Shown here: positions 1-64,000 of the stretch, in pieces
Layout: every line of letters starts with the position of its first letter
Position numbering within the stretch: position 1 is the stretch's first letter
NCBI GenBank assembly: GCA_902812415.1
Contig: CADDZJ010000011.1
Coordinates: 1 to 64,000, forward strand
Origin: Acidobacteriota bacterium
Lineage (GTDB): Bacteria; Acidobacteriota; Terriglobia; UBA7540
Length of the DNA stretch: 64,000 nt
Reading direction: 5' to 3'
The notes under the pieces: generated by a model
The model's database searches: none
What the model was told of the DNA's origin: nothing
The model's input: the letters and a program-made list of their open reading frames with translations, nothing else
Made by a program: the position numbers and the translations under genes

Positions 1-78
1 AACGCAGGCCGAGTTAGCCAGAGAAAGAATTGACAAAATCTTGAGAAACTTCCAACGGTTTGATGCGCCGAATGGAGC

Positions 79-84
79 TATAAT
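79..84 (+). promoter_or_regulatory. candidate -10 box upstream of the first selenoperoxiredoxin
   Basis: A perfect TATAAT lies 86 nt upstream of the ATG at 171. No good -35 box sits at 16-18 nt; TTGACA occurs at 30-35, which is too far away. The call rests on the -10 match alone. Confidence 0.3.
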
Positions 85-170
85 GCAGCACGGCTATCTA
101 AGGCGCTGATGCGGCGCAAGGCTAATACGTGCTGGGGGCTTTGCGGTCGCATTATTTTCTGGGAGGTTGC

Positions 171-641
171 ATGGGCAGTTCAAGGCAGCTTCAGGTGGGC
201 GATCACGCGCCTGATTTCAGCCTGCTCGATCAAAATGGCAGAATGGTAAGGCTCAGCGAATATGAGGGGCAAAAGACCGCCGTCCTGGCCTTTTACGTCA
301 AGGCTTTTACGAGCGGCTGAACGAAGGAGCTGAAGGCGTATCAGGCTGATGTCGCCAGGTTCGAGAACGAGGGCGCCCAGGTGATTGGCATTAGCGTGGA
401 TAAGCCTGCCAAGAATAAGGCGTTCGCAGAGTCGCTTGGGCTGACTTATCCCATTCTGAGTGACGATCGCCGCGCAGTCTCCCGCCAATATGGCGTGCTG
501 ATGCCCCTCATCCGGCTCGCCAAGCGGACGACGTTTGTGATCGATAAGCACGGGATCATCCAGGCCATTCAAAGAGGTGGTGAGGCTATAGACCCCAGTC
601 ATGCCCTGGCAAGTTGCAGTTTGCCGGGACATGGCATGTAA
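171..641 (+). CDS. selenocysteine-containing peroxiredoxin, cytosolic (UGA = Sec at codon 50)
   Basis: AhpC/TSA-type peroxiredoxin that reduces peroxides with thiol reductants. The frame is interrupted only by TGA at 318-320, and similarity to the paralogue at 712 continues on both sides of it. The residues around it read AFTSG-U-TKEL, so UGA sits at the peroxidatic cysteine of the family motif TxxC; the usual Pro four residues before the Thr is Val (FYVKAFT). A Cys near the C-terminus (about residue 149, in ASCSL) could act as resolving residue. The ATG at 171 was preferred to a GTG at 129 because GGGAGG precedes it by four bases. There is no signal peptide, so a cytosolic location is inferred. 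With Sec the product is 156 residues, normal for a short Prx. TGA serves as an ordinary stop elsewhere in the window (for example at 2378), so global recoding is unlikely. Confidence 0.88.
321..356 (+). promoter_or_regulatory. bacterial SECIS-like stem-loop, first selenoprotein
   Basis: Downstream of the UGA at 318-320, GGCG (335-338) pairs with CGCC (353-356), U339 wobbles with G351 leaving U352 bulged, and AUCA (340-343) pairs with UGAU (347-350) around a GGC loop (344-346). The loop starts 23 nt after the UGA and begins with G, both within the ranges described for bacterial SECIS elements. Confidence 0.75.
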
Positions 642-711
642 GTAGGGCCGAATCCTTCACGCACTGGACATCCAGCGCAGTCAAAGTTTATTTCAACCAA
701 GGAGGAACTCA

Positions 712-1245
712 GTGATCAAGAAATCGCAGGCCGTCGGCCTGGCATTGCTGCTGGCGATACCCTTGGCGGCCCAGGCCCTGACGTTGCAGGTGGGCGACAA
801 AGCTCCCAATTTCACTTTGCCGGACCAGAACGGCAACCCGGTGAGCCTCAGCCAGTTTCTGGGCAAAAAAAACGTGGTACTGGCTTTCTACGTACTGGCG
901 TTTACGGGCGGCTGAACGAAGGAACTTCAGGCGTATCAGGCTGATATGCCAAAATTCGAGCGCACGGACACTCAGGTGCTCGGCGTTAGCGTGGATAGCG
1001 TCCCGGCAAACCACGCCTTTGCCAAGCAGATTGGCGTTACCTTCCCGCTTTTGAGCGACTTCTTCCGGAAAGTCAGCGAAGAATATGGAGTTTTGAACGC
1101 GCAGCATGGATTCGCCAACCGCACCACGTTTGTGATCAATAAAGACGGTTTCATCCAACATATCGACCGGAATTCGGAGGCGCTCGATCCCACGAGCGCC
1201 ATGGAATCCTGCAGCCTGCTGGCGCACAAGAGTCAGAAGAAGTAA
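712..1245 (+). CDS. selenocysteine-containing peroxiredoxin, exported (UGA = Sec at codon 68)
   Basis: Paralogue of the gene at 171, 71 nt downstream and probably in the same operon. It starts at GTG 712 with GGAGG six bases upstream. The first 22 residues form a Sec-type signal peptide ending AAQA, so the mature protein should act in the periplasm. TGA at 913-915 replaces the peroxidatic cysteine codon in AFTGG-U-TKEL, and the frame stays open to TAA at 1243. A C-terminal Cys at about residue 167 (ESCSL) matches the Cys in the paralogue and may form a selenylsulfide. The family Pro before the active-site Thr is again Val. The full product is 177 residues including Sec. Calling a stop at 913 would give two useless half-proteins. 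Confidence 0.88.
916..950 (+). promoter_or_regulatory. bacterial SECIS-like stem-loop, second selenoprotein
   Basis: Residues 930-938 pair with 942-950 to give an uninterrupted nine-base-pair stem, including one G-U pair (933/947), closed by a GGC loop at 939-941. The loop starts 23 nt after the UGA at 913-915, the same distance as in the first gene. The upper stem and loop are identical between the two copies while the lower stem differs and still pairs. Confidence 0.8.
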
Positions 1246-1346
1246 GAGGCGTCGGGACGGGGGACACTGCGAGGGCTGGATGACAAGTATTCGCGTATCA
1301 AGGCGATGGGAATCCCTGCCTGCTCCAACTCCTCGGCACACGCATG

Positions 1347-1403
1347 CTGTAGCGCCGGTGTGCCCACCGGCGGCTTTCGGCGCTGGGACATCGGGCGCTA
1401 CAG
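1347..1403. repeat. GTAGCGGCGG-family palindromic repeat
   Basis: A 57-bp element with perfect 10-bp ends, CTGTAGCGCC and GGCGCTACAG, and an inner CCGGTG/CACCGG hairpin. It lies in the 227-nt gap between the second peroxiredoxin and the radical SAM gene, where no other gene is visible. The same design recurs at 7891, 19498, 37018, 47297, 48426 and 57941. Confidence 0.75.
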
Positions 1404-1472
1404 TCTGAATTGTCGCTTACTTGGCAGTCCTCAAAGAATGCGCCATACCGGTTCTTTTGACGGCGCCCGATT

Positions 1473-2378
1473 ATGACGCAACATCCAACCATCGAACTGA
1501 AGCATCTGGATAACCTCTGGTTTCAGGTTACCGGAACGCTTTGCAATATCGCCTGCGCGCACTGCTTTAATAACAGCGGCCCTAATGTCAAAACATTCGG
1601 CTTCTTAACGATCGAGCGCGTCCGAGAGGAGCTTGAAGTCGCCGCCCGTTTGGGAGTGAAAGAAGTCGCTTTCACGGGCGGTGAACCTTTTCTTCATCCA
1701 CAATTGCTCGAGATGCTCGAACTCTCCTTGACTTATGCGCCCACCACGGTGCTTACCAACGGCACGCTCCTCAGCGATCGCGTAGCCGACCGCCTGGCGG
1801 AAATCGAACGAAACGCGCGATGTTCGCTCGAAATTCGCATCAGCCTGGATGGCTACACCGAGGAAATGAATGATGCCATTCGCGGTCCGGGCGTTTTTCG
1901 GAAGGCCCTCGCGGCCACCCGCCGGCTGAGCGAGCGCGGTCTGCTTCCCCTGATTACGATTGTCCGCACCTGGGGCGACGACGAGGAGTTTCCAACGCTG
2001 GCCGGCTTTGTGCGCGTTCTGCAGCAGGCGGGCTACTCGCGCCCCCGCATTAAAGTGCTGCCCTCGCTGCCTCTAGGCCGCGAACTCATTCGGACTCGCC
2101 AGCAGGATGAAAGCACATTGACAGAAGAGATGCTCGAGGGATTCGACCGGGACCTCTTAATGTGCTCGAACTCGCGCATTGTGACCGACCGTGGGGTATG
2201 GGTGTGCCCATTATTGGTGGAAATGCCTGATGCGCGGCGGGGAGCTACGTTGCGCGAAGCGGCTTCAGGATACGAATTGCATCACCACGCGTGCACGGCG
2301 TGTTATCACTACGGAACCATTTGCAGCAATGTGAGTGCCCAGATCGAAGGCATCGGGTTGGCCGAGCGTAAGCCATGA
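1473..2378 (+). CDS. radical SAM enzyme with SPASM/twitch-like C-terminal cysteines
   Basis: A 301-residue radical SAM protein. The cluster motif CxxxCxxC is at C24, C28 and C31, and FTGGEPF is the usual SAM-binding GGE motif. The C-terminal third has five cysteines (about 231, 245, 274, 277, 284) next to a His triplet, suggesting an auxiliary Fe-S site of SPASM or twitch type. The gene overlaps the next one by ATGA at 2375-2378, so the two products are probably made in fixed ratio. The substrate is unknown. A sulfatase-superfamily gene lies 0.96 kb downstream, which recalls anaerobic sulfatase-maturating enzymes, but this protein is shorter than those and that target lacks the Cys or Ser they oxidise. 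It may instead modify a peptide or small molecule. Confidence 0.8.
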   Translation: MTQHPTIELKHLDNLWFQVTGTLCNIACAHCFNNSGPNVKTFGFLTIERVREELEVAARLGVKEVAFTGGEPFLHPQLLEMLELSLTYAPTTVLTNGTLLSDRVADRLAEIERNARCSLEIRISLDGYTEEMNDAIRGPGVFRKALAATRRLSERGLLPLITIVRTWGDDEEFPTLAGFVRVLQQAGYSRPRIKVLPSLPLGRELIRTRQQDESTLTEEMLEGFDRDLLMCSNSRIVTDRGVWVCPLLVEMPDARRGATLREAASGYELHHHACTACYHYGTICSNVSAQIEGIGLAERKP

Positions 2379-3157
2379 ACAAGATCGCCCTCTTGGGCGG
2401 CATTTACAGTAATTATCGGGCGCTTGAGGCGGCGCTTGCCGATGCGCACGGGCGCGGAGCGGATGCGATCTACTGTCTGGGAGACCTTGGGGCTTTCGGA
2501 CCTTACCCGGATCGGGTTTATCCCCTTCTGCGCGCGGCGAATGTGCAGTGCATCCAGGGAAACTATGATAATTCCCTGGCAGAAGGCCTGGCGGATTGCC
2601 AGTGCGGTTATACCGATCCCCGTGACAATTACTTTGCTCGCCTCTCTTATTCCTATACTTTCCGCAATACTTCTGATGAAAATAAGGCTTGGCTGCGTAC
2701 GCTTCTTGGCACACGCCGCTTCACTTTAGGTAATCGCCGCGTGCTGCTCTGCCACGGCTCGCCGCGCAAAATGAATGAATTCCTCTGGGAATCCACGAGC
2801 CCGGACTGCTTTCTGGAATACCTGCTAAATTTGGCGCAGGCCGATATCGTCTGCGTGACGCATACGGGAATTAAATGGCATCGGTCGCTCTCCGGCAACC
2901 GACATTTTGTGAACGTTGGCGTGCTGGGACGGCCTGAAAACGATGGCTCCACCAATGTCTGGTATACGCTGCTTTCGGCGGATTCCGGCGCCGTTCAAGT
3001 GGAGTTTTTGCCTGTGGCCTATGATTACGAAGCCCTGGCTGCCGACATGCGCCAGGAACACCTGCCGGAGGAATTCATTGAAACCATCCTGACCGGTTGG
3101 TGGACCACCTGTCTGGAAATCCTGCCTCATAAGGAACGCGCCCGCGGCCGGTTTTAG
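2375..3157 (+). CDS. metallophosphoesterase-fold protein with degenerate metal site 1
   Basis: A 260-residue protein of the calcineurin-like (YfcE-type) fold, coupled by a 4-nt overlap to the radical SAM gene. Family motifs are in order: GGIYSN at 8-13 (normally GDIHGN), GDLGAFGPYP from 36, GNYD at 62-65, CHGSPR around H127, and THTG at 162-165 (normally GHTH). The ligands assigned in this family to site 2 (D37, N63, H127, H163) remain, while the three exclusive to site 1 are replaced (Gly9, Tyr11, Gly165). It may be a mononuclear enzyme, a binding protein or a structural partner of the radical SAM protein. The substrate is not predictable. Confidence 0.75.
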   Translation: MNKIALLGGIYSNYRALEAALADAHGRGADAIYCLGDLGAFGPYPDRVYPLLRAANVQCIQGNYDNSLAEGLADCQCGYTDPRDNYFARLSYSYTFRNTSDENKAWLRTLLGTRRFTLGNRRVLLCHGSPRKMNEFLWESTSPDCFLEYLLNLAQADIVCVTHTGIKWHRSLSGNRHFVNVGVLGRPENDGSTNVWYTLLSADSGAVQVEFLPVAYDYEALAADMRQEHLPEEFIETILTGWWTTCLEILPHKERARGRF

Positions 3158-3166
3158 AAGGACTCA

Positions 3167-3217
3167 CCACAGAGGACACGGAGAAAGAGTCTCGCGCGAG
3201 CTCTGTGCCCTCTGTGG
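3167..3217. repeat. CCACAGAGG-family hairpin
   Basis: CCACAGAGG at 3167-3175 faces CCTCTGTGG at 3209-3217 with further partial pairing between. Similar elements lie at 50872-50930 and, as a half copy, near 44017. It sits in the 180-nt gap after the metallophosphoesterase gene and could act as a transcription terminator. Confidence 0.6.
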
Positions 3218-3337
3218 TTGAATTTGTTTTCGCTCTGGACTCTCAATACATCGGTTGACTAAGCCCGCCAACTTTGATTAACTCGGTGATCTTCAAAGCG
3301 TTCAGCAATCTGTAGAGTTTACCCAATGGAGGACTGA

Positions 3338-4939
3338 ATGCCAAAACTGAGCTTTTCCAGAAGGAGTTTTCTGAAGACGGCGACCGTAGGCGCTGCGGCG
3401 GGCGCAAGCGGGATTTCTGCCGCCGCGCAGGAAAGCGAACCTTCGCTATGCGGCTCCGTCTGGGAACGGCCGCCGCAGCAGCAGGGAAACAACCTGAACC
3501 TGATCGTAATTGTCAGCGACACCTTCCGGCACGATAATCTCGCCTGCTACGGCCCGAAGTGGCTTGAAAAGCTTGAAACGCCCAATCTCGACCACTTCGC
3601 CTCGGAGTCGGTCATCCTGAAGGACTTCTACCCCGAAGGGATGCCCACCATCGTCATCCGCCGCACGCTCTACACCGGCCGCCGCGTGATCCCCTGCTAT
3701 TACTTTCCGCAGCCTGAATCAGTCCAGTTGCCCGGATGGCACGCGCTTTATAACGAAGATGTGACGCTGAGCGAGACGCTCAACGAAGCCGGTTATATCA
3801 CCGCGCTCACCAGCGACCTTTACCACGAAATGAAGCCGACGCGTAACTTCAACAAGGGCTTTCACACCTGGCAATGGATTCGAGGCCAGGAAGTAGACTA
3901 TTACGGCACGTCTCCGCACCAGCTTCTTGACGTGAGTGACATGGTTTCGCCTGACTATCTGGCGCGATTCCCTCATTTGCATCAGTTCCTGAGCCAGTAC
4001 AAAGCGAATCGCAATCTCTGGAAGCAGGAGGGCGAGTCGCTGGCGCAGCTTGTGGCGCAAGCGGCCATTCGCTGGCTGAATGCGAACTTTGAGCAGCGCC
4101 CGTTCTATCTGCACATTGAATTCTTCGATCCGCACGAGCCCTGGGACCCTCCGCGCCGGTTTCTCGAAAAATACATGCCCAACGCAACCGGCCCGAGCTT
4201 TATTGAGCCGCCCTACGATACTGTGCCCCTGCCGGATGAGATCAAGCAGCGGTTCCGCGCCAACTATGCCGGGGAAGCAAGTTGCGTGGATTACTGGATT
4301 GGCAATCTGTTGGATACGATCCGCCAGTTGGGGCTATTTGAGAATTCGGTCGTTGTTTTCCTGGCGGATCATGGCGCTATGCTGGGCGAGCACGGCCAGT
4401 TCGTCAAGGGCCCCGACAAGTTGCGGGGCCAGGTCACGCACATCCCGTTGCTCATCCATTTACCAGGCAACCGGCTTGCCGGGAAACAGGTTTCAGGTTT
4501 CGTCCAGATGCAGGACGTAATGCCGACGCTCCTTCATTTGCTGGACCTGAAGCCGGCAGCGCGGGTGACGGGCGCAAACTTCTGGCCGCTGGTCACGGGC
4601 GAGACGCGCGCCCTCCACGAATACGTGGTGCAGACTTATGGCTGGGTAGGGGCCGTGAGGACGCGCGAATGGAATTACAGTGAAGTCTGGAAACCTGAGG
4701 CCCGCCTGAGCAAGTTCCATACGCGTCCCGGCGCGCCGGCGGAAACTTATAAGCCGCAGCTCTATAACCTGAAAAAAGACCCACAGGAACTCACCGACGT
4801 GGCAAGCCAGTTTCCAGACGTTTGCCGGCAGATGTCGGCCAGGCTACGGGAGTATATCGCTTCAGGACAGGGAATCACTTATGGCAGCTTCAACCAGAAA
4901 CCCAGCTTAAGCCCCGGCACGGTCTATGTGAGCAGCTAA
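3338..4939 (+). CDS. Tat-exported sulfatase-superfamily hydrolase with Thr at the nucleophile position
   Basis: A 533-residue alkaline-phosphatase-superfamily protein (sulfatase fold). SRRSFLK at residues 7-13 followed by an Ala/Gly-rich stretch is a classic Tat signal, so it is likely folded and cofactor-loaded before export. Metal-site motifs are visible: D61 in IVSDTFR and ADHG in the C-terminal half. The sulfatase signature CxPSRxxLxTG aligns with TIVIRRTLYTG at 104-114, so the formylglycine precursor Cys/Ser is Thr104. Thr nucleophiles occur in phosphatase and phosphodiesterase branches of this superfamily, so a phosphorus ester is a possible substrate. The start ATG 3338 has GGAGG nine bases before it. 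Confidence 0.8.
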   Translation: MPKLSFSRRSFLKTATVGAAAGASGISAAAQESEPSLCGSVWERPPQQQGNNLNLIVIVSDTFRHDNLACYGPKWLEKLETPNLDHFASESVILKDFYPEGMPTIVIRRTLYTGRRVIPCYYFPQPESVQLPGWHALYNEDVTLSETLNEAGYITALTSDLYHEMKPTRNFNKGFHTWQWIRGQEVDYYGTSPHQLLDVSDMVSPDYLARFPHLHQFLSQYKANRNLWKQEGESLAQLVAQAAIRWLNANFEQRPFYLHIEFFDPHEPWDPPRRFLEKYMPNATGPSFIEPPYDTVPLPDEIKQRFRANYAGEASCVDYWIGNLLDTIRQLGLFENSVVVFLADHGAMLGEHGQFVKGPDKLRGQVTHIPLLIHLPGNRLAGKQVSGFVQMQDVMPTLLHLLDLKPAARVTGANFWPLVTGETRALHEYVVQTYGWVGAVRTREWNYSEVWKPEARLSKFHTRPGAPAETYKPQLYNLKKDPQELTDVASQFPDVCRQMSARLREYIASGQGITYGSFNQKPSLSPGTVYVSS

Positions 4940-5090
4940 GCGTCATGATTCGCAGAGACAGTAGCCGCCTGTGCAGACCTATTTAAACCCGCCCAAATCC
5001 ATACTCACCTTGGGTTTTCCGCGATTTTCCTGTACACTCGGAAGTGATTCTTATTGTTAATGTTGACTGCGAAGGAGCCTTGCCGATTCT

Positions 5091-6587
5091 ATGTCCTCTG
5101 CCATGAAGACGCTGTTCCTCAATCCTCCCAGTTTCAAAGGTTTTGACGGCGGATCAAGCGCCCGATACCCCGCCACGCGGGAAATTCCCTCTTACTGGTA
5201 TCCGGTATGGCTGAGCTATCCGGCCGGGATGCTGGAAAACAGCCGCCTGCTGGATGCCTGCCCGCATAACGTCTCGCCAGAGGAGACGGTTCAAATTGCG
5301 CGTGATTATGACTTTCTGGTGGTGTTCACTTCCACCGTCGGTTTTCAGAATGACTGCCGCCTGGCGCAGATGATCAAATCCGCCAAGCCGGACATGAAGA
5401 TCGCCTTTGTAGGGCCGCCGGTGCAGATCGAGCCGGTTAAAAGCCTGAAAGCATCGGAGGCAATTGATTTTGTCGTGCGCGGCGAGTTTGACTATCCTGT
5501 GGTGGAATTCGCGCAGGGCAAGCCGCTGGACGAGATACAGAACGTCAGTTTTCGTAAGAACGGCGACGTGGTTTCAAACCCCATGCGGCCGCAGTTGCAG
5601 ACAGAGGATTTGGACCGGCTCCCCTTTGCCAGCGATGTTTACAAGCGCGATCTCACGATTGAGAATTACAACATCCCTTATCTTCTGCATCCCTATATCT
5701 CTTTCTACAGCTCGCGGGGATGTCCAGCGCTGTGCACTTTCTGCCTCTGGCCGCAGACGCTTTCCGGCCACGCCTGGCGCGTTAGATCGGTGGATAATGT
5801 GGTGGCGGAAGTGCGCCAGGCGTTGCGCCTCTTCCCGCAGATGAAGGAGATCTTCTTCGACGACGACACGTTCAACATCCGCAAGGATCGCGTGCTCGAG
5901 CTCTGCCGCAAATTCAAACCGCTGGGCTTCCGCTGGTCGTGCACGGCGCGTGTGCATAGCGATTACGACACTTTAAAGGCCATGGCCGATGCGGGCGCGC
6001 GGCTCTTTATAGTGGGCCTTGAATCCGGCGATCCGCAGATTCTGAAGAACATCAAGAAGGGCGCCACCATTGAGATGGCCAAAGCCTTTGCCAAAAACTG
6101 CAAGAAAGTAGGCATCAAGATTCACGGCGACTTCATCATCGGATTGCCGGGCGAGACGCCGGAGACCATCCAGAAGACCATCGACTATGCCAAGGAGTTG
6201 GATGTTGAGACGATCCAGGTCTCTGTTGCCCACGCCTTCCCGGGGACGGAGTTATACGACTATTACACGCGAAACAATTACATGGTGCACAGCGCCGTGA
6301 CTGACGAAGGCGGCCATCAATTGCCGCATATCGAACTGCCGGGACTTAGCCGCGAGGAGATGATGGCGGCGGTGAACCGCTTCTACGACGAGTATTACTT
6401 CCGCCCGCGCGTGGTGTGGCGGCTGGTGAAAGACGCGCTGTGGAATGCCGACGAGCGGAAGCGGCTTTATCAGGAAGCCGTCAGCTTTCTCCGCCTTCGC
6501 GCCGAGCGGCTGCAATACGTGCGCCAGGGCGCAGGGCCGCGGCCCATGGTGAGCGTGCCGGTCAACGATACAGCTTCAGGCCAGTGA
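5091..6587 (+). CDS. hpnJ: hopanoid biosynthesis B12-binding-type radical SAM protein HpnJ
   Basis: A 498-residue protein with an N-terminal B12-binding-like Rossmann region (about 1-160) and a radical SAM core with C211, C215 and C218 (CPALCTFC). Length and sequence style match HpnJ. Genetic work in Burkholderia links HpnJ to formation of the cyclitol-ether head group of extended hopanoids. It overlaps or directly abuts hpnI, and hpnH and hpnA lie downstream, which supports the assignment. An alternative ATG at 5103 (MKTLFLNPPSF) is possible. No strong ribosome-binding site decides between them. Confidence 0.85.
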   Translation: MSSAMKTLFLNPPSFKGFDGGSSARYPATREIPSYWYPVWLSYPAGMLENSRLLDACPHNVSPEETVQIARDYDFLVVFTSTVGFQNDCRLAQMIKSAKPDMKIAFVGPPVQIEPVKSLKASEAIDFVVRGEFDYPVVEFAQGKPLDEIQNVSFRKNGDVVSNPMRPQLQTEDLDRLPFASDVYKRDLTIENYNIPYLLHPYISFYSSRGCPALCTFCLWPQTLSGHAWRVRSVDNVVAEVRQALRLFPQMKEIFFDDDTFNIRKDRVLELCRKFKPLGFRWSCTARVHSDYDTLKAMADAGARLFIVGLESGDPQILKNIKKGATIEMAKAFAKNCKKVGIKIHGDFIIGLPGETPETIQKTIDYAKELDVETIQVSVAHAFPGTELYDYYTRNNYMVHSAVTDEGGHQLPHIELPGLSREEMMAAVNRFYDEYYFRPRVVWRLVKDALWNADERKRLYQEAVSFLRLRAERLQYVRQGAGPRPMVSVPVNDTASGQ

Positions 6588-6597
6588 AGTTTTGCGG

Positions 6598-7818
6598 ATG
6601 TTTCTCCTCCATCATCTCTCATTCATCGCGGTGCTAAGCCTGCTGCGCAGGGACGAAGCGCTTTTCGCGCGCGTCCGGGAAGCCCTGCTCATTTTGCCCA
6701 TCACCGCCTGGCTCTACTATCTGGTGGCTGCGGTGTGCGCTCATCGGTTCTTCAGCCGAGAGCGGCCTGAGCCTGGAAACTTCACGCCGCCCGTCAGCAT
6801 CCTGAAACCCGTGCGGGGCGTCGATCGCGAAGCTTACGAGAATTTTGCCAGCTTCTGCCGGTTGGATTATCCGGAGTATGAGATTCTGTTCGGCGTCAGC
6901 GACGTTTCAGACCCTGTCGTTCCCGTCATTCAAAAGCTGATTCGCGACTTTCCCGACCGCTCCATCCGCCTTTTCACGGGCCTTCAGCGCCTTGGTCCGA
7001 ATGATAAAGCTTCCGTCCTGGCGCACCTTGCGCGCGAGGCCCGTTATGAGTTGATGGTGGTGAGCGATAGCGATGTGCGAATGGCGCCGGAAGGCTTGCG
7101 GGCCATCGTCGCTCCGTTCCACGATCCGCAGATCGGCGCTGTGACCTGCCTTTATCGGGGCGTGCAGGAAAATACGTGGGCGGACTCCCTGGAAGCTCTG
7201 ACGCTCAGCACCGATTTTCTGGCCAGCGTCCTGGTGGCCCGGCAATTTTCGGGAACTCGGTTTGCCCTGGGCGCTACGCTTGCGACCACCTGCCATCACT
7301 TGGCGGAGATTGGCGGTTACGAAGAGCTTGCCGATTTCCTGCTGGATGATTACGAGTTGGGCTACCGCATTGCGGAGCGGGGATATCGGGTCGAAATGCT
7401 CTCCTACGTCGTCCCGATCGTTCTGCCTTCGCAATCGCTCGCGGGCTATTGGCAGCGACAATTGCGATGGTCGGTGGGCGTGCGCAATTCGCGCCCGTGG
7501 GGGCATTTGGGGCTCTTGTTCACGCAAGGTTTGCCGCTCTCGCTGGTCGCCATGGCTGCGGCACATTCCGCGCAGGTCGCTTGGCTTTACCTTGCGGCTT
7601 ACTTGGCCAGCCGGTATTTCATGGCGTGGACCGTTGGCGTGTGGGGATTAAAGGATTCGGCGCTTCGCAAAAGATGGTGGCTGGTGCCCACGCGCGATGC
7701 AGTGGCTTTCTGCACCTGGCTTGCCAGCCTTTGCCATAACCGCGTCAGTTGGCGCGGCGACGCCTTCCAGGTGCGCAAAGGCCGCTTGTTGCCGCACGAA
7801 GCAGCATCTGGCCGCTAA
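6598..7818 (+). CDS. hpnI: hopanoid biosynthesis glycosyltransferase HpnI
   Basis: Membrane-bound GT2 enzyme resembling ceramide glucosyltransferase. After an N-terminal membrane segment come SILKPVRG, a SDSDVRM metal-binding motif, a DDYELGYR region and QRQLRW (the Q/RxxRW product-binding motif), then C-terminal hydrophobic helices. In Burkholderia HpnI adds N-acetylglucosamine to bacteriohopanetetrol before HpnK deacetylation and HpnJ action. The gene begins 11 nt after hpnJ. TTG 6592 is an alternative start two codons upstream. The usual partner hpnK (deacetylase) is not seen in the window. Confidence 0.8.
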   Translation: MFLLHHLSFIAVLSLLRRDEALFARVREALLILPITAWLYYLVAAVCAHRFFSRERPEPGNFTPPVSILKPVRGVDREAYENFASFCRLDYPEYEILFGVSDVSDPVVPVIQKLIRDFPDRSIRLFTGLQRLGPNDKASVLAHLAREARYELMVVSDSDVRMAPEGLRAIVAPFHDPQIGAVTCLYRGVQENTWADSLEALTLSTDFLASVLVARQFSGTRFALGATLATTCHHLAEIGGYEELADFLLDDYELGYRIAERGYRVEMLSYVVPIVLPSQSLAGYWQRQLRWSVGVRNSRPWGHLGLLFTQGLPLSLVAMAAAHSAQVAWLYLAAYLASRYFMAWTVGVWGLKDSALRKRWWLVPTRDAVAFCTWLASLCHNRVSWRGDAFQVRKGRLLPHEAASGR

Positions 7819-7890
7819 TCTGGAATGAGACGCAAGTTTTGCGCCGAGAGGGATTATGGCGCCACCCTTCAGAGCGGCATGTCAGGATTT

Positions 7891-7916
7891 TGTAGCGGCG
7901 GTGTCCTCACCGCCGG
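7891..7916. repeat. GTAGCGGCGG-family palindromic repeat, short copy
   Basis: TGTAGCGGCGGTG is followed by TCCTCACCGCCGG, giving a GGCGGTG/CACCGCC hairpin. It lies between hpnI and the small gene at 7940. Confidence 0.65.
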
Positions 7917-7939
7917 TTGGGTAAGTGAGGAGCGGGTTC

Positions 7940-8344
7940 ATGGAGAAATGGGGCGAAGTGAACCCAGCAAGCGATGGCGATGAGCTAATTTATATCGCCA
8001 CCTTTCTGCCTTTGAAAAAGTGGAGCCACCTGATTCCGTTCATCAGAATGTCGATGCGCGTGGAAGAACAGCTCAGGCGTTCCCCAGGCATCATCCGATA
8101 CAGCCTGCGTACGAACCTGCTGAAGAAGCAATTTTGGACGCTTTCCGTATGGACTGACCGGATCAGTATGGAAGAATTCGTAAGCGCCGAGCCGCACGCA
8201 ACCGCTGTTAAGCACTTTGAGCGATGGGCGGGTCCCGGCGCGGCTTTTGTCGAGTGGAAAATGACGGGTGGAGGCAAAGACTGGGCTATTGCCCTCGAAA
8301 AACTGAAGAATCCCACGTTTTACTACCAGGCCGGCCATCATTAG
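7940..8344 (+). CDS. small dimeric alpha-beta-barrel protein (DUF3291/ABM-like)
   Basis: About 134 residues. The pattern of a strand IYIATFLPLKKW, a helix, FWTLSVWTD and a terminal SAEPHATAVKHF resembles antibiotic-biosynthesis-monooxygenase-like or DUF3291 folds, which act on small hydrophobic or heme-like ligands or have no known function. ATG 7940 is chosen over GTG 7925 because AGGAG lies seven bases before it. It sits between hpnI and the restriction-modification pair and may belong to the original hopanoid operon. Confidence 0.6.
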   Translation: MEKWGEVNPASDGDELIYIATFLPLKKWSHLIPFIRMSMRVEEQLRRSPGIIRYSLRTNLLKKQFWTLSVWTDRISMEEFVSAEPHATAVKHFERWAGPGAAFVEWKMTGGGKDWAIALEKLKNPTFYYQAGHH

Positions 8345-8436
8345 ATGATGAAGGAAAGATTTGCCACGCCTTATACAGTCTTCAATATGCATAGACCTTA
8401 TTTTGAAGACTTAATAACACAGCATCATCAGCCTTT

Positions 8437-9498
8437 ATGAGTCAGCAGCTTCTTGCCCGGAATGCGTCGATGCTCGAGGCTTACAACACAACCAAATATG
8501 GAGCTATGTTTCTGGATGATGCACTGGAATTCATGGCGGAGTATTTTACCGAGTCCTCTGTAGACCTTATTGTAACAAGCCCACCATTTGGATTGGTTCG
8601 CAAGAAGAAGTATGGCAATGTCGATGCTGACGAATATTTAAAGTGGTTTAAGCCATTTGGTTTAGAATTCAAGCGGATTCTCAAACCCTCAGGCTCGCTG
8701 GTGATCGACATTGGCGGTGCTTGGATCCCAGGCCAGCCGACCCGAAGTCTTTACCATTACGAGCTCGCAATCATGCTGAGCAAGAAAATAGGATTCTATC
8801 TCGCTCAGGAATTCTTCTGGTGGAATCCGGCTAAGTTGCCGACCCCTGCAGAGTGGGTAACAGTGAGAAGAATACGGGCTAAAGATGCTGTGGACTGCAT
8901 CTGGTGGTTCTCGCCCACCCCGTGGCCTAAAGCGAGTAATCGTCGTGTTTTAGCTCCTTACAGTAATTCAATGCGTGGCTTGCTCAAGAAAGGTTATCGT
9001 CCCAAGCTGCGTCCGAGCGGCCACGATATCAGTGCCAAATTTTCGGTCGATAACGGTGCTGCAATTCCAGCTAATCTAATTGCAGTTCCAAATACGGAAA
9101 GTAACTCATACTATCTCCGATATTGTAGGAAGCATGGTTTGCCTCCGCATCCAGCCAGATTTCCAGCAGCCATTCCGGAATTTTTTATTCGAATGCTCAC
9201 TGATCCAGGCGATCTAGTTTTGGGCCCGTTTGCGGGAAGCTGTGTTACCGGTGAAGTTTGCGAGCGCCTGCGGCGGAGATGGATATGCGTTGAGGTTGTT
9301 GAGGAATACCTCAAGGGTGCGTTAGGGAGATTCGAGAAGGGTGCACACCCGAAGCAAGAATCTCTCTTTTCGGCTGATACTTCCCGCGAACAAGGTTGGT
9401 ATAAAGTGTTTCATCCTGCATTGCTCTGGAATGGAAGAGAGGAACCTTTGCTATCGGATGGCGGTAAGACGCGTATCCTGAATCGGGTGAAGAAGTAA
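8437..9498 (+). CDS. DNA methyltransferase, beta-class (N4-cytosine or N6-adenine type)
   Basis: A 353-residue type II methyltransferase. The catalytic motif SPPF is at 48-51 and the SAM-binding region GPFAGS at 263-268, so the order catalytic-then-SAM is that of the beta class. The SPP(F/Y) form favours N4-cytosine methylation, which is inference. Its stop overlaps the start of the next gene by one base (TAATG), so both are co-translated. Base composition is visibly more A+T-rich than the flanking hpn genes, a sign of acquisition. Recognition sequence unknown. Confidence 0.85.
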   Translation: MSQQLLARNASMLEAYNTTKYGAMFLDDALEFMAEYFTESSVDLIVTSPPFGLVRKKKYGNVDADEYLKWFKPFGLEFKRILKPSGSLVIDIGGAWIPGQPTRSLYHYELAIMLSKKIGFYLAQEFFWWNPAKLPTPAEWVTVRRIRAKDAVDCIWWFSPTPWPKASNRRVLAPYSNSMRGLLKKGYRPKLRPSGHDISAKFSVDNGAAIPANLIAVPNTESNSYYLRYCRKHGLPPHPARFPAAIPEFFIRMLTDPGDLVLGPFAGSCVTGEVCERLRRRWICVEVVEEYLKGALGRFEKGAHPKQESLFSADTSREQGWYKVFHPALLWNGREEPLLSDGGKTRILNRVKK

Positions 9499-10442
9499 TG
9501 CCAAGCCTGCCGCCCCAGGAACTTATAGATGCGGTTTTGCACGCTATTCAAGAATTTGGATATTCTGGCGTTTTGATATCTCCGTATCGCCAACAACCCT
9601 GTCGGTTTTCGCTTGTCTCACCAGAGAGTTCAGAAACGATACTTACAGTTTATATCTGGACCCTTACATTTGGAGGGAGACCCCAGCTTGCTAATGAGTA
9701 TCGAATTCAGATGACATCGGTGACATCCCCACTTGATATTCCGGGAGATGGCCCCGCATTACTCCTTGGGTACGATCCTGCCTTGGATTTATTCGCCGGG
9801 TTCGATCTTAACCGTCATCGCACATTCACCACAGGTTCTCCGTCCGTACAGATCGATATCGAAGCCGTTAAAAGAGCTCAGAACGAGGGCTTAAGCTTTC
9901 ATCGCAAGAGCAATGACGAAATCGCTGTGGGGATCAGACCAGATCAATTAATTAATTACGCATTGAATGCGGAGAGCCTGCATAGATATGGTCGTGAAGG
10001 AAACCTATTACGCCTACTTGGAAAGGCTGTATCCCAAAGGCAAGTTACACCGGAGGAGATCCGTACACTTTCTGCAGATCGACGGCGCGTTATCCAGGCG
10101 GTAAGTCGCCTTTCGCGCCTCGGCTCCTTTCGGCTTCAGGTACTCTTTGCATACGGCAGCAGGTGTGCGGTAACGCGGGTACAATTGAGGCTTGTCGATG
10201 CAGCCCACATCCTGCCCGTGGGAGCTCCTGATAGTTCTGATGACGTTCGCAACGGCATTGCGCTTGCGCCCACGTACCACGGGGCATTCGATAATGGCTT
10301 GATCTATCTGGACGATGAATTCAGAATGCAACTGAATACGCAAGCAATAGGTAAACTTGAGAGGCAGAGCTTAAATGGTGGTCTTGATGCATTTCGTGCT
10401 CCGCTAGGGACTATTTTTCTCCCCCCGGATAAGCGTCAGTGA
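9498..10442 (+). CDS. HNH-family restriction endonuclease partner
   Basis: A 314-residue protein. The C-terminal part carries an HNH_2-like nuclease module: C223, AAHILP with H237, N252 in NGIALAP, and H261 with FDNG at 264-267. The N-terminal 200 residues are not recognised and probably determine DNA target. Translational coupling to the methyltransferase at 8437 is the main argument for a type II restriction role. A modification-dependent nuclease is less likely given the partner. It shares the A+T-rich composition of that partner. Confidence 0.8.
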   Translation: MPSLPPQELIDAVLHAIQEFGYSGVLISPYRQQPCRFSLVSPESSETILTVYIWTLTFGGRPQLANEYRIQMTSVTSPLDIPGDGPALLLGYDPALDLFAGFDLNRHRTFTTGSPSVQIDIEAVKRAQNEGLSFHRKSNDEIAVGIRPDQLINYALNAESLHRYGREGNLLRLLGKAVSQRQVTPEEIRTLSADRRRVIQAVSRLSRLGSFRLQVLFAYGSRCAVTRVQLRLVDAAHILPVGAPDSSDDVRNGIALAPTYHGAFDNGLIYLDDEFRMQLNTQAIGKLERQSLNGGLDAFRAPLGTIFLPPDKRQ

Positions 10443-10637
10443 CCAGCCATTGAATACATCCGTCGCGCGAACCGCTTTCGCAGAATACCGACGTGACTTT
10501 TGATGTGCAAGTTGACGAAACGGGCCAAGGCGCGGCAAACTTGAGTGTAGGTCTGAAGTTGCCATTTCTTTAAGACTGAACGGGAAGCGCCGAGCCTCTG
10601 GCGCTCGCGGCAGGAACCGCGTGGGAGAAAAAACCTT
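10443..10637. other. intergenic gap between restriction gene and hpnH
   Basis: 195 nt without a recognisable gene. GGGAG ahead of the ATG at 10638 serves hpnH. No terminal repeats or integrase site are seen that would mark the edge of the inserted module. Confidence 0.5.
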
Positions 10638-11684
10638 ATGAGATTTCCGCTTCGGATGACGGTTGATCTGGCGAAGTATATCGGCGGCAAGCGCCTGCGA
10701 GGGATCGAAAGATTCCCGCTGGTCATGATGTTGGAGCCGCTGCATGCCTGCAACCTGACCTGCACCGGTTGCGGCCGCATCCGCGAATATAAGTCCACAA
10801 TTAAGGACAAGCTGACGGTTGAGCAGTGCCTCGCGGCGGTGGATGAGTGCGGAGCGCCCATTGTTTCCATCTGCGGCGGCGAGCCCATGATCTATCCCGA
10901 CCTGCCGAGGCTGGTGCGCGAGATTCTGGGCCGGAAGAAGCATATTTATCTTTGCACCAACGGGATGTTTATCCGCAAGAAACTGAAGGATTACCAGCCC
11001 ACCTCGCGCTTCTTTTTCAACGTGCACTTGGATGGCATGGAAGAGACTCACGATCTGTGCGTCGAGCGGAAGGGCGTTTTCCGCGAAGCCATCGAGGGTA
11101 TCAAGGCGGCGAAAGACGCCGGATTTCTGGTCTGCACCAACACCACCATTTTCAAGCAGACGAATCTCAACGAGATCGCGGAGTTGCTCGATTACCTGCA
11201 CACGCTGGGCGTTGACGGGCACATGATCTCTCCGGCTTATTCTTACGCCGCCGTGCAGACCAGGGAAATCTTCATGTCGCGCGAGGAGGTGCGGGAAAAG
11301 TTCCGTTCGGCGACCCAATTCCTTTCCAGGCACAACTTGATGACTTCGCCCATCTACCTCGAATACCTGCGGGGCGACCGCGAGTTGATGTGCACCGCGT
11401 GGGGGAATCCCACTTATAACCCGCGCGGCTGGAAAAGCCCATGCTATCTTATTACCGACGGGCATTATCCGACGTTCAAGGAGTTCATGGAAAGCACACC
11501 CTGGGAAAAGTACGGGCGTGGCCGCGACCCGCGCTGCGAGCATTGCATGGTGCATGCGGGCTATGAACCCTCGGCCGTGCTCGGCGCCAACCGGAAGCTG
11601 GGCGATAGCTGGAAGATGCTGAAATGGAACCTCACCAGCCCGCAAGCCAGTCCTCTTTCTTCCTCACTGAATAGTCTTCTGTGA
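10638..11684 (+). CDS. hpnH: adenosylhopane synthase HpnH (radical SAM)
   Basis: A 348-residue radical SAM protein with C38, C42 and C45 (CNLTCTGC), CGGEPM for SAM binding and a conserved C-terminal SPCYLITDGHYPTF region typical of HpnH. HpnH attaches the 5'-deoxyadenosyl group to diploptene, the first step of hopanoid side-chain extension. It overlaps hpnA by four bases (11681-11684). HpnG, the nucleosidase for the next step, is not in the window. Confidence 0.9.
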   Translation: MRFPLRMTVDLAKYIGGKRLRGIERFPLVMMLEPLHACNLTCTGCGRIREYKSTIKDKLTVEQCLAAVDECGAPIVSICGGEPMIYPDLPRLVREILGRKKHIYLCTNGMFIRKKLKDYQPTSRFFFNVHLDGMEETHDLCVERKGVFREAIEGIKAAKDAGFLVCTNTTIFKQTNLNEIAELLDYLHTLGVDGHMISPAYSYAAVQTREIFMSREEVREKFRSATQFLSRHNLMTSPIYLEYLRGDRELMCTAWGNPTYNPRGWKSPCYLITDGHYPTFKEFMESTPWEKYGRGRDPRCEHCMVHAGYEPSAVLGANRKLGDSWKMLKWNLTSPQASPLSSSLNSLL

Positions 11685-12667
11685 TCTCGCTCGTCACCGG
11701 CGCCAGCGGTTTCGTGGGGAGTCACTTGGTGCGCGCGCTGGTTGCGCGCGGCGAATGTGTGCGCGTGCTGGCGCGCCCGACGAGCAACCTCACCGCGATT
11801 GAGAAGCTTCCCTTTGAGCGCGCTACGGGAGACCTGCGAGAGCGGGCTTCCCTGGAGACGGCCTTGCAAGGTGTGAGCCGCGTCTATCACGTGGCTGCTG
11901 ATTACCGGCTTTGGGCGCAGCATCCCGAAGAAATCTATCAATGCAATGTGGAGGGCACGCATAACCTGCTTCAGGCGGCGCATGCGGCCGGCGTCGAAAG
12001 GTTTGTCCACACCAGCACCGTGGGAACCATCGTCTCGCCGCGGGATCAGGATCTTCCGAATGAGAGCGCCCGGCCGCTGCTTGCGGAAATGGTCGGTCAT
12101 TATAAGCGGTCAAAATTTCTTGCCGAGCTTGAAGCGTTGCGCGCCGCGCAGGCAGGCTTGCCGGTGGTCGTGGTGAACCCCACCACGCCGATCGGCCCTG
12201 GCGATTGGAAACCCACGCCCACGGGTCGCATGATTGTGGACTTTCTGAACGGCAAAATTCCGGCTTACGTGGATACGGGGCTGAACATTGTGGCAGTCGA
12301 AGACGTGGCCGAAGGACATATCCTGGCCGCTGAGCGCGGACGGGTGGGCGAGCGGTATCTGCTGGGTGGACGCAATATGACCTTGAAGGAGATCTTCACC
12401 GTGCTCGCAGAATTCAGTGGACGTCCTGTGCCGCGCTGGAAAATTCCTCATGCCGTGGCCCTGGCGGCGGCGTATGTTGAGAACGCCATCGCCGTGCTGT
12501 TCGGCGATCCGCCACAAATTCCACTCGAGGGTGTTCGCATGGCCCGGCATAAGATGTGGGTGGATGCTTCAAAGGCGATCCGCGAGCTGGGCTTCCAGCC
12601 AGGCCCTGCTGAAGACGCCCTGCGTCGCGCCGCCCAGTGGTACATGGAGCGCGGCTACGCGCGATGA
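11681..12667 (+). CDS. hpnA: hopanoid-associated NAD-dependent epimerase/dehydratase HpnA
   Basis: A 328-residue extended short-chain dehydrogenase. TGASGFVG at 6-13 is the nucleotide-binding Gly motif and YKRSK (about 144-148) the catalytic YxxxK. It follows hpnH with a 4-nt overlap, matching the known hpnH-hpnA arrangement. Family members are called hopanoid-associated sugar epimerases, although the actual substrate is not established. Start at GTG 11681. Confidence 0.83.
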   Translation: MISLVTGASGFVGSHLVRALVARGECVRVLARPTSNLTAIEKLPFERATGDLRERASLETALQGVSRVYHVAADYRLWAQHPEEIYQCNVEGTHNLLQAAHAAGVERFVHTSTVGTIVSPRDQDLPNESARPLLAEMVGHYKRSKFLAELEALRAAQAGLPVVVVNPTTPIGPGDWKPTPTGRMIVDFLNGKIPAYVDTGLNIVAVEDVAEGHILAAERGRVGERYLLGGRNMTLKEIFTVLAEFSGRPVPRWKIPHAVALAAAYVENAIAVLFGDPPQIPLEGVRMARHKMWVDASKAIRELGFQPGPAEDALRRAAQWYMERGYAR

Positions 12668-12722
12668 TGGGATCCAGGCTGAGAGGCGTGAGTTTTTCAG
12701 TGCGAATGGGAGATGCCGACCG

Positions 12723-13259
12723 GTGGTGAAAAGGGTTTTAGAACTAGGCTGCGGCAGGACGAAGGCCCCGGGGGCGGTCGGGGTAGACTCCAATCAAGAT
12801 GCGACGGCAGCCGATGTCATTTGCGATCTCAACCACGGATTGCCATTTCGAGATGACTGGTTTGACCAGGTCCGCGGGGTTCATGTGATCGAGCATCTGA
12901 ACGACGTCATGAAAACGATGTCGGAAATTCACCGCGTGACCAGGCCCGGCGGGACGATTTATCTGGTGACGCCCCACTACACGGACTTCATCTCCTGGTG
13001 CGATCCGACGCACCGATGGCACCTGAACAGCTTCTCTTTCCGCTATTTTGGGCAGATTCATGGCCAGCGCCATTGGTATACGCGGCTTGATTTGCGCGAG
13101 CGCGCCCTTCATGTGGAACTGGCGCGGCTCTGGAAATGGCTGGGGGTCCAGTGGCTGGTGAACCATTTTGTGTGGTTCCGGCGCTTCTGGGAAATGTACT
13201 TATGCTTCATCGTGCGGGGAAAGCAGATGGAGTTCACCTTTGAAGTTGTGAAAGAATAG
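12723..13259 (+). CDS. class I SAM-dependent methyltransferase
   Basis: About 178 residues of Methyltransf_11 type: LELGCG for SAM near the N-terminus, VDSN as the acidic loop, and the later motif HVIEHL. The start is taken as GTG 12723, with GGGAGA nine bases upstream. The open frame extends further left, but that part only shadows hpnA. It lies 55 nt after hpnA on the same strand, so it could modify hopanoids or another envelope lipid. Confidence 0.72.
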   Translation: MVKRVLELGCGRTKAPGAVGVDSNQDATAADVICDLNHGLPFRDDWFDQVRGVHVIEHLNDVMKTMSEIHRVTRPGGTIYLVTPHYTDFISWCDPTHRWHLNSFSFRYFGQIHGQRHWYTRLDLRERALHVELARLWKWLGVQWLVNHFVWFRRFWEMYLCFIVRGKQMEFTFEVVKE

Positions 13260-13360
13260 GGAAGGGTAGTAAGCTACATTAGTAGCCTATACGAAGGGCG
13301 ATCTCTCCGCGAATGGGCTCTTGGCGAGCAGCTTTGATAAGCTGGAACTCCGCAAGGGAC

Positions 13361-13783
13361 TCATAGCTCGCGCGGTTGATCCTGGACCCCGGGGACCTTC
13401 TGCGCCTCCGTGGTCTGCGCCGGCATGTGGCATTGGCCGTCCAGATAGCCGCCAGGCTCGACCACCAGAACCGGCGTATAAACATCACCCAGAACGATGC
13501 CGCGCTCCTTAATCTCAATGCGGTCGGTGACGTGGACGGAGCCCTTCACTTTTCCGGTAATCACCACCGATTTAACCTTGATGTCAGCTTCGACTTCGCC
13601 ACGCTCAGGCACAATCAGGGTTCCTTCTCCTTGGATTTCGCCCTTGAAATGTGAATTAAGCCGCGCCGTTCCTGAGGCAATTCGCATTTTGCCTTCGATT
13701 TCGGCCCCCGGCTCAATCATGGCGATGACGCTATGCTTGATGAGATCGGCAACATTCTTGCCCCTGCCCAAACGAAATGCCAT
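13361..13783 (-). CDS. bactofilin (polymer-forming cytoskeletal protein)
   Basis: A 140-residue bactofilin (DUF583). The central beta-helical repeat region runs from about 20 to 115 with regularly spaced hydrophobic residues and glycines (ISGTARL, GEIQGEG, VITGKVKG), flanked by polar tails. Bactofilins form cytoplasmic filaments at the membrane and, in several bacteria, sit next to or work with ParAB. It lies 71 nt downstream of parB on the same strand, which fits that link. Confidence 0.88.
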   Translation of the reverse strand: MAFRLGRGKNVADLIKHSVIAMIEPGAEIEGKMRIASGTARLNSHFKGEIQGEGTLIVPERGEVEADIKVKSVVITGKVKGSVHVTDRIEIKERGIVLGDVYTPVLVVEPGGYLDGQCHMPAQTTEAQKVPGVQDQPREL

Positions 13784-13854
13784 AGTTCCCTCCTTTTCAC
13801 CCGATTAGATGCAATGCAAGACGATCTTGCCATGAAAACCAGATCACACCGAAT

Positions 13855-14706
13855 TCATTTTTGAAGAATGCGCTCATAGAGTCGTTGAAGGTCCTGGGCG
13901 GAATAATAGCTGATCTCGATTCTTCCCCTATTCTCATCCCCGACAATTTTAACGCGAGTTCCCAAAGCGCGTTCCAGTTCCAAAATTGCGGCGCGGGTAT
14001 TGGGATCCGGCTTTTTGGCAACTGGTTCCTCCACATCTTTCTGTGAACGCTCTGGTTTTAATGAAGATGCTAAGCGCTCCGCCTGCCTGACAGAAAGTCC
14101 GTCTTTGACGATTTTTTTTGCAAGCTGGATTTGAGCTTCCGCAGTCGAACAAGACAAAATAGCCCGCGCATGTCCCGAGCTAATCGATTTATTTTCAATC
14201 AATTCCTGAACTTCAACAGGAAGTTTTAGCAGGCGCAGAGTATTGGTGACCGTCGAGCGGTCAAATCCCAACCGCGCTGCAATTTCCTCATGGCTATAGC
14301 CAAACTTTTCGTGAAGGGCTTGGTAGGCATGGGCGACCTCGATAGAAGACAAGTCCTCGCGCAAGATGTTCTCTGTCAAGGCAATCTCCAATGCCTCGCT
14401 GTCCTGCAAGTCGCGTACAATGGCGGGGATGGTTTGAAGCTTGGCGCGGCAAGCGGCGCGCCATCGCCTTTCTCCTGCCACCAACTGATATCGGTCACCA
14501 GCCTTTCGGACAAGGACTGGCTGCACCACCCCAGTGGATTGAATAGATTCGGCAAGCTCTTGCAGGCGATCTTCTGCTACAAGACGACGAGGCTGGAAGG
14601 GATTCGGATCAATCGAATCTACAGGAACTTGTTGCATGGAAGAACTAGCCGCTTCGGGTTCGCCAATCAAGGCGCTAAGCCCGCGCCCCAGGGCCTTTCG
14701 AGTCAT
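13855..14706 (-). CDS. parB: chromosome-partitioning protein ParB
   Basis: A 283-residue ParB/Spo0J protein. The N-terminus RKALGRGLSALIG is the ParA-stimulating tail, GERRWRAA and ENILREDL mark the CTP-binding ParB/Srx domain, and SHEEIAARLGFDRSTV is the helix-turn-helix that reads parS. The C-terminal part is the dimerisation domain. The start at 14706 fits this N-terminus. It overlaps parA by 32 nt. Confidence 0.94.
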   Translation of the reverse strand: MTRKALGRGLSALIGEPEAASSSMQQVPVDSIDPNPFQPRRLVAEDRLQELAESIQSTGVVQPVLVRKAGDRYQLVAGERRWRAACRAKLQTIPAIVRDLQDSEALEIALTENILREDLSSIEVAHAYQALHEKFGYSHEEIAARLGFDRSTVTNTLRLLKLPVEVQELIENKSISSGHARAILSCSTAEAQIQLAKKIVKDGLSVRQAERLASSLKPERSQKDVEEPVAKKPDPNTRAAILELERALGTRVKIVGDENRGRIEISYYSAQDLQRLYERILQK

Positions 14707-15478
14707 GGTCGATGATCTCCTTGGCGAGTTGAAGATAGCTTTCAGCGCCCCGGCAGGTGGGGTCGTATAGGAGGATGGGCTGGCCATGGCTTGGGGCCTC
14801 AGCCAGGCGGACATTACGTGGAATCAGCGTATCAAAGACCTGATCGCCGAAAAAGTCTTTCAAATCGTCTCGAACCTGGTGAGAAAGATTAGTGCGGTCA
14901 TCAAACATCGTCAGAAGGATTCCTTCGACGGCCAGCTTGGGGTTATGAGATCTTCGGATGCGGATCAGAGTGTCCAGAAGTTCTGAAACCCCCTCTAATG
15001 CGAAGTATTCACACTGTACAGGAATCAGAACTGAGTCTGCGGCGACAAGAGCGTTGAGCGTAAGCAGGTCGAGGGCCGGTGGGCAATCGAGGAGAATAAA
15101 ATTGTATTGCGAGCGGATAAGCTCCAGTTTTTGCCGTAATATTTGCTCCCTGTCCGGTCTGTTTGCCAGTTCCAGTGTAGCGCCGACAAGATTTTTTTCT
15201 GAAGGAACGATAAAGAGGCGATCTACGGGTGTTTTGAGAGCCAAATCGTCGAAAGGTACGTCATTAAGAAGGCCTTGGTAAACTGATCGGCGTGTCGGGT
15301 CCCGCTGGTATCCCATGCCGGCAGTTGTGTTAGCCTGCGGGTCAAAATCAACCACAAGAGTCGACATCTCCCGGCTGGCAAGGGCCGCTCCAAGATTGAT
15401 AGCGGTGGTGGTTTTTCCCACGCCGCCCTTCTGATTTGCGATTGCGATGATGCGCGCCACGGCACTATTGGAAATCAA
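14675..15478 (-). CDS. parA: chromosome-partitioning ATPase ParA (Soj)
   Basis: A 267-residue ParA/MinD-family ATPase. The deviant Walker A is KGGVGKTT at about 18-25, the Walker A' region reads VVDFDPQ and the Walker B LLDCPP. It lies directly upstream of parB, with two parS sites just before it. The usual neighbours gidA/gidB are absent, so the window may not be next to the origin in the standard way. Confidence 0.94.
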   Translation of the reverse strand: MISNSAVARIIAIANQKGGVGKTTTAINLGAALASREMSTLVVDFDPQANTTAGMGYQRDPTRRSVYQGLLNDVPFDDLALKTPVDRLFIVPSEKNLVGATLELANRPDREQILRQKLELIRSQYNFILLDCPPALDLLTLNALVAADSVLIPVQCEYFALEGVSELLDTLIRIRRSHNPKLAVEGILLTMFDDRTNLSHQVRDDLKDFFGDQVFDTLIPRNVRLAEAPSHGQPILLYDPTCRGAESYLQLAKEIIDHDSKGPGARA

Positions 15479-15585
15479 AATCTAGCAAAAGGCACTGGCA
15501 GTTGGCAAGTTAAAAGAAAAGACTGGGGGGATCGAACGGCCTTAACTCTTGTTGAAAATGAAGGATGGGAAAGATGTTGTTGCCA

Positions 15586-15601
15586 CGTTTCACGTGGAAC
15601 A
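15586..15601. promoter_or_regulatory. parS-like site 1
   Basis: CGTTTCACGTGGAACA differs from the parS consensus TGTTTCACGTGAAACA at two positions and keeps the central CACGTG. It is 108 nt upstream of the parA start. Confidence 0.8.
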
Positions 15602-15634
15602 AAGTTTTTTTAAGTAGCGTTCACGGAATTGAGA

Positions 15635-15650
15635 TGTTCCACGTGAAACA
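15635..15650. promoter_or_regulatory. parS site 2
   Basis: TGTTCCACGTGAAACA matches 15 of 16 consensus bases and equals a natural parS variant. It lies 33 nt after site 1. Confidence 0.9.
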
Positions 15651-15850
15651 AGCAGAGTAAAAACAAGCGCAGATGCCGTTAGGAGGTGTGAAGATATTGA
15701 GATATGTCATGTTGAAAGCAGTGGAGCATCCGGTACTTGACTGAAAATAAAATACTGGATACTTCGCCATAGCTCAGGGTGATATTCACCCCCCATTTAT
15801 TCATACCTCCTATAAGCTCTTGGCCCACCATATGTCATGAAAATGGCTGT

Positions 15851-15899
15851 GTCATTCTCACAAAAATTGAAATCCTCCACCGCTTTTCGTGAGAATGAC
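15851..15899. repeat. GTCATTC-family inverted repeat
   Basis: GTCATTCTCAC (15851-15861) is exactly inverted at 15889-15899, with a 27-nt spacer. It is a short form of the GTCATTC family seen at 17975, 42243, 55309 and 61329. Confidence 0.6.
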
Positions 15900-16026
15900 A
15901 ACGAAGGTCTGCTTGCGGGCCTAAGACTCACACGGCACAACTCTTTTATGCCTCGCATAGACCTCAACGACCGAAATTGTCCCTCTTTGGTTTCTTCCAT
16001 TCGGCGTGGTCGAAGTCACGCTCGTA

Positions 16027-16083
16027 TAAATTAGATTTTAACTAATTTAAATTATATATATTAGATTAAATAAAATTAAGACT
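16027..16083. other. A+T-only island between parS region and tRNA-Lys
   Basis: About 57 nt that are nearly pure A and T, in a region of otherwise mixed composition. No TTATCCACA-like DnaA boxes were found around it. The rest of 15651-16199 shows no gene. Confidence 0.5.
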
Positions 16084-16199
16084 TTTGAGATGAAATGGGT
16101 GGGACCCCATCGGCTTCAGCCGCATTCGCTCAATGCCGCAAGCGCATTTTCCAGTTTACGAAGACTTATGCGCTGTTGTAGCCTTGTAGGTTAGGTGAT

Positions 16200-16271
16200 G
16201 GGCCGGTAGCTCAATGGTAGAGCACTGCCCTTTTAAGGCAGGGGTTCTGGGTTCGAGTCCCAGCCGGCTCA
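16200..16271 (+). tRNA. tRNA-Lys (UUU)
   Basis: A 72-nt cloverleaf. The acceptor stem is 16200-16206 with 16264-16270, the D arm is GCTC/GAGC, the anticodon stem CTGCC/GGCAG holds the loop CTTTTAA with anticodon TTT at 16232-16234, and the T arm CTGGG/CCCAG holds TTCGAGT. The CCA end is not encoded. Confidence 0.95.
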
Positions 16272-16374
16272 CGTCCGGTGGCGCTCAGAGGGGCGACAAC
16301 AAGTTGCATTTAAATAACTTGGTCCTTCTGCTCAACGCATCATTCACACGAAATCCTGCGTCCAGGAGAATCCA

Positions 16375-17292
16375 TTGAGCGCTCGCGTACTGAATGGCAA
16401 TCAAATCGCCGACGCAATTAAGGAGGAGCTGAAGCAGGAGATTGCTGCCCTCAAATCGCGCGGTATCACGCCCGGCCTTGCTGCGGTACTGGTGGGAGAG
16501 AATCCCGCGTCGCAGATTTACGTGCGCAACAAAGTTCGAGCATGTGAATTGCTCGGGCTTTATAGCGAGCGGATTGAGCTACCAACAGAAACCTCCACCG
16601 AAGCGTTGCTTAAATTAATCGGGGATCTGAATGCAAAAGATTCCATCGATGGAATTCTGGTGCAGCTTCCTCTGCCATCCCAGATCGATGCGAAAAGGGT
16701 TTTGCCGGCGATTGATCCGAAGAAGGATGTAGACGGTCTTCATCCTGTGAATGCGGGCAAGCTGATGAGCGGGCGGCCCGGCATGGTTCCCTGCACCCCC
16801 GCGGGAGTCATTCAGATTCTCGATCGCAGCCAGATTCCGATTCGCGGGGCGCGGGCGGTGGTGGTGGGCCGCAGCGATATGGTGGGCAAGCCCATGGCGA
16901 TGCTCCTTCTGCACCAGAACGCGACCGTCACCATCTGCCATTCACAGACGCGCGACCTGGTAGCCGTCACCCGCGAGGCGGATATCCTGGTGGCCGCCAT
17001 GGGGAAGCCGGCCCTGATTACAAAGGACTTCATCAAACCGGGCGCAACGGTGATTGATGTGGGGACCAGCCGCCTGACACGGGCGGAAGAGGTTCGAGCC
17101 ATCTTCCACGATTCAAGTGGCCCGCTCGAACGTCTTCAGGCGAAGGGATTTATTCTGATAGGAGACGTTCAGCCTGAGGATGTGAAAGAGGCGGCGGGCG
17201 CCTACACTCCGGTGCCGGGCGGAGTCGGCCCGCTCACCATTGCCATGCTGATGTCGAACACGGTGCACGCAGCGCGCTTGCGACGAGGATGA
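16375..17292 (+). CDS. folD: bifunctional methylene-THF dehydrogenase/cyclohydrolase FolD
   Basis: A 305-residue FolD, slightly longer than the common 280-290. Signature regions are YVRNKVRACE with the catalytic Lys, GILVQLPLP, DVDGLHP, PCTPAGVI, VVGRSDMVGKP for NADP binding and PVPGGVGPLT. It oxidises 5,10-methylene-THF to 10-formyl-THF in one-carbon metabolism. The start is TTG 16375, with AGGAGA six bases upstream and no better codon. Confidence 0.95.
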   Translation: MSARVLNGNQIADAIKEELKQEIAALKSRGITPGLAAVLVGENPASQIYVRNKVRACELLGLYSERIELPTETSTEALLKLIGDLNAKDSIDGILVQLPLPSQIDAKRVLPAIDPKKDVDGLHPVNAGKLMSGRPGMVPCTPAGVIQILDRSQIPIRGARAVVVGRSDMVGKPMAMLLLHQNATVTICHSQTRDLVAVTREADILVAAMGKPALITKDFIKPGATVIDVGTSRLTRAEEVRAIFHDSSGPLERLQAKGFILIGDVQPEDVKEAAGAYTPVPGGVGPLTIAMLMSNTVHAARLRRG

Positions 17293-17320
17293 CATTGCGT
17301 CGGAGTTCGGTCGTCCTGGT

Positions 17321-17974
17321 TTGCCATCCCATCGAGTCATTAAACAGAGGCCGGCTATTCTTACTTTTTCCTGTTTCGGTTTAACTGGCGGCATTGGCTG
17401 CGGGAAGACCATCGTGGGGAGCTTTTTCACCGCGCTCGGAGCGCGCGTGATTAACGCCGACCAGATCGGGCATGAACTGCTCCTCCGGCCCAGCCCGGCG
17501 TATGATGAAATTATTGAAAACTTTGGCCGCGAGGTCCTGGACAGCGCGGGCGAAATCGACCGGAAGCGACTGGGCGCGGTTGTCTTTAAGGACCGTGAGC
17601 GGCTGCGAAAGCTCAATTCAATCCTGCACCCCAAGATTATCGCTCGGCAGGAAGAGTTGGCCGCGCAATTTCATCGTGAAAACCCCGGGTCGGTGATCAT
17701 TGTCGAGGCGGCGCTGATTTATGAGGCCGGCGTGGAGGAGAAATTCAGTAAAATCCTCGTGGCCTGGTGCAAGCCCAGGCAACAAATCGAGCGGCTTTTG
17801 GCGAAGACCGGCATGTCTCGGGAAGAAGCGAAAGCGCGGATTGCCGCTCAGATGCCGGTGGAAGAAAAGCGCCGTCGGGCGGATTTCGTCATCGATTGCT
17901 CGGGAAGCCTGGAGGAAACCCGCGCTCAGGCGGAAGCGATTTATCCGCAATTGCAGCGGCTGGCAGCCCTGTAG
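17321..17974 (+). CDS. coaE: dephospho-CoA kinase
   Basis: A 217-residue CoaE performing the last step of CoA synthesis. The P-loop is GLTGGIGCGKT at about 20-30, followed by GARVINADQIGHELL, the substrate region LHPKI, and CKPRQQIERL of the lid and C-terminal domain. It lies 28 nt after folD. The only in-frame start before the P-loop is TTG 17321, so about 19 residues precede the usual N-terminus. Confidence 0.92.
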   Translation: MPSHRVIKQRPAILTFSCFGLTGGIGCGKTIVGSFFTALGARVINADQIGHELLLRPSPAYDEIIENFGREVLDSAGEIDRKRLGAVVFKDRERLRKLNSILHPKIIARQEELAAQFHRENPGSVIIVEAALIYEAGVEEKFSKILVAWCKPRQQIERLLAKTGMSREEAKARIAAQMPVEEKRRRADFVIDCSGSLEETRAQAEAIYPQLQRLAAL

Positions 17975-18288
17975 CAGGTTGCTGAAAAGCTCTCGCAGCC
18001 TGTCATTCCGAAGAGCCGCAAGCGGTCCCGAGATTGCGAGGAAGGAATCTCGCCAGTCCTTTATTTGCAGGGCGAGATTCCTCGCTGAGTTTATCCTGAG
18101 TTAAAATGCAGGGATTCTTCGCTTGCGCTCAGTCTGCCATGTCGCTTTGCGACATCCCGAAGGATAAAAATTACGCCGAGACTAGCAGGTGTTTGGGTTG
18201 CGTGCCGAAATATCGGCATATTTTTCAAGGCAGAATGACAGGCGAAAGAGTCGGAATGACAAGGGTCAGAACTTTTTTCAGCAACCTG
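17975..18288. repeat. MITE-like GTCATTC element with perfect 14-bp TIRs
   Basis: CAGGTTGCTGAAAA at 17975-17988 is exactly inverted at 18275-18288. Inside are GTCATTCCG and GAATGACA segments facing each other and a nested inverted pair around 18040-18085. It has no coding capacity and fills most of the gap between coaE and the zinc dehydrogenase. Confidence 0.8.
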
Positions 18289-18356
18289 ATAGCCCCCGCT
18301 GTGGTGGCGATGCCCAGAATGTTTTCCGAGCGCCATACTTTAAGGAGAGGTGAAGC

Positions 18357-19394
18357 GTGAAAGCACTTGTCTATACAGCGCCCAAGCGCCTTGCGTGGCA
18401 GGAATGGCCTGACCCTGAGCCTGCCCTTGGAGAAGCTCTGGTGCGAGTTGAATCCATCGGTGTCTGCGGCTCCGACGTTCATGGCTGGCTGGGGAAAAGT
18501 CGTGGGCGTGTGCCTCCCTTGATCTTAGGTCACGAGATGGCCGGGGTTGTCGAAGAGGTGCGCGCGCAGGCGGCCTCGCTTCGGCCGGGCGATTTTGCGG
18601 CTATCTATCCCATTATTGGTTGTGGCCAGTGCCGCTTCTGCGCCACCGACCGGGAACGCCTCTGCCGTCAGCGGAAGCTCATGGGAATGCACCTGGCGGG
18701 CGGTTTCGCCGAGTATCTCAAAGCCCCTGCGAAAAACCTCTATCCGCTGCCTTCCTCCATGAATTTCGTTGCCGGCGCGCTGGTTGAGCCGCTCGCCAAT
18801 GCTCTTCATTTCGTCGAATATGCGCAAACGGATCCGGGGCCGCTTGCCATTTTAGGCGCGGGCGCCATTGGGCTGCTGATGCTCCAGGTCGCCAAGCAAA
18901 TCAGCGCGCCAAACGGTATGGAGAGACTCTTCCCGAAAATTGCAGTGACGGAAATGAATCCGCATCGGGCCGCTCTGGCTCGGAGATTTGGCGCTGATCT
19001 GGTGGTAAATCCCCGGGACCCTGATGCCACTTTACAGCTTGAGTCGTTCTTCGGCGAGGATGCCTGTCGCGCCGTCCTGGATGCAGCGGGATTTGCGTCG
19101 AGCCGGCAATTGGCGCTGAAGCTGGTGGCAACCGGAGGCTTGGTGGGACTGGTGGGAATGGGCGAGGCGGACACAACTTTTGATTGCGTGGAACTCATCC
19201 GACGCGAGATTCATCTGGCGGGCATTTACGGATATGGGAGGAATGAGTTTCAACGCGCGGTTGAGTGGATAGCGCAAGGACGCATCGATTATCAGGATTG
19301 GGTGACTGAAGCGCCGCTTAAGGAAGGCCAGAAGCTCTTTGAGGCCCTCGACCAGCCTGATACAACCCAGATCAAATTAATCCTGAGACCGTGA
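18357..19394 (+). CDS. zinc-dependent medium-chain dehydrogenase (threonine/sorbitol dehydrogenase-like)
   Basis: A 345-residue MDR enzyme. GVCGSDVHGW carries the catalytic-zinc Cys, GHEMAGVVEE the His-Glu pair, and CGQCRFCATDRERLC the four structural-zinc cysteines. ILGAGAIGLLML is the NAD Rossmann motif. It probably oxidises a polyol or amino alcohol with NAD; the exact substrate is open. GTG 18357 is preceded by AAGGAGAGG. Confidence 0.85.
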   Translation: MKALVYTAPKRLAWQEWPDPEPALGEALVRVESIGVCGSDVHGWLGKSRGRVPPLILGHEMAGVVEEVRAQAASLRPGDFAAIYPIIGCGQCRFCATDRERLCRQRKLMGMHLAGGFAEYLKAPAKNLYPLPSSMNFVAGALVEPLANALHFVEYAQTDPGPLAILGAGAIGLLMLQVAKQISAPNGMERLFPKIAVTEMNPHRAALARRFGADLVVNPRDPDATLQLESFFGEDACRAVLDAAGFASSRQLALKLVATGGLVGLVGMGEADTTFDCVELIRREIHLAGIYGYGRNEFQRAVEWIAQGRIDYQDWVTEAPLKEGQKLFEALDQPDTTQIKLILRP

Positions 19395-19497
19395 TGAGGA
19401 GGCTTTCAGAGCCGGGGCTATCGAGTTGATGAATGATAAAAAGGCTGAAAGGCGCGCTGGAGCGGCGAAGCCCCTTCGCTCTGCTCAGCGCATTTCA

Positions 19498-19523
19498 GCG
19501 GTGAGGACACCGCCGCTACTGTC
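19498..19523. repeat. GTAGCGGCGG-family fragment
   Basis: GCGGTGAGGACACCGCCGCTAC is one arm of the palindrome in reverse orientation. It lies in the 430-nt gene-free stretch 19395-19824. Confidence 0.6.
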
Positions 19524-19660
19524 GGATGGCGTCGTGCAGCCTGAGACCACACCCCCGAACGGCTCCCGTCCCTGCTGGCATCGTCATTTCAGGCCCTTCG
19601 CTTGTCATTCTGGCGTTGAGCGCTTCCGCATGGTCATTTTGCCCTGAAAGTTCTGACCCG

Positions 19661-19715
19661 GTCATTCCCGCGAAAGCGGCGGCCACAATGGGATTCCCGC
19701 CTTCGCGGGAATGAC
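19661..19715. repeat. GTCATTCCCGCG inverted repeat
   Basis: GTCATTCCCGCGAA at 19661-19674 is perfectly inverted at 19702-19715. Further GTCATT motifs occur at 19603 and 19633, so this looks like several GTCATTC elements inserted side by side. No gene is visible in 19395-19824. Confidence 0.65.
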
Positions 19716-19824
19716 TGCGCTGTTATGCAGTTCATCAAAAGCCAATCATTCACCCCATAATCCTAAGATAGCTAGGAATATAAGGCGCAATCCGCCGCTT
19801 GTCGAGTCGAGGTTCTGCATGGGG

Positions 19825-21438
19825 CTACACGGAAAATTCCAGCCAGGTGATTGAATGGCGGGGGAAACGATACTGCCAGCGGTCACCGGAGCCGGTAAAA
19901 TGCGCTTCCCGGATGCTGACCGTATGGGGGCGGTCAAGCGTATTCTGAGCATCCAGGCTGGGAGCCGTGATGAGGAAGGCGCGTCCAGGGCCTTTTGCGG
20001 ACAAACCCTCAAACTGAATCGTGGCGAGCGCGTCTCCTTCCTTTCGCCGGTTCACGACGGCAAGCTTTACGATCCGCTCGCCTTCATCATAGGTCCCCAT
20101 CACATCCAGATACGGCTGGTCGCCGAAATTGCGCGTGGAAAACTGAGGCGATTCGTTGAGGACATCCAGCACAACCCGGCCGGCGCGGCTGGCATAGAGT
20201 TCGAGAGGATAGTAAGTGGTCAGCAACAGGATGGAATCCGGCTGGGTCTGGATGGGCGCGATCACGTTCACCAATTGAGCCAGATTGGCGAAGCGCACGC
20301 TGGCGCAATGGCGGTGAATCACATTGAAAGCAGCGGCCACCCAGAGCGCGTCGCGCAGGTTGTAAGGAACCTCGAATTTATGCACGTCGTTGCGCTTCGC
20401 GCCGTCAGACCAGTTGTAAAGGATGTTCCACTCATCGAGCGCGGTATAGATGGGCGTCGACCGATGCGCCTTGGCGGAGACTTCCCGCGCCGTGGCCGCT
20501 GACGCGCGTAGAAGCGCGTCCAATTCCGCAGTCGAGCCGAGGATTTCGTAGTCGTCTTTCAGCTCATCCGTCAGAGCGTAATAATGAACGGAAATATAGT
20601 CCGCGTGCTGGGCGAGCGCCTGAAGCACCGGGCGATCCCAGTCAGGATCGCCATTGCCGCAAGCGATCAGCTTGATGCTGGGGTCCATCCACTTCATCAC
20701 CTTGGCGAACTCGACCGCTGCTTTGGCGTAATCGGTGGCGTCCTTGTGGCCAATCTGCCACGGGCCCCACATTTCGTTTCCCAGCCCCCAGTACTTCACC
20801 TTGTAAGGTTCCGCGTGGCCGTTCTGCTTGCGCAGATCCGAATAATAGGTTCCGCCGGGATGATTGCAGTATTCAACCCAATAGCTTGCTTCATCCATCG
20901 TTCCGGTGCCCATATTGACGCAAAGATAAGGCTCAGCGCCGATCTTGCCGCAGACTTTCAGGAACTCATCCGTGCCGAACTGGTTCGGCTCAAGCTGAAA
21001 CCAGGCCAGGTTGTAACGGGCCGGGCGCTTCGCCTTGGGGCCGATTCCATCCTGCCAGTGGTAGCCTGAGGCAAAGTTCCCGCCCGGCCAGCGAAGCTGG
21101 GTGACGCGCAACTTGCGGGCGGCGTCGAGCACGTCCTTGCGGTCGCCATCAGCATCAGCCAGGGGAGAGTCAGGCTCGTAGATTCCCCCATAAATGCAGC
21201 GGCCAATATGCTCGATAAAGTTGCCGTAGATGTTAATATCCACCTCGCCGAGGCGCCGTTCGAGATCGATCTTCAGTGTGGCTTGAATGGGCGGCTCGGA
21301 TGCGCCCTGACCCGGCTCCGCCGGGTTAGCGGCGGCGAGCCCGCTTCCCGAACCGAGCGCCACGCTGGCCGCCCCCATGCCTTTCATGAATTGTCGTCTT
21401 GTCCACTTCTGCACTCCGCGCTTGTTTTGGGAATCCAA
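19825..21438 (-). CDS. Tat-exported GH51 alpha-L-arabinofuranosidase
   Basis: About 537 residues, related to family 51 arabinofuranosidases that remove arabinose from plant hemicellulose. RRQFMKG near the N-terminus is a Tat signal. Catalytic residues are visible as Glu in GLGNEMWG (acid/base) and in ALDEWN (nucleophile); RWPGGNFASGYHW is a typical family stretch, followed by a C-terminal beta-sandwich. TTG 21438 is chosen because GAGGAGG stands seven bases before it; the frame stays open upstream to 21477. The gene is divergent from the VKOR fusion, with 85 nt between starts. Confidence 0.87.
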   Translation of the reverse strand: MDSQNKRGVQKWTRRQFMKGMGAASVALGSGSGLAAANPAEPGQGASEPPIQATLKIDLERRLGEVDINIYGNFIEHIGRCIYGGIYEPDSPLADADGDRKDVLDAARKLRVTQLRWPGGNFASGYHWQDGIGPKAKRPARYNLAWFQLEPNQFGTDEFLKVCGKIGAEPYLCVNMGTGTMDEASYWVEYCNHPGGTYYSDLRKQNGHAEPYKVKYWGLGNEMWGPWQIGHKDATDYAKAAVEFAKVMKWMDPSIKLIACGNGDPDWDRPVLQALAQHADYISVHYYALTDELKDDYEILGSTAELDALLRASAATAREVSAKAHRSTPIYTALDEWNILYNWSDGAKRNDVHKFEVPYNLRDALWVAAAFNVIHRHCASVRFANLAQLVNVIAPIQTQPDSILLLTTYYPLELYASRAGRVVLDVLNESPQFSTRNFGDQPYLDVMGTYDEGERIVKLAVVNRRKEGDALATIQFEGLSAKGPGRAFLITAPSLDAQNTLDRPHTVSIREAHFTGSGDRWQYRFPRHSITWLEFSV

Positions 21439-21523
21439 GGATGTACCTCCTCGCTGTAAAATATCGGTAATCCTCACTAAGTCAGGCCATCATACACCAC
21501 GAGTTGCGACACGCGGTAGAATA

Positions 21524-23185
21524 ATGACCATGCGAAGATTTCTGATTTTAGCGCTGAGTCTGATTGGTCTGTTCGATTCGATCTACCTGCTGTGGGTTTA
21601 CACTTCGCCGTCTCATCCTCTGGTTTGCCTGGGAACCGGCTGCGACGTTGCGCGCGCCAGTTCCTATTCCCAACTCTGGGGACTGCCGCTGCCTTTGTTC
21701 GGAGTGGCCATGTATGGCGCGCTGGCGCTGCTGGCGTTTGGTGAGAGTCTTGGCGGCTCGGTGCTTTACGCCGTGATCCGATATGCGACCCTGGCCATTG
21801 CGGCTGTCGGGTTTATCGCTTCGCTCGTTCTTTCCGGCATTGAGGCTTTTGTGCTTCATGCCTGGTGCGCCTGGTGCGTGCTCTCAGCCGTTACGGTGGT
21901 CTTGATTTTTGCCTTTGCGATTTATGGGGTTGCAAGACCCGGACCACCCCCGCAGGGCAGCGCGGCTCTTTCGGCGGCGCGGGGGCAATTCATTCTCTTT
22001 ATTCTCGCTTTGATCATTGGCATTCCGGCCTTTATACGCCTTTCCCGTTCGGGAGAGGCTGTTCCAGCGCCGCAACAGCCCGCCGCCGCGGCCCTTGATG
22101 CAAGGCTGGTGCGGCCTGCCAGTCACGCAACCGGCGATTTGCAATCCCCGGTAACGGTGGTGGAATTTGGCGATCTCGAATGCCCCATGTGCGGGCTCGC
22201 CCAGAAGACTGTTCTCAAAATGCTTCAGCAATACGGTCGCAAAGTGCGTTTCGTTTTCCGCCACTTTCCTTTAACCAGCATTCATCCCCAGGCGGAGAAA
22301 GCCGCTGAAGCCACCGAGTGCGCCGGCGAACAGGGAAAATTCTGGCAGGCGGAAGAACTGTTTTACCAGAAGCAGCCGGACCTGAGTGTTGACGCGCTTA
22401 AGCGTTATGCCGCCCAACTGGGGCTGGACACGCAGAAATTTGATGAGTGTCTTTCCAGCGGCCGCATGGCAGCTCGAGTTCAGCAGGATATCGCAGATGC
22501 AAAAGCGCTGGGCGTCCACTGGCCGCCCACCTTTTTTGTGGGTCACCAGATGCTGATCGGCGCGCCGGACTATACGGAACTCTCCCACCTTCTCGATCAG
22601 CAGCTTGCCGACCATGCCGCGGTCGCCGCTAGCGCGCAAACTCCGGGTTCCTCTTCTGCCCCATCCACATCGCCTGCAAAACCCTCGGCAAGCGCTTCAT
22701 CAGGAACGGCAGCGGCGCCCTTAGGGTCATCCCCCTTCCCAAGCTCCAATCCCGGCACAACTTTAGGCGGCAACGTCTTCTCCCAAGCCCAGCCGCAATC
22801 GGCCCTGGCCTGCAATCCTGATGAGGCCAAACTCGAGCAGCCCACGCTCATTCATACGCCTGAGGCGGAGAAGCTCTTCAAAAGCGATCCCAAGCCTCTT
22901 TTTGTTGACGTGCGCTCGGCGCAGGATTTTGCCAAAGGCCACATTCCTGGCGCCATCAACATTCCGGTGGAAGAAATTCAGCAGAAGTGGAATACGCTGC
23001 CACGCAATCAGGTGATCGTGTTCTACGAAGGCGGAGAGCGCAGCGGCTCGCCGGATGATGTCTGCGCATTCAGTCGCGCCGCCGCGCGCATCGCGCTGAG
23101 CAACGGCTTCGATAAAGCCAGGGTGAAAGTCTACCAGGAAGGTTTGAAAGGGTGGGAAAGCGCCGGCTTGCCGGTGGCGCGGTAG
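21524..23185 (+). CDS. VKOR-thioredoxin-rhodanese triple fusion
   Basis: A 553-residue membrane protein with three redox modules. The first (1-175) is a vitamin K epoxide reductase domain with about five membrane spans, loop cysteines C35/C40 and active-site CAWC at 115-118. The second (about 205-365) is a DsbA-like thioredoxin domain with CPMC at 220-223 and a cis-Pro region HWPPTFF. A Ser/Pro/Ala-rich linker (370-425) leads to a rhodanese domain (445-553) with candidate catalytic C514. VKOR-Trx fusions reoxidise periplasmic disulfide carriers through quinones; the added rhodanese suggests sulfur transfer in the periplasm. The start at 21524 gives a direct N-terminal membrane helix; ATG 21530 is an alternative. 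Confidence 0.85.
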   Translation: MTMRRFLILALSLIGLFDSIYLLWVYTSPSHPLVCLGTGCDVARASSYSQLWGLPLPLFGVAMYGALALLAFGESLGGSVLYAVIRYATLAIAAVGFIASLVLSGIEAFVLHAWCAWCVLSAVTVVLIFAFAIYGVARPGPPPQGSAALSAARGQFILFILALIIGIPAFIRLSRSGEAVPAPQQPAAAALDARLVRPASHATGDLQSPVTVVEFGDLECPMCGLAQKTVLKMLQQYGRKVRFVFRHFPLTSIHPQAEKAAEATECAGEQGKFWQAEELFYQKQPDLSVDALKRYAAQLGLDTQKFDECLSSGRMAARVQQDIADAKALGVHWPPTFFVGHQMLIGAPDYTELSHLLDQQLADHAAVAASAQTPGSSSAPSTSPAKPSASASSGTAAAPLGSSPFPSSNPGTTLGGNVFSQAQPQSALACNPDEAKLEQPTLIHTPEAEKLFKSDPKPLFVDVRSAQDFAKGHIPGAINIPVEEIQQKWNTLPRNQVIVFYEGGERSGSPDDVCAFSRAAARIALSNGFDKARVKVYQEGLKGWESAGLPVAR

Positions 23186-23192
23186 ACCCTAG

Positions 23193-23306
23193 CATATGTC
23201 ACATAAATACCTGGACCGAACCCACGGGCGGGACGCCCGTGCCACAGTTGTGGCATGGCCATCTTGGCCATGATCACACATTGTCCAGAAACGTTAGTGA
23301 CACATG
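23193..23306. repeat. 114-bp TIR element with two inner hairpins
   Basis: The ends 23193-23216 and 23283-23306 are imperfect inverted repeats, 17 of 24 positions matching. Inside are ACGGGCGGGACGCCCGT and CATGGCCATCTTGGCCATG hairpins. It fills the gap between the convergent VKOR fusion and glycosyltransferase genes. Confidence 0.65.
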
Positions 23307-23323
23307 ATTAGATTCGGAGCTCG

Positions 23324-24958
23324 TCAAGAACCCACGGTTTCCGTCTCCGCCGGAACGGCGCGCGAACGCACTGTGGCCAGGACAGTGTTCCAGGCGCGGC
23401 GAAGCGGCGCCTGAAGCAGCGAAAGCGTTCCCATATAGACATAGCCGGCAAAGAAAAGCAGCAGAAAAGGCACGGTGAGATAGTTCTGGATGCTCATGGA
23501 ATACGCCGTGCTGTAAAGAAAGTAGACCGCCAGACCCAGTTCGACAAAGGGAATCCAGCCGCTGCGGCGCTTATACCTCTTCTGCTCCCAGGTCGTATCA
23601 CGGCCCTCCACCCGATACTTGGGCGTGCGCACAAATTCCGACTTCACGTCAAAAAGCGCTTCAATCACCGCTTTGGCGTTGATCACCGAAAGTCCGATGC
23701 CTGCTGCCATCAGGAAAGGAATGTATTTGATGCGGCTCACCCATCCCTCGGGATAAAGGTCGCGCTGGGCGACCATGTAAAAGCTGCCGACGGAACAGGT
23801 GGAGGCAATAAAAAGCGGTAAGTCCAGGTAAAGCATCTGGAACCAGCCCTGATAAAAGCGGACGATGACGGCCGGGAAAAGAATGAGCGAGAAGAGAACC
23901 ATCAGGGGATATGAAATATTGGCCGTGAGGTGGAGCGTGGCTTCAATCTTGATGGCGAGCGGCTGCGGGCTTTTCCAGATGCGCCAAAGAAGCTTGCGAG
24001 CCGTCTGGATTAACCCTTTGGCCCAGCGCGCCTGCTGGGTCTTGAAAGCGTTCATCTCCACGGGCAGTTCGGAGGGGCATTCAATCCGCGGATCATAAAC
24101 GAACTTCCAGCCTTTCAGTTGAGCGCGGTAGCTCAGATCGGTGTCTTCCGTCAGCGTGTCGTGTTCCCAGCCTCCGGCGTCTTCAATCGCCGCCCGGCGC
24201 CACATGCCGGCCGTTCCATTGAAATTGAAGAAGCGTCCGGAGAGATTGCGCGCGCCATGCTCGATGACGAAATGGCCGTCCAGCATGATGGCCTCAATTT
24301 CCGTCAGATTGGAATAATGCCGGTTGATCCAGGTCCAGCGCCCCTGCACCACCGCCACCTTGGGATCGGTAAAGTAAGGAAGCATTTGCCGGATGATGGA
24401 CGGCGGCGGGACGAAATCGGCGTCAAAGATGGCGATAAATTCGCCTTCGCTTTGTTCGAGCCCTCGGGCCAGCGCGCCGGCCTTGAAGCCCTCCCGATTC
24501 TTGCGGTGATGATAGCGGATGGGGAATCCGGCTTGCTGATATTCCTGAACCAGCCGCGCGCAGAGGAGCGCTGTTTCATCGGTGGAATCATCCAGGACCT
24601 GAACTTCCAGCAACTCTTTTGGATAATCGATGCGCGTCACCGCCTCAAGGAGCCGCTCCACCACGTAACGCTCGTTGTACATCGGAAGCTGAATCGTCAC
24701 CTTGGGGAGCTTCTCAAACATCCGGGGCGGCTTCGCCAGCTTCCGGCGGTTTTTCAGATAAACGTAGGTCAAAAAATAACGATGGACGCCATAGACGGAA
24801 AGCACCACGAGGCAGCCGAAATAAGGGATGATGATGGAGAGATCGAAGGCATTCGGTTGATAGAGGCCCTGAAAAGGTGTCTTGTGAAAAACGAGACCGA
24901 TATAATGAGTGACTGGACTGAGGGGATTTATGAAGATCGCCAGGTATAAAGGCAACAT
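23324..24958 (-). CDS. processive GT2 glycosyltransferase, cellulose-synthase/mannan-synthase-like
   Basis: A 544-residue integral membrane enzyme. Membrane segments flank a cytosolic GT-A domain with LPMYNE at the N-terminal strand, DDSTDE, DADF (metal binding), LTEDTDLSYR (TED base) and QQARWAKG (the QxxRW motif of processive enzymes). The C-terminal third has four or more membrane helices. It likely polymerises a beta-linked polysaccharide such as glucan or glucomannan across the membrane. The upstream membrane glycosyltransferase gene is divergent with 30-50 nt between starts. Confidence 0.85.
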   Translation of the reverse strand: MLPLYLAIFINPLSPVTHYIGLVFHKTPFQGLYQPNAFDLSIIIPYFGCLVVLSVYGVHRYFLTYVYLKNRRKLAKPPRMFEKLPKVTIQLPMYNERYVVERLLEAVTRIDYPKELLEVQVLDDSTDETALLCARLVQEYQQAGFPIRYHHRKNREGFKAGALARGLEQSEGEFIAIFDADFVPPPSIIRQMLPYFTDPKVAVVQGRWTWINRHYSNLTEIEAIMLDGHFVIEHGARNLSGRFFNFNGTAGMWRRAAIEDAGGWEHDTLTEDTDLSYRAQLKGWKFVYDPRIECPSELPVEMNAFKTQQARWAKGLIQTARKLLWRIWKSPQPLAIKIEATLHLTANISYPLMVLFSLILFPAVIVRFYQGWFQMLYLDLPLFIASTCSVGSFYMVAQRDLYPEGWVSRIKYIPFLMAAGIGLSVINAKAVIEALFDVKSEFVRTPKYRVEGRDTTWEQKRYKRRSGWIPFVELGLAVYFLYSTAYSMSIQNYLTVPFLLLFFAGYVYMGTLSLLQAPLRRAWNTVLATVRSRAVPAETETVGS

Positions 24959-24988
24959 TGCGTTAACGATTTCCTCACTGGGCTTCGA

Positions 24989-26323
24989 GTGTCAGTCTAT
25001 AGCTCCTACATGGATCATCGAGCCAAGCTTCCGCACCCCAAAGCATTGAGCGCCTGCTTCCATGCGGCCTTACTGCTCCTTGCAGCTGGCTTGGCGCTGA
25101 TTTTCTTCCATATCAGCCACCAGAGTAATCTCAACGAGCGCGTGCCGGAATTTATTTCACTTATTCTCCTGGCTGGGGCGCTTTATCTTGCAGCCGTCTG
25201 GTTGATTGAGAGATTCACCGCGAACCGCGCTGCATTGCTGATTATCCTTGCAGCAGCAGTCTTCTATCGCATCATTCTACTTCCAGCCCCACCCTCTTTA
25301 TCAGAGGATATCTACCGTTATCAGTGGGAGGGTCGGGTGCAAGCGCTCTCCCTGAATCCCTATACCGTTTATCCTGCCAAGCCTGGGCTGCAAAAGCTTC
25401 AGAATCCTGCGCATCCCTTGCGCACCGGAAGCCAAACCCCGACGGTTTATCCGCCGTTCAGCGAGATCGCATTTTCCTGGGTTCATACCATTCCAGGTTA
25501 CAAACGCCTCTTTACCGGGCTCGACTTAGCTACCCTTGCCGTTCTCTTATGGATTCTAATCCTGCTGAAACAGCCACTTCATCGGGTTTTAATCTATGCC
25601 TGGAATCCGGCTGTGATTGTATCCTTCTCCCTATGCGGGCATCACGATTCGCTGGCAATCTTTACCCTAATGCTGGCTCATCTTTTCATTATAAGTCGTA
25701 AGTCATTGTTGTCAAACGCCTTTCTGGGGCTTTCTTTCGCCTCCAAATTCTTTGCTGTGCTCTTTCTGCCCCTTTTTCTTCGGCGCACAAAATGGTTTTA
25801 CGTCGCGGCCTTTGCAGGCGTTGCAGCGCTTGCCTATTTGCCCTTTGTGAGCGCCGGACGGCAGCTTTTTCACGGGCTTTCCCACTACGCCGCCGGATGG
25901 GAGGGCAATGACAGTCTCTTTCGGATCATCCGCCTGGCCTCGGCGTCAAAGGCTCAGGCCGAATTCGTAGCGGTTGTGCTCGTCCTGGGTCTGACCCTGC
26001 ACGCTATCCGAAGCCAGATGCCGTTATTTCGCGCCGGGCTTTTTCTGACCGCGGGCTTGCTGCTGCTTTCGCCCAATGCCTTCCCCTGGTATTTCACATG
26101 GACCGTGCCTTTCCTGTGCCTTGAGCCCAGCGCGCCGTGGATGCTGATGACCATCACTTGCGTGCTCGGCTACTCCCCGGTAGTAGCCTATGCGGCAGGC
26201 CAGCCTTATCGCAACTCTCCGCTGATGCTGGCGCTCGAATACGTCCCCGTCATCGCCTGGCTGGCATGGCAGGGCTGGCGCACGCTGCAAAAGCCCACTT
26301 CAGTCGCAGCCTCGCCGCTCTGA
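24989..26323 (+). CDS. multi-span membrane glycosyltransferase (GT87/mannosyltransferase-like)
   Basis: A 444-residue hydrophobic protein with about ten membrane helices. The loop after the third helix carries SEDIYRYQWEGR, the acidic motif of polyprenyl-phosphate-dependent GT-C enzymes (DUF2029/GT87 group). Substrate is not known. Divergence from a polysaccharide synthase suggests an envelope glycan or glycolipid. The start could be GTG 24989 or ATG 25010; neither has a clear ribosome-binding site. Confidence 0.7.
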   Translation: MSVYSSYMDHRAKLPHPKALSACFHAALLLLAAGLALIFFHISHQSNLNERVPEFISLILLAGALYLAAVWLIERFTANRAALLIILAAAVFYRIILLPAPPSLSEDIYRYQWEGRVQALSLNPYTVYPAKPGLQKLQNPAHPLRTGSQTPTVYPPFSEIAFSWVHTIPGYKRLFTGLDLATLAVLLWILILLKQPLHRVLIYAWNPAVIVSFSLCGHHDSLAIFTLMLAHLFIISRKSLLSNAFLGLSFASKFFAVLFLPLFLRRTKWFYVAAFAGVAALAYLPFVSAGRQLFHGLSHYAAGWEGNDSLFRIIRLASASKAQAEFVAVVLVLGLTLHAIRSQMPLFRAGLFLTAGLLLLSPNAFPWYFTWTVPFLCLEPSAPWMLMTITCVLGYSPVVAYAAGQPYRNSPLMLALEYVPVIAWLAWQGWRTLQKPTSVAASPL

Positions 26324-26468
26324 GATGATCGTCAACCAGCCATGCCGCTCAGGTGGTGGTTCCAGAAGCTTGTGCTGCGTCTGGCATGCGATTCATAACT
26401 GCACATCTATGCGCAAGAACGTACAAAACGTACAATATGAGTAGATTTTTGAAAAAAGCCTCCCGAAC

Positions 26469-26699
26469 ATGAAAACCGTCACGTTCACCGAGTTCCGAAA
26501 GAATGCGTCCCAGGTTCTCAACCTCGTCGAGAAGGGCGAGAGCATCTGCGTGCTCCGCCATCGCAAACCGGTTGCAAGGATCGTTGCGGCAGAGTCGCAT
26601 GAAAACCAACCTGCATGGAAACGCCCCGGTTTGCGTCTGGCGACGGCTGGAGACTCGCTCAGCAAGGCCGTGCTGGAGGAAAGGCGATCCTCGCTGTGA
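26469..26699 (+). CDS. Phd/YefM-type antitoxin
   Basis: A 76-residue antitoxin. TFTEFRKNASQVLNLVEKGE is the Phd/YefM DNA-binding N-terminus, followed by VLRHRKPVARIV and a variable C-terminal toxin-binding tail. Its stop overlaps the GTG of the PIN gene (26696). The toxin is broken, so this antitoxin is probably free-standing now. Confidence 0.85.
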   Translation: MKTVTFTEFRKNASQVLNLVEKGESICVLRHRKPVARIVAAESHENQPAWKRPGLRLATAGDSLSKAVLEERRSSL

Positions 26700-27060
26700 A
26701 CGTCTTTTTCGACTCCTCGGCGCTGGCCAAGCGGTACATCGAAGAACCAGGGAGTGATCGCGTTCAGGAGATTTTGCTCTCGGCGTCGCCGGGAAAAGAA
26801 CCTGCCACGGCAGCAGTATCGCAAGGCTAAGCAAGCGCTGCTGGAGGACCTCGAAGATGCGACCATCATTCATATGACAAACCAGGTTGTGGCGCGGGCC
26901 GTCGAGATTCTGGAACGATGGCCGTTGCGATCCTCGGACTCTCTTCACGTGGCGTCCGCTGCGGAGTGGGGGTGCGAGTTTGTTTGTCTCTGCGGATGAA
27001 AGGCAGTGCGCAGCTTCGCGCGACTATGGACTCCGGGTAGAAGAATTGCCCGGGAGTTAA
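26696..27060 (+). pseudogene. decayed VapC-type PIN toxin
   Basis: The N-terminus VNVFFDSSALAKRYIEEPG carries the first PIN acidic residue and starts in GTGA overlap with the antitoxin. The frame then fails near 26780-26830; the following sequence (RRREKNLPRQQYRKAK and on to LRSSDSLHVASAAEWGC) is in another frame with part of the central domain missing. A second shift near 26980 separates the C-terminal FVSADERQC end, which finishes at TAA 27058. Two frameshifts plus an internal deletion make it non-functional. Confidence 0.8.
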
Positions 27061-27210
27061 GCGAAAGAGACACGCCCGAAGATGAGTCTACGTTTTCAGT
27101 AACCTCCAACAATAAGTCAGAACACACCCTCCCTCAGCGCCTCGTGATATGATGAACCTATTCGAAAGAGTCATAAATCCCAAGGACTCAGTCCTTCTCG
27201 AGGAGGTCCT

Positions 27211-28233
27211 ATGATTTCAGACAAGCACAACCGGCGGGAATTTTTGGGCAAGTTTGCAGCGGGCATGGCCGGCGTGGGCGTGGGTGAACATCTGATCGAG
27301 GGCTTACCGGCGCTTGCAACGGAAACGCATCATGGCATTCCTTATCGTACTCTGGGCCACACCGGAGAAAAGGTTTCGCTGATCGGCCTGGGCGGTTTCC
27401 ACATTGGCATTCAACCCACCGTCGACGAAAGCATCCGCATCATTCGCACCGCCATCGATAACGGCATCAACTTCATGGATAACTGTTGGGACTATAACAA
27501 CGGCGAGAGCGAGATTCGCATGGGCAAAGCCCTGCGCGACGGCTATCGGCAAAAGGTTTTCCTGATGACCAAGATCGACGGGCGGACCAAAGACGCCGCC
27601 GCGAAGCAACTGGATGAATCCTTGCAGCGCCTCCAGACTGACCATATCGACCTTCTGCAAATTCATGAAATCATCCGCATGAACGATCCCGAGCGCGTCT
27701 TTGCGCCCGGCGGAACGATGGAAGCTCTGCTGGCCGCGAAAAAGGCCGGCAAAATCCGCTATATCGGCTTTACGGGTCATAAAGATCCCGATATTCACCT
27801 GAAGATGCTGCACACAGCGTTCGCTCACCATTTCACGTTTGATTCAGTGCAGATGCCGTTGAATGTGATGGATGCGCACTACCACAGCTTTGCGAAGAAA
27901 GTGGTGCCGGTGCTGGTGGAACACAACATTGGCGTCCTGGGCATGAAGCCGCTGGCCAACGGCATTATTCCGCGCAGCGGCATTGTGAGCGCCACGGAGT
28001 GCCTGCATTACGCCATGAATCTGCCCACTTCTGTCGTCATCAATGGCTGCGACACGATGGACCGGCTGCATCAGGCGCTCGAAGCCGCGCGCACTTTCCG
28101 CCCCCTGAGCAAACCGCAGCTCACGGCTCTCTTAGCGAAGACCGCCCAGGTAGGCTCAACGGGCAAGGACGAACCTTTCAAGAACACTCATCAATTTGAT
28201 GGGACGTGGCACAATCCGCAGTGGCTGGGATAG
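27211..28233 (+). CDS. Tat-exported aldo-keto reductase
   Basis: A 340-residue AKR with an N-terminal NRREFLGKF twin-arginine signal, so it is likely periplasmic. The family features are Asp and Tyr near FMDNCWDYNNGESE (catalytic Tyr), Lys in MTKIDG, and His in LLQIHEI. NADPH-binding features at the C-terminus are less clear. Similar Tat-tagged AKR-like proteins are common in Acidobacteriota and Planctomycetota, with unknown substrates. GAGGAGG lies six bases before the ATG. Confidence 0.83.
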   Translation: MISDKHNRREFLGKFAAGMAGVGVGEHLIEGLPALATETHHGIPYRTLGHTGEKVSLIGLGGFHIGIQPTVDESIRIIRTAIDNGINFMDNCWDYNNGESEIRMGKALRDGYRQKVFLMTKIDGRTKDAAAKQLDESLQRLQTDHIDLLQIHEIIRMNDPERVFAPGGTMEALLAAKKAGKIRYIGFTGHKDPDIHLKMLHTAFAHHFTFDSVQMPLNVMDAHYHSFAKKVVPVLVEHNIGVLGMKPLANGIIPRSGIVSATECLHYAMNLPTSVVINGCDTMDRLHQALEAARTFRPLSKPQLTALLAKTAQVGSTGKDEPFKNTHQFDGTWHNPQWLG

Positions 28234-28279
28234 ATGATGGTGTGAAGTAGCTTCCGCCGCGATTTATCCTGTTGAATGC

Positions 28280-28307
28280 CGTCATTCCCGCGTTCGTGGA
28301 AATGACG
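28280..28307. repeat. short GTCATTC hairpin
   Basis: CGTCATT faces AATGACG around a CCGCG-rich loop, between convergent aldo-keto reductase and ispF genes. It could terminate both. Confidence 0.5.
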
Positions 28308-28326
28308 CTTCCGCGCGCAAACGACG

Positions 28327-28842
28327 TTACCCTTTCTCGATCAATGCGGTGGCGTCGGCGCGGAGGGCTTCGCCGCGACCGACGGCATCCTGGCCCTCTC
28401 CGGTTTTGGCTTTCACGCTGATTTGCTCCACGCTAATCCCCAAAGCTCTTGCAACCTTCTCTCTCATTTTGGGAATGTAAGGAGCCAGCTTCGGCCGCTC
28501 AAGGCCGATGGTGGCATCGAGATTCACAATCACGTAGCCAGCCTCTTGCAAAAGCTCGCGGATGTAGCGAAGGAAAGCGAGACTCGATGCATTGCGCCAG
28601 CTTGGGGAAGTATCCGGGAAGTGCCGCCCGATATCGCCCAGCGCTGCTGCGCCCAGAAGCGCGTCACAAATCGCGTGAGAGAGGGCGTCGCCGTCGGAGT
28701 GGCCGACTGGCCCTTTTTCAAAAGGAATGCGCACCCCGCCGAGCACCAGCTTCCGACCCGCGGCGAGTCGGTGCAAATCATTTCCGAAGCCAATGCGATG
28801 GATGCAATGGGGGTTTTTCTGCAAGGGCTTTTTCGTCTTCAT
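28327..28842 (-). CDS. ispF: 2-C-methyl-D-erythritol 2,4-cyclodiphosphate synthase
   Basis: About 171 residues of IspF, the fifth enzyme of the MEP isoprenoid pathway. GFGNDLH carries the zinc ligands Asp and His, HSDGDALSHAICDALLG the second zinc His and active-site residues, and GRHFPDT the next conserved block. ATG 28842 is preferred to GTG 28860 because it gives the usual short N-terminus, although neither has a strong ribosome-binding site. ispD lies upstream, 177 nt away. Confidence 0.94.
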   Translation of the reverse strand: MKTKKPLQKNPHCIHRIGFGNDLHRLAAGRKLVLGGVRIPFEKGPVGHSDGDALSHAICDALLGAAALGDIGRHFPDTSPSWRNASSLAFLRYIRELLQEAGYVIVNLDATIGLERPKLAPYIPKMREKVARALGISVEQISVKAKTGEGQDAVGRGEALRADATALIEKG

Positions 28843-29019
28843 TGTGGAAGAAGAGATCACGCAGTGCCGAGAATTCAGGTTGATGGGAACCCGGTATCAA
28901 GGAGTCAGGTTTCCGTTGCCCCTCACCCACCCCAACATGTCGGGGTTCCTCCTTTTCCGCCAGGACGGGCTTCTTACTTTTTCCGACTCTTTCCCCAGAG
29001 AAAAGAGGAATGAATGCAT

Positions 29020-29730
29020 TCATGACGGAGAGGCGCCGTCTCTGCCCTGACGCTCGAGAGTGATGAAAAGTTGGGCCAACGGCAGGTCCGACGGCCTCGT
29101 AATCTTGATGTTCCGTTCGGACCCCATCAGCACGGTCACCTTATGACCCAGCCGTTCAACCAGGCTTGATTCGTCCGTGCCCTGGAATCCGTCCGCCGCG
29201 GCCCGCTCGAAGGCTTCTCTTAAAAGATTGTAATGGAAAGCCTGCGGCGTCTGCGCCAGGGCAATGCGCTCGCGGGGAAGAGTGCCCAGAATGGCATCGT
29301 GCTCAATCTGCTTGACCGTATCGACGCTGGGAATGGCGAAGATGGCGGCGCCATCCTTGCGCGCCGCCTCCACAATGCGATGGATCATGTCATCCTGGAT
29401 AAAAGGGCGCACGGCATCGTGCACCACGACAATTTCGGTTGAAGGCGAAGCTTGGGCGATGGCGCGAAAAACGGTATCCTGTCGCGTGCCGCCGCCGGGG
29501 GTGAGGCGCACCGGCGTTCGAAAGCCCTCCGATTTCATCGCCGCCCGAACGCGCCGGGCTTCCTCCTGCCGCACCGCCAGAAAGATTTCGTGAATCCGCC
29601 GCGTCGCGTCAAATTTTCGCAGCGTATGAACAAAAATAGGCGCGCCCTCCAGCAGCAGAAATTGCTTGGGGGTTTCGCGGCCCATGCGCGTGCCGCCGCC
29701 CGCGGCGGGAATGATGGCCAGAACGCTCAT
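29020..29730 (-). CDS. ispD: 2-C-methyl-D-erythritol 4-phosphate cytidylyltransferase
   Basis: A 236-residue IspD, third enzyme of the MEP pathway. IIPAAGGGTRMG at the N-terminus is the CTP-binding loop, PKQFLLLEG follows, VVVHDAVRPF is the central motif and QTPQAFHYNLL the substrate-binding block. It sits 53 nt downstream of the PIN-TRAM gene, an arrangement found in many bacteria (yacL-ispD-ispF). Confidence 0.94.
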   Translation of the reverse strand: MSVLAIIPAAGGGTRMGRETPKQFLLLEGAPIFVHTLRKFDATRRIHEIFLAVRQEEARRVRAAMKSEGFRTPVRLTPGGGTRQDTVFRAIAQASPSTEIVVVHDAVRPFIQDDMIHRIVEAARKDGAAIFAIPSVDTVKQIEHDAILGTLPRERIALAQTPQAFHYNLLREAFERAAADGFQGTDESSLVERLGHKVTVLMGSERNIKITRPSDLPLAQLFITLERQGRDGASPS

Positions 29731-29783
29731 CGTTAAAAGTCAACTGCCTCACTGTCAAAAAATCGGAAGAGAGCCGTCGGCGC

Positions 29784-30839
29784 TCAGGATGATTGCGCGA
29801 TGGGCTCCGGACGCGATGCCCGCTCGTCGTACTTGCCGAAGATCATCCTTCCTGCCGTCGTCTGCAAAACGCTGGTCACCGCAATATCGATGGTCTTGGA
29901 AATCATTTTCCGCGCGTTGTCCACCACCACCATCGTCCCATCGTCCAGGTAGGCCACGCCCTGATTGTATTCCTTTCCTTCTTTCAGAATGAACACGCGC
30001 ATGGTCTCGCCCGGCAGAACCACCGGTTTCAGCGCATTCGCCAGTTCATTGATATTGAGCACGGCCACGCCCTGAAGCTGGGCCACCTTGTTCAGGTTGA
30101 AGTCGTTGGTGATGATTTTGGCGTCGGTCAGCTTGGCAAGCTCGATCAGCTTCAAGTCCACACCGCGCACTTTCGGAAAATCGTCTTCCACGATCTCAAC
30201 CTGCGCCGAGCTCATCTTCTGCATCCGCTGCAAAATATCCAGCCCGCGCCGCCCCCGGTTGCGCTTGAGTGAATCCGAAGAATCCGCCACCTGCTGCAAC
30301 TCGCGCAACACAAACTGAGGAATAATGAGCGTCCCTTCGATAAAACCCGTCTCGCAGAGATCGGAGATGCGCCCGTCAATAATGACGCTCGTATCCAGAA
30401 TCTTGCGGGTTTTGGCGATCGGCGCATCGCCCGAAAAGATTCCGCCCAGGACCGCCGGGCTTACCAGTTTGCCTTTCGACGCGCCAATCGTCGCGCCAAG
30501 GTAGGCCAGAAAAATCAGAATTGCGACTTGAATATACGAGAGTGTGTGCCGTTCCACCGAGGTGAGGCTCAACAGGTGACTTACCATAAGCGCCGCCAGG
30601 ATGCCGATTGTCAGGCCGATTGCGGCGCTGATCAGGCGCGTGATGCTTACCTTCTGAAGCCGCATCTCGCAGGCTACAAAGAGAACTCCCAAAACTGCCC
30701 CCAAAAGAGCGGAGGCTGAAGAAGACTCGTGAAAAGGACGCAGATGATACGACGCGACGATCAACGCAACGATCAGGATCGCGCGCACGACCCCCATTTC
30801 CAACGACATAAACTTCACCGCCTTTCCCCCGGCGTCCAA
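29784..30839 (-). CDS. YacL-like PIN-TRAM membrane protein
   Basis: A 351-residue protein with four N-terminal membrane helices (about 15-140), a PIN nuclease-fold domain beginning KILDTSVIIDGRI with further acidic residues in NRGRRGLD and TNDFNLNK, and a C-terminal TRAM domain (about 270-325). YacL-type proteins are thought to cleave or bind RNA at the membrane, but the substrate is unknown. M11 (MSLEMGVV) is an alternative start. Confidence 0.87.
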   Translation of the reverse strand: MDAGGKAVKFMSLEMGVVRAILIVALIVASYHLRPFHESSSASALLGAVLGVLFVACEMRLQKVSITRLISAAIGLTIGILAALMVSHLLSLTSVERHTLSYIQVAILIFLAYLGATIGASKGKLVSPAVLGGIFSGDAPIAKTRKILDTSVIIDGRISDLCETGFIEGTLIIPQFVLRELQQVADSSDSLKRNRGRRGLDILQRMQKMSSAQVEIVEDDFPKVRGVDLKLIELAKLTDAKIITNDFNLNKVAQLQGVAVLNINELANALKPVVLPGETMRVFILKEGKEYNQGVAYLDDGTMVVVDNARKMISKTIDIAVTSVLQTTAGRMIFGKYDERASRPEPIAQSS

Positions 30840-30981
30840 CTGGGATCACCTCAAAATAAGTGATTCCGCTGAGAGTATATCACTCCGTTAACAAGGTTGA
30901 AAAATGACGCTCGGAGGCAACGGACTCATATATGACCGAGATCGAGCTGCCGCCTAAAAAATCTCGCACATCTACCGTCCG

Positions 30982-32307
30982 CTATTTCCTGAAGCGGGAC
31001 TTTATAACAATCGGCGCGCCCGCAAACCCAAACCTCTCGCGGATGCGGTTTTCGAGATAGCGCTCAACCGAGAAATAGAGCGGTCCGGAACGGTTTGTGA
31101 AAGCGACGAACGTGGGAGGGGCGACGCCAACCTGCGTCAGGTAGTAAAGGCGCAAGGGCTTGCCGGCGGGGCTCGGGGCGCGCGCGAGATCTAAAGTTTC
31201 GAGAAAGCGATTCATTTCAGCGGTGCTGATGCGCTGCCTGCGCGCCGCGGCCACCTGAATGATCATCTCAATCAGCCGGGGGATGCGCTGACCTTTCAGC
31301 GCGGAAAGGAATACGATGGGGGCATAATCGAGGTATTTTGTTTTCTCCCGAATCGCGCGAGTAAAATCCTGGGTTGTTGTTGGGCCTTTTCGGACTGCAT
31401 CCCACTTATTCACCGCCAGAATCACGGAGCGGCGACTTTCGTGCGCGTAGCCGCCGATATGCGTATCCAGCGCAGTGACGCCTTCGGTAGCGTCCAGCAG
31501 CAGAAGCGCCACATCGGAACGTTCCAGGTGCTTCCGCGCTTGGATCACGCTGAGCTTTTCCGCCATCGACCGGGTCTTCCCCTTGCGCCGGATTCCGGCC
31601 GTGTCAATCACCAGCAGCCGGTGACCGCCGGTTTCGAATTCCGCGTCCACCGCATCCCGCGTGGTGCCTGCCACGGGCGTCACGATGGAGCGCTCCTGCC
31701 CAAGCAGACGATTGAGAAGCGTGGACTTGCCTACATTCGGACGGCCGATGATCGCAACGCGAACAGGAGCGTTTGGCGCGACAGGAGCTTCTTCCGTCAC
31801 GGAGAAATTACGGGTGACGTAATCGAGCAGGTCATCCACGCCCAGACCGTGTTCGGCAGATACGGCAAAAACCTGAGGGACGCCCAGCCGGTAGAAATCC
31901 GAAATAAGAGGCGCCGAACGGAGACTATCCACCTTGTTCACCGCGAGAGACAGGGATTTGGCCTCTCGCCTCAGCAAAGCGGCTAATTCCTGGTCAAGCG
32001 GCGTTACGCCCTGTTGCCCGTCGACCACCAGAATGAGTTCCGAGGCTTGGTTGATCGCCGCGCGCGCCTGACGGAAAATCTCGCTGGCGATCAGGTCTTT
32101 TTCAGCAGGAATCATGCCGCCGGTATCGACGACTTCAAAAACCTTCCCGCGCCATTCGGCAAGAGCCTCAATGCGGTCGCGCGTCATGCCCGGCTCGTTG
32201 CCCACAAGCGACCGTCGCCGGCCACAAATGCGGTTAAAGAGCGTGGATTTGCCCACGTTCGGGCGGCCAAGAATAACAATGCGATGATTGAATGGAATTC
32301 CAGGCAT
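30982..32307 (-). CDS. der: ribosome-assembly GTPase Der
   Basis: About 441 residues with two tandem GTPase domains: GRPNVGKST, DTGG and NKVD in the first, GRPNVGKST, DTAG and NKWD in the second, then a KH-like C-terminal domain. Der is essential for 50S ribosome maturation. The frame is open to an ATG at 32364, but 32307 (MPGIPFNHRIVILG) gives the usual N-terminus. The gene is divergent from the DUF1015 gene. Confidence 0.96.
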   Translation of the reverse strand: MPGIPFNHRIVILGRPNVGKSTLFNRICGRRRSLVGNEPGMTRDRIEALAEWRGKVFEVVDTGGMIPAEKDLIASEIFRQARAAINQASELILVVDGQQGVTPLDQELAALLRREAKSLSLAVNKVDSLRSAPLISDFYRLGVPQVFAVSAEHGLGVDDLLDYVTRNFSVTEEAPVAPNAPVRVAIIGRPNVGKSTLLNRLLGQERSIVTPVAGTTRDAVDAEFETGGHRLLVIDTAGIRRKGKTRSMAEKLSVIQARKHLERSDVALLLLDATEGVTALDTHIGGYAHESRRSVILAVNKWDAVRKGPTTTQDFTRAIREKTKYLDYAPIVFLSALKGQRIPRLIEMIIQVAAARRQRISTAEMNRFLETLDLARAPSPAGKPLRLYYLTQVGVAPPTFVAFTNRSGPLYFSVERYLENRIRERFGFAGAPIVIKSRFRK

Positions 32308-32424
32308 TGAAGGATCAATCTTCCATTTTATATTGAGAAGAAGCCTTAACTCCGCATCGACCATTCGGCGGGCGATGTGGTACGTTGATAATTCATTTCA
32401 AAAAGAGAGGAAACTGAGAATCGC

Positions 32425-33762
32425 ATGGCTGAAATTCGTCCTTTTCGGGCGCTTCACTACAACCCGCAAAGAATTCCTGACCTTTCCAAGGTTATCACTC
32501 AACCTTATGACAAAATCTCGCCGGAGATGCAGTCCCGCTATTATTCGTTGAGCCCTTATAACCTCGTCCGCGTTATTCGCGGACAAGAGACGCCGCAGGA
32601 TTCCGCCGCCGGGAACGTTTATACCCGGGCTACGCGCGACTTCAAGGACTGGATTCAAAACCAGATCCTGATTTCCGAGCAACAGCCTGCGCTGTACCCC
32701 TACTCTCAGGAATATGCCTTGCCGGGAGAACCGGGCGGGCGGAGAGAGCGCCGAGGATTCATTGCGCTCTGCAAGCTCGAGGATTATTCCGCGCGTATTG
32801 TCCACCGCCATGAGGAAACGCTTTCCGGCCCGAAGGCCGATCGCATGGAGTTGTTAAAGAGAACGAAAGCCCACTTCGGCCAGGTTTTCTTCCTCTACAG
32901 CGATCCGGAGGGAGTTGTGGAAAAAACCTTATTGGCAGCCACCCAGGGCGCAGCCTGGGAACAATTGATAGATGAGTATGAAACTCGCCATGCCGTCTGG
33001 CGTGTTTCAGACCCCACCGTCATCGAGCAGGTGACTCAGGGAATGCGGGATAAAAAGCTGGTAATTGCAGACGGTCATCATCGTTACGAAACAGCATTGG
33101 CCTATCGGAATTTGATGCGCGCGGAACCCAGCTACGACCAGCGCGCCGAATACGTCATGGCCACCTTCATCCGCATGGAAACTGACGGCCTCACGATTCT
33201 TCCCACGCACCGCGTCATTCACAGCCTTAAGAGTTTCGACTGGGCTCAATTTGCGGAAGCGGCCCGAAAGGCTTTTGACTGGAAGGAAGTTGATGCATCT
33301 CGCGCGCTTGCGGACGGCGGCAAGGGCTTGCAGCAAGCGCTCGCGGAGGGCGGCCACAAGCGCCCCACCATGGCTGTCTATGCGGGCGCGGGAAAACTTG
33401 CTCTGCTGAGTCTGAGACCGGATTACGATCTCGCGCGCGTCTTGCCCGAGCTTTCCCCGCTTCAGCGGCGTCTGGATGTGGTGATCCTCCATCGGTTGCT
33501 GATCGAGCGCGCTCTGGGCATCAGTTCTGAAGCGGTCAGGGAAGAGAAGAATATCCACTATTTGCGCGGCTCAGGCAATGCGGTGGCGGAAGTGGATTCC
33601 GGCAGGGCACAGCTTTGTTTTCTGATGAATCCCACGCCCATCGAAGCGGTGCGCGATGTCGCCCTTGCGGGGGAAGTGATGCCGCAGAAATCGACGGATT
33701 TTTATCCCAAGCTCCTCTCCGGGCTTACGATCTATTGGCTGGAAAATCCGCTGGGAATATAG
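32425..33762 (+). CDS. DUF1015 family protein
   Basis: A 445-residue DUF1015 protein (YP_ family sometimes called HTH-less kinase-like, function unknown). The blocks IRPFRALHYNPQRI, QPYDKISPE, HEETLSGPKADR and ADGHHRYETAL are the family hallmarks; the last contains a His pair suggestive of a metal or phosphate site. In other genomes it clusters with serine biosynthesis genes, but none are here. Start at ATG 32425, with a weak GAGG eleven bases upstream. Confidence 0.85.
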   Translation: MAEIRPFRALHYNPQRIPDLSKVITQPYDKISPEMQSRYYSLSPYNLVRVIRGQETPQDSAAGNVYTRATRDFKDWIQNQILISEQQPALYPYSQEYALPGEPGGRRERRGFIALCKLEDYSARIVHRHEETLSGPKADRMELLKRTKAHFGQVFFLYSDPEGVVEKTLLAATQGAAWEQLIDEYETRHAVWRVSDPTVIEQVTQGMRDKKLVIADGHHRYETALAYRNLMRAEPSYDQRAEYVMATFIRMETDGLTILPTHRVIHSLKSFDWAQFAEAARKAFDWKEVDASRALADGGKGLQQALAEGGHKRPTMAVYAGAGKLALLSLRPDYDLARVLPELSPLQRRLDVVILHRLLIERALGISSEAVREEKNIHYLRGSGNAVAEVDSGRAQLCFLMNPTPIEAVRDVALAGEVMPQKSTDFYPKLLSGLTIYWLENPLGI

Positions 33763-33811
33763 AGCCGCCGCAAAGCGGCGCTCCACACGACTTTCGTTCG
33801 CAGGAGCGCAG

Positions 33812-33890
33812 CCACGGTTAATTTGCAGTTTGGATTAACCGTGGGTTTCTTTCCCCAACGGCCCACGGTTGGAAAAGCGCCAACCGTGGC
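33812..33890. repeat. two tandem CCACGGTT hairpins
   Basis: CCACGGTTAAT (33812) faces ATTAACCGTGG (ends 33844), and CCCACGGTTGG (33862-33872) faces CCAACCGTGG (33880). They lie between the convergent DUF1015 and permease genes and may stop transcription. Confidence 0.65.
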
Positions 33891-33902
33891 TACATCCTAC
33901 CG

Positions 33903-33959
33903 CCTGTCATTATGAGCGAAGCGAAGAACTCCTGCATTTCGGCTCCTCAGAATGACAGG
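33903..33959. repeat. GTCATTC-family element, short copy
   Basis: CCTGTCATT at 33903-33911 is exactly inverted at 33951-33959, with GAGCGAAGCGAAG inside. The right flank (33960-33980) resembles the TIR arm of the longer copies; the left arm is missing. Confidence 0.65.
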
Positions 33960-33983
33960 GTTCAAGGGTTTTGCGGCACTCTC

Positions 33984-35261
33984 TTACACGTTGGGAAGGA
34001 AGTGCGCTTCCAGGGCCAGAATTGCGACTGCCGCAAGTGTCGTCACAATCGTCACCACAACTCCGACGCGAGTGAATTCCCAGAAGGAGATGTTCACTTT
34101 CTTGCTCGCCTGCTGGAGCACAATGAGATTGGCTACCGAGCTGAAAGGCGTAAAATTACCGGCCAGCGTGCTGGCGCTGGCCAGCATCAGCCATGCAAGA
34201 TGGCTTTGGGAAAGAGTCTTCACAATCGGTTGAAAAATCAGAACCGCCGGGACGTTGCTCACCAGGTTGGAAAGCACCACCATCGCTCCACTTAATCCCA
34301 ACAATTGAGAAAGCGCGCTGCCATGCAATTCAGGCTGAAAATAATGGATCATGTAATCGACCGCGCCGGAGGCTTCGAGGCCCCGAATCACCACAAATAG
34401 AGCTGCAAAAAAAAGCAGCAGGGTCCAGTCAATATTGCGATGAATGAATTCTGACTTCACCCGGCCGATAATCAGGATCAGCGCTCCCACCGAAGCCGCC
34501 ACGAGGGGAAACGAGAAGTTGAAAATCCATAGAACAACCACCAACAGAGCCGAGAGGCCGCACTTCGCGAGCAGCGTGTGATTCGCATCGACCGCCACAT
34601 TCGCAGGCCGTTTCGGGAAAGCAGCGCGCGGCAAGCGGTTTCTGAAGATGAAGATCAGCAGGGCGGTGTTCAGAGCCAGCCCCACCACGGCCACCGGAGC
34701 CAAGTGCGCGAGAAATCCCAGAAACGAAAACTTCGCCGAAACGCCGATCAGCGCATTTTGCGGGTTGCCAGTGACCGACATGCAGGAGCCGACGTTCGCT
34801 GAAGTGGCCAGCGCAATCGCGTAAGGCGTAGCGGGGAGTTCCAGACGTTCGGTGACGGAAAGGACGATTGGGGTGAAGATAAGACAAATGGTGTCATTCA
34901 CAAAGAAGGCAGCGAGAATGCCGGAAGTAAAAATGAGCAGAACCAGAAGCTGTCGGGGGCTGCGCGCCAGGGCGGAAATGTGAACGGCCACCCAGTCAAA
35001 AAATCCAGAGACCCGAAAATGGGCGACGAGAATCATGATGCCCAGCAGGAAGATGATGGTGTTCCAATCCACGGATTGATACGCGGTGTTCAGAGTAAGC
35101 GCGCCCGCGATCACCATGGCTACTGCGCCGCAAAAGGCGGAAGCTGTCCGGTCCAGATAACTGCCGCGGTTGCTTTCAACGGCAATCATCAAGTAAGTGG
35201 CTAAAAAAATGCCGACCGGAATCCAGTGAATGGGCGGGAGTTGGAGAGAGTGAAAAGGCAA
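33984..35261 (-). CDS. ArsB/NhaD-superfamily anion permease
   Basis: A 425-residue membrane protein with about eleven helices, of the ion-transporter superfamily that includes ArsB, NhaD and the SLC13/CitMHS carriers. Conserved SANVGSCMSVTGNPQN and the C-terminal half repeat ASASTLAGNFTPFSSVANL are the paired substrate-binding hairpins of this fold. Substrate could be arsenite, dicarboxylate or a cation. No ars genes are adjacent. Confidence 0.78.
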   Translation of the reverse strand: MPFHSLQLPPIHWIPVGIFLATYLMIAVESNRGSYLDRTASAFCGAVAMVIAGALTLNTAYQSVDWNTIIFLLGIMILVAHFRVSGFFDWVAVHISALARSPRQLLVLLIFTSGILAAFFVNDTICLIFTPIVLSVTERLELPATPYAIALATSANVGSCMSVTGNPQNALIGVSAKFSFLGFLAHLAPVAVVGLALNTALLIFIFRNRLPRAAFPKRPANVAVDANHTLLAKCGLSALLVVVLWIFNFSFPLVAASVGALILIIGRVKSEFIHRNIDWTLLLFFAALFVVIRGLEASGAVDYMIHYFQPELHGSALSQLLGLSGAMVVLSNLVSNVPAVLIFQPIVKTLSQSHLAWLMLASASTLAGNFTPFSSVANLIVLQQASKKVNISFWEFTRVGVVVTIVTTLAAVAILALEAHFLPNV

Positions 35262-35555
35262 GTAAGACCTCGGTCGAATAATAGCGCCTGACCGGTTGTA
35301 GTGCTGAACTTTATGCCCGGCATGCCGCCTTGAAGGGCCGCGCTACGGATATATCCGGTCGTCCAAATGTAACACCGGCACGAAGGGAAAAGTTAGCATT
35401 GCGCTTGCACCGTCGTAAAGGCATGCGCGAAGATTCGAGGGGTATACAATGTATGCGTGACGAGGTGATCATGGCTACGCGCTCCTCACCTATGCGTCGA
35501 TTTTGAGCCATGACAGCGGTATGCTGTGTGGCGTCGCAATGGAAGGGAGGATTCG

Positions 35556-35912
35556 ATGTCTGTCCAGGTAAAACGCGCCTATGATGAGCCAAGCTCCAAG
35601 GATGGCTATCGTGTTCTGGTCGACCGTCTCTGGCCGCGCGGCATCAGCAAGGAAAAACTGAAAGTGGATGACTGGATGAAGGAAATTGCGCCCTCGTCGG
35701 AACTTCGGAAGTGGTACGGACACGAGCCGGAGAAATGGCCGGAATTCAGGAAGCGCTATCGCAGCGAACTCAGCAAGCCTCCAGCCAGCGATCTTCTGGA
35801 CCAACTTGTGAAGCGCGCCCGCAAGGGCAAAGTGACGCTGGTGATCGGCGCCAAAGACGCGGAGCGCGCCAATGGCGCGGTGATCGCAGAGATGATTCAG
35901 GAGAAGCTGTAA
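35556..35912 (+). CDS. DUF488 family protein (YeaO-like)
   Basis: About 118 residues. VKRAYDEPSSKDGYRVLVDR, LWPRG and WMKEIAPSSELRKWYGH are the hallmarks of the YeaO branch of DUF488, whose function is unknown. The ATG at 35556 has GGGAGG five bases upstream and is preferred over 35526. It ends 41 nt before the convergent alcohol dehydrogenase. Confidence 0.85.
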   Translation: MSVQVKRAYDEPSSKDGYRVLVDRLWPRGISKEKLKVDDWMKEIAPSSELRKWYGHEPEKWPEFRKRYRSELSKPPASDLLDQLVKRARKGKVTLVIGAKDAERANGAVIAEMIQEKL

Positions 35913-35952
35913 AGACGACATCCTGCTAACAGCGCCTTTCATCCGGGCGGCG

Positions 35953-36948
35953 CTACACCTTCAGAACTCCTGCCCCACGAATCTGGCTGTGCTTCAGCGC
36001 CTGCAAAGCCTGATTCACCTCTGAAAGAGAAAATTCCTGAACTTCGGTTCGCACGGGGATTTCCGCAGCCAGGCGCAAAAGGTCTCGCGCATCCTGCCGG
36101 GTGCTGTTGGCCACGCTGCGGATGATTCTTTCATGATAGATCAGGCTGTAATCCATCTCCGGGATGGGACTCATGGTGATGCCGGCAAGCGCGACCGTTC
36201 CACCCTTTCGTAGCACGCGCAGAGCTTCCGGAACCAGCGGTCCGGCGGGAGCGAAAATGATGGCGCTATCGAGCCGAGCTGGAGGCGCATCCTGGGCTGC
36301 GCCCGCCCACGCCGCCCCAAGAGCCAGGGCCAGTTCGCGGTGGGCGGAGCTGCGGGTAAACACATAGACCTCGCAGTTCATGTGCCGGGCAAGTTGAATT
36401 ACAATGTGCGCGGAGGCTCCAAATCCGTAAAGCCCCAGCCGTTCGCCGGACTGCGCATTGCTCAAGCGAAGCGAACGATAGCCGATGACGCCCGCGCAAA
36501 GCAGCGGCGCGGCCTCAACGTCGGAGAAGGTCTTTGGAATCCCATAAGCAAACGCAGCAGGAACTACCACTGCCTCCGCATAGCCGCCATCCACGTGATA
36601 ACCCGTGAAGCGGGCGCTTTCGCAGAGGTTTTCGAGGCCCTTTGCGCAGTACGCGCAATGCCCGCAAGTTGAATAGAGCCACGGAATTCCTACGCGATCG
36701 CCTTCCTTGAATTCATGCACTGCCGGACCTGAAGCCTCCACAACGCCCACAATCTGGTGCCCCGGAACCAGTGGAAGTTTTGGCAGGGGCAGGTCGCCCT
36801 CGACCGTGTGCAGATCGGTGTGGCACACGCCGCAGACGCGCACGCGTACCCGGATTTCACCCGGACCGGGCGCCGGAATCGGCAAGTCTGCCTCATGCAG
36901 AGGACTCTCCTCTGCTGGCTTCGCTTTGGTCAGCAACATCGCGCGCAT
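35953..36948 (-). CDS. zinc-dependent alcohol dehydrogenase
   Basis: A 331-residue MDR alcohol dehydrogenase. [13 protein letters not shown] holds the catalytic-zinc cysteine region, GHQIVG the His, and [15 protein letters not shown] the structural zinc cysteines. The coenzyme motif [16 protein letters not shown] has one Gly changed from GxGxxG to GFGASA, as in AdhA-type enzymes. It reversibly oxidises primary alcohols with NAD(H) by family knowledge. Confidence 0.86.
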
Positions 36949-37017
36949 GATCTGCTAGTCTCCTTCTCGCCCCCTGTCGCGCAATCCACTCAAAGTGCCT
37001 CCGCAATGCTCGCCTAC

Positions 37018-37160
37018 TGAGGTTTACAAATTATAGTAACAACACGGACTGTAGCGGCGCTGGAGGACAGCGCCGAAAGGGGCCGGTGAGAGCCTGCCCT
37101 GAGCGGAGCGAAGGAACGCCGGCCCACAGAAAACGCCGTCACTATAATTTGCAATTCTCA
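37018..37160. repeat. GTAGCGGCGG element with long terminal inverted repeats
   Basis: TGAGGTTTACAAATTATAG (from 37018) and its near-inverse CTATAATTTGCAATTCTCA (to 37160) bound a 143-bp element with inner TGTAGCGGCGC and GGCCGG/CCGGCC palindromes. A similar element is at 47297-47428 and a left half at 48426. It lies in the divergent gap 36949-37265, where no gene is seen. Confidence 0.75.
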
Positions 37161-37265
37161 ATAGCTCCGGGACTTGATTTCTTGTGACAATACCGCTCAT
37201 AGGCGCGCGCCTGAAGTCATCGAGTATTTACAAGCAACCGAAGCGGATGATAGGCTCACACCTTG

Positions 37266-38765
37266 ATGGCAACTTCTTATCCACGTGTAGCGAGTTTTCA
37301 CAGCGCTCGCGCAATGGCCGAGCATTTGAATCGCTTGGGCTGGTGTTTGCCCATCGATGAGCAAATTCTGACCTCGCCTTCTTCGCCCTTGTCACAGCCT
37401 GTCGAAATCACTTGGCAGGGCGGCAACCGCCGAGTTGGCAACCGCTTCGCCGTTCAGCCCATGGAAGGCTGGGATGGCGAAGCGGATGGCCGACCTTCGG
37501 CTCTCACTCGCCGCCGTTGGCTGCGTTTTGCGACGAGCGGCGCGAAGTTGATCTGGGGAGGAGAAGCCGTGGCCGTCCTGCCCGAAGCCCGCGCTAATCC
37601 CAATCAACTCTGGCTCAATGATCGCACAGCAGCCAGTTTTGAGGCGCTTTGTAAGGATTTCGTCAAAGCTCATCGGGAGCGGTTCGGGCAGGAAAATGAT
37701 TTGCTGATCGGCCTTCAGCTTACGCATTCCGGTCGCTTCTGCCGCCCTCATGACAAGAATCGCCCTGAGCCAATCATTGCGTATCACCATCCCATCCTGG
37801 ACATGAAATTTGGCCTTTCTCCCGATCAACCGCCTGTTTCGGATCAGGAACTCGCCCGCATTGTGCGCGCCTTCGGCGAGGCAGCCCGGCTGGCTCAAAC
37901 GGCGGGCTTTGATTTTGTCGATCTCAAACATTGCCATGGTTATCTCGGTCACGAATTCCTGAGCGCATTCGACCGGCCGGGTCCGTACGGCGGAGATTTC
38001 GAGAATCGTACGCGGCTGTTGCGGGAACTCGTCGCAGCCGCGCGGGATGCGGCTCCAGGCCTTGAGATCGGCGTGCGACTGAGCGCGTACGACACCGTTC
38101 CGCTCATGAAAGATCCGGAAAACGGGCAGGGTCACCCCGTTGATGTTTCAGCGCACCTCCCTTATCGCTGGGGTTTCGGCGTAAATCAGTTGGAACCAAC
38201 CCTTCCTGACCTGACGGAAACCAAGGCGTTGCTCCGACTGCTTTCTTCGCTCGACATTCGGCTTGTGAATATCACGGCCAGCAGTCCCTACTATGCTCCG
38301 CACCTGACGCGCCCCGCGCTTTTTCCGCCCTGCGATGGCTATTTGCCGCCGGAAGATCCCCTCGAAGGAGCGGCGCGATTGCAGAGCGTTACACGGGAAT
38401 TGAAAGCGACAGCCCCCGAAATGGTTTTTGTCTCCTCGGGATGGTCTTACTTTCAGAACTTCCTGCCCCACCTTGGGCAGGCTCTTGTGCGCGAAGGCTG
38501 GACAGATTTTGTTGGCCTGGGTCGCATGATGCTTTCTTATCCTGACTTCCCCGCTGATGCGCTCGAAAAAGGGCGGCTCGATCCCAAACGCATCTGCCGC
38601 ACCTTCAGCGATTGTACGAACGGGCCTCGCAATGGCATGATCTCGGGCTGCTATCCGCTTGACCCTTTTTATAAGACGCGGCCAGAAGCGGAGAAACTGA
38701 AAACCATCAAGCTGCGGCACATGATCCCGTCCGACCGCACGCCAGCAAACCTGATTCCATCCTGA
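37266..38765 (+). CDS. OYE-family NADH:flavin oxidoreductase
   Basis: A 499-residue flavoprotein of the old-yellow-enzyme TIM-barrel family. QPMEGWDGEADG is a variant of the N-terminal FMN-binding block, LQLTHSGRFCRP follows, and VDLKHCHGYLGHEFLS is the conserved His-containing substrate-binding region. It has no C-terminal iron-sulfur or second flavin domain as in dienoyl-CoA reductases. Followed 16 nt later by a DapA-like gene, so the two may act on one substrate. Confidence 0.83.
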   Translation: MATSYPRVASFHSARAMAEHLNRLGWCLPIDEQILTSPSSPLSQPVEITWQGGNRRVGNRFAVQPMEGWDGEADGRPSALTRRRWLRFATSGAKLIWGGEAVAVLPEARANPNQLWLNDRTAASFEALCKDFVKAHRERFGQENDLLIGLQLTHSGRFCRPHDKNRPEPIIAYHHPILDMKFGLSPDQPPVSDQELARIVRAFGEAARLAQTAGFDFVDLKHCHGYLGHEFLSAFDRPGPYGGDFENRTRLLRELVAAARDAAPGLEIGVRLSAYDTVPLMKDPENGQGHPVDVSAHLPYRWGFGVNQLEPTLPDLTETKALLRLLSSLDIRLVNITASSPYYAPHLTRPALFPPCDGYLPPEDPLEGAARLQSVTRELKATAPEMVFVSSGWSYFQNFLPHLGQALVREGWTDFVGLGRMMLSYPDFPADALEKGRLDPKRICRTFSDCTNGPRNGMISGCYPLDPFYKTRPEAEKLKTIKLRHMIPSDRTPANLIPS

Positions 38766-38781
38766 AGAAAAATTCACCATC

Positions 38782-39744
38782 ATGAACCTCAATATAGATC
38801 AGATTCAGCGCATGCGGCGGCCTCGCCGCAAGATTCAGGGAATCAGCGCCTTGCTGCTTCCTTACAAGGCGAATGGCCACATGGACGAAGCGGGATTCCG
38901 CCGCCATCTTCAACGGACGCTCAGAGCGGGACTCCGCCCGGCGGTGAATATGGATACGGGATACGGAGACCTTCTGACGCCCGGCGAGAAAAAGCAGGTG
39001 CTCGATTGGACAGCGGAAATCACCGCCCGCCGCGATGGATTTATCGCCGGCGCCTTGCCGCAGGAAAAAACGACTATTGCCTATGCGCGTGAGTGCGAAG
39101 CCATTCGCAAAACGGGCGGCGTGCCCATTATCTTCCCCTCGGAACATACCACGCAATTGGATGACGAAGGGCTGCGCAAGTTCTTTTCCGAGGTGGCCCG
39201 AGCCGTCGATCGCTTCCTGGCTTTTGAACTGGGCGCCATGTTCAATCCAAACGGGCGAATGTTTTCGGAGTCTGCGCTGCAAATCTTGATGGAAACGCCG
39301 CAGTGTGTGGGATTGAAACACTCGTCGCTCAACCGCCAGACCGAACTCCAACGGATTGAATTGCGGGATCGCATAAGGCCCGATTTCTCGATTTACTCTG
39401 GAAACGATCTTGCGGCAGACATGGTGGAATATGGAAGCGATTATCTCCTGGGTCTTTCCACGCTGGCTCCTGAGCTTTTTGCCGCGCGCGACCGCGCTTG
39501 GGAGGAGGGGAAGGCAGAGTATTTCGAATTGCGCGACATGATCCAGTATCTCGGCTGGGCGGCGTTTCGCGATCCTGTGCCAGCCTACAAACATTCCGCG
39601 GCGATTTTTTTGAAGCTGACCGGTGGGCTGGAAAGCGACGAGCCACATCCGCGCGCGCCGCGCCGGGAATCGTGGGATCGGCAACTTCTGGCTGATGCCG
39701 CCCGGCGGATGCAGCGGGTCTGCCATGAAATGGCAAAACCTTAA
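38782..39744 (+). CDS. dihydrodipicolinate-synthase-family aldolase
   Basis: A 320-residue DapA/N-acetylneuraminate-lyase-like TIM barrel. ISALLLPYKANGHMDEAGF is the family N-terminal block and CVGLKHSS contains the likely Schiff-base Lys. The usual catalytic Tyr block is not obvious. Coupled with the OYE-family gene, it more likely cleaves a keto-acid-like compound than makes lysine. It ends 16 nt before the convergent GH113-like gene. Confidence 0.78.
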   Translation: MNLNIDQIQRMRRPRRKIQGISALLLPYKANGHMDEAGFRRHLQRTLRAGLRPAVNMDTGYGDLLTPGEKKQVLDWTAEITARRDGFIAGALPQEKTTIAYARECEAIRKTGGVPIIFPSEHTTQLDDEGLRKFFSEVARAVDRFLAFELGAMFNPNGRMFSESALQILMETPQCVGLKHSSLNRQTELQRIELRDRIRPDFSIYSGNDLAADMVEYGSDYLLGLSTLAPELFAARDRAWEEGKAEYFELRDMIQYLGWAAFRDPVPAYKHSAAIFLKLTGGLESDEPHPRAPRRESWDRQLLADAARRMQRVCHEMAKP

Positions 39745-39760
39745 GGACATCGCCGCCCTC

Positions 39761-41515
39761 TTACCTTCCTCCCCGCAAATACCACTGCTGAATCACTTCC
39801 ATCGCCGGCTTGCCCCAGGGTGTGTGGGAAGAATCCTGCGGGCCGCCATAACCGTTGCTCCCAATCTTCCACCAGTACATTCCTTCAAACCAGGGTTGCT
39901 TGAAGAAGGTGCGGAAAATCGCCTCGTAGCATTCTCTCTGTAATTCGACCGAAACCGAAGCATGACTTCCGTCATCCCAGGGCCGGCGGTTGGCGCCCGC
40001 CTGGCTTGGGAAGCCCACCTCGGTGAAAATGACGGGGCGATGGAATCGTTCCTCCACAGCCTTGATCCTGGCCAGCATGGATTGCGTCGAAAGATTGTCA
40101 GGGAGCGGATAGTATTCCTGAAGACCGACATAATCGAGCGCGTCCCAGAATTGGATGTGTTCAAACTCGCTCCCGAAGTTAGCGGCATAAACCATGGGTC
40201 CTGGATACCACTTGCGAGCCTGGGCAATCACCCTGCGCCATTCGGCATCATCCTGAGAAAGATGCTCGAATTCTCCGCCCACGCTGAAAAGGTCGGCATG
40301 GATTCGCGCGGCAAGCTGCGCGTAGTGTTCAACGAACAGGCTGTATTGCTGAAACCAGTCGCGCCGATCCTGAGCGTTGCTGAATTGAATGTTGTAGGCC
40401 AGCCAGACGGCGGGCTTCAAAAACACCTTCATGCCGCGCGCATGAGCGACCCGCGCCAACTCCTCAATTCCGAGATCATTTTCCCAACTTCCGGCGCCGG
40501 AGCTGATGCGCACCCGCGGAGGATGGCTCGTAGACCAGCCATAAGGGACGAGAGCCACCGAATCGATGCCATATGGAGGAAGCAATTCCAGCATGCGTCG
40601 CCCTTGGGCGGAGTCGTAAGTGGCTGGAAATTCAGCGGTGAAGTTCACTCCCTTCTGGAAGAAGACTTTGGGATACGGCGTCTGAGCGGGCACAGAGGGC
40701 AGGGACACGAGGATCGCATGCGCCGCGCTCAACCGTTTCTGTTCCAGAGCATAATTCGCTCCACGTATTCCGCAAAAGAGCAGGGCTGAGATAATCGCGC
40801 CGCCCACGATGAGCTTCCATCCCGGCGCAGCGCCAGTATTTTGGAACCGAAGTCTGCCAGAAAAGCTTGATAAAAGCGCTGCTCCAATGGGCGGGATCGC
40901 AAGCAGGAGAATGTTTCGCTGCACAGGGCTTCGGGCTAGAACAAGAAGCAGCAGACTTAGCGGAAGAACAAAGGCGGCGAGCAGGAACCCGATCCGGCTC
41001 CAATAATTCTCGATACCTGCCGGGAGCATCGCGCGGAGACCCCAGCAGAGCGCGGCCAAGAAGAAGAGCGCGGCGATCACTGTTGCGAGCGTTGCGTGAT
41101 GTGAGTAAAAGATCAGAGCAAACTGCTGGGCAAGCGCAAAGTTGCCCAGCGCGGCAAGAAAAAGCCCTGCCAGCAGATGCGGCTTTCGGCTCAAAATGAT
41201 GACCAAAGCTGCGCAGGCAAGCACAATCCAGACCAGCGATCCTGGCGTCAGGTTGAGATGCGCCATGGGATGAGGATGAAGGGGATCAAAGTTGTGGGGC
41301 GGCGCGCTCCATGCGTATGCTCCAAAAGGCAGGACTCTGAAGACGCCCAGATGATAACCGAAGAAAACGACTTGTACTAAAGCAGAAAGGGCGCGCGTCA
41401 GGAAATCGCTGAGCCAAAATATGGGATAGGAGACTGCGACACAAACCAGCCAAGCCCGCAGGAAGAGATGGGATTTCGGGGAATGCTCTAACTTTGGACA
41501 GGTTGCAGATCGCAT
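39761..41515 (-). CDS. membrane-anchored GH113-like glycoside hydrolase
   Basis: A 584-residue protein. The N-terminal 270 residues hold about seven membrane helices. After KGVNFTAEFPATY at about 285 a TIM-barrel region carries candidate catalytic glutamates in SVGGEFEHL and FTEVGFPS, and an WWKIGSNG end, as in GH113 beta-mannanases and related GT-associated barrels. The fusion to a membrane module is unusual. A role in processing a mannan-like exopolysaccharide is inferred, consistent with the glycosyltransferase genes at 23-26 kb. Confidence 0.65.
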   Translation of the reverse strand: MRSATCPKLEHSPKSHLFLRAWLVCVAVSYPIFWLSDFLTRALSALVQVVFFGYHLGVFRVLPFGAYAWSAPPHNFDPLHPHPMAHLNLTPGSLVWIVLACAALVIILSRKPHLLAGLFLAALGNFALAQQFALIFYSHHATLATVIAALFFLAALCWGLRAMLPAGIENYWSRIGFLLAAFVLPLSLLLLVLARSPVQRNILLLAIPPIGAALLSSFSGRLRFQNTGAAPGWKLIVGGAIISALLFCGIRGANYALEQKRLSAAHAILVSLPSVPAQTPYPKVFFQKGVNFTAEFPATYDSAQGRRMLELLPPYGIDSVALVPYGWSTSHPPRVRISSGAGSWENDLGIEELARVAHARGMKVFLKPAVWLAYNIQFSNAQDRRDWFQQYSLFVEHYAQLAARIHADLFSVGGEFEHLSQDDAEWRRVIAQARKWYPGPMVYAANFGSEFEHIQFWDALDYVGLQEYYPLPDNLSTQSMLARIKAVEERFHRPVIFTEVGFPSQAGANRRPWDDGSHASVSVELQRECYEAIFRTFFKQPWFEGMYWWKIGSNGYGGPQDSSHTPWGKPAMEVIQQWYLRGGR

Positions 41516-42242
41516 TAAAACATCACTATAGCGCCGGTACGCCTCAGGAATTACGACAAGTGTCAGGATGGGGCAGCGTAGGGACGGACGGCCTCCGCCC
41601 CAGGGCGCATGCCGTGCCCCCTACATGGCAATTCTGTGTCATCGAATGGCGAACAATTTCCCCATTTTTCGACTAAGTCCATTCTTTTCTATCTGTTAGT
41701 TTGAAACGAACAAATTAGATTAATAAGTCATTTAGAATCTTATAGATACAAGGAACTTCGGAAATTGTTGGTCAAAGGTGAGACAACAATAAGCCAATAA
41801 TATACCTATTTTCAATGAGGTAGACTCTTCTTTATGCTTGCCAAACCTAAACATTCTCTTTTTCTCCAAGCAGCCACGAGGATTAGAGTTGCAAAGGTTG
41901 ACGGGGCATGGCTTTGACCGTGCCAGGAATACCCCCCCCCACCCCGACCAGAGGGAATGATGGGGCTGGGTGTGGGGCCATGCGACCTGCTGTATATTCT
42001 TTGGTTTCCGATTCCATTTTGGCCTCTCACAGCCTTTCTTCGTTGACGACCTTCGAGGGTTCCTTGAGAGAGGGCAGGGCGGCAGAGAAGCACCCTGTAG
42101 TTAGCCTATCATAATAGCCTAATACCATCAAGCCCGGCCGCAAGAGGTCAACCGATTGCCCGCCGGGGCAGAGAAAGAACAGCGGCCTCTTGCCAAGACG
42201 CCAAGGCGCAAAGGAAGCGCCGAATGGAATTCATGAACCGAT
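41516..42242. other. long gene-free stretch with A+T-rich tract
   Basis: No convincing gene in 727 nt. A region at about 41660-41830 is clearly A+T-rich compared with its surroundings. A run of C's lies near 41931. A segment near 42186-42213 matches the common GCCAAGACGCCAAGGCGC type of genome-dispersed repeat. Short open frames here have no family resemblance. Confidence 0.5.
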
Positions 42243-42472
42243 GGCTGAGAAACCCTGAAGCCTGTCATTCCGAGGAGTTAAAACAGGGATGAGTGGCAAG
42301 TGACGAGCAAAGGATCGATACGAGGTTCTCTTTGCTTTTGCTCGTCACTCATCACTTTTCACTCACCACTACCGTTCAGGTTCCTCGTGGAGTTTTATTG
42401 TGAGCGATAATGCAGGGATTCTTCGCTCGCTCCGCTCGCTCAGAATGACAGGTTTTCGAGGCTTTTCGGCAA
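42243..42472. repeat. GTCATTC element with nested inverted repeat
   Basis: GGCTGAGAAACC...GTCATTCCG at the left end and CAGAATGACAGG...TTTTCGGCAAC at the right end are imperfect inverted arms. Inside lies another inverted pair, GTGACGAGCAAAG (42300) against CTTTTGCTCGTCAC (42335), so one repeat appears inserted in another. Confidence 0.65.
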
Positions 42473-42563
42473 CTGGTTGGAGAATGGCAAGATGCGCGCG
42501 CACTTGAATCCGATCCCTACCTTTGCTAACTTTGAGAAAGTTTACCGATTGGAGTCTTGAATC

Positions 42564-42737
42564 ATGGCGATCAGCCAGGAACTGCTGGAAATTCTTGTTT
42601 GCCCGGTCTGTAAGGCGGCTGTCAAGCTCACGCCTGACGGCCAGGGGCTGAAGTGCGGCCAATGCCACCGCGTTTATCCGATCAAGGATGATATTCCGGT
42701 GATGCTGGTGGATGAAGCCCAAATTCAGCCCGAATAG
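42564..42737 (+). CDS. Trm112-family zinc-ribbon protein
   Basis: A 57-residue protein: CPVCK then CGQCHRVYPI give a Cys4 zinc ribbon, followed by DDIPVML, the classic Trm112/YcaR C-terminal block. In eukaryotes Trm112 activates methyltransferases; bacterial forms often precede LPS genes and have unclear function. Here it lies 33 nt before a GT9 gene, matching that context. Confidence 0.88.
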   Translation: MAISQELLEILVCPVCKAAVKLTPDGQGLKCGQCHRVYPIKDDIPVMLVDEAQIQPE

Positions 42738-42770
42738 CGCGCCCAAGGCGCCCGAAAGTTAACCATCCCG

Positions 42771-43943
42771 ATGAATCCTGCCTCCCTGCTGCCGGACTTG
42801 CCTTCCGGCTCTCGTATTCTCCTCATCCGCCTCCGCTCCCTTGGCGACATTGTGTTGCTTACGCCGTCCCTGCGACTTCTTAAGGAGTGGCGACCTGACC
42901 TTCAAATTTCGGTGATGATTGAATCCCGATTTCATGACCTGCTGCGCGGAAACCCATACGTGGCGGAAATTCTGAGTCCCGGTGAAGGGGTAAGATTGCG
43001 GAGGGCTACCACACGACTTCACGCCATTCATCGGCTCCGCGCCAAGAAATTCGCGCTTTGCATGAATCTGCATGGCGGCCCCACCAGCGCATTCTTCACC
43101 CGATTCAGCGGAGCTCGCTGGAAAGCCGGGTTTGCGCATTTCCGAAGTCGCAGATTGTACGACTTTCTCATCCCTGATGCGCGCGAAATTCTGAAACAGG
43201 AAGTCGTTCACACCGCCGAGCATCATGCTGCGGCTTTCTTCTGGATGGGATTGCCTCGTAGACCCATTCCTCCAACGGAGCTCTATGTAAGCGACGCGGC
43301 TCGCGCGGCATGGCCAATGGAGATGCGCCGTTTAGGAATAAATGCTGATCAAGACTATGCTCTCATTCACCCCACTGCGCTTTATCAGACCAAACAATGG
43401 CCGGCAGAGCGGTTCGCGCAGCTTGGTCGATATCTCAATGAGTCTTACGGGCTCATTCCTGTCTTCTCCTGCGGCCCAGACGAAGCAAGCGCTTTAGGCG
43501 CCGTGGAGCGCGCTACAGGCGGCGCCATCCGGCGCGTCGAAGGCCCTCAACTTGACCTCTTTATGGCCGCCATTGCCGGGTGCAAACTGTTCATCGGCAA
43601 CGACAGCGGCCCGGCTCACATTGCGGCGGCGCTTCGCCGCCCGCTGGTCGTCATTTTCGGCTCGTCGAATTCCAGGATTTGGCGACCCTGGACAGGATCG
43701 CCCTCTTCCGATGAAAGGTTCTCGCCGGGCGCTGGCAACTTTCGCATTGTCCAAAACTTCTACGAGTGCAACCCCTGTCCGGGCGACCGATGCTACCGAT
43801 ATGAGCAGCCGGAGTGCATTCTTTCCGTGACCTATGAACAGGTCAGAGCCGCTGTGGATTCGTTGATGGAGTCTTTTGTGTCGCAGAATACCGTGGGCAG
43901 AAGCGATTGCGGTGATGCCCAACGTCCATCTCAAGGAGGATAG
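42771..43943 (+). CDS. GT9 heptosyltransferase-family glycosyltransferase
   Basis: A 390-residue GT-B enzyme of family 9. RLRSLGDIVLLTPSLRLLK is the N-terminal acceptor block, and GNDSGPAHIAAAL with FGSSNSRIWRPW is the family ADP-heptose binding C-terminal block. Four clustered cysteines follow in CNPCPGDRCYRYEQPEC. It likely adds heptose to the LPS core, in line with the neighbouring heptose-7-phosphate kinase gene. Confidence 0.88.
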   Translation: MNPASLLPDLPSGSRILLIRLRSLGDIVLLTPSLRLLKEWRPDLQISVMIESRFHDLLRGNPYVAEILSPGEGVRLRRATTRLHAIHRLRAKKFALCMNLHGGPTSAFFTRFSGARWKAGFAHFRSRRLYDFLIPDAREILKQEVVHTAEHHAAAFFWMGLPRRPIPPTELYVSDAARAAWPMEMRRLGINADQDYALIHPTALYQTKQWPAERFAQLGRYLNESYGLIPVFSCGPDEASALGAVERATGGAIRRVEGPQLDLFMAAIAGCKLFIGNDSGPAHIAAALRRPLVVIFGSSNSRIWRPWTGSPSSDERFSPGAGNFRIVQNFYECNPCPGDRCYRYEQPECILSVTYEQVRAAVDSLMESFVSQNTVGRSDCGDAQRPSQGG

Positions 43944-44088
43944 ATCCCGCGTTGCGTTCCGGAAATTTAGGTGATCTTACGGATGAGGCAGCGCTCTATA
44001 AGTAAGGCAGGGAAGTGATTCACCACAGAGGACACACAGAGAGAGATCGCCCGGTAGACCTATTCTTCAAGCACAAGGCCAGAAGTCA

Positions 44089-45111
44089 ATGCACTCAGAC
44101 ATGAACAAAAAACAGTCCCACTGGCAGAGAATCGTTCGCGCATTTCAAGGGAAGACGATTGGAGTCTTTGGGGATTTTATGCTCGATGAGGTGCTGCGAG
44201 GCGAGGCTACGCGCATCTCGCCTGAGGCTCCGGTGCCCGTTGTTTTGCTGGAGGGGCCGGATTCCGGCGAAGGCTATCCCGGCGGCGCCGGCAATGTAGC
44301 TGCAAACATCGCCGCTCTGGATGGCCGGCCTATTCCATGGGGAGTGATTGGATCGGATGAAAGCGGACAACATTTAATACGCCTGCTGGCGGAGCGTGGC
44401 ATTCGAAGCAATACTCTGATCTCCGAAAGCGGCCGGGTGACGCCTCGAAAAGTTAGAATCGTGGCCCGACAACATCAATTGTTGCGGCTGGATTTTGAAA
44501 AAGTCTCTCCAGCTTCGCCTCAATCGTCCGCCCGGCTGCTCAATTCCTTCAAGCGATGGGTGACGCGGCTGGATGCCCTGATTATCTCGGATTATCAGAA
44601 GGGGTTGATGACCGAGGCCCTGTGTGATCGGCTTCTGGCCATGGCTCGCGAGTCGCGGGTGCCTCTCTTCGTCGATCCCAAGCCCTCGCATCCCGAGATT
44701 TGTCAGGGTGCCACGGTGGTCACTCCGAATCTGCATGAAGCCGAACAAATGGCCGGATTCCCGATGCGTAATGCGCGACAGCTTCAGGAAGGCGGACGTA
44801 AGCTGTTGAAAGACTTCGGCTGTGATTATCTTTTGGTGACGCGCAGCAGTGAGGGGATGACTCTGTTTGATGCGGAGGGAGGCGTCTATTCTATTCCGAG
44901 CGTTCCGCGTCCTGTTTATGATGTGACCGGCGCCGGAGACACCGTCATTGCAACACTGGCTCTTGCTTATTGCGCGGGCGCTTCGATGAGGGAAGCTGCG
45001 ATGCTCGCCAACCTGGCCGCGGGCAAGGTTGTGCTGAAATTCGGGACTTCACAGCTCTCACGCGCGGAACTCCTGAAGGCCATTGCAGAAGCGGGAATAA
45101 GCGAGAGATGA
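44089..45111 (+). CDS. rfaE1: D-glycero-beta-D-manno-heptose-7-phosphate kinase
   Basis: A 340-residue PfkB/ribokinase-family enzyme matching the kinase half of HldE. GDFMLDEVLRGEATRISPEAP, GGAGNVAANIAALDG and the C-terminal PfkB motif VTGAGDTVIATLALA are visible. It phosphorylates heptose-7-phosphate at C1 for LPS inner-core synthesis. The adenylyltransferase half is absent, so a separate gene elsewhere is expected. A CCACAGAGG half-repeat lies upstream near 44017. Confidence 0.87.
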   Translation: MHSDMNKKQSHWQRIVRAFQGKTIGVFGDFMLDEVLRGEATRISPEAPVPVVLLEGPDSGEGYPGGAGNVAANIAALDGRPIPWGVIGSDESGQHLIRLLAERGIRSNTLISESGRVTPRKVRIVARQHQLLRLDFEKVSPASPQSSARLLNSFKRWVTRLDALIISDYQKGLMTEALCDRLLAMARESRVPLFVDPKPSHPEICQGATVVTPNLHEAEQMAGFPMRNARQLQEGGRKLLKDFGCDYLLVTRSSEGMTLFDAEGGVYSIPSVPRPVYDVTGAGDTVIATLALAYCAGASMREAAMLANLAAGKVVLKFGTSQLSRAELLKAIAEAGISER

Positions 45112-45146
45112 CCGGCTTCGCCCGAGAAATCATCATCACAGGGCGA

Positions 45147-45181
45147 GGGGGCACGCGATTCCTCTTCCTTTCGCGTACCCC
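45147..45181. terminator. possible bidirectional hairpin between convergent genes
   Basis: GGGGGCACGCGA (45147-45158) pairs with TCGCGTACCCC (45171-45181) with small mismatches. There is no T-run, so termination activity is uncertain. Confidence 0.4.
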
Positions 45182-45215
45182 TTAAGATGACTCGCTATGA
45201 TTCCGGAGCGCTCTC

Positions 45216-45650
45216 TTACTCGCTCACCTGAATGCTTTGCGCGAGCAGGCCACGCTCTAACCCATCGCGGTACTTGACGGATGCCTGCTTGTTGGTTTGC
45301 TGCGCCAGATCGCTGAGCGTGCTCTTCTTTCCATTAACTTCGATGTGGGTGCCTTTCGTCACTTTGAAATCGAAAGGAACGCCGTTGGAGTCCGTAACAA
45401 CCACCACTTTTTTATCGGCATCCACCATCGAAAGGGACCCGGAAACGCTTTGTGCGCCTCGAGCGTACTTAGCCGTCAGATTTTCCGTCGCGGCATGGTG
45501 GTGAGCGGATTTCTTGGCTTTAGGGGTTTCGGTGCTTGAGGCGGAGGATGACGAACTTTCTGTCTGTGACGCCTGCCTTGCGTAAACCGAGACGCCGACT
45601 AGAAGTACGAGCAGAGAAAGAACCATTAGAGAAAGTACAGTTTTCTTCAT
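45216..45650 (-). CDS. small exported protein with His and Ser tracts, function unknown
   Basis: A 144-residue protein with a signal peptide (MKKTVLSLMVLSLLVLLVG to about residue 25). A Ser-rich stretch (30-42) and KKSAHHHAATENL follow, then an OB-like beta domain that reads like a DUF5666/5818-type exported domain (VSMVDADKKVVVVTDS... GVPFDFKVTKGT). The His triplet may bind metal. No enzymatic motif is seen. Confidence 0.6.
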   Translation of the reverse strand: MKKTVLSLMVLSLLVLLVGVSVYARQASQTESSSSSASSTETPKAKKSAHHHAATENLTAKYARGAQSVSGSLSMVDADKKVVVVTDSNGVPFDFKVTKGTHIEVNGKKSTLSDLAQQTNKQASVKYRDGLERGLLAQSIQVSE

Positions 45651-45864
45651 CGAGATTCACCTCTTTCCCCGCAAGATGATGCGGAAACTTTTGAAAAATT
45701 GAGTCTTTAAAATTGTCGGGTCAATCACTCAAAGCCCGCAGTGTTGGACCCCTTCCCCCTTTAATAACCTGTTGCGTCTCCCCAAAAGACGTAACGCTGA
45801 GATCGGCAGGAAAACTCTGCGCTCCGATGTGGAGATACACAGCCTTCCTTCATTCTGAAAAACA

Positions 45865-45890
45865 GAGAGGCCGCTTAGGAGCGACCTCTC
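45865..45890 (-). terminator. rho-independent terminator for the DUF5818-like gene
   Basis: GAGAGG at 45865-45870 pairs with CCTCTC at 45885-45890, with an inner CGCT/AGCG stem and TAGG loop. On the minus strand it is followed by TGTTTTTC, so it terminates the gene ending at 45913. Confidence 0.75.
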
Positions 45891-45912
45891 CGTCTGAAAC
45901 GCTTTCAGCCAA

Positions 45913-46269
45913 TCACATCCCACCACTGCCGCTGCTTGGTGTGGCATGATGATGAGAAGTGACAGCGGATACTGTTTCCGCGGTGATCGTATCGCCGCTC
46001 AGGGTTCCTTCAACCTTTACGCGCTTACCTGCATAATCTGAGAATTTATCCTGGGGATCGAGCTGATAAACCTTGCCCCTGGAAACCAGAACATACTTTG
46101 ACCCGCCCTGAACGCACTTGGCGACGCAGGCTTCCGCGGCTTTGCTGGCCCTCGAATGCTTAGCCCCGCACATGCTGTCACTGACAACACCATAGAAGGC
46201 GTTCGCACTCCAAGCCAGGCAACCAAACGCCAGGAACGCCACGACGAGCATTGTAAGTCTCTTAGTCAT
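45913..46269 (-). CDS. DUF5818-like small exported protein
   Basis: A 118-residue protein with a signal peptide (about 1-24), GVVSDSMCGAKH and CVAKCVQGGSKYVL cysteine blocks, then VYQLDPQDKFSDYAGKRVKVEGTL with a short SHHHATPSSGSGGM tail. This layout is frequent in Acidobacteriota and is labelled DUF5818. The three Cys and the His triplet could bind metal or heme; function unknown. A terminator follows at 45865-45890. Confidence 0.72.
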   Translation of the reverse strand: MTKRLTMLVVAFLAFGCLAWSANAFYGVVSDSMCGAKHSRASKAAEACVAKCVQGGSKYVLVSRGKVYQLDPQDKFSDYAGKRVKVEGTLSGDTITAETVSAVTSHHHATPSSGSGGM

Positions 46270-46540
46270 CGAATCTCCTCCTTGAAGTAAAATACATTCG
46301 CAGGTTCATAACGAGCTGGATAACTCACTAACCCGAAATTAACAGGTGATCGAGTTTGCGTTCACCCTGCGCGACACCCTCCTTGCCAGTAAGTCAAATA
46401 TCTTCTTCCGGCGCTCCTCGCAGGGCATTCAACCGGCCTCATCATACTACAGTCAAGGGTAAACCTCAAGAGATTCAAAGCCTTGCGGGCTAACTGCCCT
46501 GCGCTAACGAAGTTCCACTCCACAGCTTCAGGAAGCCTGC

Positions 46541-47011
46541 CTAAACCGCGCGTGAAAGACGGCGGTATTCCTCTTCTGATTGCGCCGGTAGCAGCACCCA
46601 TAGAGTATAGATCCCCAGCGCCGTACCGAAGGGCACATGTATCAGGGCAATAATACCCAGAATGATGGCAAGAATGCGGGCCCACGAAGCGCGCTCCAGT
46701 AATCCCCAACCCACGATAATCCCTGCGGCAGCGGTCGCAATCAGAAAAACTCCTCCAATGGCCGCAAGAGGAAGAACCAGTGGGCGGACATGAGGCGGGA
46801 TAAATGGAAACCCCAACCTTCCAAGGAACAGCAGCCCGATGCCTGGGATCAACCGCATTACCGAGATGACCAGCCACAGGATGGCCAGAAGCTTAAGATG
46901 TTTTTCAATTCTCCCCTGCTGCGCGACGGTAGCGGCGGTTACTGGACTTCCGCAGGCCGTACAGAATTTCTGTTCCTCCTCAACCCTTGCCCCGCATCGC
47001 CCACAGTACAT
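46541..47011 (-). CDS. zinc-ribbon membrane protein
   Basis: A 156-residue protein. The N-terminus MYCGRCGARVEEEQKFCTACG is a Cys4 zinc ribbon, followed by four hydrophobic helices between about 40 and 145. Such proteins are widespread and without known function. Confidence 0.75.
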   Translation of the reverse strand: MYCGRCGARVEEEQKFCTACGSPVTAATVAQQGRIEKHLKLLAILWLVISVMRLIPGIGLLFLGRLGFPFIPPHVRPLVLPLAAIGGVFLIATAAAGIIVGWGLLERASWARILAIILGIIALIHVPFGTALGIYTLWVLLPAQSEEEYRRLSRAV

Positions 47012-47296
47012 AAGCGCCTCCTCAAGCCGTCAGGTCGGCGAAACGAAAAGTTTGTTCTGGCGGCAATGTTTGCCGCCAACCGCCATCATGCAGCGCTCAC
47101 GATTGGCTTCACATCGCAGCCCCGCTGTTTCGACGGCATTTGCCGGCAGAATGCCGGCGCTGCGACCCATCCCGCCGACCAACCGGGGTAGAATCCCCGG
47201 TGAATCGGATTTCTTATATCAAACTACGCACAGCCTGCGCAAATTGTTCCCGGCTATCGAAAAGGATAGAATGATGCCGAATAGGGTGCACCTATT

Positions 47297-47428
47297 GGAG
47301 GCTGTAAATTGCGGTGACAGCCTCGGTTGCAGCGCCGTCTATAATGACGGTGTCCTCACCGGCTGTTTTTCGGCGCTGAAGGCAGCGCCGTTACAGAAAA
47401 TGTTGTCACTGTAATTTGCAATGCTCGG
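47297..47428. repeat. GTAGCGGCGG element with terminal inverted repeats
   Basis: GGAGGCTGTAAATTGCGGTGAC at the left and GTCACTGTAATTTGCAATGC at the right are inverted arms matching the 37018 element, with inner AGCGCCG and CGGTGTCCTCACCG palindromes. It lies in the 432-nt divergent gap before the esterase gene. Confidence 0.7.
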
Positions 47429-47446
47429 TAATGTCATGGAGGCGTG

Positions 47447-48412
47447 ATGCCGCTTGATTCACAAGCAAAGCAATTGATGGATTGGATTGCCGCGCAGTAC
47501 CCGCCCGTTTATGCGACGCCGGTGGAAGAAGCGCGAAGGAACTTCCGCGAGCGGACCCGGCTCACCGACGGCGCGCCGGAGCCGGTAGCTCGAATTGGAG
47601 ATCGCGCCATCCGAGCTCCGCAGTGTGATATCCCCATTCGTGTCTACACCCCCGAGGGGAATGAAACTTTTCCTGCCTTGATATATTTCCATGGCGGCGG
47701 CTGGGTGATCGGCGGTCTCGATACGCATCAGAATCTTTGCTGCGAGCTTGCCCGTCAGGGTCGCTTGGTTGTGGTGGCGGTGGATTATAGCTTAGCGCCC
47801 GAGCACAAATTTCCGCGCGCAGTGGAGGATTGTTACGCGGCCACGCAGTGGGTTGCGGCGCATGCCAACGAACTTCGCATCGATCCGCTGCGAATCGCCG
47901 TGGGCGGGGACAGCGCGGGCGGGAATCTGGCTGCTGCGGTGTGTTTGATGGCGCGTGATCGCGGAGGACCTCGGTTAGATTTTCAACTCCTCGTTTATCC
48001 CGTGATGGACCACAATTTTGATACTGCGTCCTACCACGAATATGCCAGCGGATGCTCTCTCACCCGCGAGGCGATGATGTACTACTGGGATCAATATTTG
48101 AGCGCGAAAGAAGACGGGCAGAATCCTTATGCCTCGCCGCTTCGCGCCGGCGATCTAAGGGGCACGCCCCCGGCGCTGATCGTTACTGCGGAATATGACC
48201 CTTTACGTGACGAGGGTCGAGCTTATGCTCAAAAGCTTCAGGAGGTAGGAGTGCCGGTGACGCTGCGACACTGTGAGACGATGATTCACGGCTTCTTGAC
48301 AATGACCGGCAAGATCGACGAAGCCAGGCGCATCCGGCAGGAAATTGCCCAGACATTGCGGAACACCCTCTGCGCTCAGGCTGCTGAGAGTATGACCGCA
48401 GTCGAACCCTAG
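47447..48412 (+). CDS. HSL-family alpha/beta-hydrolase esterase
   Basis: A 321-residue hormone-sensitive-lipase-type esterase. IYFHGGGWVIGG is the oxyanion-hole HGGG motif, GGDSAGGNLA holds the nucleophile Ser, AEYDPLRDEG the catalytic Asp and MIHGFLT the His. It hydrolyses short acyl esters by family knowledge. ATG 47447 has GGAGG four bases upstream; GTG 47444 is an alternative. Confidence 0.9.
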   Translation: MPLDSQAKQLMDWIAAQYPPVYATPVEEARRNFRERTRLTDGAPEPVARIGDRAIRAPQCDIPIRVYTPEGNETFPALIYFHGGGWVIGGLDTHQNLCCELARQGRLVVVAVDYSLAPEHKFPRAVEDCYAATQWVAAHANELRIDPLRIAVGGDSAGGNLAAAVCLMARDRGGPRLDFQLLVYPVMDHNFDTASYHEYASGCSLTREAMMYYWDQYLSAKEDGQNPYASPLRAGDLRGTPPALIVTAEYDPLRDEGRAYAQKLQEVGVPVTLRHCETMIHGFLTMTGKIDEARRIRQEIAQTLRNTLCAQAAESMTAVEP

Positions 48413-48425
48413 GGTTGCAGCTTAT

Positions 48426-48540
48426 TGAGGCTTACAAATTATGGCCACAGCCGTTTCTGTAACGCCGGTGTTCCTTCGCTCTGCTCAGGACAGGCTCTCA
48501 CCGGCGGTTTTCGGCGTTGAGGACACCGCCGCTACAGCTC
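48426..48540. repeat. GTAGCGGCGG element, right arm missing
   Basis: TGAGGCTTACAAATTATGGCC at 48426 matches the left TIR of the 37018 element. Inner parts include CTGTAACGCCGGTG and ACACCGCCGCTACAG. The right TIR is not found before the next gene, so this copy is truncated. Confidence 0.65.
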
Positions 48541-48550
48541 CCTCTAAATC

Positions 48551-48958
48551 TTACTGCGAGGCATCGCGCGGAGATCGCAACATAAACTCGTCTCCGGGAG
48601 CCAGACGAACTTCAGAAACCGGAAATATCAGCAGACCGCGACCAAAACAGGTTTTGAGCCGCAGAAGAGTGGCTTTTTGCCAAGCCCCATTTTTCATCTG
48701 AAATTCAACCGTCGTTCCAGTATAGTGTCTCAGGAAGCTTCCAAGCCGGTCACGGTCCGCCGCGTCACGGTAATGGAAAATCGCGATGCTGACGCCAAAT
48801 TGCCGACTAGCGCCCACTTCCATCACGCGACAGGCGATAACCATCGGATCTGCGGAAGTTGCGGCTCCATCGGCGCTTCCCAAAGCGGCTAAGCCCAGGC
48901 TCAATACCAAGGCCGATAGGACGACTTTGGGAAGCATTGGTTTGCAAATTCCACCCAT
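48551..48958 (-). CDS. exported hypothetical protein
   Basis: A 135-residue protein with a signal peptide (about 1-32). The rest is a small domain (CRVMEVGASRQFGVSIAIFHYRD..., ending near KTCFGRGLLIFPVSEVRLAPGDEF). No family recognised. Confidence 0.5.
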   Translation of the reverse strand: MGGICKPMLPKVVLSALVLSLGLAALGSADGAATSADPMVIACRVMEVGASRQFGVSIAIFHYRDAADRDRLGSFLRHYTGTTVEFQMKNGAWQKATLLRLKTCFGRGLLIFPVSEVRLAPGDEFMLRSPRDASQ

Positions 48959-48991
48959 GAGCGCTCTTCTAACCTCCGATCATTTTCATCC

Positions 48992-49963
48992 CTAAACCAG
49001 CCCCGCCTCGCCAAACGCTTTCTGCATAGCGGCCGCAGCGGTTGCCACGGCCTGCTCCAGAGGCATGGCCCTTAATTGAGCGTTGAATGGCTCGGGTTGA
49101 ATAGGTCCGTCGTATCCGATGGCAACCAACGCCCCAAGGAATTCTTTGACTGGAATTACGCCGGTTGCTGCGGGCAGCTCCCGACGATCGTCATGGAGCT
49201 GATCGAGCGGCAAGCGCGGTGCGTCATTCAGGTCAACGGTGATCACGTCGCGCCCGCGCAGTGTTTCGATATCGGCCGCGGTCTCTTCGGCGTTGTACCA
49301 GTGCCAGCTATCAAGCTGGATGCCCAGATTATCGGTTCCAATTGCGACTTCGAGTTCCCTCATCTCCGACAAAGTGTGAATAAAAGGCTGGCGTTCGCTG
49401 CGCCAGAAAGTGCGCGGCGCGACGTATTCGAGACCCAGGCGCTGTCCATGATCGGCCAGAACCTTCGCGCACTCGCGCAGCCGGCAGGCGTGCTGACGAA
49501 AATTCTGAAGGTAGGTCAGGTGATTGCTGCATGGCAGCACCCATGTGCTCACCCGCTGAATGTTTGCCCGTTGCAGATTTTTTGCCACAGAGGGCAGATT
49601 CTTAAGCCCCTCGCTAAATGTAGCGTCGTCCTTGCGAAAGTCTACCGGCAATCCTGCCGCCCCCAATTTCAGATTTTTCGCAGCTAAATCGTCGAGCAGG
49701 CGCTTCAAGTCATCATCTGACAGCCGCGCGAAAAGACTCTCATCAGGGTCAACGCCTTCAAAACTATATCGGTGCGCGAGTTGAACAGACTGCTGGAATG
49801 TGCCATGAAACCCCAGCCGTCCAAGGCTCAAAACTGTATAGAATTGCCGTTTCGAGGGGCCTTCGGATGCGCTAACTGGAAGCATGCCGGCGGCGGAAAG
49901 CCCGCCCGCCGCGGCGCTAGCTTGCCGGATGAAATTCCGCCGGTTGAGCTTGGATGTTGCCAT
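48992..49963 (-). CDS. Tat-exported sugar phosphate isomerase/epimerase-like protein
   Basis: A 323-residue TIM-barrel protein of the xylose-isomerase-like AP-endonuclease-2 superfamily. NRRNFIRQAS is a Tat signal. Metal-site candidates are Glu in LEYVAPRTF, Asp/His in IQLDSWHW and Asp in TVDLNDAP, and Glu in PIQPEPFN. The substrate is unknown. Such Tat-tagged barrels are common in the phylum suspected here. Confidence 0.8.
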   Translation of the reverse strand: MATSKLNRRNFIRQASAAAGGLSAAGMLPVSASEGPSKRQFYTVLSLGRLGFHGTFQQSVQLAHRYSFEGVDPDESLFARLSDDDLKRLLDDLAAKNLKLGAAGLPVDFRKDDATFSEGLKNLPSVAKNLQRANIQRVSTWVLPCSNHLTYLQNFRQHACRLRECAKVLADHGQRLGLEYVAPRTFWRSERQPFIHTLSEMRELEVAIGTDNLGIQLDSWHWYNAEETAADIETLRGRDVITVDLNDAPRLPLDQLHDDRRELPAATGVIPVKEFLGALVAIGYDGPIQPEPFNAQLRAMPLEQAVATAAAAMQKAFGEAGLV

Positions 49964-50102
49964 GTAGAAAGCCTCAGCGTAGGGAGTCTAAGAAAGCAAA
50001 GTCTGCCAGATTCACGCCCAGACAGCAAGGGATACCAGATCGCCCAAAGCTCCAAGATAAATTCCGCTTGTATCCTGGGTGATATGGCTTAAACTTTGCA
50101 CT

Positions 50103-50807
50103 ATGGATCTCAACACCCCACTCACCGACAACGAACTCCAGGAACTCGACGGCTTTCTGGCATCCGATGACGTTCCTGACGACTGCATGGATATTGCCAT
50201 GCTTCACGGCTTCCTCACTGCCATCGCGATCGGCCCGGCGATCGTGCGCCCGAGCGAATGGATTCCAGTGATCTGGGGCAAGGGAGAGCCTGAATTCGAA
50301 TCGCTTGAAGACGCCAACCGCATCTTGCAACTCGTCACCCGGCTTTTGAACAGCACGATCACCATACTGCAAGATGACCCTGAAGAATTTGCGCCGATTC
50401 TTTACGAGGTAGATGCTGTCGACGGAGAGCGCAACGTGGGAGAGGAAGAATGGTGCGAAGGCTTCGCCCTAGGCATACAACTTCGCCTCGAAGAGTGGAA
50501 GCCAGCCCTTTACAATGATGAAGCGGTTTCCTGGCTGGCTCCGATCGCCGCCTTCACGGACGATGAAGCTCTGGCGGATTTTACAAGCGGCTCCGGAGGA
50601 CCCAAGGTGACGCGCGAAGATCTGTCGGCCATGATTCCTCTTTGTGTCACCAATCTCTATGATTACTGGAAAGAGCAAAGGACAAGGCGCGGAGAGGGCT
50701 TCACCCCGGATCAATTCCCTTACGGCAGCCGGAAGATCGGCCGCAATGAACCTTGCTCCTGCGGCAGCGGGAAGAAATACAAGAAATGCTGCGGAGCAGT
50801 GCAATAG
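50103..50807 (+). CDS. UPF0149 (YecA)-family protein with SEC-C zinc motif
   Basis: About 234 residues. The N-terminal 170 belong to UPF0149/YecA ([22 protein letters not shown]), and the C-terminus [20 protein letters not shown] is the SEC-C zinc-binding motif also found on SecA. A role in protein export or quality control is inferred. GTG 50079 is an alternative start with extra residues unlike the family. Confidence 0.87.
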
Positions 50808-50871
50808 CGCAGCGCTTTATTGTTCAGATATTCTGCCTCGTTCATGCTGTTCGCTTACAGAATTCTTCTTG

Positions 50872-50930
50872 CCACAGAGGGCGCAGAGAGCCGAGAGGCT
50901 TTTTCTCCGTGTCCTCTGTGCTCTCTGTGG
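50872..50930. repeat. CCACAGAGG-family hairpin
   Basis: CCACAGAGGGCGCAGAGAG faces CTCTGTGCTCTCTGTGG across a T-rich loop. It lies between the convergent SEC-C and tag genes. Confidence 0.6.
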
Positions 50931-50966
50931 TAAGCCGTCGCTTATCTTGTTTGTGAAGCGCCGCCG

Positions 50967-51581
50967 CTACTCGTTTTTCAACAAACCCTTGAAAGTCTGA
51001 CGAACCTCGTTATACCGAAAACAGTCCACCAGGTGGTCATTCACCATTCCAACTGCCTGCATAAATGCGTAGCAAATGGTTGACCCGACAAAGCGAAAGC
51101 CGCGCCGGATGAGTTCCTTGCTCATGGCGTCCGATTCCGCCGTCCGGCTTGGCACTTGCTTCATGGCGCGCCAGGCGTTCTGCCGAGGCTTCCCATCCAC
51201 AAAGCGCCATATGAACGCGTCAAAGCTGCCGAATTCATCCTGAACCTGGAGAAACATTCTGGCATTTTCAACGGCTGAATGGATTTTGAGGCGGTTCCTG
51301 ATGATGCCGGGATCAGCCAGCAATTTCTGGATGCGCTGCGCATCAAAGCGCGCTACCCTGGCGGGATCGAACCCGGCGAATGCTGCGCGGAAGTTCTGGC
51401 GCTTTTTGAGAATCGTTTCCCAACTCAGCCCTGCCTGCGCGCCTTCGAGAATCAGAAACTCGAATAAAAGCCGGTCGTCATGAACCGGCGCGCCCCACTC
51501 GCGGTCATGATACGGAATCCCAAGCTCACTCACCGCCCACGGGCAGCGCCTGCGGTCGTTATGACTCATAAGGTTGCTCAT
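50967..51581 (-). CDS. tag: DNA-3-methyladenine glycosylase I
   Basis: A 204-residue Tag. RCPWAV at the N-terminus, YHDREWGAPVHDD, LEGAQAGLSWETILKKR, and STICYAFMQAVGMVNDH are the family blocks, covering substrate recognition and the zinc site. It excises 3-methyladenine from DNA. The frame allows M5 as an alternative start. Confidence 0.9.
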   Translation of the reverse strand: MSNLMSHNDRRRCPWAVSELGIPYHDREWGAPVHDDRLLFEFLILEGAQAGLSWETILKKRQNFRAAFAGFDPARVARFDAQRIQKLLADPGIIRNRLKIHSAVENARMFLQVQDEFGSFDAFIWRFVDGKPRQNAWRAMKQVPSRTAESDAMSKELIRRGFRFVGSTICYAFMQAVGMVNDHLVDCFRYNEVRQTFKGLLKNE

Positions 51582-51751
51582 CTCGAATTCACAAGGCGGA
51601 CTCTTCGTACAATACCAACACCCCAGAACTGATTCTGTTTCTGTACGCGTAGGGGGCAGTCTGAGGATCCGGATTCAAAATTCAAAAATGGTTTCCATTC
51701 CTGAATGCGCGGAGATAAAGCCCAATATGCCCTCTTATCAAGAGAACTGAA

Positions 51752-52168
51752 CTACGGCAGAGGTTGTCTATCTGGCGGCACCCAGCCCGTTCGCGCAGTT
51801 TCCGTCGCCAGAAGCTCAGACGAGTAGAAGGACTCGATCAGGCGTTTATCGAGCAATCTGGGGTGCGCCATCGCGAATGTATTGAAGTCGTTTTCCAGCG
51901 GGCTCTGCTCTAGCGCATGTTGCACCAGCCGCATCCAGGCCAGGGTCATGGTTTTGTGATACATTCGCTCGACGTTGTGATGCTTGGCGAAACGCTTGAT
52001 GCTTTCGAGCATACTGATGGTCGCCTGTTGATATCCCCGGCGGCGCAGGTAAAGCCAGGCCGCGCGAATGTGATCGCGATGATGAAAAGGGACTATAACG
52101 CACTCCTCAAAGCCGCGGAGAAATTCGTCGTCCGTAAGGAGTTGTCGATCTTCAGTTGCTGCACCCAT
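51752..52168 (-). CDS. conserved hypothetical protein (HRDHIRAAW family)
   Basis: About 138 residues, mostly helical. FHHRDHIRAAWLYLRRRGY and VERMYHKTMTLAWMRLV are well-conserved-looking blocks with several His that could bind metal. No function known. The ATG at 52168 fits better than the one at 52198, which adds a polar tail. It lies 35 nt after the MBL gene. Confidence 0.6.
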   Translation of the reverse strand: MGAATEDRQLLTDDEFLRGFEECVIVPFHHRDHIRAAWLYLRRRGYQQATISMLESIKRFAKHHNVERMYHKTMTLAWMRLVQHALEQSPLENDFNTFAMAHPRLLDKRLIESFYSSELLATETARTGWVPPDRQPLP

Positions 52169-52203
52169 CGCGCTTTCCCTCTCAGTCCAACCCGGCAACT
52201 CGC

Positions 52204-52935
52204 TCAGGCGTGTTGTCTCCCGAAGACCTCTTTAACGGCTTGATCCAATTCCGTTAAAGCGCGAGCGGAATCGCCGTTAAAACTGGATCCGTGCATAATG
52301 GCAAGCGTTTTCGGCTGCAAATCGGCCAGCTTGCGAAGGTTCTGAGAAGTGAGTGGAGTGTAGGGAACGTATTCGGCAAGGATTCCCGCCTGATACTCGC
52401 GCATGGCCTGATGCGAGCGGCCCACGACATCCGATTGCGTCAGCGGCTCAACGTCGCCCGTCTGATGAAACAGGTCGGAGCACAGGAGGGTTTTCTGCGT
52501 CTCTTCGAATAGCACGCCGGCATCCCAGCCGTGCGGCAAGTGCGGCGTCTGGCAGTAACGAAAACGATATTTTCCGGTCGTGAGAGTCTCTCCGTCGGCG
52601 AGCGCCCGAGCCGGGCGGCCGATGAAGTCATTCACACAGACGAGGGCTCCCACCTGGCTGCAAACCACGTCGGCGCTGGGCGCAATCGCCAGCCACTCGT
52701 TGAGCGATCCGCACTCGTCGGATTCAAAATGGCTGAAACTAATGTGGCGCAGGTCCGGCAGGCTGATCAGCCTGGTCACTGCGTCCCGAACTTCAGAAAA
52801 CATGCCGCGCAAACCGGTGTGAAACAGCAGCGGTTCGTCGTCCTTGATCAGGAAATGATTGAACTGCAAATTGGCCCAGGAAGCGTAAATCGAAATCCGG
52901 TAAACATCCGGAGCAATCTCATGGATAGCTGCCAT
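52204..52935 (-). CDS. metallo-beta-lactamase-fold protein (diiron, ODP-like)
   Basis: A 243-residue MBL-fold protein. [14 protein letters not shown] is the HxExD block of the oxygen-reducing flavodiiron type, rather than the HxHxDH of hydrolases, with His in TPHLPHGWD, Asp in LLCSDLFHQ and His in MHGSSF. There is no flavodoxin domain. It may bind a diiron centre and act on oxygen or an unknown redox substrate. Confidence 0.75.
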
Positions 52936-53108
52936 GTTTCACCTCGCCCGAATTTTTCCCGCAGGATCACTGGGACGCTCGTGCTGCATGAGATTTTACC
53001 ATCAACGTTGAGTTTCATCCTCATACAGTTTTGTAACAGCTATGCCGAGGCATACAGGCCCTGCGCCCCTCGGGGAGGCTGGCGCGCGGTTTCTCCACCG
53101 TCAAAACC

Positions 53109-54398
53109 TTATTTTGAGCTGGCGTTTTCTGGGAGAGAATAGCGTTCGACGCGGATTTCGGCAGTTACAGCATGGGCCAGCATTCTTTCGACTCTGCATT
53201 GGCGTTCTGTCACTTCGCCAATCAGCTTGCTGGCCGCCGGAGTCATCCGCTGGTAGGTGACCGTCTTCAGGAATTTCCCCACCCAAAGGCCGCCCGTATA
53301 ACGAGCCGAACGGCTGGTGGGGAGAATATGGTTCGTGCCGATGCACTTATCGCCGTAGGCAACCGTGGTTTCCGGGCCCAGAAAAAGCGAACCGTAATTC
53401 CTGAGATTTTTCAAATAGTATTCGGTATTCTGGGTGTGAATTTCGATGTGCTCAGGCGCATAGTCGTCGCTGAGGCGGACTGCTTCTTCCTGATTGTCAG
53501 CAATGTAAATTCTGCCGTTATTTTGCCAGCAGACTGCCGCCACATCGCGCGTGGGAAGGGTTTGCAGTTGTTTCCCGACTTCCCTCTCGCAGCGCGTTGC
53601 GAAGGTTTCACTGAAGCAGATTAGGGCTGCGCCGGAGTTGGGATCGTGCTCGGCCTGCCCCAATAAATCACAGGCCACCCAGGAAGGGTCGGCGGAGTCA
53701 TCGGCGATCACCAGGATTTCCGTGGGCCCGGCCAGCAGATCAATCCCGCAGCGCCCAAACAACTGCCGCTTGGCCTCGGCAACGTACTTGTTCCCAGCCC
53801 CGCACAGGAGGTCCACAGGCTCGATCACGCCCATGCCGAAAGCCATCATCGCAAACGCTGGCACTCCGCCCAAAACAAAGATGCGATCGGCGCCCGCTTT
53901 CTTGATGGCATTAATTGTGGCGGGATAATAGCCCGTTCCCTTGACCGGCGGCGTGAACGTATAAACATTCTCAACGCCCGCCACCTTGGCGGGAATAATG
54001 CGCATCTGAGCCGACCCAAACATGGGATAGCGACCGCCCGGCACATAAGTGCCCACCGATTTCACGGGAATATGCTTGTGACCCAGGATGACACCCGGAC
54101 GGATTTCAGTCTCCAATGGCGGTAAAGTTTTGAGTTGGGCCTCGGCAAACCGGCGGACATTGGCCTGGCAAAAATCGGTGTCCCGGATGATTTGTGGATC
54201 CAACTGGCGGATGGCTTCGTCGACCTGTTTTTCACCCAGCTCGAAATTGTCCGGGTTCCAATCGTCAAACTGTTTGCTGTATTTGCGGACAGCGTCCATG
54301 CCGTTCTTTTCCAGATCGAGGAGCATTTGCGAAACCACTTCCGCAGTCTCCGGATCTTTTTCCAACAGGCGGTGTCCGCCGTCCTTGAAGATTTTCAT
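53109..54398 (-). CDS. histidinol-dehydrogenase-family oxidoreductase (HpsN-like context)
   Basis: A 429-residue zinc-dependent dehydrogenase of the HisD fold, which oxidises a primary alcohol to an acid with two NAD steps. Blocks include KSVGTYVPGGRYPMFG, DLLAGPTEIL and GQAEHDPNSGAALI (zinc His). No other histidine gene is near, and the SRSARYTGGLWVGKFLKT block is of the type seen in sulfopropanediol dehydrogenases (HpsN). A catabolic role is more likely than histidine synthesis. Confidence 0.75.
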   Translation of the reverse strand: MKIFKDGGHRLLEKDPETAEVVSQMLLDLEKNGMDAVRKYSKQFDDWNPDNFELGEKQVDEAIRQLDPQIIRDTDFCQANVRRFAEAQLKTLPPLETEIRPGVILGHKHIPVKSVGTYVPGGRYPMFGSAQMRIIPAKVAGVENVYTFTPPVKGTGYYPATINAIKKAGADRIFVLGGVPAFAMMAFGMGVIEPVDLLCGAGNKYVAEAKRQLFGRCGIDLLAGPTEILVIADDSADPSWVACDLLGQAEHDPNSGAALICFSETFATRCEREVGKQLQTLPTRDVAAVCWQNNGRIYIADNQEEAVRLSDDYAPEHIEIHTQNTEYYLKNLRNYGSLFLGPETTVAYGDKCIGTNHILPTSRSARYTGGLWVGKFLKTVTYQRMTPAASKLIGEVTERQCRVERMLAHAVTAEIRVERYSLPENASSK

Positions 54399-54436
54399 CG
54401 AGAGCGCCTTCCGTCATGCATCGGCCTGCCTGAGGA

Positions 54437-55282
54437 TTAACTCAACCCCAAATATCCGAGCGTCGGGCTGTGAATAAGGTTTTCAATCTCCTCACTTTCG
54501 AGCCGCGGCAAGTTCGTTCCCTCCGCCATCTTATTGAAATTGCGCAACGCCTCGATGGTCGCTTCGGGCGTCGTATACGGATAGTCCGTTCCAAAAAGCA
54601 GTTTGCCGAGGACTCCGTATTCCTTTGCCAGAATCAGGCTGTTATAAAACTGCCAGGGCCGGTAGTGGAGGGCGGAGATGTCCGCATAAAGATTAGGCTG
54701 CTTGCGGATTAACACCAGGGTATCTTCAACCCACGGATGCCCCAGGTGAGCGATCACCATGCGGAGGTTCGGGAACTGGAGCGCGACATCTTCCAGGAGG
54801 ATAGGAAGAGAATATTTCAAAGGCGCGAGACGCGGGAACGTGGTCCCCTGATGAATCATGATCGGCAGTTTGCGAGCCTCACAGAATTCATAAACTTCCA
54901 TGATTCTTTTGTCTGTCGGATGCACGTTCTGATAGACCGGCCCGAGTTTCACTCCTTTCAGCTTCAGTTTGTCTGCCGCATATTCCAACGTCTCGCGCAC
55001 GTTATCGCGCGCAGGGTCCACGCCCGCAAATCCGATGACCTTCTCTGGATGACGGTTGGCATATTCAGCGACATATTCGTTAGGAACCATGATGCCGGAA
55101 TGAAACGCCCTCATTCCGAGAACAATGACTTTATCCACGCCGCTCATCGCCTTCCAGTGACGGTCAGCCGTCACACTTACATCCACCGGCTTGCTGCGGC
55201 TTCGGGATTGAGCTTCCCGAACAAATTCGTCCGAAAGATGCCCCGGATACTCATGAACATGCGTATGACAATCGACAATCAT
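54437..55282 (-). CDS. amidohydrolase-2 family protein
   Basis: About 281 residues. IVDCHTHVHEYPGH holds the metal HxH, MIHQGTTF and IAHLGHPW the later metal His residues, and GTDYPYTT the catalytic Asp. This is the decarboxylase/lactonase-like amidohydrolase_2 group. MIVDCHTH at 55282 is the usual start and excludes the repeat at 55309 from the gene. It is 38 nt upstream of the HisD-family gene, so both are probably in one transcript. Confidence 0.85.
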   Translation of the reverse strand: MIVDCHTHVHEYPGHLSDEFVREAQSRSRSKPVDVSVTADRHWKAMSGVDKVIVLGMRAFHSGIMVPNEYVAEYANRHPEKVIGFAGVDPARDNVRETLEYAADKLKLKGVKLGPVYQNVHPTDKRIMEVYEFCEARKLPIMIHQGTTFPRLAPLKYSLPILLEDVALQFPNLRMVIAHLGHPWVEDTLVLIRKQPNLYADISALHYRPWQFYNSLILAKEYGVLGKLLFGTDYPYTTPEATIEALRNFNKMAEGTNLPRLESEEIENLIHSPTLGYLGLS

Positions 55283-55308
55283 CGAGTGAGCCTCGCAGTT
55301 CCAAAGAT

Positions 55309-55442
55309 TGCTGAGAAACTCGCCCAGCATGTCATTCCGAAAAGCCGGAGGCGACGAGGAATCTCTGTACTGGTTTGATTCTGTAAATACAGGGATTTTT
55401 CGCTGCGCTCAGAATGACACGCTGCAGGAGTTTCTCTCCAGC
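55309..55442. repeat. GTCATTC element with terminal inverted repeats
   Basis: GCTGAGAAACTC...GTCATTCCG on the left faces CAGAATGACACGC...GAGTTTCTCTCCAGC on the right, with a 2-nt gap in one arm. It lies between the glycosidase-like and amidohydrolase genes. Confidence 0.7.
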
Positions 55443-55445
55443 TTG

Positions 55446-57908
55446 CTAAAAATAAGCTTTCACCTTCAGTGAGCGCGACGGATTCCTGATTTCAAGAACC
55501 TCCGCGCTCGAAGGCTTTACGCTTACCCCGTTAACCGTTGCGGAACGTAAGGGCTTCTGTTCCGGATGATACAGATGCAGGCGAAGCCAGGCCAGGTTCT
55601 CACGATCCGGCCCCTCAATCTGAATCTCCGCCTGGTTTACGCTGACCGCGCGAAGCGTGTAACTCACTAAACCAAAATAAGTAGGCGCATTTTGCACACG
55701 AACTTCTCTCCCGGGCTGCAGCCAGGCGCTGGGCGAATTGCGAAGCAATTCAATGCCCTTCTCTTCAAAGTTCTCAAACAGCAGCATATTGCGAAGATGA
55801 TTATCCAGCACCGCATTAGTCGCGGGCACGGCCTGAATTCCATTGCGATGTTCGACGCCGCCCAGAAACTTCCGGGATACCGAGCCTGCCGCCATCGAAT
55901 AAAACCCTTCCAGAAACTTTTGCCGGTCGTTGCGGAGAAAGCGAAGATAGATGTTCCACGAATAACAGGGCTCGAGACTCGACATTTCAAACCGCAGGCT
56001 GGGGCGATGATTCCAGCTATACCAGTCCGGATTCCCGGTCTTCGAGTCAGGCCACTCAGTCAACCATTTCATGGCCCAAGTCATCGTTTCGTCATTGGGA
56101 TCGACCAAACCAAAAGCTCCTAGAGCCATGGGACCACTATCAACGTAGAAATAGGTGAGATTAGCATCGCTCATTTCGTTTAATTCTAAGGGAATGAAAG
56201 GAATGAATTCCCCCGACGGGTCGCGCCAACGCATGGTTCGCTCGATCTGCCAGTGAAAGATCCTCCAAAATGTGGATCGATAATCATCCCGCTCAGCGGC
56301 CCAGCGTGCTGCATCCTTGTGACGGATAACCTCCAGCACGCGGCAAACGTCCGACAATCCTCGAAATGTCCAGGCGTCATTGATGAAGAAATTACCCTGG
56401 ATGTTTTCATCGCTGAAACGCCCAGCCGGCATTAGCCCTGCATCCGGCCCTCCGCGGAGCTTCGTTCGCGCTCTTTCATGAGCGATCCATTCCAGGCTAG
56501 CCAGCATGGTGGGGAGCCAGCGATCCAGAAATCCGTGCTCTCGCGTCATAAGATAGTATTCCGAGGCGGCCCACAGCGCCGCTCCATTATCACTAATCCA
56601 ATTAACGGCCAGATAGTCCCGCGGAGCGCCGATGCATCCATTCGTGGAAGAAAAGCTGGAGCCGGTATTCGGCACGGGTTGCTGCCGCTCGGACCTGAGC
56701 AGCGGCTCGAGATAGGCAGCCGCCTCCTGAAAGTAGCCGCGTTGAATCAGATCGACGATGTTGATGGCAGTTGGCGTGGTCCAAATGGCTTCATACCAGT
56801 GCGAGGAAATCTTGAGGGCGTGGTCGCCATTCGGATAAGAGTCTGCCGTCATGAACGTCAACGGCACCGCGAACCGCCACAGGTTATTCAGCGCCTCTTC
56901 AGGAACGTTCACCTGCACGCCGCGCCCCAGCTCTGCTTTCCACGATTGCTCAACCGAAGCCTGCGCTTGGGTAAAGGTTCTCCGGCGGATGGCGGAGATC
57001 TCTTCAGGAGCAGCGGGGAGGTAGGGGAGGATCATTTCCAAGGCAGCGCCCGCTTGCCGCGGCAATGTGAATTCGCATAGGTTTCTGTCGAGTTGCCATT
57101 CACGCAAAGCAATCGAGTCTAAAGCAGCGGGCAGCTTGGAATGGAACCGGAATTCCTGTTCTGCAAACATCACCACGCGGCTCTGGGAATCCACCAGGCG
57201 GGTCCCTTGCGCATGAAGACCGCCCGGGTACAACGGCGCTACCAAACTGATTCGTACGTTGCTGACTTCTCTCACTGCATAGGTGATGTGATTCTTTGCG
57301 AACTGAGCCCATAACCGGATCGGCGAAGCGCCCGCGCCCGGATCCTCGACCGTGAAGCGCAACCGGAGGAAGACCGGCGAGTTCCACGCGCTGACGTGGC
57401 AAGTGCCCGAATCGCTCGCAACAAAAGCTTCCTGCAAAAGTGTGACGCCGTTGCGGTGAATCCGGACCTGAGTCACGGGAAGATAGCCTTCACGGAGGGA
57501 AGGGATTGTGGAGCCGTCGTCCACATCGCGATTTCCAAAGTCCGGCCTCTCGCCCACGGCGAAGCTGACTTGAAGCGAAGGGTCAGGTCGTGTTTTAAGC
57601 AGCTCTCGATCGGCATCACACATCCCGAGCGTGTGCAGCGTGAGATTGCCATTCCACATTATGCCGAATTCATCGAGATGATCCTTGCACCCCAAAAAGG
57701 TGATCGGGCGAGTCAAATCCGGCCATTCGGCTACCGCCAGTTCGTAGGACGGCTCCTCCATATGATCTTTGGCGACGCTCTCGCTCGTCTCTTTCTTTGC
57801 CTGCGGGCGCGCCAAACCGGCAGGCGCGCCAAGAGCGGCCCAACTGACTCCCCCTAAGGCAGAATCCTTTAAAAATTCACGGCGTGATAAATCAGTTTTT
57901 GTGTTCAT
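55446..57908 (-). CDS. large Tat-exported (alpha/alpha)6-barrel glycosidase-like protein
   Basis: An 820-residue protein with SRREFLKDSAL at the N-terminus as a Tat signal. The first 300 residues are beta-rich; from about 340 to 720 a helical region contains MTADSYPNGDHALK, SHWYEAIWTTP and WFLYSWNHRP-like blocks typical of (alpha/alpha)6 glycoside hydrolases. No family number can be set from sight. The catabolic neighbours suggest it degrades a plant- or microbe-derived glycoside. Confidence 0.65.
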   Translation of the reverse strand: MNTKTDLSRREFLKDSALGGVSWAALGAPAGLARPQAKKETSESVAKDHMEEPSYELAVAEWPDLTRPITFLGCKDHLDEFGIMWNGNLTLHTLGMCDADRELLKTRPDPSLQVSFAVGERPDFGNRDVDDGSTIPSLREGYLPVTQVRIHRNGVTLLQEAFVASDSGTCHVSAWNSPVFLRLRFTVEDPGAGASPIRLWAQFAKNHITYAVREVSNVRISLVAPLYPGGLHAQGTRLVDSQSRVVMFAEQEFRFHSKLPAALDSIALREWQLDRNLCEFTLPRQAGAALEMILPYLPAAPEEISAIRRRTFTQAQASVEQSWKAELGRGVQVNVPEEALNNLWRFAVPLTFMTADSYPNGDHALKISSHWYEAIWTTPTAINIVDLIQRGYFQEAAAYLEPLLRSERQQPVPNTGSSFSSTNGCIGAPRDYLAVNWISDNGAALWAASEYYLMTREHGFLDRWLPTMLASLEWIAHERARTKLRGGPDAGLMPAGRFSDENIQGNFFINDAWTFRGLSDVCRVLEVIRHKDAARWAAERDDYRSTFWRIFHWQIERTMRWRDPSGEFIPFIPLELNEMSDANLTYFYVDSGPMALGAFGLVDPNDETMTWAMKWLTEWPDSKTGNPDWYSWNHRPSLRFEMSSLEPCYSWNIYLRFLRNDRQKFLEGFYSMAAGSVSRKFLGGVEHRNGIQAVPATNAVLDNHLRNMLLFENFEEKGIELLRNSPSAWLQPGREVRVQNAPTYFGLVSYTLRAVSVNQAEIQIEGPDRENLAWLRLHLYHPEQKPLRSATVNGVSVKPSSAEVLEIRNPSRSLKVKAYF

Positions 57909-57940
57909 CGTGTCAACTCAGGAATCGCGAAAAAATCTCG

Positions 57941-58015
57941 CTGTAGCGGCGATCTGTGATCGCCGGGTTTTTGTTTTCAAAAACTTCGGCGAGCATAGTT
58001 CGCCGCCACAACTGC
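57941..58015. repeat. GTAGCGGCGATC hairpin repeat
   Basis: GGCGATC (57948-57954) pairs with GATCGCC (57958-57964), followed by a T-rich run and a second inverted part ending CGCCGCCACA. It lies upstream of the glycosidase-like gene and could also end transcription from the right. Confidence 0.6.
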
Positions 58016-58025
58016 GCGGATTAAT

Positions 58026-59657
58026 TTATTCACAACTTCTCAGGAATCGCGAAAGCACATTGGCGGTGATTCTGGAAGTGTATTCATCCACCAGCAGGCT
58101 CGCGACATAAGTGATCGAGCCTACTGAAAAAACCTCGCCACCCGAAGGAGTCTGGAACCAGACCATTTCCGCGCCTCCCTCATCCGGATTAGTTCCCCTG
58201 GCCAGAAGGCGCGTGCCTGGCGGCGATGAAGCGCATCGTTTATCAGTTTCGTGGCCGGAAGCCCCGTGGGGGACCCGCTCATGGAGAGTTTTTGTTCCGA
58301 AAAGATCGCCATTTTGAAGATGGGTTCCTGCAAACGCCCAATGAGAAGCGTCCATCACCCGGTAAGGAGCCGCTGTCATGATTCCGCTGTCAGTGTAAGC
58401 CACTCCCAACAAACTAGCTTCGGGCTCGAATGTGCGATGCATCCGGCTTTCAAATACCTGGCCCGGTCGCTCGCGGTCACCCACGCGGCCTCCTTTAAGC
58501 GTGTGGAGATGACTCAAACACCGCATGGTTCCATCATCTGAGAGGGTCACTTCACAATTCAGCCCGTTCCCTCCCAGGTACATCAGCCGTCCGCCGGATT
58601 CAAACACCCATTTCTTCACTCGCGTCATCATTTGCCGCGTCCAGTACTCGGGATGGACCGCCAGGATCAGCACACGATATTTCTCCAGGGAGAGGTCTCC
58701 GAAGTGAAGCTGAGCCTCGGCATAAAGATCGTAGGCAAAGCCTTCGCGCTCAAGCCAGCCAAGCAAGCGCCATTCTCCCGGAGCTGAAACGCAATGGAGC
58801 CGGCCGGTGATTGAATCGGTTACCTGCATATCTTCCGGCACATGACACGAAATATCCGGGCGATCGAAAGAAAGGGGGAGGTATTGCGAATCGAGAGGAT
58901 TCCACACCCCATACGCTTCCGGGTTCTGATATCGGAGGAGGTCCAGGCGGGCATTAACCACCGGAGTTTTGGGAAGGCCGTCGGGATTGATGTAATTGCT
59001 GCGACCGCCAAAATTGTTGTAAGCATTCCAGGTATTGGTCGAGGCCAGCACCGCTACCGGCGCTGCCGGACTGGCTGGCGCTATGATCCAGGGAAAGGAG
59101 AAAAAACGGCCCGACAAGGTCTTCGCATGAAGATAGTAGAGACCCGACCGTTCCGGCGCGGTCAGCATCTGCGCCTGATGCACATTTCCGTAACCGACCC
59201 GATTCCATTGAACGCCAGTTTGCGTATAGTCCCCGTCCGGCGTGATCTGCATGGTGGCTCTCGGGCCGTGCTCGTCGTACCAGCCGATCATGCGCAGGAA
59301 CTCTTTCTTCCATCCATAACGCCAGAGCGAGAGCTGATATTCCTCGACCGCATGCACGCGAAACTCTGAACGTTGTCTGCCCTTGACCCATTGCGGCCAC
59401 ATATAGCCGAGCAGACCATCTCTCAGGAGGCGAAACTGGTAGGGCGCAGTCGGAGAGACATGAATCGAAACACTTTTCGATCCGAAGCCCTCCTTTGAGA
59501 GGGTCACTTCGTAAGCGCCTGGAATGAGGTCGGCAAGAACTTCGCCCCGGGGAGTTGAGCGCACTACGACCGGTTCTTTGAGATGTGATCCCTGAAACTC
59601 GATCAGAGTATCGGGTATGGCCACATAACGCTCATCACTTACGAACCCAATCAGCAC
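58026..59657 (-). CDS. N,N-dimethylformamidase large-subunit-like protein
   Basis: A 543-residue protein. The N-terminal 80 residues look like a carboxypeptidase-regulatory-type beta domain (VRSTPRGEVLADLIPGAYE). The main part matches the DMFase large subunit: EYQLSLWRYGWKKEF, WYDEHGPRATMQ, a YGVWNPLDSQY region and many conserved aromatic residues. DMFase hydrolyses dimethylformamide and has a small second subunit, which is not visible here. The gene is 3 nt from the creatininase-like gene upstream, so the two probably act on related amide compounds. Confidence 0.75.
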   Translation of the reverse strand: MLIGFVSDERYVAIPDTLIEFQGSHLKEPVVVRSTPRGEVLADLIPGAYEVTLSKEGFGSKSVSIHVSPTAPYQFRLLRDGLLGYMWPQWVKGRQRSEFRVHAVEEYQLSLWRYGWKKEFLRMIGWYDEHGPRATMQITPDGDYTQTGVQWNRVGYGNVHQAQMLTAPERSGLYYLHAKTLSGRFFSFPWIIAPASPAAPVAVLASTNTWNAYNNFGGRSNYINPDGLPKTPVVNARLDLLRYQNPEAYGVWNPLDSQYLPLSFDRPDISCHVPEDMQVTDSITGRLHCVSAPGEWRLLGWLEREGFAYDLYAEAQLHFGDLSLEKYRVLILAVHPEYWTRQMMTRVKKWVFESGGRLMYLGGNGLNCEVTLSDDGTMRCLSHLHTLKGGRVGDRERPGQVFESRMHRTFEPEASLLGVAYTDSGIMTAAPYRVMDASHWAFAGTHLQNGDLFGTKTLHERVPHGASGHETDKRCASSPPGTRLLARGTNPDEGGAEMVWFQTPSGGEVFSVGSITYVASLLVDEYTSRITANVLSRFLRSCE

Positions 59658-59660
59658 AGT

Positions 59661-60455
59661 TTAAGACTCCGGTCTCCTTGCGGCAGACTCCTGATAGCGC
59701 CAGGCGCGGAATTCGTCAATGAACGCGCTCACCGCCTCCACCGCAGCTTTCAGAAACTGTTCCCCCTTCTCGCGGCTGGCATATTCGGGCATCCCGATGG
59801 TCCCGGTTCGGGAAATCTCATCAAATTCATTCACTAGATGGTAAGGTTGCCCCGCCAGCATGTCGGCCACTCGGTAGGGCCCTTCATTCAATGGGCCGTC
59901 CGCCAAGGCTTTTTCCATTCGAACCAGTTCCGGATGGATTACCTGCATGACGGAGGTTTCCATTTCACCCGCATGGCCCATGCCGCCGCGAGGCGACGTT
60001 CGGATGGCGCTGAACTCCCGCGCTGCAAGGTTCCAATAAGCGGCGTAAACAATGTAAATATCCGGCCTGTTTTCGAAGGCCAACTTCAGCTCGCGCAGCG
60101 CAGCCTTGCACGGAATATCGTTGCCCCCATGGCCATTCAGCAGCAGAATCTTCCTGGCCCCAAGCGCTACCAGCGATTGGCAGAGACCGCAGATCATCTC
60201 GATGTAAGGTCTGAGATCGAGGCTGATGCAGGCAAAGCGCCGATGGTGAGGGGAATGACCGAGCCAAACGGTGGGCAGCAGCACCACGCGCTCCGGATCG
60301 CGCGTCTCGACCGTCCGGCTGATTTCGCCGACGATGGCGGTGTCTGTCAGTAAGGGCAAATGCGGCCCGTGCTGTTCCATGGAACCGAGAGGCACAAGAA
60401 ACACGCGGTCCGCAAGCTTTTGGGCCTCGTCCCAACTAAGACGCTCGATCAGCAT
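59661..60455 (-). CDS. creatininase-family amidohydrolase
   Basis: A 264-residue creatininase-fold protein. LVPLGSMEQHGPHLPLLTD is the family metal block (Glu and His), LLNGHGGND and GHAGEMETS the further metal and active-site residues. It cleaves cyclic amides or works on formamide-like compounds in the family. It overlaps the IclR gene by 20 nt and is 3 nt from the DMFase-like gene, so a shared transcript is likely. Confidence 0.85.
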   Translation of the reverse strand: MLIERLSWDEAQKLADRVFLVPLGSMEQHGPHLPLLTDTAIVGEISRTVETRDPERVVLLPTVWLGHSPHHRRFACISLDLRPYIEMICGLCQSLVALGARKILLLNGHGGNDIPCKAALRELKLAFENRPDIYIVYAAYWNLAAREFSAIRTSPRGGMGHAGEMETSVMQVIHPELVRMEKALADGPLNEGPYRVADMLAGQPYHLVNEFDEISRTGTIGMPEYASREKGEQFLKAAVEAVSAFIDEFRAWRYQESAARRPES

Positions 60456-61299
60456 AGAAGCCAGCCGAAACCGACGGAATAGGGTGTTCTGCGAGGGTTT
60501 TCACGGAAACGTATTCAGCTCGCAAAGTCTCCGGCGCCTTGAAGTGGTCAGAGATGGAATGCGCCGTCGCCATCACCAACTGAGCCAGCATCGAACAATT
60601 CTCTGGATAGATTTGGCCCGTTCGGCCCACCACGCTGAGCGCCGCCACCGCTTCCTGTTTTTCGTTCAAGATGGGAGCTCCAATGCAACGGACTCCGATT
60701 TCCTCCTCTTCGTCATCCAATGCGTATCCGCGCCGGCGAATGATCGCCAAACTTTCTTTGAACTTTTTCACCGAGCAGATGGTGTTCTCGTTATGCCGGA
60801 GCAAACCGTGAAGTGAGAGCAGAGTGTCAACCTGTTCCTCGTTCAGATGCGCCATCAGCGCCTTGCCCAGCGCGGTGCAGTGCAGACCCAACTGCTTGCC
60901 AACCCAGGTTGCCACCCGAATCGAACGCGGCGATTCAATTTTCTCGATCAAAACGGCAGAACCCTGTTCAAGAACAGCCAGATGGACGGTGAGACCCGTG
61001 CGCGCCGCCAATTGGGTCAGGAAAGGCCGCGCATAGTCGCGCAAGCTGATTTCGTTCAAAGCCATGTTGGCAAGATCGCAGAGATGCAGGCTGAGGCGAT
61101 ACCTTCCCGTGGGATCATCCCGATAAATGTAACTGTAATGCTCGAACGTGTTGACCAGACGATGAACGGAGCTTTTGGCGCAATGAAGCTGGCGCGCGGG
61201 TTGAGAGATCGTGAGACCGTGCTTGGACCCGGCAAGCGTCTCAAGCAGCGCAAGCGCCCGCGACAAAGCGGGCACCAGGGGCGTCTTCGATGTTTCCAT
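60436..61299 (-). CDS. IclR-family transcriptional regulator
   Basis: About 287 residues. LTISQPARQLHCAKSSVHRL is the winged-helix DNA-binding domain, and the C-terminal effector-binding domain contains ESPRSIRVATWVGK and ALGKALMAHL. The start at 61299 has AGGAGGT six bases upstream. It probably controls the amide-degradation genes downstream of it, in the usual IclR way of sitting beside its targets. Confidence 0.88.
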   Translation of the reverse strand: METSKTPLVPALSRALALLETLAGSKHGLTISQPARQLHCAKSSVHRLVNTFEHYSYIYRDDPTGRYRLSLHLCDLANMALNEISLRDYARPFLTQLAARTGLTVHLAVLEQGSAVLIEKIESPRSIRVATWVGKQLGLHCTALGKALMAHLNEEQVDTLLSLHGLLRHNENTICSVKKFKESLAIIRRRGYALDDEEEEIGVRCIGAPILNEKQEAVAALSVVGRTGQIYPENCSMLAQLVMATAHSISDHFKAPETLRAEYVSVKTLAEHPIPSVSAGFYADRAS

Positions 61300-61328
61300 G
61301 ATCAACCTCCTGAAAGCGCTTGGCAAAA

Positions 61329-61497
61329 TGCTGAAAAACTTCTACAACGGTCATTCTGAGCAGCAGCGAAGAATCCCCATATTTACAAAATCAAACAAAT
61401 ACAGAGACCCTTCCTACGTTTCACTCAGAGCCTGTCCTGAGCGGAGCGAAGGAACCGCCTTCGGCTCCTCAGGATGACATGCTTCCGGGTTTTTCAC
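61329..61497. repeat. GTCATTC element with terminal inverted repeats
   Basis: GCTGAAAAACTTCTACAACG...GTCATTCTG on the left and CAGGATGACATGC...GTTTTTCAC on the right are imperfect inverted arms. It lies between the RraA-like and IclR genes. The remaining gap to 61573 shows no gene. Confidence 0.65.
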
Positions 61498-61573
61498 GAT
61501 CCGGCCAGCCAAAGTACAACCTTCACTGAAAAGTGGCCTGCTGAAAGCCGATCTCCGACGGCTGACTGCTCTC

Positions 61574-62335
61574 TCACAGGACGCCATATTTTTCATAGAC
61601 CTCGCTGAGGTAAGCACCTTTCAACAATTCATTCCGGCTATGGTTTTCCCGCGATGCTTTATCCCTTGCCAGCCGCAAAGTCTCATCAAGAATATTTTCC
61701 GGAATTGCAACGACGCCATCGTAATCGGCAAAAATCAGATCGCCTGGGTGAATCACAATTCCCCCGCATTGCACGGGAACGTTATAATCCATCACCAGCC
61801 CGCGGCCCTTGGAATCCACGGGCTTGATGCCCGCGGCAAAGACCGGAAAACCTAGTTGCTGGATCTTCTTCACGTCGCGCACAAGCCCGTCAATAACCGC
61901 TCCGCGCGCGCCCCGGGCTCGCGCCGCCGTCGAAAGCAACTCCCCCCAGGGGGCGTTCCGTCTGGATTCTCCCGTGGAGACCACCACCGCTTCCCCGGGC
62001 AAAATGCTGTCCGTCGCCTCGATCTCCATCCCGTAAGGATCGGCCGGCGCGTAAAAAACGTCCGCGCACATGATGGTGCGCGCCCGCCCCACAAACGTAA
62101 ATTCCGGAGATAGAGGCCGTAGATATTCGCGCATGGCGCAATCGTGATGGCCCAGTTCGTCCAGAGCATCGGCCACGACGGCGGTATAAAGCTCGCGCTC
62201 GATGCTTTTAAAAAGCTCCAGATCGGAAAGCGTGGCGCTTCTTCCAGACGCCCTCTTGCCGTGCCCCACAGTTGTTGTATTATCCGCCAAATCCCGCTTC
62301 CTCAAATGCTGCAAATTTACCTCACCCTTCGGCAA
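61574..62335 (-). CDS. RraA-like aldolase/decarboxylase family protein
   Basis: A 253-residue protein of the RraA/HMG-aldolase family (4-hydroxy-4-methyl-2-oxoglutarate aldolase). DALDELGHHDCAM, FVGRARTIMC, GELLSTAARARGARGAVIDG and DLIFADYDGV are the family blocks. In RNase E-regulating RraA the length is about 160; this longer form is more like the aldolase group and likely acts in degradation. TTG 62335 is the inferred start. It follows the TonB receptor gene by 14 nt. Confidence 0.8.
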   Translation of the reverse strand: MPKGEVNLQHLRKRDLADNTTTVGHGKRASGRSATLSDLELFKSIERELYTAVVADALDELGHHDCAMREYLRPLSPEFTFVGRARTIMCADVFYAPADPYGMEIEATDSILPGEAVVVSTGESRRNAPWGELLSTAARARGARGAVIDGLVRDVKKIQQLGFPVFAAGIKPVDSKGRGLVMDYNVPVQCGGIVIHPGDLIFADYDGVVAIPENILDETLRLARDKASRENHSRNELLKGAYLSEVYEKYGVL

Positions 62336-62349
62336 CTGCTATTTTCCAT

Positions 62350-64000
62350 CTAGAACACAAACTTTGCACCCAGTTGTATGCTTCGGGCCCCAGCGGCGCC
62401 GAAAATTCTGCCAAAAGTAGGCGTGCCGAAAGTGGTATTTGGCGCGTTCAGATTCACGTTATTGAAGGCATTGTACGCTTCGGCGCGAATCTGGAAGTAC
62501 TTGCTTTCAGTCACATGGAAGTCTTTCATCAAAGCAAGATTCATCTGATGGATGGAGGGCCCATATACATCTCCAATTCCCGAATTACCAAAGGTGTAAA
62601 GAGGCGGCGCCGCAAAAGCGGCCGTGTTGAACCACAGATTTGCGCTGGGATTTGAGAGCCGCGGATTGCCGACAAGATCGGCCCGAGTGCCCCAGCCGTT
62701 GCCCAATGTCGCTCCCTGAACCGTAATGGTGAGGGGTGCTCCTGAGACATATCCGTAATAGCCCCCAAGTTCCCATCCGCCCAACACTGCATTTTCCAAG
62801 CGGTTCATCCCAGGAAAGAATTTCCGCCCTCGGCCAAACGGAAGTTCATAGACAGCGCTGATTTTCAGATTATGGGTGTTGTTGATCGCCAGAGGCCCTC
62901 GGTCATATCGAGATGGCGCGAACGGAGTCACAAGCGAGAGCTCCCCTGTGGCGTCTGCATAATTGGACATGGCCTTGGAATAACTATAGGAAAGCATGAA
63001 ATAAAGTCCATTATTGAATCGGCGCTCCCACTCGGCCTGAAGGCCGTTGTACCAGGTATGGATGCCGTTTTCCATCAGATAGATGATGCCAAACGCAGGA
63101 TAGGGCTTTACAGTCTGTAAATTCGTGTACTGCCCCGGCGGAACATCATTGTAGGAGTGGGCAAAGGGTTGACCGGTGATATTAGAGCCCACGTATGAAA
63201 GGGTCAGGGCTGAATTGAGCGGCAAAGCCTTTTGGACGGAGACGTTCCATTCCTGGGACTCGGCTTGGTTAATCGTCGGAGAGACGATGTAGTTGACGCT
63301 CGGGCGAACGAAATTCTGAGGATTTGCCGGCCAGGCCGTCTGCCAATTTTGTAGTTGTGAAGCGCTGAAAGTTTCCGATTCGAGCGAGAAGAATGGAATG
63401 CTGCCGATGGTCGATCCACCACGATTCCCGGTGAAGCTGTTCTCATAAACTCCATAGCCGCCTCGCACCACCAGATCATTCTTATTGGAGGGCCTCCAGG
63501 CAAAACCAACGCGCGGCTCAACATGCCCGCGAGCCGGGAAGATATCGTTCGGCAAGTTAGCTTGTGAAGCCGGAATCCAAAGGCCCGCAGTTGCCTGGGC
63601 CAGGAACGGAGCTACAGGCTGCTGATTCAAATTCACCTGTCCACTACTATCCTCCCCAGCCACCACCTGGCCCGTCTTCAAATCAAAGGTGGTTGTATTG
63701 CCCGCGATGAACGACATGGAATGCCAGTACTCATAGCGCAGACCCAGGTTCAACGTGAGGTTGGGTAATGCGTGCCAGAAGTCCTGCACGTATAAGCCGG
63801 AATAAGGGGCGTCTTGCAGACCAAATGTGTTCAAGGGAAGATTTCTTTCCGTAAACGAGGTCAACCCCAGCAGGTAGTCCGCTAAACCGTTGCCGGTGTA
63901 CTGGCCATTGAAGCTGAACTGCCCGCGAGGATCTTGCGAACCATGCTTTCCAAACGTGGAACGATTTTGAAATTCATATCCAAACCCGATGGAATGCTTC
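62350..64000 (-). CDS. TonB-dependent receptor, Oar-like (5' end outside the window)
   Basis: At least 549 C-terminal residues of an outer-membrane receptor with the Oar-like layout of Acidobacteriota. The frame stays open to base 64000, so the N-terminus and plug are missing. Beta-barrel features are YDRGPLAINNTHNLKISA, NQAESQEWNVSVQKALP and the aromatic C-terminal QLGAKFVF. These proteins import oligosaccharides or other substrates; co-direction with the genes to the left suggests the substrate of the catabolic locus. Confidence 0.88.
   Translation of the reverse strand, partial: KHSIGFGYEFQNRSTFGKHGSQDPRGQFSFNGQYTGNGLADYLLGLTSFTERNLPLNTFGLQDAPYSGLYVQDFWHALPNLTLNLGLRYEYWHSMSFIAGNTTTFDLKTGQVVAGEDSSGQVNLNQQPVAPFLAQATAGLWIPASQANLPNDIFPARGHVEPRVGFAWRPSNKNDLVVRGGYGVYENSFTGNRGGSTIGSIPFFSLESETFSASQLQNWQTAWPANPQNFVRPSVNYIVSPTINQAESQEWNVSVQKALPLNSALTLSYVGSNITGQPFAHSYNDVPPGQYTNLQTVKPYPAFGIIYLMENGIHTWYNGLQAEWERRFNNGLYFMLSYSYSKAMSNYADATGELSLVTPFAPSRYDRGPLAINNTHNLKISAVYELPFGRGRKFFPGMNRLENAVLGGWELGGYYGYVSGAPLTITVQGATLGNGWGTRADLVGNPRLSNPSANLWFNTAAFAAPPLYTFGNSGIGDVYGPSIHQMNLALMKDFHVTESKYFQIRAEAYNAFNNVNLNAPNTTFGTPTFGRIFGAAGARSIQLGAKFVF

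Follow-up and report, generated by a model that had tools for sequence, protein, structure and literature searches.

What could be the role of a protein with metallophosphoesterase (MPE) fold that has lost the ligands of only one of its two metal sites and whose gene overlaps with that of a radical SAM enzyme (rSAM)? This question is raised by a gene pair located near the start of the window, i.e., the 64,000-nucleotide stretch of DNA from an Acidobacteriota bacterium that was analysed. A preliminary description of the pair had proposed a coordinated ligand loss rather than random decay, leaving a mononuclear enzyme or a binding partner that is tied to the rSAM.

The gene pair and the loss of metal site 1

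In class III MPEs (e.g., Rv0805), the bridging Asp belongs to both metal sites. Site 1 further comprises the Asp and the His of the GDxH motif and the second GHxH His, and site 2 an Asn, a His and the first GHxH His. The gene pair comprises the following features:

1473-2378, + strand: rSAM gene, coding for a radical SAM protein of 301 aa with the CxxxCxxC cysteines C24, C28 and C31 and the C-terminal cysteines C231, C245, C274, C277 and C284
1542-1565, + strand: radical SAM [4Fe-4S] motif CxxxCxxC, read CNIACAHC (sequence and alignment)
2163-2324, + strand: five-Cys C-terminal region of the rSAM, C231 to C284, invariant in the homologue alignment
2375-2378, + strand: ATGA stop/start overlap of the rSAM and MPE-like genes (sequence)
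2375-3157, + strand: MPE-like gene, 260 aa, metallophosphoesterase fold without metal site 1
2396-2413, + strand: GGIYSN replacing (G/S)DxHGN, with Gly9 (2399-2401) in the place of Asp and Tyr11 (2405-2407) in that of His
2483-2485, + strand: D37, bridging ligand, kept (alignment of relatives)
2561-2569, + strand: N63-Y64-D65, site-2 Asn kept; Tyr instead of the GNHD His is also found in the canonical sister family
2597-2605, + strand: C75-x-C77, invariant; also present in most canonical sisters
2753-2755, + strand: H127, site-2 ligand, kept (alignment of relatives)
2861-2869, + strand: H163-T-G165, site-2 His kept, site-1 His replaced by Gly
3095-3148, + strand: C-terminal signature GWWTTCLEILPxKERxRG (W242, W243, C246), confined to the rSAM-linked clade

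The replacement of the three site-1-only ligands by Gly9, Tyr11 and Gly165, the retention of D37, N63, H127 and H163, and the gene overlap had all been described before and are borne out by the sequence. In the MPE-like protein, the canonical GDxHGN reads GGIYSN and GHTH reads THTG; the full dinuclear set (DxH, GD, GN, H, GHxH) is incomplete, with the four site-2 ligands all present. L002 and L003, the two canonical MPE paralogues in this genome, have all seven ligands intact.

Both proteins have recognizable folds, and none of the NCBIfam and Pfam models names a role for either of them. The MPE-like protein matches the Pfam families Metallophos_2 (3e-9; 37.3 bits versus a cut-off of 27) and Metallophos (4e-6), and its AF2 model (pLDDT 89.8) finds its best PDB fold matches in SapH, PH1004/1NNW and 3RQZ (Foldseek). 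The rSAM matches Radical_SAM (5e-23; 82 bits versus a cut-off of 29.5), and its AF2 model (pLDDT 89.6) has SkfB, BlsE and anSME as PDB neighbours. The Pfam search returned no SPASM match for the rSAM; C24, C28, C31 and the five C-terminal cysteines are invariant in 30 aligned homologues, and SkfB and anSME are among the fold matches. The five-Cys region is a likely candidate for an auxiliary Fe-S site.

The asymmetric Ap4A hydrolase SapH/Spr1479 (PDB 3QFM/3QFN), a dinuclear enzyme with DxH and GHxH, is the best fold match of the MPE-like protein (TM 0.76, 25% identity), which, however, is devoid of the three site-1-only ligands. The archaeal proteins 1NNW and 2GJU (PH1004), identified as PDB sequence relatives (E = 5e-17), are also without site-1 ligands, but have lost site-2 ligands as well (GNYD to GKYD; no His at the THTG position). 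In Vps29 and the DNA polymerase B-subunits, the phosphoesterase fold serves as a binding partner. Vps29 appears among the fold matches; yet these are eukaryotic or archaeal proteins with other partners, and Vps29 keeps its metal ligands.

A scan of GTDB genomes yielded at least 581 confirmed relatives of the MPE-like protein, the best 80 of which were analysed; these span Planctomycetota, Acidobacteriota, Calditrichota, KSB1, Methylomirabilota, Gemmatimonadota, Zixibacteria, Verrucomicrobiota, Bacteroidota and a deltaproteobacterial/Myxococcota bin. None of the 80 deviates at G9, Y11, G165 or the four site-2 ligands, nor at Y64, D65, C75, C77, W168, W242, W243 and C246, and the three substitutions recur in each of the 17 carriers that were found in 247 Acidobacteriota genomes. 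An alignment of 44 sequences has 72 of 260 positions invariant, with the metal-site loops being twice as conserved as the remainder (51% versus 24% invariant, p = 8e-4), which argues for a pocket in use. In some MPE-like proteins of Acidobacteriota (L118, L119), the N-terminus is extended and bears a GxKLVPLExFR stretch.

Within the 247 Acidobacteriota genomes, the site-1-less carriers were recovered at E < 1e-100, and a second set at E 1e-31 to 1e-56. The 12 members of the second set that were examined are canonical (SDIHGN or GDIHGN, HTH intact); most of them have GNYD and C75xC77, but neither the WWTTC tail nor a nearby rSAM is found in any of the 12. In an MPE tree, computed after removal of the trait columns and the tail, the site-1-less form falls on one branch (support 100/99) and requires one change, while the own-genome paralogues appear as long branches. 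The tree indicates that this form arose once. As the canonical sisters already possess GNYD and C75xC77, Y64 and the CxC motif are, by this comparison, older than the site-1 loss, while the loss, the tail and the link to the rSAM belong together.

Given the invariant substitutions, their single origin, and the fact that the nearest outside relatives have all ligands and no rSAM neighbour, the ligand loss is not decay, in line with the preliminary proposal. The idea of a degenerate, non-functional phosphoesterase would fit the three missing catalytic ligands, but has next to no probability in view of the identical triple change in about 100 genomes, the 72 invariant columns and the single origin. 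A further alternative is a site 1 rebuilt from Y11, C75, C77 and C246, which would leave the protein dinuclear, perhaps with a metal or As(III) held by Cys. While the invariance of C75, C77 and C246 within the clade speaks for such a site, C75 and C77 occur in most canonical sisters with an intact site 1 and, hence, have not arisen as a replacement; we regard this as very improbable. The candidate of an As(III) trithiolate site (C75/C77/C246) gained together with arsenic is weakened by the same distribution.

Pairing of the two genes and their neighbours

The rSAM was found in all 17 Acidobacteriota carriers, in at least 16 of them adjacent to the MPE-like gene; in the 17th (G098), the pair is split across two contig ends, with the rSAM end just before the MPE. 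At the loci of the best 80 of the at least 581 relatives, the rSAM lies within the fetched DNA in 66, and the gap of same-strand pairs is ≤100 bases in 50 of 64, with near-zero intergenic gaps in many relatives. Where the genes are unlinked, the rSAM was located elsewhere in 12 of 14 genomes, and one of the remaining two (L027) ends at a contig edge; in most loci where the MPE-like gene sits elsewhere, an FAD oxidoreductase precedes the rSAM. The pairing is near-obligate, and the sequences support its conservation across about ten bacterial phyla; the unlinked cases, however, weaken a model of a tight complex. A search for the case that would speak for mere degeneration of this copy, i.e., a similar rSAM next to an MPE whose ligands are normal, gave no example; the only Acidobacteriota rSAM without a site-1-less MPE in that search is divergent (G026, E 7e-63) and lies beside ArsM. 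A recoded TGA inside related rSAMs was considered and rejected; in L098-L100, TGA is the normal C-terminal stop.

In the window, the pair is preceded by tandem AhpC/TSA peroxiredoxin genes (171-638 and 712-1242, +), each with an in-frame TGA (318-320, 913-915) at the peroxidatic position, and the source genome contains a tRNA-Sec (contig C105). The two proteins are likely selenoproteins; hence, the Sec-peroxiredoxins that had been pointed out beside the pair look real. However, a homologue is absent from all of the 80 related loci, and a functional link to the pair was discarded as incidental. Directly 3' of the pair, a TAT-signal sulfatase-family protein is encoded (3338-4936, +), which is outside the conserved cluster, followed by the hopanoid biosynthesis genes HpnJ and HpnI (5091-6584 and 6592-7815, +), both above the NCBIfam cut-offs.

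Arsenic gene context and alternation with ArsS

The main new result is the arsenic-related gene context of the pair, and an arsenic role is supported by this association. Over Acidobacteriota, Calditrichota, KSB1 and Verrucomicrobiota, the cluster genes include the arsenite methyltransferase ArsM, a thioredoxin (trx)-type arsenate reductase ArsC, a TIGR04282 “arsenosugar biosynthesis glycosyltransferase” (GT), PiT, PstS/PstC, an aquaporin and the FAD oxidoreductase. According to neighbour clustering and family searches at the loci of the best 80 of at least 581 relatives, an ArsM-like methyltransferase is present in 8 (Calditrichota, KSB1, Verrucomicrobiota), the FAD oxidoreductase in 37, the TIGR04282 GT in about a dozen, and PiT in 2. 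ArsM, rSAM, GT and a phosphate-type transporter, the gene set of an arsenosugar-type cluster, occur together in four loci (L016, L038, L118, L119), and ArsM plus GT in two (L022, L129).

In Acidobacteriota, the gene order varies, comprising GT-rSAM-MPE-ArsM-PstS-PstC (G238), ArsM-rSAM-MPE-FAD oxidoreductase (G015, G246), ArsM-FAD oxidoreductase-rSAM-MPE (G177), ArsC-GT-ABC-rSAM-MPE (G055), and a PiT-aquaporin-ArsM-FAD oxidoreductase-GT array divergent from rSAM-MPE (G059). The loci of the canonical sisters (L101-L110) gave no match to ArsM, PiT, GT or the FAD oxidoreductase. The PiT-type transporters in the clusters (L016:2980-4113, L038:4541-5716, L118:221-1450), which also adjoin ArsM-ArsS in L170, L171 and L173, probably serve arsenate/phosphate uptake.

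It is conceivable, though improbable, that the pair acts on a non-arsenic target, such as another cofactor, a phosphonate or a selenium compound, with arsenic genes being near in some lineages only. Many loci are without an arsenic gene nearby, including the source window, where none is adjacent to the pair; the source genome has an arsR-arsM-acr3-arsC operon on a separate 4-kb contig, its ArsM being of the short general type, and a search for the FAD oxidoreductase in this genome gave no match, an empty answer that is weak. Acidobacteriota close to the source genome have the pair next to an MFS transporter instead, and most planctomycete loci contain just FAD oxidoreductase-rSAM-MPE, with ArsM elsewhere; a clear long ArsM was found in 21 of the 50 pair genomes searched. 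Against this stands the linkage to ArsM in four phyla, together with ArsC, PiT, GT and aquaporin, which is hard to explain by chance, as is the way in which the pair and ArsS alternate, without overlap, in the long-ArsM genomes of Acidobacteriota (see below). ThiO-like oxidase, formyltransferase, MFS and SSF neighbours were dismissed as conserved partners, being lineage-specific.

Two radical SAM enzymes that act on arsenic serve for comparison. ArsS adenosylates arsenic on the way to arsenosugars, and ArsL transfers a 3-amino-3-carboxypropyl group to arsenic in the arsinothricin pathway (PMC12159101, PMC8552651). Like the rSAM of the pair, ArsS (TIGR04167) is a radical SAM protein encoded beside ArsM, PiT and the TIGR04282 GT, has a similar five-Cys C-terminal pattern, and occupies a mutually exclusive genome slot in Acidobacteriota. 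However, the window rSAM scores 62.4-62.9 bits against TIGR04167 (cut-off 300), lacks DUF3641 (PF12345), which is found at 1e-56 in the ArsS from L182, and is accompanied by the MPE-like protein, in many cases also by the FAD oxidoreductase. When profiles are compared, the rSAM matches ArsS (98%) in the core and in the first of the Cys pairs at the C-terminus; this match may be general radical SAM similarity, and NF049973 (Rv1681) fits the rSAM better than ArsS does. ArsL is likewise a C-As bond-forming radical SAM enzyme beside ArsM (PMC8552651), but has 428 aa with only the three cluster cysteines conserved, and no MPE partner has been described for it.

ArsS was called above the curated cut-off of TIGR04167 (300 bits) in the 247 Acidobacteriota genomes. 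It is present in 39 of these and the pair in 17, with an overlap of 0 where 2.7 would be expected (P = 0.05, shared ancestry ignored); a site-1-less MPE was found in 0 of the 39 ArsS genomes. Among the 16 genomes with a long ArsM, which span 12 families and are not phylogenetically independent, the pair is present in 8 (Fisher p = 8e-7), ArsS in 7, both in none, and one or the other in 15 (p = 6e-10), all with shared ancestry ignored; the 16th (G001) has a divergent new-type rSAM just after ArsM. The long ArsM adjoins ArsS in five genomes (G005, G131, G040, G142, G033) and lies inside the pair's cluster in another five (G177, G015, G246, G238, G059), and PiT and GT are seen in both types of cluster. 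Outside Acidobacteriota, pair and ArsS coexist in 2 of 50 pair genomes, one of which (G256) has a second long ArsM beside ArsS. From these data, the pair appears to replace ArsS in organoarsenical pathways.

Proposed role of the pair

We give an even chance to the reading that the pair is the core of an organoarsenical (arsenosugar-type) module, in which an rSAM unlike ArsS would form a C-As bond and the MPE-like protein would be its dedicated partner; reaction, metal content and partner role are inferred. ArsM would make a trivalent methylarsenical, to which the rSAM would probably add a 5'-deoxyadenosyl or other SAM-derived group under C-As bond formation. The MPE-like protein may descend from a SapH-type nucleotide-binding phosphoesterase that lost site 1, kept a remodelled one-metal pocket and gained the WWTTC tail. 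Instead of hydrolysing phosphodiesters, it would bind or present the adenosyl/arsenical substrate or product to the rSAM, with the former nucleotide/metal pocket holding the adenosyl or arsenical ligand.

The main rival, which we consider rather unlikely, is that the MPE-like protein is a mononuclear-metal enzyme for the step following the radical reaction (e.g., removal of adenine or another group from an adenosyl-arsenical) and specific to the rSAM's product. The four invariant site-2 ligands and pocket loops and the Ap4A hydrolase as nearest fold are in favour of an enzyme, and the co-occurrence of genes that are sometimes unlinked is as compatible with a pathway enzyme as with a subunit. 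On the other hand, with DxH and the second His of GHxH lost, the metal that activates the nucleophile in known class III enzymes is gone, and in ArsS genomes, which are without the MPE-like protein, a shared later step would have to be carried out by some other enzyme. Its absence from the Acidobacteriota ArsS genomes makes it more probable that the protein is tied to the reaction or product of the rSAM than to a step common to both routes. In our reading, a binding partner is favoured over a next-step enzyme.

A bolder reading, which we hold to be less likely than not, is that the phosphoesterase with one remaining metal site has turned into an obligate subunit or a carrier of the substrate in a two-component radical SAM system that forms C-As bonds, and that the pair constitutes a second, ArsS-independent arsenosugar-type route over about ten phyla. 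Known makers of C-As bonds beyond methylation are few, namely ArsS, ArsL and the bisenarsan route (PMC12159101, PMC8552651), and a search of the freely accessible literature for an rSAM-MPE pair in arsenic metabolism found no description of it, rendering the novelty provisional; the one matching paper deals with iron deficiency in Bacteroidetes and appears unrelated. If true, the proposal would add soil and marine members of the Acidobacteriota, Planctomycetota, Calditrichota and other groups to the known producers of organoarsenicals, and would be a clear-cut example of how the loss of exactly one of two metal sites can repurpose a phosphatase fold.

Divergent rSAMs are also encoded directly beside ArsM at L180:7168-8001 (32% identical to that of the window) and L112:2916-3893; the fetched DNA of neither locus revealed an MPE-like protein, and these rSAMs possibly represent a further type of C-As radical SAM enzyme.
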